33,486 nt of DNA from assembly GCA_021850605.1 (NCBI GenBank), contig JAJZLQ010000127.1, positions 1 through 33,486 on the forward strand, read 5' to 3'. The notes under the pieces are model-generated. The model ran no database searches and was not told the DNA's origin. It saw only the letters and a program-made list of their open reading frames with translations. The DNA is from Actinomycetes bacterium. GTDB lineage: Bacteria > Actinomycetota > Acidimicrobiia > Acidimicrobiales > Acidimicrobiaceae. Shown here in pieces: positions 1-33,486 of the stretch (position 1 is its first letter; every line of letters starts with the position of its first letter). The position numbers and the translations under genes are program-made.

Positions 1-32
1 CCGAAGGCGATTAACCGGCCCTCGGGGTGATG

Positions 33-1169
33 TCAAGGAAGAGTCTCGGAACGGGGTAGTTTTTCCAGGCGCCGAAGGTGCCCCTCGATACCGTCGATAA
101 CCCGTTGGTGGCGTTCCATCTCCGAATCCCAGCCCCGCTCTCGAGCGTCATCTCGCAATTCGACAACGTCTGCGAGTTGGCGCCTGAGCGCGCCTTGGAA
201 TATCGGCCCGGGGGCGAAGTTTTCGCAGGTCTCGCAGACGTTCGCATATTGACACGGGCCTGCTACCAGATGACGTGAGCAGTAGCCCGAGGCCAGGCGG
301 GTCTTCAGCATCTCCGAATGGATCCATTCGACGCGCTCCGGAACGAAATTGGCACTCGGGCCCGCGAGCGGGACAGGTGCCGGGGAGCCATCTTGTGCAT
401 GGCCTCGTCGTATGCCTCCTTCACGGTATCGGATGCGAGATGCGCATAACGCAAGGTCATCTCCGGGGTGACGTGACCAAGTAGTGCCATCAGGACGTGC
501 AGGCTCATCCCGCCGTTGATGAGCATGGTCCCGTAGGTGTGCCTCAGTTGATGCGGCGTCACGTGTAAGGGTCTGCCGGACTGGTCGAGAAGCCCGGCAA
601 TCTTCACCGCAGTGGCGAGGCCGCGCCTGATTCTCGCGCCGCCCATTTGGTGACCCGAGATCATGAACAGGAAATCGGTCGGCTTATTGGTGCGTGGGTG
701 GGGAATCGGGCGCTGACGCCCACGCAGTGCCACCCACTCGTCGAAGGCGCTGAGTGTGGTGTCGTCAAGGGGCACCGTGCGCTCGGTGTTGAGCTTTCCA
801 ATTGGCACACGCAGCCAACTTCCGTGTCGCGGGAAGTCCATCAGGCAGCCAAGTTCCAGATCGAGCAGTTCGCCGAGCCTCATTCCAGTGCCTCGGAGTA
901 TCTGGATTGCGCATCGCGAAGCCGGATCTGGTATGCCCGTAACCCCTTCCATCAGAGCGGCGTCGACCAGGGGTGGCAAGGCGCGCCGGGCTGGAGATGC
1001 CCGACTCATCCCAAACACGTCTTGCGACGAGGTTGGCTGTGCGGGCAATCGGGATGTACGAGCCCCACAGCGAGGAACGCGAGATCGGCTTGCGCACCAT
1101 GATTAGGGAAATCCGCGCCGCGCCCGGGTCAATACCGCTTCCCGGGTGAGCGGTTGGTAGCTCTGGCAA
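33..1169 (-). pseudogene. Tyrosine recombinase / site-specific integrase, frameshifted remnant
   Basis: ORF 305-1048(-) has the catalytic C-terminal domain (GTGMRLGELLDL, HQLRHTYGTMLINGG, LLGHVTPEMTLRYAHLASDTVKEAYDE). The C-terminal Cys-rich tail (MLKTRLASGYCSRHLVAGPCQYANVCETCENF) continues in another frame (33-311), with the switch near 349-362 where the alternative frame reads ANFVPERVEWIHSEMLKT. N-terminal residues appear to lie in a third frame up to about 1169. Confidence 0.8.
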
Positions 1170-1193
1170 CCATCAAGTGTGGGGTCTCCAACG

Positions 1194-1209
1194 TCCATCC
1201 ATGGATGGA
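1194..1209. repeat. Perfect 16-bp palindrome TCCATCCATGGATGGA
   Basis: Direct reading: TCCATCCA|TGGATGGA is its own reverse complement. It lies just outside the 5' side of the integrase remnant. Confidence 0.8.
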
Positions 1210-1508
1210 GAACGGCTAAGCCTGGACGTCGAGTGCCCGGGCCTGCCCTTTGGCCTACGGAGACAGCGCGGCCGCACGCTCGATGGGAGATTTGGGCGTC
1301 CTCGGCCTCAGAGGAGATCGCGCCGCGGCGTTGGTCGGGGTAAGATCCCGCGCATAGCCTCGTTGGAGGGACAGCTTTTCGTTGGAGGGCCGCACGCCGT
1401 AGTATGGGCCCCTCGCGGGGTATTGGCGCAGCCGCGGCACGAGCCCTCGATAGTGCAAGCGCCCGTGTTGCGCTTGTCGCACGGAGCGGCACCTAGCTCC
1501 TCGAGGTC

Positions 1509-1788
1509 GCCGGCGAACTCGATCACGATCCCGTCGTCTTGCTCGGCGACATGGCCGAGGTTGCATCTCCGCTGGCAATCGGACGGCAAGCTCTCGATGC
1601 GCTCGGAAGCGTCGATGTCTTGGTGAACAATGCCGCTGCGGCAGTGCGGCTCGATGCGGTAGATACCGATGCCGCCATCATCGACGAGATGCTGGCGGTG
1701 AACGTCCGCGCCCCTCTTTTGCTGTTCGCGAGCCTCGTGTCGTCGATGATCGAGGCTGGCCGCGGCTCGATCAACTGGATTCGCCCAC
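1509..1788 (+). pseudogene. Short-chain dehydrogenase/reductase (SDR) internal fragment
   Basis: Frame reads ...DHDPVVLLGDMAEVASPLAIGRQALDALGSVDVLVNNAAAAVRLDAVDTDAAIIDEMLAVNVRAPLLLFASLVSSMIEAGRGSI, the SDR NNAA region plus the N-V-x-A-P helix. A stop lies just upstream in frame and SDR similarity ends after GRGSI, so there is no catalytic YxxxK part. Confidence 0.7.
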
Positions 1789-1849
1789 GGTGCTGTAATG
1801 GCCGGCGCCGGCGTGGCTTAACCGACGTGTTCGTGGTGTTTCTTATAGG

Positions 1850-1917
1850 TGGTTTTTCAGTGGTGAACCCGTGGGCGACGCGAAGCGTCATCCACGGGGG
1901 AGCACCAACCCCAACCA
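1850..1917. repeat. Long multi-segment inverted repeat / hairpin
   Basis: Nested arms TGGTT / TGGTG / CCCGTGG / GACGC - GAA - GCGTC / CCACGGG / CACCA / AACCA with small internal loops. Confidence 0.7.
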
Positions 1918-2240
1918 AACGCTTCCCAAATTGGTCCCGTCGAGGGTCGTTGCGGACGTTGTAACGAATATCTTCGATAATGGAAGCTTCGCTGGCTAGT
2001 TGTGAGCTGGAATCGGAATCGCCGAGGGACCCGTACCGTATAGTCGCCACTCCGGGGGACGTCCTGGCCTCCACCGTGCTGAACTCCGACAATCTCCGAT
2101 TGGGAGTTCCAGCGGTTTACCGCGAGGAAGATTTTGGCCGAGGTGGCGTGAGGTGCTTCAATTGGCAAGGCGGACTCGCCAGCCGTTCCCTTGATTGCGG
2201 TAATGCGCAGGTGGTCGTAGGAGTCGGAGGGAAAGTACAA

Positions 2241-2588
2241 GTGAGACGGCGGATGCTCAAATCCAAGATTCATCGAGCCACGGTTACTGGAGCCGACCTC
2301 AACTACGTTGGCTCGGTCAGTATCGACTCGGAATTGCTTGTGGCTGCCGACATCATGGAAAACGAGCAAGTGACGGTATTGGACGTCAATAACGGTGCTC
2401 GGTTCGAAACCTACGCGATCACTGGCAAATCAGGCGAAGTTTGTCTCAATGGAGCCGCTGCGAGGCTCGTCCACGTCGGCGATACGGTTATTCTCCTCAC
2501 CTACGCCGACTACGACGAGCAAGAGCTTCGCACTTATGCTCCTCGTGTCGTCCACGTCGGCGAAAACAATCGAGCCGTCGTCCACTGA
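2241..2588 (+). CDS. panD: Aspartate 1-decarboxylase (pyruvoyl-dependent)
   Basis: [38 protein letters not shown]...[39 protein letters not shown]...; the Gly-Ser processing site (YVGSVSID) is present. GTG start at 2241 preceded by GGAGGG, so the ORF-track start at 1980 is too far upstream. Confidence 0.95.
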
Positions 2589-3094
2589 GCCCCGCAGGGA
2601 TGGGTTCCCTAAGGATGATTCTTGCGTTCGCGCCACGTTGCGATCGCGCCGAACTGCTCGTGCCCACCAGGAAGATAAACCGCCTTCAGCGCTTTTGGAG
2701 GAGACGTGGCAGGCGGGTGGGGGCGTAGCTCGCGGCGGACATTGCAGCCACGAAGTACGCGCGTATACGAGTGGTTCTTGCTGTCGGGGAAGCTTGAGCA
2801 AGGAGGTCTGTGGACCAAAGCGCCCTGGTCAGCTCCGGGCTCGGGGGCGCTTCGGCTTTTGAATTGTCCGCCGATGGTCCCAGCACCGGCCGAGCGGGCT
2901 TGGAGGCATCTGCTGCCTCTCGCGGTGCCAGCCGTCGCCTACTGCCTCACCATGAAGTACGGATCAGAGCCAGCGGCATTGGTGCGCATCTGATCAAATT
3001 CTCTCGGCGTCGCCCGGCAAACTACGTAAGACCGAGTCAATCGTCGTTTTGCGGCCTGGTGCCGTAAGCGACAGGTGCCGGGCGGCGGGCCGGC

Positions 3095-4294
3095 CTACAG
3101 GTGATCCACCGAGGGGGGTGTTGGTCCGTGTTCGTCCGCGCGTTGGCCGAATTCGGCGTAGGCCTGGTGCAGGATTTGTGCAACCTCGGCTCGCGAGAAT
3201 TGAGGAGGCAGCTGGGCGGCATCGCTAAGCATGCGTCGGACCGCGGTTCCCGAAAGATGAAGATGGTGCTCGGCTCCATGTGGGCAGGTTCTTCGAGAGG
3301 CAACCTGTTCGCAACGCTTGCAGTAGAAGGAATGCTCGAACTTGAGCACCTGGATGCCGAGCGCGGACGGGTCTATTATGTCGAAGATCTTTTGCGACGC
3401 GTAGGTCTCGTAGAAGTCGCCTACGCCGGCGTGATCGCGTCCAACGATAAAGTGGGTGCAGCCGTAATTCTTCCTGGCGATCGCGTGCAGCACGGCCTCT
3501 CGCGGCCCCGCGTACCGCATCGGCGCCGGATAGACCCCTAGCAGCACCCGTGACGACGGGTAATAGTTCTGCAGCAGCGCCCTATAGGCCGCCATACGCG
3601 TTCCGGCCGGGATGTCGTCGGCCTTGGTTGCCCCCACCAACGGGTTTAGGAACAGCCCATCAATGATTTCAAGGGCCACCTTGTGTAGGTATTCGTGGGC
3701 GCGGTGAACCGGGTTGCGGGTTTGGAACGCAACGATGCTCCGCCATCCGCGCTCGGCGAAGATACGCCGTGTGTCGTTTGGTTTGTAGTACTCGGTACCG
3801 CGATATCCCCTAGGCATGACGTGGAAGGAGAGGCTTCCTGCCACGGCGAGGGGGCCTTCCTTGAGCAGGGCGGCCACGCCCGGATGGGAAGTAGAGGTCG
3901 TGCCGTAGACGCGGTTCGCCTCGGTGTCCAGGTCGACTTCGAACACCTCGGCTATCTCGAGAGTTGCCAGGTGGACACCTTTGGACTTGAGCCGAACTCT
4001 CCGGTGCTTTGGCGCGAGAGACCTTCCGGGTAGTTGCAGTGTTATCGGAATTGGCCAGAGCTCCCCTGAGGGAAGCGACATGTCCTCTACCACTGTTTTC
4101 CATGCAAGCTGGTCCATAAAGCCCGTAAGCGGGGAGTAGGCGCCAAGGCCGATCATCTCCAAGTCGCCCAAGACGCGCGGTGAGCACTCCACGTCGAGAT
4201 CGGTGGACTTGGGTGTATCGGGTGCTACTAGATCGAAGTGCGTCAGCTCACCGCCGTGCGGCAATGGTAGCCATGGCCAGGAGGTCGTGTTCAT
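3095..4294 (-). CDS. sat: Sulfate adenylyltransferase (ATP sulfurylase, Sat type)
   Basis: 399 aa; motifs QTRNPVHRAHEYLHKVALE, PLVGATKADDIPA, GRDHAGVGDFY; EHSFYCKRCEQVASRRTCPHG zinc-like segment. Confidence 0.95.
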   Translation of the reverse strand: MNTTSWPWLPLPHGGELTHFDLVAPDTPKSTDLDVECSPRVLGDLEMIGLGAYSPLTGFMDQLAWKTVVEDMSLPSGELWPIPITLQLPGRSLAPKHRRVRLKSKGVHLATLEIAEVFEVDLDTEANRVYGTTSTSHPGVAALLKEGPLAVAGSLSFHVMPRGYRGTEYYKPNDTRRIFAERGWRSIVAFQTRNPVHRAHEYLHKVALEIIDGLFLNPLVGATKADDIPAGTRMAAYRALLQNYYPSSRVLLGVYPAPMRYAGPREAVLHAIARKNYGCTHFIVGRDHAGVGDFYETYASQKIFDIIDPSALGIQVLKFEHSFYCKRCEQVASRRTCPHGAEHHLHLSGTAVRRMLSDAAQLPPQFSRAEVAQILHQAYAEFGQRADEHGPTPPSVDHL

Positions 4295-4352
4295 GATGGG
4301 GTCCTTGCTACTGTCGTAAACTGTCGCTCACGCTGTCTCGTCGAGGCCGCAT

Positions 4353-5012
4353 TCATCCAACGCCCCCCGGCGATCGAGTCTTGGAGTTCGTCCAGATCCC
4401 ACATTCCGTGCGCGCCTGTCCCTCGAACCGGCCGGCGCGCGGATCCTCGCCCGCCCTGACGGCTCTTGTGCAGGGCCAGCACCCCATGGACAGGAATCCC
4501 TCGAGATAAAGTGGGTGCAGGGGAAGATCGGCCTCCTGCCGGTAGGCTTCCAGATCCTTTCGGGTCCAGGCGATGAGGGGGTTGATCCGGACCGGATCGC
4601 CTTGCTCCACCTCCGCCAACGCTCCACGGGTCGTGGCGGAGTCCCTGGTACGCGCGTTGAGCAAGGCCGGAATGTTGCGCCGGGCCAAGTAATCGTAAAG
4701 CGGGGCAACCTTGTTTACCGCGCAGCAGCGCTGAGGGTCGGACAGGTATAGCGCCTCGGCGCTACCCTCACCATCAAGGGTGACAAACTGAGCCTGTCCG
4801 TAGCGGTTCTTGAGCAAGTCCCAAAAGTCGAGCGTCTGCGGGAAGTGATAGCCGGTATCGACAAAGAGGACCTCTCCGGAGAATCCTGCATTGACCGCCA
4901 CGTCTATGAGCACGCTGCCCGAGATGTTCAGGCCGGTCGTGATGGCCAGTCCTGGATGGTGCGCCAGCGCCCATTCGATGCGCGCCCGTGTCGCCTCAAG
5001 CAATTCGTTCAC
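4353..5012 (-). CDS. cysH: Phosphoadenylyl-/adenylyl-sulfate reductase with [4Fe-4S] Cys motif
   Basis: SGSVLIDVAVNAG, FVDTGYHFPQT, RCCAVNKVAPL, GCWPCTRAVRAGEDPRAGRF, ECGIW. GTG start; overlaps the cysC stop. Confidence 0.92.
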   Translation of the reverse strand: MNELLEATRARIEWALAHHPGLAITTGLNISGSVLIDVAVNAGFSGEVLFVDTGYHFPQTLDFWDLLKNRYGQAQFVTLDGEGSAEALYLSDPQRCCAVNKVAPLYDYLARRNIPALLNARTRDSATTRGALAEVEQGDPVRINPLIAWTRKDLEAYRQEADLPLHPLYLEGFLSMGCWPCTRAVRAGEDPRAGRFEGQARTECGIWTNSKTRSPGGVG

Positions 5013-5544
5013 CGAGTTCTCCCTTCGAGCGCAGGAGTTCGAGCACCCGGTCCACGCATTCCGTAAGCGCCATTTCCGAAGTATCCAGCATCAGCGCTGG
5101 ATGCTCGGGCGTCTCATAGGGGTCATTCACGCCGGTCAGTCCTTGCAGTTCGCCACGTGCGGCTTTGGCGTAAAGAGCCTTGGTGTCGCGGGCCCGCAGA
5201 ACCTCCAAAGGCGCATGCACGAACACCTCGAGTCCTTGCTTGGACGCCTGGAGGGCCTCTGCGCGAGAGTCCCGGTATGGGCTTATGGCTGATACCAGGG
5301 CGGTGACGCCATTTCGCGTTAGCAGGTGGGCGATATAGCCGAGGCGGCGCACCTGCAGGTCGCGGTCAGCTCGCGAAAAGCCCAGGTCAGGAGAGATGAA
5401 TGAACGAATCTCGTCGCCGTCAAGGATCTCGACCGGGATGCGCCGGCTTTCCAACTGGCCGGCGACGGCGCGCGCGATCGTCGTCTTGCCCGCGCCCGAT
5501 AGGCCGGTGAACCAGACCAGAGGGGCGTGAAGCTGGTTAGTCAT
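4996..5544 (-). CDS. cysC: Adenylyl-sulfate kinase
   Basis: WFTGLSGAGKTTIARAVAGQL P-loop, LDGDEIRSFIS, LGFSRADRDLQVRRLGYIAHLL, SPYRDSRAEA. Confidence 0.93.
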   Translation of the reverse strand: MTNQLHAPLVWFTGLSGAGKTTIARAVAGQLESRRIPVEILDGDEIRSFISPDLGFSRADRDLQVRRLGYIAHLLTRNGVTALVSAISPYRDSRAEALQASKQGLEVFVHAPLEVLRARDTKALYAKAARGELQGLTGVNDPYETPEHPALMLDTSEMALTECVDRVLELLRSKGELGERIA

Positions 5545-6188
5545 GCTTGGAGGGCTCCTTTGCTTTTGCGGAAGTCGGGTAGTCGGTGCGTCGGTCTCGA
5601 GGCACGCGGGACAGACGGTGATGCGGCCCTGTGACCGCAGCGATAAAGGCTTCGCAGTTTGGACTCGCGGTCGGGCCAGTCAATTCCCGAGGGGGCGATG
5701 CCGTTGTCCTTAAAGGCTGCGCGATCCGACCGGAGCTGCTCGAAGACGACACGATCCTCGGCAGTTATCGTTGCTACAAGTCTGTCGGCAAGGCCCTTTG
5801 CGAAGGCGGGAGCCGCTCCACTGCTCGAGACGGCCAGCAGCAGTCCGGGATGAGCTTCACGTACCGACACGTGGTAGAAATCGCAGGTCTCGGGCTCGTC
5901 AACCGTATTGAGAAGAAAGCCGAAGCGCCGGGCGTAGGTTGCCAAAAGCCGGTTCAAGGCTTTGTTACGGTCGACGGCTATTACAACTTGCGCGTCGGCC
6001 AGGTCTGAGGCGGAGGGCATCCCGCGCTTCCGCCACTTCAGCATGTTCTCGCATTCCGGGCAGTGCTCGGGCCCGAAGGCGACGATCTCGGCATTCTCGG
6101 CCGCTGCTGCGACTATGCGTCGATGCCGTTCAATGCCTGAACCCACGACGGCGATCTTGCGCCCGTTCAGGAGGAGCGAGATGATCAC
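5541..6188 (-). CDS. Precorrin-2 dehydrogenase / sirohydrochlorin ferrochelatase-like (siroheme synthase N-terminal domain)
   Basis: ISLLLNGRKIAVVGSGIERHRRI; DAQVVIAVDRNKALNRLL; NTVDEPETCDFYHVSVREAHPGLLLAVSSSGAAPAFAKGLADRL; overlaps its neighbours in the operon. Confidence 0.87.
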   Translation of the reverse strand: MIISLLLNGRKIAVVGSGIERHRRIVAAAAENAEIVAFGPEHCPECENMLKWRKRGMPSASDLADAQVVIAVDRNKALNRLLATYARRFGFLLNTVDEPETCDFYHVSVREAHPGLLLAVSSSGAAPAFAKGLADRLVATITAEDRVVFEQLRSDRAAFKDNGIAPSGIDWPDRESKLRSLYRCGHRAASPSVPRASRPTHRLPDFRKSKGALQA

Positions 6189-7912
6189 TTCGCAACCTCC
6201 AGTGCACGCCGCAGGCGCCTGGGGGCCGGCTTCAGGTCGTCGCGTCGGGCGAGGCCGGTTCTCGTGGCGAAGGTGCCAAAACGCTCGTCGCCGTCACGGT
6301 TAGCAAGGAAGAGGGAGAGCAATCGCCGCAATGTCGGGATTATCTCATCGCGGTCGACATCCTCGGCAAACAGCGCGTTTAACCGTCGTCCGTTCGAGGT
6401 ATCTCCCAAGTACATGTCGTAAGATCTTTTCGTTCGTCCGACCAGGCCGATTTCCCCCAGGTAGGGCCGGGCGCAGCCGTTAGGACAGCCGGTTATGCGG
6501 ACTTCCAAGGCTAGGTCGGGTACTCCCAGGGACGACAGGCACAAAGACAGCTCTTCGAGCAGTTCTGGCAGGTAGCGCTCCGACTCCGCCAGTGCCAGCC
6601 CGCAAGTGGGCAGCCCGACGCAGGCAAAGGACTCTCTTTGCAGCGGTGTAAGCATGGAGTCCACCGGCAAAGCTAAATCAGCTAGTCGTTCGATGATCAG
6701 GTCGGTCTGGTTGGACGCAAGATCGTAGAGGACCATGTCTCCCCGTGCTGTAATCGCCAGTGAGGGCTTGAACTCTTTGACGAAGTCCCGCAGTCGATCG
6801 AGAAGTGGGCCGGCCATGGAGTTCGCGATGCGCCCCGAGGGGAGCTTGATCCCCAGGCCGAAGTGCCCATCTCCTTGGTCGGTGCGTGCAAGATGGTCCC
6901 GGGTACGGGAGAACGTGTCCGGTGTGGTCGGGAGGATCCTGACGCCTGAGCGACGCTCCACCTCGGCACGGATCCGGTCTATTCCCCACTCGCCGACAAG
7001 GTATTTCAGCCGGGCGTGAGAACGGTCGCCTCGGTCGCCGTACTCCCGCTGGAGGGCAATAACACTGTCGCAGATCGCAAGGACGTCGTCGCGGCTCACC
7101 TCGCCGAGCAGCTCCGCAACACGAGCCAGGGTCGTGTCGTCGCTATGGCTTCTGCCGAGTCCGCCGCCTACGTAGACCCTCACCTTTGAGGGGTCCTGGG
7201 CGTCGATAACCAAGCCAAGGTCGTTGGCGAGGACGTCGACGCAATTGTCCGCTGAGGTGGCGATGGCAATCTTGAACTTGCGCGGGAGCATCTCCGGGCC
7301 GTATATAGAACTGTCGATGGGTGGCGCCCCAAGCACTTCGTTGGGCACTCGCGTCCCGTCGATCCACAGCTGCAAGTAGGCGTCGGCCGGGGCCTTGTAG
7401 CGGCGTGACAGGTCATTGGCGAGCCGTTCCAGGCCCAGGTCCTTTACTGCTGATTCGATGCCGACGCAGGCTACTACGTTCCTCACGACATCGCCGCATC
7501 CTCCCCAGGTGGTAAGGAGGGACTCGTTGATGGCGCTAATTACCACGCCCAGCTCATGCTTCGATATGAAGTGCAGCTGGATGCCTTGGCGAGTGGTCAG
7601 GCGGAGAGATTGGCTTCCCGTGCGACGCGCAAGGGTGTCAAGACTCAGGTATTGGTCGGCGCTGAGCCGGCCGCCAGGAATGGCAACCCTGACCATGTAG
7701 ATGTGCTCCAAGGGCTGCCCTGCGCGTTTGCGTACAGCCCGTACGTCGCGGTTGTCCTGTGCGTAGACTCCGTGAAATTTTAGGAGCTGCTTGCTTTCCC
7801 CGCCAACTTCGGGGTGCTCGTTGCGGATCTCCGTTTCCAGATCGCCCATAAGCAGGCGCGAGGCCTCCTTGATCCGCTCGATCTCGCTTCTAGTGGTCGT
7901 ATGCTCGCCCAC
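6185..7912 (-). CDS. Nitrite/sulfite reductase hemoprotein, likely assimilatory sulfite reductase
   Basis: 575 aa; RLTTRQGIQLHFI, GCGDVVRNVVAC, CVGLPTCGLALAESERYLPELL, RITGCPNGCARPYLGEIGLVGR (siroheme/[4Fe-4S] Cys motifs); first gene of the sulfur operon. Confidence 0.93.
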   Translation of the reverse strand: MGEHTTTRSEIERIKEASRLLMGDLETEIRNEHPEVGGESKQLLKFHGVYAQDNRDVRAVRKRAGQPLEHIYMVRVAIPGGRLSADQYLSLDTLARRTGSQSLRLTTRQGIQLHFISKHELGVVISAINESLLTTWGGCGDVVRNVVACVGIESAVKDLGLERLANDLSRRYKAPADAYLQLWIDGTRVPNEVLGAPPIDSSIYGPEMLPRKFKIAIATSADNCVDVLANDLGLVIDAQDPSKVRVYVGGGLGRSHSDDTTLARVAELLGEVSRDDVLAICDSVIALQREYGDRGDRSHARLKYLVGEWGIDRIRAEVERRSGVRILPTTPDTFSRTRDHLARTDQGDGHFGLGIKLPSGRIANSMAGPLLDRLRDFVKEFKPSLAITARGDMVLYDLASNQTDLIIERLADLALPVDSMLTPLQRESFACVGLPTCGLALAESERYLPELLEELSLCLSSLGVPDLALEVRITGCPNGCARPYLGEIGLVGRTKRSYDMYLGDTSNGRRLNALFAEDVDRDEIIPTLRRLLSLFLANRDGDERFGTFATRTGLARRDDLKPAPRRLRRALEVAK

Positions 7913-7931
7913 AGGTACGCTCCCCGGGTTA

Positions 7932-7956
7932 AAAGTCGACTAATCCGATCAACTTT
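7932..7956. promoter_or_regulatory. Inverted repeat AAAGTCGA-N9-TCAACTTT upstream of the sulfur operon
   Basis: 7/8 arm complementarity in AT-rich DNA immediately upstream of the sulfite reductase start (7912, -). Confidence 0.4.
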
Positions 7957-8888
7957 ATAGGCTTTCGTGTCATGTACGGTCCTCGTTGGCGAAGGATGGG
8001 CATTTGCGGCCCAAATACGGCAGGTGAGAAGGGGGGAAGATCGGGCGTGGTGGGGCCGGATCTCCAAAAGGAGCGCCTGAGTTCAGTCATGAGGAGAGGA
8101 GCGACCGCCCCGGCTTTGAAGACCGGAGGCTCCGGCGTGGCAGATCGTCGGCCGGTGCCATTGGCATCATTTCGGTGGACGGAGAGCGATACCTCCTCCG
8201 GGTAACGGAATTCCTAAGAGGGGGAACCATCTTGGCGCAGTGGTCCCGGCCAGACAGTTTGCCGCGGACGCTCTGCCGCACTGCCCGGCGGTGGGCTCCC
8301 TCAGGAGGGCAGGGGGGCGATCCTGCGCTCGAGGCTGCAATGCCGATTGGGCGCGAGGGGGACTCCCCGGGATTCAGCCGACCTGGGCGCGACCAACTCT
8401 GCCCTGCCGGACGGGCCGAGCCCCCTATGAGTGAGGCCGATCGACGGGCCCATCCTGGTTTGTTGCCAGGATCCAGTCGGCGCCGTACCGCAGTATGAGA
8501 GGGGAACGGTGCCGACGAAGGCGGTGTGCACTTCGCGCTTCGCGGTATCTGCGTGCGTCGTCACCCTGAGGCTGCCGCAGGCCGGTGCGTGAAATTCCTG
8601 CGGATGGGTTGCTCAGCTCGCCGATCATCGGGCGGGAACACCGTTTCCCTCGCCACCGGGACAGGACGCAATGGATGGCGGCGGCGACGGCTAAGCGGTC
8701 CGGGGACGGGTGCCGGCGCCCTCGGGCGCAAGGTGGAGGGCCGGGACCCAGCGGTACTCGCTCGAATTCCGGCACCAAACCGTGAGAGGTTCTCGGGCCG
8801 GGCAGCAAGTCGGGTCATCTGCGCGGGTGGGCACGCCACAACTCCGAAAGTGCTTGCGTGACTACGTGGCTTTGTGGCATTGTTTTTA

Positions 8889-8914
8889 TAGTAGAAACTA
8901 GAAATAATATCTAG
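8889..8914. promoter_or_regulatory. Candidate operator TAGT-AGAA-ACTA overlapping CTAGAAATAATATCTAG
   Basis: Dyad in the promoter/leader of the hemerythrin gene; core TAGTAGAAACTAGAA is shared with 12672-12685. Confidence 0.5.
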
Positions 8915-8939
8915 AGGAATCGAATCGAAGGAGCAAGAG

Positions 8940-9887
8940 ATGATGACAAGCGCCCAGGCGTTGGAGGCGATGCTGGGGCACCACGCCGCCTTGGAGGAAG
9001 GTGTGTCGCGGCGAGTGGCGACGATTGAGGCGGGGGGCGACGGAGCATCCATGGCTGAGCTTCTCTCCTACATGGCGAGCGAAGTGTTGCCGCACGCTAT
9101 CGCTGAGGAGCAAACCATTTACAAGGTGGCGGCCCAGAGGGAGAATCTCGCTGCGACGATCGAAGGCATGGTGGAAGAGCACCGTCAGCTCTCGGCTCAC
9201 CTGGACCGCCTTGCAACGGCCGACGAGCGATCAGCAATAACCGAAGCCAAGGCGATCGAGGTTCTCTTCAGGGATCACGTCGCAAAGGAAAACGAACGGA
9301 TTTTGCCGGTGTTGGCAGCGGATGCCGGTGTCAACCTGGGGACGTTGCTGGAAACGATGCACTCCGCGCTGGAAGCCGCATCACTGGGTGATGGAGAACC
9401 CGTGGCCGCTGCTCCCGCCGACACCGAGGGGGCTTTGCTTCGACTGGTGTTGGACGGGGCCTTCGCACTCGCGGCCGCGGGTGAAGGTGATCGTGCGTGC
9501 AGGCTGGCCGCCGAGGCGTGGACCCTGGTCAGGGTTGGGCGGCCCGACCTCGGAGTGCACGTTACCGCGGCCATGCACAAGCTGGTGCGTTCGGTGACTG
9601 CGGAGCCGGTGAAGCTCACTTCCGGCCCGGCGCATTCGGAGGCAACCGGGGACTCAATCCTCGATGTGCGCAAGCTTGCTCCGGCCCAGCGCCACGAGAC
9701 GATATTTGCGACCTACGCGGCGCTCAAGCCCGGCGCAGGCTTCGTACTGGTGAACGACCACGATCCCAAGCCGCTGCGCTATCAGTTCGAGGCGGAGCAC
9801 TCCGGTGAGTTCACCTGGGACGTTATCGAGGCCGGCCCCACCGTATGGAGGATTCGAGTCGGGCGCTCGTTCCCGGCGGCCGGCTAG
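8940..9887 (+). CDS. Hemerythrin-domain protein with C-terminal DUF2249 domain
   Basis: N-terminal H...HE...EE / EEHRQLSAHL / FRDHVAKENERILP hemerythrin-type His/Glu ligands; C-terminal ILDVRKLAPAQRHETIFATYAALKPGAGFVLVNDHDPKPLRYQFEAEHSGEFTWDVIEAGPTVWRIRVGR. RBS AAGGAGC. Confidence 0.88.
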   Translation: MMTSAQALEAMLGHHAALEEGVSRRVATIEAGGDGASMAELLSYMASEVLPHAIAEEQTIYKVAAQRENLAATIEGMVEEHRQLSAHLDRLATADERSAITEAKAIEVLFRDHVAKENERILPVLAADAGVNLGTLLETMHSALEAASLGDGEPVAAAPADTEGALLRLVLDGAFALAAAGEGDRACRLAAEAWTLVRVGRPDLGVHVTAAMHKLVRSVTAEPVKLTSGPAHSEATGDSILDVRKLAPAQRHETIFATYAALKPGAGFVLVNDHDPKPLRYQFEAEHSGEFTWDVIEAGPTVWRIRVGRSFPAAG

Positions 9888-9988
9888 GTCGGGATGCCCA
9901 GCTTTCCTTTCCGGCGGAAAGTGGCAGATACCAGCACTGCCGGGCCAGGGTTGGTCCGGTAGTCGCACTTGATCGGCCTTATCCCGAC
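9888..9988. other. Candidate structured RNA / nested hairpins closed by GTCGGGAT...ATCCCGAC
   Basis: Closing 8-bp arms 9888-9895 / 9981-9988; internal TTTCC-GGC-GGAAA (9908-9920) and GGGCCA-GGGT-TGGTCC (9942-9957). Confidence 0.3.
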
Positions 9989-10205
9989 GCTCTCGACTTT
10001 GCCCGGCGGTTACGTTTCCAATTGGACTGGCTCATCCCGGCCTGCGCGGACGCTGCGCCTGGTTGAAACGGAAAGGCCCCGGGCCCGGACGTCCGTGATG
10101 GCGTCGTCGAACACGTCTGCAAGATGTGGGAACCGGGGCCGGCGTGCTTTACGACAGCCGACGGGTCCCTGCCGCTAGGGGGCCGGCGGCATCCGTCACT
10201 CTCGA

Positions 10206-10301
10206 GGAGAAATGTTCTCCGGAGCCACCCGTTGCCGGGTGGCGGTGACGGTCCTATGCTGCCCGCCCCCCGGGGTGACCGGCGGCGCCGGTTCCTGCCC
10301 C
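10206..10301. other. Run of three tandem hairpins
   Basis: GGAGAA-ATG-TTCTCC (10206-10220), CCACCCG-TTGC-CGGGTGG (10225-10242), ACCGGC-GGC-GCCGGT (10278-10292) with flanking GGGG/CCCC. Confidence 0.4.
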
Positions 10302-10998
10302 AGTGGAGTTAGCCGGCGCCGGTGGCTACTACACGAGGCGAGGGGAGCCGGGCCGGCTTTTGCTTTCCTGAATCGTGAGCACGTCGTTGACGACGGCTAC
10401 CACCTCGCGGCCAGGACGAGACTAGCCCTCCTATGGGGTGCTCTTGTGGTCGAACTGGTGGTTCAGTACGCGCGGCGAAGATCGTGGATCGCCCGGTTGA
10501 GATGGGTCTTTCCCGGTTAATGGCCAGAGTCACTGGCTAAGGCGGCCTTGCCTGTCACACCGTGGGCTCCTGACCACCTCGGCCTCGGGACGCTTGGCCA
10601 GGCCGGTGGTCCGCCAATCCAGCCCAGGCGATCCCGGTATTCCGGCAGCCGGGTACCCGTCGATCCGGGGCCGGGCGGGCTGCTCGGCGAATGACACCCG
10701 TGAGTAGATGGCTATGCCGCCGGTAACCAAAGCCGGATCGTCCACCGGGATCATGCCGGTGGCGCGCTGGCGGCCTACCCATTCGAACTTCGCCCCCTCA
10801 GCTGGCTTTACCTGCCCGCCTTGGCCAGATGCCAGGACGCTTGCACTCGGCCGAGACGTGGCGACTCGTTCTGGGGAACAGTTCGTACCCTTTTAGTGCC
10901 TATCGGGCTGCGATATGGTGCTGCGGGAGCGGGGGCTCAGTCCCGGCGCCTCTTTTCGAGTTGCGCCTGTTAGGCCAGCACCTATATGCCGTACTTGA

Positions 10999-12372
10999 CT
11001 AGTAGTTATGCCCGACTGGCGCGACCGCGGACGCGGTCTGCGGGCCCGGGTGACGCAGGATGCGCAGCGGTATCGCCACCAGATCAGTACCGACGATGAC
11101 TGCCGTAGCCGCGAATAGGAAGCCTGCGGTCCCGATCGTGGTTGGGTTGCCGAATCCGAGCCCAAGGCAAAGTGCGACCATGCCGACGGTGACGGCCGCA
11201 TAACTGACCGCCGCCCAAGTGTGGTTGTAAAGGTCGGCGAACATGAGGGGCTTCCCGGTGGGCCCCGTGGCGATGCCCCGGGAGCGCAGCACCGACCAGA
11301 CGATGAAGGGAACCACCTTGTAGGAGTGGCCGACCAGAGCGACCAAGACCCAGCCGCCAAAGGCGGCCATCGCCGCGGCTGCGAGGGCGACGCCCGTATG
11401 GTAGTGGTACGGCATTGTCCAGACGGCGGCAATGGCCAGGCCGGTGCCGGCTGGCAGGAAAGCCGCCGAAGTCAGCACGAAGGCCAGGTGCAGGTCCGCC
11501 TGGCGGCGACGATGGCGAACGTGAGCGACCAGGGAGGCGAGGTGGGCCCCAAGGCCGCAGGCGATGAGCACCGCGCCAGGCCAGGCCAGGAGGCCCACGC
11601 TGTAGGCGAGCCCCGGGGCGGACAGCGCAACACCCAATGAGATACCCCATACCGCGAGGCCACGCGAGCGGCGGCGTCCAGGCAAGTGGGAGAGCATGAA
11701 CATCGGCCAGAGCTTTTCGGCAACCCCGACGTAGGTCATCCCCAGCCAACCAAAGAGCCCGAGTACTCCCATGGCCAGATCGACATGCCCGGAGAAACTG
11801 AACCAGTTACCCTGGCGGTTGCCGACGAAGAGGACACCCAGGAAGCCGGTGGCAACCGCCCCCGCCATCGCGATACGCAGGGCGGCAACCGGAGCGCCTT
11901 TGCCTTTCACGGCGAGTGCAGGCGCGAGATTGACGACCAGCAGCACCACGGCCACCCCGATCAACGCCCCGGCAATGGCGGTCACAGTCACCTGCTCGGT
12001 GGCGACACCGAGCGGAAGAGCCCAGGATGCCGGCAGGAAGAAGGCGAAGGTCAGGCGCCCAAGAAGGGACGACCGCAGTGGCCTGCCGGTGATGACCGGG
12101 GTGAACTGGTGTGCCGCTCCTAGCACCGCCATTGCCAGGGTGGCCAATACTCCGAAGTGGACCGCGGCAACCACCGGGTCCGCACCGGGAGACGTGGCTG
12201 CCGCGCCGCGCGCCCAAATCCAGGTGACGCCGGTGGCGAGAAGCCCCAAGGGGGCGGCGGCAAGAAAGGCCAGTGGGATCGAAGGTGGTGGCACCGTTCC
12301 TGGCAGTCCGGGCGGGCGCCCTTTCCAGACCCCGGGTAGGTCGGGCTGGTTCCTCGTTGCTTCAGTCGCCAT
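10999..12372 (-). CDS. Multi-pass membrane protein, heme-copper oxidase subunit I-like (NnrS/NorB-like candidate)
   Basis: 457 aa, about 12 hydrophobic segments. Conserved-looking His in membrane context: VHFGVLATLAMAVLGAAHQFTPVITG, SGHVDLAMGVLGLFGWLGMTYVGVAEKLWP, MPYHYHTG, GHSYKVVPFIVW, YNHTW. Confidence 0.55.
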   Translation of the reverse strand: MATEATRNQPDLPGVWKGRPPGLPGTVPPPSIPLAFLAAAPLGLLATGVTWIWARGAAATSPGADPVVAAVHFGVLATLAMAVLGAAHQFTPVITGRPLRSSLLGRLTFAFFLPASWALPLGVATEQVTVTAIAGALIGVAVVLLVVNLAPALAVKGKGAPVAALRIAMAGAVATGFLGVLFVGNRQGNWFSFSGHVDLAMGVLGLFGWLGMTYVGVAEKLWPMFMLSHLPGRRRSRGLAVWGISLGVALSAPGLAYSVGLLAWPGAVLIACGLGAHLASLVAHVRHRRRQADLHLAFVLTSAAFLPAGTGLAIAAVWTMPYHYHTGVALAAAAMAAFGGWVLVALVGHSYKVVPFIVWSVLRSRGIATGPTGKPLMFADLYNHTWAAVSYAAVTVGMVALCLGLGFGNPTTIGTAGFLFAATAVIVGTDLVAIPLRILRHPGPQTASAVAPVGHNY

Positions 12373-12671
12373 GGTTGCCTCGCTTGAAATGGAGTGGAGT
12401 TAATGCCTGCGCCTCAGGTCGCGGTGCCATCGTCATCGTCGAAGCCCCTTGTCGGGAATCTTGGCGGTTGCCGACTCGGCCAACGATGCTCGTGGCGACC
12501 CTCCGGTGGTGGGCATGCTCAACCGCGGCTACAAAACGGTGGCGCAAGTCCCTCACGGCTTTTCACTCTTTTCCCTGCTGGGCCGGATCATTCACGGCTG
12601 GTGGACATTTCTGGTCAGATCCTTCATCGGCCGCCCGATTTCGGCTTCCAGCTCGTAACTGGATAATATCT

Positions 12672-12685
12672 CTAGTAGAAACTAG
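12672..12685. promoter_or_regulatory. Candidate operator CTAGT-AGAA-ACTAG
   Basis: Perfect 5-N4-5 dyad inside a longer AT-rich imperfect inverted repeat (ATAATATCTCTAGTAGAAACTAGAATAATAAT), in the divergent region between 12372(-) and 13056(+). Confidence 0.55.
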
Positions 12686-13055
12686 AATAATAATCCCCAG
12701 GGCGGCTGGCAAGTGTGCTGGGAGCGAAATGCCCGGAGTCTCCGACGGCGAGACCGAGGACCGGTATTCCAGAGGTCGGATGCCCCCGCTTGGCGGTCGG
12801 CGAGGAGAGGGCGTCTTTTGTTCGCCGGGCGAAGGTGCCCCTCGGTCGCCGCTCTATCGAGATGGGGCCGCCGAGCGTGACGGTGCACCCACCGAGGGTC
12901 CGACAATGGGAGCGACGGCGCGGAATCCTCCGTCCCCGGGCAGCGATTCGTGGCGCTATGGCAAAGGTGATGATAAATTCTAGCCTGGAGCAGAAAAAAG
13001 CTTTGAAGGTGGCGGCCGCATGGAAGGCGGCTTGCCAATGACTGAGGAGGTGTTG

Positions 13056-13277
13056 ATGGCGACGGTCGACGCGCGGCCCATCATTGCGGGGGGCGGAGAG
13101 CCCTTTGATGCCATCATGGCGGCGGTGAGCTCTCTCGAGGACGGCGAGGATCTCGTGATCCTGGCACCGTTCGAGCCCGTTCCGCTAGAAGGAGTTCTTT
13201 CCTCCCAGGGCTTCACCTACGAGGCCGCAGACCTTGGCGGTGGGGACTGGCAGGTCACCTTCCGGCGGCAGCCATGA
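13056..13277 (+). CDS. DUF2249-domain protein
   Basis: MATVDARPIIAGGGEPFDAIMAAVSSLEDGEDLVILAPFEPVPLEGVLSSQGFTYEAADLGGGDWQVTFRRQP. GAGGAGG RBS places the start at 13056 rather than 13020. Confidence 0.8.
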   Translation: MATVDARPIIAGGGEPFDAIMAAVSSLEDGEDLVILAPFEPVPLEGVLSSQGFTYEAADLGGGDWQVTFRRQP

Positions 13278-13648
13278 CCGGCTCGGGCAACCGTGCGGAG
13301 TCGGGGTCAATCGCAGACGATCTCTTCAAACTCCGCGCCGGCGATGCCATAGAGGCTGCGAGGGATGCCCTGGGTGGCGTATACGACCCTGAGCTCGGCC
13401 TTGACCTCGTTTCGCTCGGGTTGGTCTACGACGTTCGCGAAGAGGACGGACGCCTGGTGGTGGAGATGACGCTCACGACAGTAGGCTGCCCCGCTTCGGA
13501 GAGTCTCCCGGATATGGCCACCGCTGCGGTCGAGGAGGCTCTTGGCGGCGCGGTCGCAGTGGAAGTCCGTGTTGTCTGGGATCCACCTTGGGACCCGTCC
13601 ATGCTCAGCGAGACGGCGGCAACGGCGCTGGGCTTCCGGATCCGCTGA
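13274..13648 (+). CDS. MIP18/DUF59 (PaaD-like) metal-sulfur cluster assembly factor
   Basis: ARDALGGVYDPELGLDLVSLGLVYDVR...VEMTLTTVGCPASESLPDMATAAVEEA...VRVVWDPPWDPSMLSETAATALGF. Confidence 0.92.
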   Translation: MTGSGNRAESGSIADDLFKLRAGDAIEAARDALGGVYDPELGLDLVSLGLVYDVREEDGRLVVEMTLTTVGCPASESLPDMATAAVEEALGGAVAVEVRVVWDPPWDPSMLSETAATALGFRIR

Positions 13649-13662
13649 CCCGGGGCGGAGCC

Positions 13663-14028
13663 GTGTTCCCGATCCTGGTCGCCAGGGTCTACGACTTGCC
13701 CACGCAGCGAGGCTCTGAACATCGCGTTCTGGTGGACCGCTTGTGGCCCCGAGGATTCAAGAAGGACGCGCTTGCCCTTGATGGATGGGCCAAGGACGCA
13801 GCTCCGAGTACGGCGCTGCGCAAGTGGTACGGGCACGACCCCGCGCGTTTCGAGGAGTTTGTAGGCCTCTACCTGGCCGAGCTGGCGACCGAGCCGGCGC
13901 TGTCCGCCGTCGCCGAGCTGCAGGAAATGGCCAGAGAGCGGACGTTGATTCTGCTTACGGCTACAAGAGACCCGGAGCATTCTCATGCGCAGGTCTTGCG
14001 TGGCGTAGTGGCCCAAGGCCATGGTTGA
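13663..14028 (+). CDS. DUF488-family protein
   Basis: ILVARVYDLPTQRGSEHRVLVDRLWPRGFKKDALALDGWAKDAAPSTALRKWYGHDPARFEEFVGLYLAEL; GTG start at 13663. Confidence 0.85.
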   Translation: MFPILVARVYDLPTQRGSEHRVLVDRLWPRGFKKDALALDGWAKDAAPSTALRKWYGHDPARFEEFVGLYLAELATEPALSAVAELQEMARERTLILLTATRDPEHSHAQVLRGVVAQGHG

Positions 14029-14155
14029 GGAGTCCTCCGACCCTCCAGCCGACGCTAACGACGGGTCGGGAAAGGCTCGAACGGCGAACGCACCCGCCAC
14101 GGGTGTTACCCTTGGTTCGCCTTGCGTTTGCTGTGCGCCATCCGGACTCCATTCC

Positions 14156-14806
14156 CTATTTGCGGCGTAGTGCCAGGAGGCAGCCGGCATCGCCGGGATC
14201 CTTGGCCACCAGCTCCTCTACCTCCAGGCCCCCTAGTCCCTCGGCGAGGCCCTCCACTAGCCCTAGGTGCAACTGGCAGACGGTTCCGGGATCGGAGCGC
14301 GCAACCTCTGCGAAAGGGCATCGGCCGAGGATGAACTCCAAGCGGCCATTCCGATCCTCCAGGGTGGGACGGAATCCCCGCCTGAGCATCTCCGCCTCGA
14401 GGAGCACTGTGGGATCGGTTTCCGGGCTGCCGATTTCGGCCGCCCGGCGTAGCCCTTCCTCCCGCCCTGCAAGGCGCGGCTCCTCCCGATTGCGAAGGGC
14501 GGTAGCCAGCAGGTTGGCCAGCCAGGGGTACGCACCTGGTGATCCCCAATGGTCCCGGACCTCGGGGTGAAGGCGATAAAGTAGCCTGGGCCGACCCGGC
14601 CGGTCGCGTTCCTCGCGTTCCTCGACTACCAGGCTTGCATCCTTGAGGACCGCGAGGTGCTGGCGTACGGCGTTGTGGTTGAGCCGTGTGTACTCCGTCA
14701 ATTCGGCCACGGTGACCGCGGAATCGCGGTCCGCGATGTACTGGAAGATTCGGTGGCGAGTCGGGTCGCCTAGCGCCCGGGCTTCTTGCTGCAGCGTATC
14801 GTTCAC
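14156..14806 (-). CDS. ArsR-superfamily / SufR-like HTH transcriptional regulator with C-terminal Cys/His motif
   Basis: EARALGDPTRHRIFQYIADRDSAVTVAELTEYTRLNHNAVRQHLAVLKDASLVVEE; C-terminal RCPFAEVARSDPGTVCQLHLGLVEGLAEGLGGLEVEELVAKDPGDAGCLL resembles the SufR-type Fe-S ligand arrangement. GTG start at 14806 with GGGAG RBS. Confidence 0.82.
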   Translation of the reverse strand: MNDTLQQEARALGDPTRHRIFQYIADRDSAVTVAELTEYTRLNHNAVRQHLAVLKDASLVVEEREERDRPGRPRLLYRLHPEVRDHWGSPGAYPWLANLLATALRNREEPRLAGREEGLRRAAEIGSPETDPTVLLEAEMLRRGFRPTLEDRNGRLEFILGRCPFAEVARSDPGTVCQLHLGLVEGLAEGLGGLEVEELVAKDPGDAGCLLALRRK

Positions 14807-15110
14807 GTCACGATCTCCCTGAAGGTTGAGTATAGGTACGCCCGATCCTCGCGGCCCTTTTGGGCGGATCTCCTTGTGAGGTGGGGTGAGTTGTTCGCCC
14901 GCGTGCACCGGTCGCCGGTACCGCGCCTTCCGTCGGCAACTCGACGGAGCTGCGCCGCCAGGCACGCCGGTCGGCCCGTCCGGAGCACTTGGGCGATGAC
15001 AGAGGGCCGGGGGGTTCGGGCTCCTCAGTGCCTCCGAGGGGATCAATTACGCTACGCCTCCGGCCTTGTCGAACCATCGACGTGCGATAGGATCGAGACA
15101 ACTCTTTGAA

Positions 15111-15129
15111 GTGCAACCGCGGGTTGCAC
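15111..15129. promoter_or_regulatory. Perfect inverted repeat GTGCAACC-GCG-GGTTGCAC
   Basis: 8-bp perfect arms, 3-nt centre, in the divergent intergenic region between the SufR-like gene and narG. Confidence 0.55.
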
Positions 15130-15383
15130 GAGATTTGATAACTCACTGCCTGCCCCAGCGCCCTCGGCGCTCGCCATATGTTCGGGGCCGTCTGGAATGC
15201 GGCTCGACTATGCCGTGCGTTGGCTGCGACAACGCCAGAAGCTCCGGCTGTTTGGAAATGACGCACTTTGGGCCTGATTCTCACTGCCGCCATTGAATAT
15301 AGTAATTGCAGCGCAGGCTAGAAATATGATCCAATTGGTATTTAGGCTGCGCAGCTGGAACCTAAAAGCAAAGGATCGGCCAA

Positions 15384-18300
15384 ATGAAGAGAACGCCCGG
15401 CGCAGATTCCACCAGTGGCCTTGGCGATTCCGGCCTGGTCAGGGCGGCTCGTCATATCCAACGTGGAGACACTTCGCCGGACCTGAGGGAATTGCATCGC
15501 AAGGGTGGCCGGCAGGCCGAGGAGTTCTACCGCGATCGCTGGCGCCATGACAAGGTGGTCCGCTCCACCCACGGAGTCAACTGCACGGGTTCATGCTCTT
15601 GGCGCATCTTCGTCAAGGATGGCATTATCACCTGGGAGAACCAGGCAACCGACTATCCGTCGGTTGGTCCTGGCTCTCCGGAGTACGAGCCGCGCGGCTG
15701 TCCCCGGGGAGCTTCTTTTTCCTGGTACACATACTCCCCGGCACGCGTGCGCTATCCGTATGTAAGGGGCGAGCTGCTCGAGGAGTATCGCCGCGCCAAG
15801 AGCCGCACCGGCGACCCGGTCGAGGCATGGGCGGCTGTCGTCGAGAACCCCGAATCGTCCCGCCGCTACAAGAGCGCCCGCGGTCGCGGTGGATTCGTGC
15901 GCGCCAAGTGGGAAGAAGTCCTGGAGATGACGGCTGCCGCCCACGTCCACACCATCGGCCGATACGGGCCGGATCGCACGGCGGGCTTCACGGTCATCCC
16001 GGCCATGTCCATGGCCTCCTACGCGGCCGGGAGCCGCTTCTATTCGCTGATTGGTGGCACGATCCTGTCCTTCTACGACTGGTACGCTGACCTGCCGATT
16101 GCATCGCCCCAGGTTTTCGGCGACCAGACCGATGTCCCCGAATCCGCCGACTGGTGGAATGCCTCATACCTCATCCTCTGGGGCACGAATCTGCCCATCA
16201 CCAGGACTCCGGATGCCCACTTCATGACCGAGGCGCGCTATCGGGGGCAGAAGGTGGTGGTGGTCTCCCCCGATTACTCCGACCACACCAAGTTCGCCGA
16301 TGTCTGGCTTTCTCCCGTGCCCGGCACCGACGCGGCACTGGCACTCGCCATGGGGCACGTCATGTTGACGGAGTTCTATCGGGACCGGGAGGTTCCCTAC
16401 TTTCAGAACTACGCCCGCACCTATACGGACCTGCCTTTCCTGATCAAGCTGCGTGAAAAGGATGGCGCCTGGGTCCCGGACCACTTCCTCACCGCGGCGG
16501 ACATCAAGCCTGGTTCGAGCGCGGGCGAGGACCGATGGAAGACAGTGGTCTTGGATGAGGGAACGTGGGAGCCGCGGGTGCCGAACGGCTCGCTGGGTTT
16601 CCGGTGGTCTCAATCGGGCGAAGGTAGGTGGAACCTGGAACTCGGAGATACCAAGCCGGCGCTCAGCGCGATGGACGCGCCCGGGCGGGGCCAGGCCGAG
16701 GTGCTCCTGCCCCGGTTCGATCGGGCCGGGGAGGGAGCAATAATGCGGCGCGGCGTGCCGACTGTTCAGGTGGGAGGCCACATGGTCACCACGGTGTTCG
16801 ACCTTGCCATGGCGCAGTACGGAGTTGCACGCCCAGGGCTTCCGGGCCGCTGGCCCGAATCGTATGACGACGCCGAGGAGCCGGCCACGCCGGCTTGGCA
16901 GGAGCGGGTTACCGGCGTCCCGGCTGAAGCGGCCATAAGGGTGGCCAGGGAGTTCGCGAGCAACGCCGAGCTTTCGCGGGGACGGTCGATGATCGCGATG
17001 GGCGCCGGTACCAACCACTGGTACCATTCCGACCAGATTTACCGGTCGTTCCTCTCCCTGCTTCTCCTGGGTGGCTGCCAAGGGGTGAACGGTGGGGGAT
17101 GGGCGCACTACGTCGGCCAGGAGAAGGTGCGTCCGTTCACGGGCTGGTCGACGCTCGCCTTCGCCTTGGACTGGGTGCGGCCGCCAAGGCAGATGGTCTC
17201 AACCCCGTTCTGGTACCTTGCCTCGGACCAATGGCGCTATGAGGGCACGACCGCCGACTCACTGACCAGCCCGTTGGCCGAGGGCGGCTTGGCGGGTATG
17301 ACCATGGCGGACCTGTATCTCTCCGCCACGCGGCAAGGGTGGCTGCCCTCCCATCCCTCCTTCGATAGGAACCCGCTGGACCTGGCGGAGGATGCGCTGA
17401 GCTCGGGCATGGCTCCAGCGGAATACGTCGCCGACGAACTGAAAGCGGGCAGGTTGCATTTCGCGGCTGAGGATCCTGACGATCCGGCCAATTTCCCGCG
17501 CGTGATTACCACCTGGCGATGCAATCTGCTTGGCTCATCGGGCAAAGGGCACGAATACTTCCTGCGTCATCTGCTCGGGGCCGACAACGCACTCGACGCC
17601 GACGAGGTGGAGGAGGAGTTGCGCCCAAAGGAGGTCAAATGGCGGACCGAGGCACCGGAGGGCAAGGTCGACCTCTTGGTCTCCATCGACTTCCGCATGA
17701 CCTCCACCGGCATATACTCCGACATCGTCCTTCCGGCGGCCACGTGGTACGAGAAGCACGACCTCTCCTCTACCGACATGCACCCCTTCGTGCACTCGTT
17801 CAACCCGGCCATTGCTCCTCCCTGGGACTCCCGCAGCGATTTCCAGATATTCCATGACCTTTCCAGGGCGTTCTCAGTCATGGCGGAGGGCAAGCTTGGC
17901 AAGCGCAATGACCTGGTGGCCACCCCGCTGATGCACGATTCGCCCGACGAATGCGCCCAGCCAGGCGGCGTCTCGATGGATTGGGCCCACCTTGGTACGG
18001 GGCCGACTCCAGGGGTGAATATGCCCAGGATCACCTTGGTGGAGCGCGACTACGCGCGAGTGCACGAGCAAATGTCGACCATCGGGCCGCTGATCGATGG
18101 GCTTGGTGCGACTGTGAAGGGAGTCCGCTTCCCGATCGCCGACGAGGTGGGATACCTGGCGGAGCGAAACGGTACGGCGCGCTCGGGAGCCGGGGCAGGG
18201 CGGCCCAGGATCGACAGGGACGACCTTTTTTGCGAAGCGATCCTCGCCATGTCCGGCACCACCAACGGCCGGCTGGCGGTCGCCGGATTCGAGAACCTCG

Positions 18301-19079
18301 AGAAACGCACCGGCGTGCCACTGGCGGACCTCGCCCATGAGCGGGCGGGGGACCGGATCACTTTCTCCGACACTGTGACGCAGCCGCGTTCGGTCATCTG
18401 CTCGCCCGAATGGTCGGGATGCGAGTCGGAGCGGCGCAGATACTCCCCCTTCACCATCAATGTGGAGAGGTTGAAGCCCTGGCACACTCTCACGGGCAGG
18501 CAGCACTTTTTCGTGGACCACGAGTGGATTTCCGAACTTGGAGAGTCGCTGCCGGTCTACCGGCCGCCGCTCGACCTGCTCGCCACATTTGGAGATCCTT
18601 CCGATCCCGAGTATGGGGCTGAACAACTGGTGGCCAGGTATCTGACCCCGCACTCGAAGTGGTCCATCCACTCCGAGTACCAGGACAACCTGCATATGCT
18701 CAACCTCTTTCGCGGAGGGCCGGTTATCTGGATGAATGACCGGGATGCCGGGAAGATCAAGGTGGCGGACAACGACTGGATCGAGGCCTACAACCGCAAC
18801 GGTGTGACGGTGGCACGCGCGGTCGTGACCCACCGGGTGCCGGCCGGGTCGGTACTCATGTATCACGCGGTTGACAGGCACCTGCAAATGCCCGTATCTG
18901 AGCGCTCGGGCCTGCACGGAGGAACGGACAACTCGCTGACCCGTGCGACCATGAAGCCCACGCATATGATCGGCGGATCCGCCCAGCTTTCCTGGGGCTT
19001 CAACTATTACGGGCCGACCGGGACTCAACGCGACGAGATCGTCGTCATCCGGCGCAGGAGCCAAGAGGTGAAATTCTGA
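15384..19079 (+). CDS. narG: Respiratory nitrate reductase alpha subunit
   Basis: 1231 aa; HGVNCTGSCSWRIFVKDG, YPSVGPGSPEYEPRGCPRGASFSWYTYS, SFYDWYADLP (Mo-ligand region), NWRHTLTGRQHFF-like, WGFNYYGPTGTQRDE. Confidence 0.98.
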   Translation: MKRTPGADSTSGLGDSGLVRAARHIQRGDTSPDLRELHRKGGRQAEEFYRDRWRHDKVVRSTHGVNCTGSCSWRIFVKDGIITWENQATDYPSVGPGSPEYEPRGCPRGASFSWYTYSPARVRYPYVRGELLEEYRRAKSRTGDPVEAWAAVVENPESSRRYKSARGRGGFVRAKWEEVLEMTAAAHVHTIGRYGPDRTAGFTVIPAMSMASYAAGSRFYSLIGGTILSFYDWYADLPIASPQVFGDQTDVPESADWWNASYLILWGTNLPITRTPDAHFMTEARYRGQKVVVVSPDYSDHTKFADVWLSPVPGTDAALALAMGHVMLTEFYRDREVPYFQNYARTYTDLPFLIKLREKDGAWVPDHFLTAADIKPGSSAGEDRWKTVVLDEGTWEPRVPNGSLGFRWSQSGEGRWNLELGDTKPALSAMDAPGRGQAEVLLPRFDRAGEGAIMRRGVPTVQVGGHMVTTVFDLAMAQYGVARPGLPGRWPESYDDAEEPATPAWQERVTGVPAEAAIRVAREFASNAELSRGRSMIAMGAGTNHWYHSDQIYRSFLSLLLLGGCQGVNGGGWAHYVGQEKVRPFTGWSTLAFALDWVRPPRQMVSTPFWYLASDQWRYEGTTADSLTSPLAEGGLAGMTMADLYLSATRQGWLPSHPSFDRNPLDLAEDALSSGMAPAEYVADELKAGRLHFAAEDPDDPANFPRVITTWRCNLLGSSGKGHEYFLRHLLGADNALDADEVEEELRPKEVKWRTEAPEGKVDLLVSIDFRMTSTGIYSDIVLPAATWYEKHDLSSTDMHPFVHSFNPAIAPPWDSRSDFQIFHDLSRAFSVMAEGKLGKRNDLVATPLMHDSPDECAQPGGVSMDWAHLGTGPTPGVNMPRITLVERDYARVHEQMSTIGPLIDGLGATVKGVRFPIADEVGYLAERNGTARSGAGAGRPRIDRDDLFCEAILAMSGTTNGRLAVAGFENLEKRTGVPLADLAHERAGDRITFSDTVTQPRSVICSPEWSGCESERRRYSPFTINVERLKPWHTLTGRQHFFVDHEWISELGESLPVYRPPLDLLATFGDPSDPEYGAEQLVARYLTPHSKWSIHSEYQDNLHMLNLFRGGPVIWMNDRDAGKIKVADNDWIEAYNRNGVTVARAVVTHRVPAGSVLMYHAVDRHLQMPVSERSGLHGGTDNSLTRATMKPTHMIGGSAQLSWGFNYYGPTGTQRDEIVVIRRRSQEVKF

Positions 19080-19098
19080 TGCGGACTGGAGCGCGCAG

Positions 19099-20685
19099 AT
19101 GAGAGTAATGGCCCAGGTGGCAATGGTGATGAACCTGGACAAGTGCATTGGGTGCCACACCTGTACGGTCACCTGCAAGCAGACGTGGACCAACCGTCCG
19201 GGGACTGAGTACGTCTACTTCAACAACGTCGAGACCAAGCCGGGACTTGGCTATCCACGCCGTTACGAGGACCAGGAGCAGTGGCGCGGCGGATGGGAGC
19301 TAGATCGCCGCGGAAAGCTCCGCCTGCGTTCCGGTAGCCGGCTCGCGCGGCTTGCGAAGCTTTTCTACAATCCCGATCTTCCAACCATCGAGGAGTACCA
19401 CGACCCCTTTACCTATGACTATGCGAAGCTGATCTCGGCGCCGGCCGGCACCAAGGCGCCTTCTGTCTCGGCCCGTTCGGCGCTCACCGGCAGGGAAATG
19501 GTTCCCACGTGGGGGACGAACTGGGAGGACGACTTGGCGGGTGCGCCTGCCCGGGCTCATGACGACCCCAACTTTGCGGCCGTGGCCGAAAAGGTCCGGC
19601 TCGACTTCGAGTCAGTCTTCATGTTCTACCTGCCGCGTATCTGTGAGCACTGCCTTAATCCGTCGTGTGTTGCCTCCTGTCCCTCGGGCGCAATGTATAA
19701 GCGATCCGAGGACGGGATAGTCCTTGTCGACCAGGACCGCTGTCGCGGTTGGCGAATGTGTGTTTCCGGGTGCCCCTACAAGAAGGTGTATTTCAACCAT
19801 CGCACCGGCAAGGCCGAGAAGTGTACGCTCTGCTTCCCGCGAATCGAGGCCGGTCTTCCCACCGTCTGCTCGGAGACCTGCGTTGGACGCCTCCGTTACC
19901 TGGGCATCGTTCTGTACGACGCCGACCGCGTCACTCGGGCGGCGGCCACCGCCGACCCGGCTTCCCTCTACGAGGCGCAACTCGAGCTGTTCCTGGACCC
20001 GGACGACCCCGATGTGGCACGCAGTGCCGAGGAGTCCGGCATACCTCATGACTGGATTGCAGCGGCGCGGCGATCGCCCGCCTACGCGCTGATCGCGCGC
20101 CATCGGGTCGCGCTGCCGCTTCACCCGGAGTATCGGACCATGCCAATGGTCTGGTACGTACCGCCGCTTTCTCCCATCTCCGACGCGACCGCCTCGGTAG
20201 GGGGCAACCCGGAGAGCCCGGCCGATGTCTTTGCGACCATCGACGCCATGAGGATTCCGGTCGAGTACCTTGCGGGCCTGTTCAGCGCCGGCGATGTCGA
20301 GCCAGTGCGGCGCAGCCTGCGCAAGTTGGCCGCCGTTCGCACCGCGATGCGTGCCGAGCAGCTTGGTTTCGATGCCACGGCCGTCGGGGCCGAGGCCGGC
20401 ATGGAAGCATCCGACGTGCGGGACCTCTTCAAACTGCTTGCCATTGCTCGCTACGAAGACCGCTTCGTCGTACCTCCCGCCCACGCGGAGCAGGCCGGGC
20501 GGCTACTTGCCCAGCATGACCTTTCGGGCTGTTCGCTGGAGTCCTCGGGTGGATACGGCGGCGAGCCGGACATGGCCTCTTTCCACCTTGACCGGCCCAG
20601 TCCTCGGGAGCGGGACAGCAGGGGGCGGCTCCATCTGGAGATGCTCGAGCCACGCCCAGGACTCGAGCCGGGAGGTGCACGATGA
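19099..20685 (+). CDS. narH: Respiratory nitrate reductase beta subunit
   Basis: CIGCHTCTVTCKQTWTNRPGTEYVYFNNVETKPG, CEHCLNPSCVASCPSGA, CRGWRMCVSGCPYKKVYFNHRTGKAEKC. Confidence 0.98.
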   Translation: MRVMAQVAMVMNLDKCIGCHTCTVTCKQTWTNRPGTEYVYFNNVETKPGLGYPRRYEDQEQWRGGWELDRRGKLRLRSGSRLARLAKLFYNPDLPTIEEYHDPFTYDYAKLISAPAGTKAPSVSARSALTGREMVPTWGTNWEDDLAGAPARAHDDPNFAAVAEKVRLDFESVFMFYLPRICEHCLNPSCVASCPSGAMYKRSEDGIVLVDQDRCRGWRMCVSGCPYKKVYFNHRTGKAEKCTLCFPRIEAGLPTVCSETCVGRLRYLGIVLYDADRVTRAAATADPASLYEAQLELFLDPDDPDVARSAEESGIPHDWIAAARRSPAYALIARHRVALPLHPEYRTMPMVWYVPPLSPISDATASVGGNPESPADVFATIDAMRIPVEYLAGLFSAGDVEPVRRSLRKLAAVRTAMRAEQLGFDATAVGAEAGMEASDVRDLFKLLAIARYEDRFVVPPAHAEQAGRLLAQHDLSGCSLESSGGYGGEPDMASFHLDRPSPRERDSRGRLHLEMLEPRPGLEPGGAR

Positions 20686-21308
20686 CCAGCCGGGAGGATC
20701 GAATCGTCTACGGGTGCGCCGCGGTGCTGCTCAGCTATCCAGGGGATCAGTTCTCCCAAGACATGGCTGCGGTTCGAGTAGCCGCCGAGGGCCTGGGGCG
20801 CAAGGGGGCGGGGCCGGCCCTGGCCGCCTTGGCTCAACGCCTCGATGGGATGGGGCGGGACGAGGCGGAGCGCGTCTACGTCAGTACCTTCGATCTGGGG
20901 CGCCGTGTAACGCTGAACCTTACCTATTACAGCCATGGCGACACAAGGAGCCGTGGAGCGAGCCTTGCCGAGTTGGCGGAGGAGTACGCGATGGCCGGGA
21001 TGCGGCTCAGCGGCGGGGAGCTTCCCGACTTCCTCCCGGCACTGCTGGAATTGGCGGCAACCACGAAGGAGGGAAGCGGGATCCTGGCCCGCCACGAGCC
21101 TTCCTTGCGCACGCTCGCCGATGCGCTGGCCCACGAGAGTTCCATCTTCCGGGAGGTGGTCGAGGCCCTGGTGGCGATGCTTCCAAGAAGTGGGCGGCGA
21201 AATCGGCCCGAGTTACGCCTTAGCGAGGAGGGGCCGCCGCTCGAGATGGTTGGCCTTGGAAATCTGCCTGGCTATGGCGTCGGGCATGGCGGCGGAGGAC
21301 ACGCGTGA
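20682..21308 (+). CDS. narJ: Nitrate reductase molybdenum cofactor assembly chaperone
   Basis: YVSTFDLGRRVTLNLTYYSHGDTRSRG; ELPDFLPALLELA; overlaps narH and narI. Confidence 0.95.
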   Translation: MTSREDRIVYGCAAVLLSYPGDQFSQDMAAVRVAAEGLGRKGAGPALAALAQRLDGMGRDEAERVYVSTFDLGRRVTLNLTYYSHGDTRSRGASLAELAEEYAMAGMRLSGGELPDFLPALLELAATTKEGSGILARHEPSLRTLADALAHESSIFREVVEALVAMLPRSGRRNRPELRLSEEGPPLEMVGLGNLPGYGVGHGGGGHA

Positions 21309-22057
21309 ACGGAATCACAACTTTCCAGCTGCTCATCTGGGTGATCCTGCCGTACATCGCTCTGTCGGTCTTCGTGATAGGGCACATCTGGCGTTACCGC
21401 TACGACCAGTTCGGTTGGACCAGCCGCTCCACGCAGCTACAGGAAAAGAAGCTGCTATCCATCGGCTCGCCCCTGTTCCACTACTCGGCATTGCTGGCCA
21501 TCGGTGGTCATGTCATCGGAATCCTGATCCCGGAGACTTGGACACAAGCGGTGGGAATCTCCGAAGGAACCTACCACCTCTTCTCCGCCGTAGCGGGATC
21601 CCTGGCTGCCGCAGGCGTAGTTGTCGGCGTCTTGATTCTTGCCTACAGGCGCCTCTTCGTGGTCAGGGTCAGGGCGACCACCACCGCCGTCGACTGGGTG
21701 GCGCTCATCCTGCTGGCGATCGTAATTGCCCTGGGGGTGGCGGAGACCGTAGGGGTCAACCTGCTTGGCGGCGGCTATGACTACCGGCTGAGCGTCGCGC
21801 TTTGGTTCAGGGGATTATTCGTGGGTAATCCGGATGTGCGTGCCATTGCCCATGCCCCCCTGCTCTATCAGGTGCATGCCTTGGCTGCTTGGCTGATACT
21901 CGCCGTATGGCCCTTCTCGCGGCTGGTGCACGCCTGGAGCTACCCGTTCTGGTACCTGTGGAGGCCGTTCCTCGTTTACCGGTCTCGGTTGGCGAGCCGT
22001 CCGAGTGAGCCGGGCACCGGCGCTAAGCGTTGGCGCCGTATCGGGGTCAGGTACTGA
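21305..22057 (+). CDS. narI: Respiratory nitrate reductase gamma subunit (cytochrome b)
   Basis: YIALSVFVIGHIWRYRYDQFGWTSRSTQLQEKKLLSIGSPLFHYSALLAIGGHVIGILIP...LLYQVHALAAWLILAVWPFSRLVHAWSYP. Confidence 0.97.
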   Translation: MNGITTFQLLIWVILPYIALSVFVIGHIWRYRYDQFGWTSRSTQLQEKKLLSIGSPLFHYSALLAIGGHVIGILIPETWTQAVGISEGTYHLFSAVAGSLAAAGVVVGVLILAYRRLFVVRVRATTTAVDWVALILLAIVIALGVAETVGVNLLGGGYDYRLSVALWFRGLFVGNPDVRAIAHAPLLYQVHALAAWLILAVWPFSRLVHAWSYPFWYLWRPFLVYRSRLASRPSEPGTGAKRWRRIGVRY

Positions 22058-23193
22058 TGGCCGCGCTCTTTTCCGGCCCAGACGGTGCGCCGCCGCAGAA
22101 AGGAGAAGCCGTGGATGGCCTCGGCAAAGCGCCGCACCAGCGCGGGCTTTTAGCCCGCAACCTGGAGAACCTCGACACCGCCTACTTCTCCTGGGTGATG
22201 GCGACCGGAATTGTTTCCGTGGGTACCCAACTACTGGGGTTAAAGGCAGCCTCACGGGCCACCTTGTGGGTACTGGTTTTCGCCATCTGTTTCATGGCAG
22301 TTGCTTACATCGCTCGGCTCGCCTTCTTTCCGAGCGCTGTGCGGACAAGCCTCCAGGATCCGAACTCGGCCATCGGCTATCTGACCATTGTCGCCGGCCT
22401 GGACGTTGCCGCGGTGCGCCTGGCAATGGACGGGCACGTCCTTACCACCTGGGTGTTTGCCGCGATCGCAGCGATTGTATGGCTCGTATTCATTTATGCG
22501 GTCCCTGGCTCAATAGTCGCAACTCACCATCGTCCCCGTCCGGCGGACATAAACGGTGGCTGGCTGATCATCGTGGTTGCAACCCAGTCCCTTTCCATAG
22601 CCGCCTCCGCGCTTAGCGCACATGGGGCAAGCGCCGGACAGATCCCCACTCTCGAGGCGCTTGCCGTCTGCCTCTGGGGCTTGGGCGTGATGCTCTACCT
22701 GATCCTGATCGTGATCATCTTCATACGCCTTGTACTGGTCGAGGTGACGGCCAGCCAGATGGCTCCCGCGTACTGGATAGCGATGGGAGCGACCGCGATA
22801 AGCGTGCGTGCGGCGGCGGGCATCCTGGGCCTGAGCACGGCACACTCGCCCCTGCTCACGGAGATGCGGCCGATACTGGTCGGGCTTTCGCTCATTCTCT
22901 GGGCTTTCGGGACCTGGTGGATTCCGCTACTGATCATCTTTGGCGTATGGCGCCATATTGCGGAGCACTATTCCAGCCTTTACGACTCACGGCTCTGGAG
23001 CGCGGTCTTTCCTTTGGGCATGTATACGGTGGCTTCCTACACGCTTGGCAAGGCCGTTAAGATCAGCTTCCTGGTCAGCATCGCCAGGGCCTGGGTCTAC
23101 GTCGGTCTCGTAGCATGGGTGATAGTGATGCTGCTCATGATTGCGGCCGGAGTGCGTTCACTCCTGACCATCCGGCGACCTCGAATTGTTTAA
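22057..23193 (+). CDS. SLAC1 / tellurite-resistance-dicarboxylate transporter (TDT) family membrane protein
   Basis: NLDTAYFSWVMATGIVSVGTQLLG...; about 10 TM segments; start codon overlaps the narI stop (TGATG). Confidence 0.85.
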   Translation: MAALFSGPDGAPPQKGEAVDGLGKAPHQRGLLARNLENLDTAYFSWVMATGIVSVGTQLLGLKAASRATLWVLVFAICFMAVAYIARLAFFPSAVRTSLQDPNSAIGYLTIVAGLDVAAVRLAMDGHVLTTWVFAAIAAIVWLVFIYAVPGSIVATHHRPRPADINGGWLIIVVATQSLSIAASALSAHGASAGQIPTLEALAVCLWGLGVMLYLILIVIIFIRLVLVEVTASQMAPAYWIAMGATAISVRAAAGILGLSTAHSPLLTEMRPILVGLSLILWAFGTWWIPLLIIFGVWRHIAEHYSSLYDSRLWSAVFPLGMYTVASYTLGKAVKISFLVSIARAWVYVGLVAWVIVMLLMIAAGVRSLLTIRRPRIV

Positions 23194-23272
23194 CGCCATG
23201 TAGGTACTCAAATCGGCGTCGCACAGCATGGCGAACAGTGTTGTCGTCACCTGCCTTCGTGTCCCGAGGGAC
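23194..23272. terminator. Possible bidirectional terminator / inverted repeats in the convergent intergenic region
   Basis: CGCCATG (23194-23200) ... CATGGCG (23227-23233), plus GTCCCGAGGGAC (23261-23272), between convergent genes; no clear T-tract. Confidence 0.25.
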
Positions 23273-23301
23273 GCCAGCGCGGGTGCGCGGACTCTGCTGC
23301 T

Positions 23302-24090
23302 TCAGTCCGATCCGATTACAAGTTGGAGTGCTGATCGCACGATGGCGGGATCATGCTCTGGAGCCGTTTGTGTCATGACCATGAGTGCCACGCGAGCCTG
23401 ATGGCGGGCAAGATTGCGTGCCACTTCCAGCACCTCCTGCCTCTCGCAAGACTCAATGATGAGGGCGTGCTCGTCCTCCGTCTGGGCGTCAAGGTGTGGT
23501 TGGTCCCTGCGCCAGACAATTTGATACAGCGCGTTGCGCTCGGCGAGGCGCCCGATGTCCCTGTAGATGCGCGGTGGCGCGCCTGAGAACGTCACGCTAT
23601 GGAAGGCGCGGTCGGCGATTCGCCATTCCTTGGGGTCATCGTGTTCGCTTGCGATTTTCATTTCGCTCATATGCTGGCGCATCTGCTCGATATCGGATGC
23701 CTTCAGGCGCGGCACAGTCAAGGTTGCCGCGAGGGCTGACAGCAGGATCCGCTGTGCCGAGATCGCCTCGAGGTCCCGAAGGTCGAAAACGGCTACTTGT
23801 GCTCGTCTCCCTTGGGTGGTGATCAACCCTTCTTCCTGCAGCATTCGAAGCGCTTCGCGCAGCGGTGTCCTGCTAACTCCGAATCGGTCCGCGAGGTCGA
23901 CCTGGGACAGGACCGACCCGGACGGGATGCTCCCGTCGAGGATCTGCTGCCGTAGCGCCTGATGGACGGTGCCGACGCTGGCCGTGGGTACGGTCGAGGG
24001 CTCGTTCAAATCGCGACCTTTCCCTCGCTCCGGGTCTGGATCATGAGCAAAGTGTATCAAAGGCTCAACTGTAGTGGAGCGGTTGTCCAT
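23302..24090 (-). CDS. GntR-family (FadR/FCD type) transcriptional regulator
   Basis: VHQALRQQILDGSIPSGSVLSQVDLADRFGVSRTPLREALRMLQEEGLITTQGRRAQVAVFDLRDLEAISAQR...FCD helical domain. Confidence 0.95.
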   Translation of the reverse strand: MDNRSTTVEPLIHFAHDPDPERGKGRDLNEPSTVPTASVGTVHQALRQQILDGSIPSGSVLSQVDLADRFGVSRTPLREALRMLQEEGLITTQGRRAQVAVFDLRDLEAISAQRILLSALAATLTVPRLKASDIEQMRQHMSEMKIASEHDDPKEWRIADRAFHSVTFSGAPPRIYRDIGRLAERNALYQIVWRRDQPHLDAQTEDEHALIIESCERQEVLEVARNLARHQARVALMVMTQTAPEHDPAIVRSALQLVIGSD

Positions 24091-24125
24091 CGCTTGGACT
24101 TAAAAAACTGGACTGCGTGACCTGA

Positions 24126-24137
24126 TTGGATCCAAAC
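24126..24137. promoter_or_regulatory. Candidate GntR operator O1: TTGGATCCAAAC
   Basis: Contains the perfect 10-bp palindrome TTGGATCCAA; near-repeat at 24189-24200. Confidence 0.6.
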
Positions 24138-24163
24138 TAAGCATAAAAACCGGTCAGAATGGC

Positions 24164-24192
24164 TTGACAGCTGAAGATAGCGTCATTACTGT
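24164..24192 (+). promoter_or_regulatory. Sigma70-like promoter TTGACA-N17-TACTGT
   Basis: -35 TTGACA at 24164-24169, 17-bp spacer, TACTGT at 24187-24192. Confidence 0.5.
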
Positions 24193-24200
24193 ATCCAAAC
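24189..24200. promoter_or_regulatory. Candidate GntR operator O2: CTGTATCCAAAC
   Basis: 10/12 match to O1, offset by exactly 63 bp, overlapping the putative -10. Confidence 0.5.
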
Positions 24201-24244
24201 GCAAGGCTGAGAGAATCCATAAGGGTTACTTAGGGAGAACAAGT

Positions 24245-25267
24245 GTGATAGGAAATGTATCTACACCGAGCGTGTTCGTCTACGATCCCACCGACTACCC
24301 ACTTAGCTGGTTGGAGGATCAAGGCGTCAAGGTTACGCTCGGCGTGCCGATCGCTTCCTCCGGCCGACATCGGCGCAAGTGGGACCCAGGTGAACTGATA
24401 GCCGCCGCCAAGGGTCATGAGGCACTTCTCGGGGCAAGCGGCGCCGTGATCAGCCCGGAGGTGATGGATGCGTTGCCGGAGCTTCGCTGCATAGCCAAGC
24501 TTGGTGTCGGCTACGAGGTGATCGATATCCAGGCCGCCACTGAACGGGGAATCCTGGTGGCGACGACTCCGGTCCACTCCGAAGTGGGCGTGGTCGCCGA
24601 GCATGCGCTCGCGCTCATCCTCGGCTTGTGCAAGCAGCTCCACTACTACGGGCCGAGCTACATAGCCGCCGGCGGATGGAAGGATCCTGAGCGCATGGCC
24701 CGCGACGTCGCCGGCTCCACAATCGGGATAGTGGGACTAGGCACCATCGGTCGCGCCGTCGCGACCCGCGCCGCCGGGCTGGGCGCAAGGATACTCGCCC
24801 ACGACGTTCGTCAGCTGGGCCGCGTGGACGGCATAGAGATGGTGAGTCTCGAGACTCTGCTTGGAGAGTCGGATGTAGTAAGCCTTCACGTCCCCGGGCG
24901 TCAGCCCGGCGATGGGCCGCTGCTAGGCGAGAGAGAACTCCAGCTCATGAAGAACGGCGCTCTCCTCGTGAATACCGCGCGGGGGAACCTTGTGGACAAG
25001 GGTCAGGTCGTGGCCAGGCTCAACGATGGGCGGCTTGGTGGTTATGCCGCGGACGTGTACCTTCCGGAGCCGCCACCGCCCGACGATCCGATCTTGTCGG
25101 CACCGAACGTGATCTTGACGCCGCACAGTGCCGCTTGGAGTCGGGACGTTCGACGCGACATGACACAGATGGCAATGGAGAACGTCTTGGCAATGCTGAG
25201 GGGTCAGACTCCCGACTCAGTGGTGAATCCCGAGGCGACTACAAGGATGAGAGGCAATCTTGTTTGA
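24245..25267 (+). CDS. D-isomer-specific 2-hydroxyacid dehydrogenase, NAD-binding
   Basis: AKLGVGYEVIDIQAATERGILVATTP...VAEHALALILGL...GSTIGIVGLGTIGRAVATRAAGLGARILAHD...LLVNTARGNLVDKGQVV...NVILTPHSA. Start corrected to GTG 24245 because the track start 24164 lies on the -35 element. Confidence 0.95.
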   Translation: MIGNVSTPSVFVYDPTDYPLSWLEDQGVKVTLGVPIASSGRHRRKWDPGELIAAAKGHEALLGASGAVISPEVMDALPELRCIAKLGVGYEVIDIQAATERGILVATTPVHSEVGVVAEHALALILGLCKQLHYYGPSYIAAGGWKDPERMARDVAGSTIGIVGLGTIGRAVATRAAGLGARILAHDVRQLGRVDGIEMVSLETLLGESDVVSLHVPGRQPGDGPLLGERELQLMKNGALLVNTARGNLVDKGQVVARLNDGRLGGYAADVYLPEPPPPDDPILSAPNVILTPHSAAWSRDVRRDMTQMAMENVLAMLRGQTPDSVVNPEATTRMRGNLV

Positions 25268-26495
25268 TCCGACTGACGGCATAGAGGCTAAGAACATCCG
25301 CTTCGTGGGGTACTCGGACCAGGGAGGCATGCCAGGCGGGACCCAGGTGATGGTTCACGATGGTCACGTCTACATAGGAAAGAACGAGGGCGTCAGTGTT
25401 ATCGACGTGAAGGACCCTCGTAATCCTCGCGCGGTGAACTTCCTTGAAGGCTCTCCGAACTCCTGGCATATTCACCTTCAGGCGCACGGCAACCTTCTAC
25501 TGGTAATCGACTCCATTGACTTTTACATGGTCAAGCCGGTGGAGAAGGATTACTACGGGAAGTCGATCTCAGGAGTTCACTCAAGCATGTACGGCGTCCG
25601 CGGCAAGGACTTCGCCGCGGGCATGCGCGTCTATGACATTGAGAACCCTGCCGAACCGCGCTTGATCGGGTATTTGCCCGTCGATGGCTGCGGCCTCCAC
25701 CGTATATGGTACGACGGCGGCCGCTATGCCTATGCCTCCGCGCTTCTGGACGGCTATACCGACCACATCCTTTTGATAATCGATCTAGCCGACCCGACTA
25801 ATCCCGTTGAAGCCGGGCGCTGGTGGATACCGGGCATGTGGCGCGACGGAGGGGAGGAGCCGACCTGGAAGAACCGGGTTGCCCTGCACCACGCGGTTGT
25901 CGCTGACGGCATCGCCTATGGAGGCTGGCGCGATGGAGGAATGACCATCGTCGACGTCCGGGATCCGTCCGCCCCCCAACTCATTGCCCACCGGAACTGG
26001 TGCCCTCCTTACGGGGGCGGGACCCATTCCTGCCTGCCGCTGCTCGATCGAGACCTCCTCATCGTGGCGGACGAGGCGGTTCTTGATAATTGCGAGGACG
26101 GGATCAAGTACAGCTGGGTCTTCGACATTCGCGAAAAGTCGAACCCTGTGAGCATTTCGACGCTGCCTACTCCCAAGGAGAAGGAGTACTGCAAGGAGCC
26201 GGGGCACTTCGGCCCACACAACCTTCACGAGAACCGCGTAGGCAGCTTCATCTCCTCCGAGGTCATCTTCGCGACCTATCAGAATGCGGGTCTTCGGGTC
26301 TTCGACATCCGAGATCCCTATCGCCCTGAGGAGCTTGGCTATTTCGTTCCGCCGTTTCCGGAACGTATGACCGAGAGGCGCAAGAACCGCCCGCTTGCTA
26401 CGCACACGACCGATGTCTACGTGGACAGCAACGGCCTGGCCTACCTGAGTGATTACAACGCCGGTCTTTACATCGTCGAGTATCTCGGCAACTGA
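25260..26495 (+). CDS. LVIVD-repeat beta-propeller protein (no evident signal peptide)
   Basis: Repeated blades GVSVIDVKDPRNPRAV, GMRVYDIENPAEPRLIGYL, LLIIDLADPTNPVEAGRW, GMTIVDVRDPSAPQLIA, GLRVFDIRDPYRPEELGYF, GLYIVEYLGN. Confidence 0.88.
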   Translation: MFDPTDGIEAKNIRFVGYSDQGGMPGGTQVMVHDGHVYIGKNEGVSVIDVKDPRNPRAVNFLEGSPNSWHIHLQAHGNLLLVIDSIDFYMVKPVEKDYYGKSISGVHSSMYGVRGKDFAAGMRVYDIENPAEPRLIGYLPVDGCGLHRIWYDGGRYAYASALLDGYTDHILLIIDLADPTNPVEAGRWWIPGMWRDGGEEPTWKNRVALHHAVVADGIAYGGWRDGGMTIVDVRDPSAPQLIAHRNWCPPYGGGTHSCLPLLDRDLLIVADEAVLDNCEDGIKYSWVFDIREKSNPVSISTLPTPKEKEYCKEPGHFGPHNLHENRVGSFISSEVIFATYQNAGLRVFDIRDPYRPEELGYFVPPFPERMTERRKNRPLATHTTDVYVDSNGLAYLSDYNAGLYIVEYLGN

Positions 26496-26539
26496 GCCGG
26501 GCTCGCTGAAAGCAATCTTAGAGAAGGAGAAGTTTCCAG

Positions 26540-27451
26540 ATGGCCTATGACGCAGCGGACCCTAGATCGAGTCTGGGAGCCGGCGCCCAAAAGGCGGCCG
26601 CAAAAGGATACGGCCTCGCAAGCTACGTAAAGTTCTATGAGACGGATCCGCAGGTGGTGGACGAGTCGAGTCGCACTTGGCTCGCACGCGGCGCGTACTT
26701 TGTGGTGGCCTACACCGAGGCCAAGGCCGGAACAATCCTGACGCGACAGGGGCAGGCTGACGAGTACATGGTCTTGGTCCCGGATGCCGAGGGCAAGATC
26801 GAGGTGACCGCGGGCGACGAGCGCCTCGCCGTAAGCGGGCCTTGGGTTGTAATCGTGCCACCCGGCGACAGCGAGATCGCCTTGGCCGCAGAGGGCCGCG
26901 TGGTACGCATCTTCAGCCATTTGGCAGCCGACCTGGCCGCGATGAGCGCGAACGCATCCATATACGAATTCGCCCATCCGAACCTGGATGACTACGCGTC
27001 ATGGCCGGCTCCAAAAAACGGGTACGCGATCCGTGCCTACAGCCTGGATGTGGAGCCAACCCCTGGCCGGTTCGGCAGGATCTGGAGATCGTCGAACCTG
27101 ATGGTCAACTACTCCTATCCGCGACCCGGGCCGCGGGACGTTACCAAGATGTCCCCGCATACCCACGAGGGGTTTGAGCAGGGGTCTCTCGTGCTGGGAG
27201 GGAGCTTTGTACACCACGTTCGTTATCCCTGGACAACTGACATGCGGTACTGGCGCAACGATGAGCACGACATATGCGCCGGCCCCTCATTGGCTGTCAT
27301 TCCTCCGCTTCTCATCCATACAAGCCAGCAGGTAGGGCGGGAGATTAATCAGCTCGTGGACATCTTCGGACCTCCCAGGTTCGACTTTTCGCAGATGGAG
27401 GGATGGGTGTTGAACTCCGAGGAGTATCCGATGCCCGGGGAGTCGGCATGA
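26540..27451 (+). CDS. Two-domain cupin-like protein
   Basis: N-terminal cupin-like segment without His (GTILTRQGQADEYMVLVPDAEGKIEVTAGDE); C-terminal SPHTHEGFEQGSLVLGGSFVHHVRYPW...AVIPPLLIHTSQQ cupin metal-site pattern. Confidence 0.65.
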   Translation: MAYDAADPRSSLGAGAQKAAAKGYGLASYVKFYETDPQVVDESSRTWLARGAYFVVAYTEAKAGTILTRQGQADEYMVLVPDAEGKIEVTAGDERLAVSGPWVVIVPPGDSEIALAAEGRVVRIFSHLAADLAAMSANASIYEFAHPNLDDYASWPAPKNGYAIRAYSLDVEPTPGRFGRIWRSSNLMVNYSYPRPGPRDVTKMSPHTHEGFEQGSLVLGGSFVHHVRYPWTTDMRYWRNDEHDICAGPSLAVIPPLLIHTSQQVGREINQLVDIFGPPRFDFSQMEGWVLNSEEYPMPGESA

Positions 27452-28056
27452 GTATTGCGACACTCGACACCCCAGGTGAATTCGAGCGAGCGGCCGGTCC
27501 GATCATCGGTGGGCTATCCAAGCTGCCCTGTGCGAACATCGCGGATGCAATGGACCGCTTGGGTGTGGCCGAAGGGATACGCGCCATGTGGGCGGGGGCC
27601 AAGTTGGCAGGTCCCGCATATACCGTCTGGACCCGCTCCGGTGACAACCGGGCGGTTCACCAGGCCATAGACGCCGCACAGCCGGGAGATGTCCTGGTGG
27701 TTAACGGAGGTGGCGACACGACTCGCGCTCTGATTGGTGAGCTGATGGCGACACGTGCCGCCAAGCGCCGCCTGGGCGGTTTTGTGATCGACGGAGCAAT
27801 CAGGGATAGGGAGATGATAGGGGAGCTCGGTCTTCCCGTCTTCGCCCGTGGCGCAACTCCTGCTGGCCCATACAAGAACGGTCCGGGACGCCTGCTTTGC
27901 CCTGTGGCAATCGGCGGCGTTTGCGTCCTTCCCGGCGATATCGTCCTGGGCGATGGTGACGGCGTGGTGGTCGTGCCTAGGGCAATGGGAGCGACGGTCC
28001 TAGAGGCTGCTCGAGAGATCGAGAAGACCGAGTTCGCGAAAAGAGCCTCTTATTAA
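27448..28056 (+). CDS. RraA-like / HMG-CHA aldolase-type (4-hydroxy-4-methyl-2-oxoglutarate aldolase superfamily) protein
   Basis: CANIADAMDRLGVAEGI...GDVLVVNGGGDTTRALIGELMATRAAKRRLGGFVIDGAIRDREMI (R-D catalytic motif)...PVAIGGVCVLPGDIVLGDGDGVVVVPR; ATG overlaps the previous stop. Confidence 0.92.
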   Translation: MSIATLDTPGEFERAAGPIIGGLSKLPCANIADAMDRLGVAEGIRAMWAGAKLAGPAYTVWTRSGDNRAVHQAIDAAQPGDVLVVNGGGDTTRALIGELMATRAAKRRLGGFVIDGAIRDREMIGELGLPVFARGATPAGPYKNGPGRLLCPVAIGGVCVLPGDIVLGDGDGVVVVPRAMGATVLEAAREIEKTEFAKRASY

Positions 28057-28059
28057 ACC

Positions 28060-28080
28060 GCGTAGGCATAATGTCTGCGC
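28060..28080. promoter_or_regulatory. Imperfect dyad GCGTAGGCAT-A-ATGTCTGCGC
   Basis: 8/10 arm complementarity between the RraA-like gene and the substrate-binding-protein gene. Confidence 0.3.
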
Positions 28081-28087
28081 ATTCACT

Positions 28088-29368
28088 ATGGGGAGATCCA
28101 TGAAGGGGAATACGACCTGGATGCCGAAGAGGAAGATCGCTCCCGTGGCGACTGCCGTCGGCGTTGCACTTATGGCCGCAGCATGCGGCTCAAGCAGCTC
28201 TGCGTCCACCTCCACGCAGAGCGGCTCAGGAACTACCGTGGCGAACAAGGCGCCGATTATCGTCGGCTTGGCGGCACCGCTTACCGGAGGGAACCCGAGC
28301 GAGGGCACTTCTGAGGAGACAATCGCCAAGGACGCCGTGGCCGCCATCAACAAGGCGGGCGGAGTGGATGGCCATCCGTTGTCCCTGCTCGTCAGGGACA
28401 CAGGCGGAGTTTCGCCGACCGGGGCAGTGTCGGCCTTCGAGTCGCTCTCATCGAGTGGCGCAGCTGTGGTCCTGGGCGAGTGGACATCCACCAACTTCCA
28501 GGCGGCGTGCACCGTGGCCATGGCCGAGCACGTGGTGCTGATTGCCCACGCCTCCGCAACCGATGGTCTGACCAACGGAATGACCTACTGCTTCCGCGAC
28601 GAGTACCAGGTGGCTCAGTCCACGGGGGCGATGTTCGGAGTTGCCAGGGCCAACGGATGGACCAAGATCGCCATCGCCGCTGACAGCACCAGCTTTGGCG
28701 CCGCCGAGGCTGACTCCTGGGCCTCTCTTGCGGGCAGCTACGGCGCTTCCATCGTCGCCAATGTCAACTGGGCCTCGCCAGCGACGGACCTGACCGCCCA
28801 GGTCGCCAAGATCGCCAGCAGCGGCGCGCAGGCGGTGTTCGTGGGGAGTGGCTCCGGTCCGGACGTCACCCTCCTGGCCAAGACCATGGCTCAGATGAAC
28901 GTCAAGCTACCGATCTTCGGCCCCGGCGGCATCAATGCGCCAGGCGTCGCTGCAGCGGCCGCCTCCGCCTACAACACGCTTCCCGAGGTGCTCAACATAA
29001 CGAGCTACGACTCGTCGGTTCCCAAGGAGAAGGCGTTCATGGACAAGATCTCGGCCCAAACGGGAATCTCCCAGGGCGGTGGCAATCCGACCCGCCTGTG
29101 GGACGCCTTCCAGATCGCGGCTGCGGGCCTCAAAGCCTCCCATGGCAAGGGTGGACTTGCGCTCGTGAACGCCTTACAGGGACTCGGCAAATTCCCGACC
29201 CTGGCCGGCGGCCCCGGAAGCTACGTTCAGTTCACCGCCACGCAGCACTCCGGGCTCTTTGGCCCTGAGATGCTCAGCGTCTATAAGTGGGATAAAGGTT
29301 CGAGCAGCTTCGTCTATGACGCGAGTCTTTCGAAGCTGGCCGACGCATCCCCGGGCGTAAACGGCTAG
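28088..29368 (+). CDS. Branched-chain amino acid-type (Liv/HAAT) ABC transporter substrate-binding lipoprotein
   Basis: Lipobox VGVALMAAACGSSSS; IIVGLAAPLTGGNPSEGTSEETIAKDAVAAINKAGGVDGHPLSLLVRDTGG...; followed by permeases and ATPases. Confidence 0.92.
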   Translation: MGRSMKGNTTWMPKRKIAPVATAVGVALMAAACGSSSSASTSTQSGSGTTVANKAPIIVGLAAPLTGGNPSEGTSEETIAKDAVAAINKAGGVDGHPLSLLVRDTGGVSPTGAVSAFESLSSSGAAVVLGEWTSTNFQAACTVAMAEHVVLIAHASATDGLTNGMTYCFRDEYQVAQSTGAMFGVARANGWTKIAIAADSTSFGAAEADSWASLAGSYGASIVANVNWASPATDLTAQVAKIASSGAQAVFVGSGSGPDVTLLAKTMAQMNVKLPIFGPGGINAPGVAAAAASAYNTLPEVLNITSYDSSVPKEKAFMDKISAQTGISQGGGNPTRLWDAFQIAAAGLKASHGKGGLALVNALQGLGKFPTLAGGPGSYVQFTATQHSGLFGPEMLSVYKWDKGSSSFVYDASLSKLADASPGVNG

Positions 29369-29397
29369 GCGGCAAAGGAAAGCGGGGGAGCATCAGA

Positions 29398-30279
29398 ATG
29401 TCTGAGTTCGTTGGAGCAGTCATCTCTGCGCTGTTTTTCGGAACCGCCCTGGGAATGATGGCTCTTGGCTTTACTCTCAGCTACACGGTTTCGAAGGTAT
29501 TCAACTTTGCTGTTGGCCAGTTCGCGATCCTCGGTGCGTTGTTGGCGATCAAGCTGCACTTCACGACTTCGGTGGTGGTAAACGACCTGGTCGCCATCCT
29601 GATCTCGGCGGCTCTGGGCGCAGTTGTCTACCTCGTGGCTTTGAGATGGCCCGAGAACCATGGTGCCGACCCGCTTACCCTCGTCATCATCACGTTCGGC
29701 GTGGGTTTGGTGGTAGAGCAGCTGGTGACCCGGGAATGGGGCAGCTACAGCTTCACGGCTCCGTCCATCGTGAATGGTGGCTTCACCTTGGTCGGCAACG
29801 AAGTGCCGTGGCAGGGGATCATCTTCCTGGCGATTGCCGGTGCGACCGTGTATGGTCTTGCGCTCCTGCAGCGCAAGACCATCGCCGGGAAGCAGATTCT
29901 CGCCCTGGGGGCAAACCGTGAGGCGGCGCGCTTTTACGGAATCAACGACACCATCATGGTGAGCATCGCCTGGGCCATGTCCTTCATGGTCCTGGCCATT
30001 GCTGGAACACTGTTCATGCCGTTGACCGGCGTTTCCATAAGCACCGATATCACCTACGGGATAGAGGCTTTCGCTGCGGCCGTGGTCGGCGGACTGGGGA
30101 ACCCCGGCGGAGCAATGGCAGGAGGGCTGATCGTAGGATTCGTCAGTACACTCGCCGGGACGTATTTGAATCCGAACATCATGGACCTTCTTGCGTTCGC
30201 CATGCTCTTCCTCTTCCTTGTCTTCAAGCCAAGTGGATTGACGGGAAGCGCTGTGGAGATATTGGGGCCTAGAGCATGA
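29398..30279 (+). CDS. livH: Branched-chain amino acid-type ABC transporter permease
   Basis: MMALGFTLSYTVSKVFNFAVGQFAILGALLAI...ALGANREAARFYGINDT...GIEAFAAAVVGGLGNPGGAMAGGLIVGF. Confidence 0.92.
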   Translation: MSEFVGAVISALFFGTALGMMALGFTLSYTVSKVFNFAVGQFAILGALLAIKLHFTTSVVVNDLVAILISAALGAVVYLVALRWPENHGADPLTLVIITFGVGLVVEQLVTREWGSYSFTAPSIVNGGFTLVGNEVPWQGIIFLAIAGATVYGLALLQRKTIAGKQILALGANREAARFYGINDTIMVSIAWAMSFMVLAIAGTLFMPLTGVSISTDITYGIEAFAAAVVGGLGNPGGAMAGGLIVGFVSTLAGTYLNPNIMDLLAFAMLFLFLVFKPSGLTGSAVEILGPRA

Positions 30280-31385
30280 AACCGACGAACGGTAATGGCG
30301 GCGGTATGGCGCCAGGCCGCCGCAGAGCATTTGTGCGCTCGAAAGCATCGACTACGCATGCGGGACTCATTTGGGGTGATGCCGTCATGGTCGCGGCCTT
30401 GGCGGCACTCTTCGTGCTGACAGTTGGAAGGCATTCGGACTTCGCGACCACTACGGTGATCAACTTCGGTCTGTTCACCCTCTTGGCCGCGAGCCTGCAG
30501 CTGATGCTGGGTTTCACCAACCAGGCTTCGCTGACTCAAGCGGGTGTGTACGGCGTCGGTGCCTACGTCTCGATTCTGGTGGAGACGAAACTTGGTGCGC
30601 CAATCGGCCTCGCGCTCGTGGCGGCGGTGCTGGCGGGTGCTCTCATGGGTCTGCTCTTTGCCCTGCCGCTACGAAGGTTGCGCGAGCACTTTCTGGCCAT
30701 GGCGACACTTGCGGCCCAGGTGATCCTGACAACCGCCTTCACGCATCTCAATGGTCTAACCGGCGGTATCAACGGAGAGGTGGCGCCGGCCGCGCACCTC
30801 AATTCCGTCACAATGTTGGCGATCCTGCTCGCTGTGAGCTGTGCGGTTCTCGTGGCCTTGAGCCATCTCCGCGTCAGCCGAATCGGAAGGCAACTCCTGG
30901 CCCTCAAGGTCGACGAGACCATGGCTTCCTCAGTTGGCATCGACGTGGGGCGCCTTCGGATCATCGTCGTGATCGTCGCGTTCGCCATCGCCGCGGGAGC
31001 CGGCTTCATGCTCACTGAGACGTCGGCATTTATAGCGCCTGAGAATTTTACGCTGACTACGTCACTTGCCGTGCTCGTTGCGGTCGTGCTGGGTGGGCGC
31101 TCACTTAGGTGGGGAACCTTGGTTGGCGCAGGTGTCTACAGCGCGCTTGTGGCCGAGACGATCTCTTTCCCGGGCCTATCGACGATAATCATCGGTGTCG
31201 CCCTGGTTGTCATTCTTGGATACGCGCCTGGCGGCCTCACCGGCCTCCAGCCCGCCAAGTGGGCCAGGGCCATGGTCTCGAGAGTCCGACCTGACGTCGC
31301 AAGGGCGGCGCACACCGACTCGGCCACACGACACTTACACGCATCCGATCAGACGGCTCCGGAGCCGGAGGTGATGGCCAAGTGA
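30276..31385 (+). CDS. livM: Branched-chain amino acid-type ABC transporter permease
   Basis: LMLGFTNQASLTQAGVYGVGAYVSIL...ALKVDETMASSVGIDVGRLRIIVVIVAFAIAAGAGFML...VVLGGRSLRWGTLVGAGVY. Confidence 0.92.
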   Translation: MKPTNGNGGGMAPGRRRAFVRSKASTTHAGLIWGDAVMVAALAALFVLTVGRHSDFATTTVINFGLFTLLAASLQLMLGFTNQASLTQAGVYGVGAYVSILVETKLGAPIGLALVAAVLAGALMGLLFALPLRRLREHFLAMATLAAQVILTTAFTHLNGLTGGINGEVAPAAHLNSVTMLAILLAVSCAVLVALSHLRVSRIGRQLLALKVDETMASSVGIDVGRLRIIVVIVAFAIAAGAGFMLTETSAFIAPENFTLTTSLAVLVAVVLGGRSLRWGTLVGAGVYSALVAETISFPGLSTIIIGVALVVILGYAPGGLTGLQPAKWARAMVSRVRPDVARAAHTDSATRHLHASDQTAPEPEVMAK

Positions 31386-32149
31386 AGACGGTGCAGGAGC
31401 GGGCTGGATCGCAGGTTCTCAGAATCAGCGGACTCTGCAAGAGCTTCGGAGGGCTAAATGTCCTTTCCAATTTCGAGCTCGAAATACCCCACGCCGAGGA
31501 CATGGCAGTGGCGGTGCTGGGCCAGAACGGCGCAGGCAAAACCACGCTCGTCAACCTGATCACCAGGATTCTCCCGGTTGATGCTGGCACAATCGAGGTC
31601 TACGGCAATGACGTTCTGTCACTGCCCGCTCGCGCCCTCGCCCCCATGGGCGTTGGCAGGACCTTTCAGACTCCGAGGCTCTTGTTGGATGACACCGTGC
31701 TCGACAATGTGTTGCTCGGCTCTGTGGCACAAGGGAACTGGCACGGTCAGGCCAGGCGGAAGTTGCTCGCCGATGCACAGGAGGCTCTGGAGGCGGTGAG
31801 CCTGGCTGACCAGGCCGGGCGTGCAATTCGGTCGCTTCCGTTCGGCTCCCGCAAGCTCGTCGAGCTAGCAAGGGCCCTGATCGGGCATCCGCGTGTTCTC
31901 CTGCTCGACGAACCAGCTGCAGGATTGAGCCAGGTCGAGGAGGAGCACCTTGCGGAGGTTCTTGTCCGACTCCGGGCGTCGGGCATGACGCTTTTGCTCA
32001 TTGAGCATCGGATGATGCTTGTCAAGGCGGTCGCGCAACGGGTGGTCATGATGGCGAGCGGAAAGGTCGTCTTCGACGGCACTGTCGCCGAAGCTCTTGA
32101 CAGCTCCGTCGTGAAAGAGGGCTACCTGGGAACCCAGGTAGCCGGATAG
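31382..32149 (+). CDS. livG: Branched-chain amino acid-type ABC transporter ATP-binding protein
   Basis: Walker A LGQNGAGKTTLVNLITRI, GVGRTFQTPRLL, LPFGSRKLVELARAL, Walker B VLLLDEPAAGLS. Confidence 0.95.
   Translation: MKTVQERAGSQVLRISGLCKSFGGLNVLSNFELEIPHAEDMAVAVLGQNGAGKTTLVNLITRILPVDAGTIEVYGNDVLSLPARALAPMGVGRTFQTPRLLLDDTVLDNVLLGSVAQGNWHGQARRKLLADAQEALEAVSLADQAGRAIRSLPFGSRKLVELARALIGHPRVLLLDEPAAGLSQVEEEHLAEVLVRLRASGMTLLLIEHRMMLVKAVAQRVVMMASGKVVFDGTVAEALDSSVVKEGYLGTQVAG
32120..32143. repeat. Perfect 11-bp inverted repeat GGCTACCTGGG-AA-CCCAGGTAGCC at the 3' end of livG
   Basis: Direct reading: arms 32120-32130 and 32133-32143 are exact reverse complements; no T-tract follows. Confidence 0.85.
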
Positions 32150-32171
32150 CTGCGCGGAAGGGTACGGGTTT

Positions 32172-32927
32172 ATGGTTTTGGACGGTGGTCCACCCGCCGA
32201 GAGGGCGGGGATGAATTTCGAGGAAGCGTCTGCACTCGAGGCGCAAGAGCTGGTATTCAAGTACGATGCCCTGGTTGCTCTGCGTGGCGTTTCGATCAAG
32301 GTTCGGCCCGGAGAAGCCGTGGGAATCGTCGGCGTCAACGGCGCCGGGAAGTCCACCTTGGTGAAGGTGTTGGCCGGCTTTCTGCGAGCATCCTCGGGGA
32401 GACACCGCTTCTTGGGCATGGACATGGACGGCAAGACCGCTCGGCGGCACATGCGGGAGGGCTTGGTTCTCGTTCCCGAGGGCCGTCAGATTGCGACACG
32501 CCTCACAGTTGAGGACAACCTTGCGATCGGTGGCTCGTGTTTCGGCTGGCACCGTCCTACGACCGAGGCGATCGACTTTGCATTCGAAGTATTTCCCGAG
32601 TTGGCGGACCATCGTGCGAGAAATGCCGGGGCCTTGAGTGGCGGCCAGCAACAGATGGTGGCAATCGCCAGGGCGCTTGTCGCCCACCCGAAGATGCTGG
32701 TACTTGATGAGCCTTCACAGGGACTCGCGCCGTTTCTTCAGGAGCGCCTGGCTGGATCCTTCCACTCCCTCCGAGAGGCGGGGATCACTTTGCTCGTGGT
32801 GGAGCAGAATCTCTCGTTTGCTCGGCAGTGCACCAGTCGTGTGTACTCGATCGTCAACGGCCAGGTCGGCTTTGATGGCGGCTGGGAGCAGTTCGTTGCA
32901 CAAGGCGGTCTGATAGGCGCTCACTAG
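32172..32927 (+). CDS. livF: Branched-chain amino acid-type ABC transporter ATP-binding protein
   Basis: Walker A IVGVNGAGKSTLVKVLAGFL, LVLVPEGRQIATRLTVEDNLAIGG, LSGGQQQMVAIARALVAHPKMLVLDEPSQGLAP. Confidence 0.95.
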   Translation: MVLDGGPPAERAGMNFEEASALEAQELVFKYDALVALRGVSIKVRPGEAVGIVGVNGAGKSTLVKVLAGFLRASSGRHRFLGMDMDGKTARRHMREGLVLVPEGRQIATRLTVEDNLAIGGSCFGWHRPTTEAIDFAFEVFPELADHRARNAGALSGGQQQMVAIARALVAHPKMLVLDEPSQGLAPFLQERLAGSFHSLREAGITLLVVEQNLSFARQCTSRVYSIVNGQVGFDGGWEQFVAQGGLIGAH

Positions 32928-33057
32928 CCGTTGGCCTGCCGAGACCCCGCGACCATGATTCATGAGGCAGGGACGGACTTTACCGCGCCGGGCGAGGAGC
33001 GGTCGGCCAACCCGTACGCCTTAGCCGGCCGTCGATCGAGTCTTTGCCGGCACAAGG

Positions 33058-33486
33058 CTGACCAACCAGCGCTCCCTGGACCCGCTCGCACAATACGGGG
33101 GCCCGACCGGCCTCCGCCGGGCAGGTACTGGACGAGTCCGCCAATGGGCTCGGGAGAGGAGACACCGTGGCGTCGCCAAGCTTGTCACGGACGTCTTCGC
33201 CGCCCTTAAGCAACAGAGCGTCACGGTAGTCGGCACCGACGCGGTCGAAACCATCATCGGCCGTGTCGGTGCCTCCATCAAGAACTTGGGGGCCGAGCGC
33301 GCCCAGCTCGCTGACGAAGTCGAGAGTTTGCTCGGTGGCTTCCCTCTTCGAGCGGTCTTGACCTCGACGCCAGGAGTCGGAGCCAAGACCGCAGCCACGA
33401 TCCGCCTGGCCATTGCGGGTACCTTTGCTTTCCCAAGCGCGGCCTACCTGGCCGCCTGCGCTGCCATCGCCCCTCATCACTGGCCG
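33058..33486 (+). pseudogene. IS110-family transposase fragment (5'-truncated, open at window edge)
   Basis: Continuous + frame not in the ORF track: LTNQRSLDPLAQYGGPTGLRRAGTGRVRQWARERRHRGVAKLVTDVFAALKQQSVTVVGTDAVETIIGRVGASIKNLGAERAQLADEVESLLGGFPLRAVLTSTPGVGAKTAATIRLAIAGTFAFPSAAYLAACAAIAPHHWP (PGVGxxTAA...AxxLAAxAxIAP). In-frame TAG at 33022-33024 upstream; no N-terminal DEDD domain seen. Confidence 0.85.

Follow-up and report, generated by a model that had tools for sequence, protein, structure and literature searches.

A palindromic operator before hemerythrin-DUF2249 and associated genes of Acidimicrobiia, probably read by an ArnR-like repressor released by NO

Similar AT-rich elements are found at four positions in the window, i.e. 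the whole stretch of 33,486 nucleotides analysed here: upstream of a hemerythrin gene, twice between divergent genes for a heme-copper-oxidase (HCO)-like protein and a DUF2249 protein, and before narG. Are these the operators of one regulon, and which protein would bind them in response to which signal? A preliminary description had proposed such a regulon from a shared dyad and CTAGAA-type half-sites, and had named a SufR-like protein as one candidate regulator. All of the strings that it quoted were found in place.

The unit shared by the elements is a single palindrome of 18–22 bp, ATTTCTAGT-N4-ACTAGAAAT, which covers all four of them (Table 1). Its consensus, ATTTCTAGTATATACTAGAAAT or TTCTAGT-N4-ACTAGAA (7-N4-7), was derived from the promoters of 18 hemerythrin(-DUF2249) genes, roughly 40–90 bp before the start, ranging from the same genus out to other families of the order. 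A matrix trained on these 18 hemerythrin promoters only contains 26.9 bits, with a variable centre; used in both orientations, it is expected to give about 0.1 hits scoring at least 9 per shuffled window. Pattern searches of the 2.56 Mb genome returned exactly two copies of the 15-mer TAGTAGAAACTAGAA, at 8889 and 12673, both in the window. With up to three mismatches, TTCTAGTNNNNACTAGAA was found nine times genome-wide, and three of these matches are inside the 33-kb window (0.19 expected; 0 of 100 shuffles reached three). The CTAGAA half-site was ruled out as the motif unit, its count being at background (6 found versus 5.6 expected). The half-site counting of the preliminary description is therefore no evidence, and its claims for 12970 and 15318 rest on the conserved full palindromes to which these half-sites correspond, at 12976 and 15304.

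Table 1. Predicted operators, target genes and candidate regulator in the window.
Feature	Position	Strand	Sequence, context or supporting match
Predicted operator 1	8884..8905	+	TTTTATAGTAGAAACTAGAAAT; before hemerythrin-DUF2249 gene, centre ~45 bp from start; score 33.7 (matrix training site)
Hemerythrin HHE-DUF2249 fusion, 315 aa	8940..9887	+	Pfam hemerythrin 1.2e-13, DUF2249 5.8e-28
HCO-like 12-helix membrane protein, 457 aa	10999..12372	-	AlphaFold2 fold match
Predicted operator 2	12668..12689		ATCTCTAGTAGAAACTAGAATA; HCO-like/DUF2249 divergent region; score 29.3 (non-training)
Predicted operator 3	12976..12997		AATTCTAGCCTGGAGCAGAAAA; directly before DUF2249-MIP18-DUF488; score 15.7
DUF2249 protein, 85 aa	13020..13277	+	Pfam 1.8e-16
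MIP18/SufT-like FeS_assembly_P protein	13274..13648	+	Pfam 6.2e-19; TIGR02945 8.7e-25, below cut-off
DUF488 protein, inactive N3 subclade	13588..14028	+	Pfam 3.5e-34
Candidate regulator	14156..14806	-	ArsR-type winged helix; C163-X13-C177-X31-C209 and H180; HTH_20 2.8e-9
Predicted operator 4 (weak)	15304..15325		AATTGCAGCGCAGGCTAGAAAT; before narG; score 11.0
narGHJI respiratory nitrate reductase operon	15384..22057	+	Pfam Molybdopterin, Nitr_red_bet_C, Nitrate_red_del, Nitrate_red_gam

Recurrence of the site was followed in 80 loci, mostly from Actinomycetes, Acidimicrobiaceae, Acidimicrobiales and Acidiferrimicrobium, which were collected by a scan with an alignment of the regulator. Six loci overlapping the training set were left out, and a site was counted at a score of at least 10 within 200 bp upstream of a gene. 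In the independent Acidimicrobiia loci it precedes 26 of 27 hemerythrin genes, 16 of 18 DUF2249 genes (the position of operator 3), 48 of 67 regulator genes and 7 of 14 HCO-like genes, versus 3% of random 200-bp stretches. No site was seen before any of the 38 other genes of these loci, which include NarG (2), NarH, NarI, NarJ, MIP18 and DUF488. At a score of at least 13 there are 91 sites in 29 kb of target promoters and 28 in 994 kb elsewhere, a density about 110 times higher; palindromic permuted matrices gave a mean of 1.0 (maximum 17) inside the target promoters. Although several families are represented, these counts are not independent events, because many of the rows are related MAGs. 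The shared regulon proposed in the preliminary description is thus borne out by a matrix scan of the window and of relatives, in many of which the palindrome stands before the orthologous hemerythrin-DUF2249, HCO-like and DUF2249-MIP18 genes. The palindrome is almost certainly a real operator and, since it recurs in dozens of relatives before the same NO/Fe-S repair genes, the circuit is a real one and apparently undescribed.

Within the window the four predicted operators differ in quality. Operator 1 is near-perfect and is kept as TAGTAGAAACTAG or a close form in three genomes (G003, G010 and G011); it recurs as CTAGTNNNNACTAG in several families. Operator 2, likewise near-perfect, is kept as TCTAGTAAAAACTAGAATAATA in G011, while the surrounding 650 bp have mostly diverged; the degenerate operator 3 persists as a block in the same diverged region. 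Operator 4 is degenerate too and forms a single conserved block together with the adjoining TATAGTA; this block, TATAGTA-TTG-AG-GC--GCTAGAA, is kept in G011 and G003, three species in total. The blocks of operators 3 and 4 are thus retained in genomes of the window's own genus. For narG the earlier proposal needs a correction: the site is weak in the genus, and both testable narG promoters of the independent loci gave no scoring hit, though the site is kept in those three species.

The sequence thus supports hemerythrin-DUF2249, DUF2249-MIP18(-DUF488) and the HCO-like gene as predicted targets, and narGHJI weakly. The HCO-like protein had no match by Pfam or PDB sequence search. Its AlphaFold2 model (pLDDT 88) resembles cbb3 oxidase and NO reductase (TM about 0.5–0.66), and Pfam COX1 was weakly detected in 3 of its 28 homologues. 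DUF2249 proteins have been connected with denitrification in Thermus and in haloarchaea, without a link to the present regulator (PMC6282519, PMC11218638); the literature search gave nothing usable on a hemerythrin/NO link in Acidimicrobiia. Sites were also seen in some relatives upstream of genes for PDH E1 and a FAD/NAD reductase, before sufB (G087 and G060) and before a 1-Cys peroxiredoxin (L167 and L186).

The candidate regulator matches the Pfam families HTH_20, MarR_2 and HTH_5, with no Rrf2 family among its Pfam hits, and its structure model matches ArsR/SmtB folds. The winged helix is N-terminal; C163, C177, C209 and H180 lie in the C-terminal part and are invariant in 34 homologues. 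The SufR model TIGR02702 (SufR_cyano) aligns with the HTH region only, at 26.5 bits (4.4e-6) against a cut-off of 178.8. In ArnR of Corynebacterium glutamicum, C179, C193 and C223 form a C-X13-C-X29-C pattern accompanied by a conserved His, and the protein is a [4Fe-4S] repressor of narKGHJI and hmp that NO releases (PMC12343034). The present protein shares with it the MarR/ArsR-like winged helix, three cysteines with C-X13-C and the nearby conserved His, and is possibly linked to narGHJI as ArnR is; nitrate reductase would be paired with NO handling in both circuits (PMC12343034). The two differ in the second Cys gap (X31 versus X29) and in the targets, where hemerythrin-DUF2249, HCO-like and DUF2249-MIP18 genes stand in place of hmp; on the ArnR operator the literature search returned nothing usable. 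Because the Cys spacing and the His are near those of ArnR and the SufR model is not reached, the protein is called ArnR-like here, by domain and Cys/His pattern, and not ArnR. The candidate put forward in the preliminary description holds as the best-supported binder, while its SufR-like type gives way to an ArnR-like one.

Several lines of genetic evidence connect this gene with the site and its targets. About 18 genomes have it next to hemerythrin-DUF2249 or divergently transcribed from it, forming a divergent pair in G005, G015, G016, G021, G027, G034, G040 and G061 and lying near it in tandem in G049, G083, G089 and G105; it is divergent from narG in the window and near nar in several loci. 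Among relatives with readable promoters, dozens carry the site some 35 bp upstream of the start of the regulator gene itself; G047 (at 41 bp, score 19.8) and G060, which are more distant, have one there as well. In the window's own genus this promoter site is only degenerate, by its sequence a decayed autoregulatory site. Of the 16 genomes that carry the exact site, 12 also have the regulator, versus 20 of the 78 that lack the site (Fisher p = 3e-4). For G073 (97% complete) and G022 (94%), which have strong sites, no close regulator homologue was found; an assembly gap or another binder may account for these. A paralogous regulator (G000:C81) was considered as a second candidate and rejected, with no site in the surrounding 12 kb. 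Taken from sequence and gene order, the palindrome is very probably bound by the 14156–14806 protein.

Aligned on the palindrome, the hemerythrin promoters have the context ttgTTttTCTAGTaTA followed by nACTAGAaATA, with TAnnnT at +11 in 16 of 43 and TTG at −15 in 11 of 43. The clearest case is G026 (L043), where TTGTAT-N17-TATACT brackets the palindrome; spacing between the −35 and −10 elements differs by about 2 bp among promoters. Since the palindrome lies between −35/−10-like elements in some relatives, repression with release by NO is the likeliest mode. The sign of regulation follows from this geometry together with the ArnR analogy, and NO as the signal from the same analogy together with the target genes; by this reasoning NO-released repression is reasonably probable. 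We infer that a dimer of the ArnR-like regulator would sit on the 7-N4-7 palindrome with one winged helix per half-site and, the palindrome being inside the core promoter, would block RNA polymerase. Without NO, a [4Fe-4S] cluster on Cys163, Cys177 and Cys209, and perhaps His180, would keep the protein on the DNA. NO from nitrate or nitrite respiration would nitrosylate the cluster, so that the repressor leaves and hemerythrin-DUF2249, the HCO-like membrane protein and DUF2249-MIP18 (Fe-S repair/assembly) are made and, in the window's genus, more nitrate reductase. The account as a whole, in which the window elements are operators of an ArnR-like NO-released repressor, is judged probable.

The palindrome might instead be bound by a regulator encoded elsewhere, e.g. 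of the CRP/FNR or Rrf2/NsrR type, with the ArnR-like gene merely a target. The 5-N4-5 spacing does resemble that of FNR sites, as the preliminary description had pointed out, FNR and DNR control nar and NO genes, and the two genomes with sites and no close ArnR-like homologue would fit. However, the consensus is TTGAT-N4-ATCAA for FNR and TGTGA-N6-TCACA for CRP, and the half-site here is TTCTAGT. NsrR would have the same role, as a [4Fe-4S] repressor of NO detoxification that NO releases, but belongs to the Rrf2 family, unrelated to the ArsR-like protein found here. Since most relatives carry the site in the promoter of the ArnR-like gene itself, and this gene is repeatedly linked to the targets, a different binder is quite unlikely. 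That the AT-rich letters are simply shared −10/−35 elements, with no regulator involved, is highly improbable; TATA-like elements do overlap the flanks of the palindrome, but core promoters do not have, as a property, a 26.9-bit palindrome with a variable centre that is concentrated before the target genes and missing before the other genes of the loci.

Somewhat less unlikely, though still improbable, is that the ArnR-like protein binds as proposed and responds to another signal or with another sign, i.e. as an activator, or as a sensor of the SufR type that monitors Fe-S supply or oxidative stress. SufR of cyanobacteria, Streptomyces and Mycobacterium likewise joins an ArsR-like winged helix to an Fe-S domain (predicted here) at the C-terminus, and the families are related, as the TIGR02702 match indicates; a MIP18/SufT-like protein is among the targets, and the sites before sufB, in two relatives, and before the 1-Cys peroxiredoxin would agree with such a signal. 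Against it, the core of the target set consists of the hemerythrin, DUF2249 and HCO-like genes, which in the window lie next to nar; suf is not the conserved target, and in the part of the window that was studied no suf operon adjoins the regulator. Moreover, the Cys spacing fits ArnR and the TIGR02702 score is far under the cut-off.

Such an ArnR-like Fe-S protein is a known type of regulator; the operator and the target set appear new, with no description in the literature searched. For a class that is mainly known through genomes of uncultured members, the findings supply an operator and a regulator of a stress circuit, together with a short list of targets. DUF2249, a widespread domain often seen with denitrification (PMC6282519, PMC11218638), is now tied to an NO-type regulator, and an unannotated oxidase-fold protein is placed in the same circuit. 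The operator can be used as a probe for more targets. More tentatively, it is possible that in Acidimicrobiia the part of main NO regulator is taken not by NsrR or FNR/DNR but by an ArnR-like Fe-S repressor that reads an operator code of its own. Its effectors would then be new to NO metabolism: the hemerythrin-DUF2249 fusion, and a divergent protein of the heme-copper-oxidase fold that lacks the usual His pair in helix 7.

The HCO-like protein has conserved histidines at positions 72, 88, 196, 229, 277 and 349, and its modelled fold resembles subunit I of cbb3 oxidases and NOR. The helix-7 His pair (CuB) usual in those enzymes appears to be absent, and the protein gave no match in Pfam.

The window's own genome (G000) encodes a second ArnR-like regulator, approximately 43% identical to the first and with a similar Cys pattern; no palindrome was found near it. 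Strong palindromes are present in loci L141 (genome G073) and L239 (genome G022), and no close homologue of the regulator was found in either genome.

Further palindromes precede other genes (see table). The candidate on contig C80, with a score of 18.2, ranks third in its genome by pattern search, and the open frame downstream seems to encode a phenylacetate-CoA ligase. The L188 site equals that of L187 in score and in position relative to the locus's regulator.

Coordinates of the features (G, genome; L, locus; C, contig)
Feature	Position	Downstream gene (distance)
HCO-like protein	window 10999-12372 (-)	
Second ArnR-like regulator	G000:C81:18885-19520 (L234)	
Palindrome	G000:C80:4583 (L236)	open frame (~50-80 bp)
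Palindrome	L167:3724	1-Cys peroxiredoxin (32 bp)
Palindrome	L186:4470	1-Cys peroxiredoxin (32 bp)
Palindrome	L187:749	pyruvate dehydrogenase E1 (64 bp)
Palindrome	L188:724	
Palindrome	L153:12932	sufB
Palindrome	L235:10880	sufB
Open frame	L235:6407-7153 (G060)	

In L235, an open frame lies between the regulator site and the sufB site, and by eye its product reads like a di-iron protein of Fe-S repair (RIC/ScdA type). The sufB sites of L153 and L235 come from two other families and suggest that the regulon can extend to Fe-S assembly.
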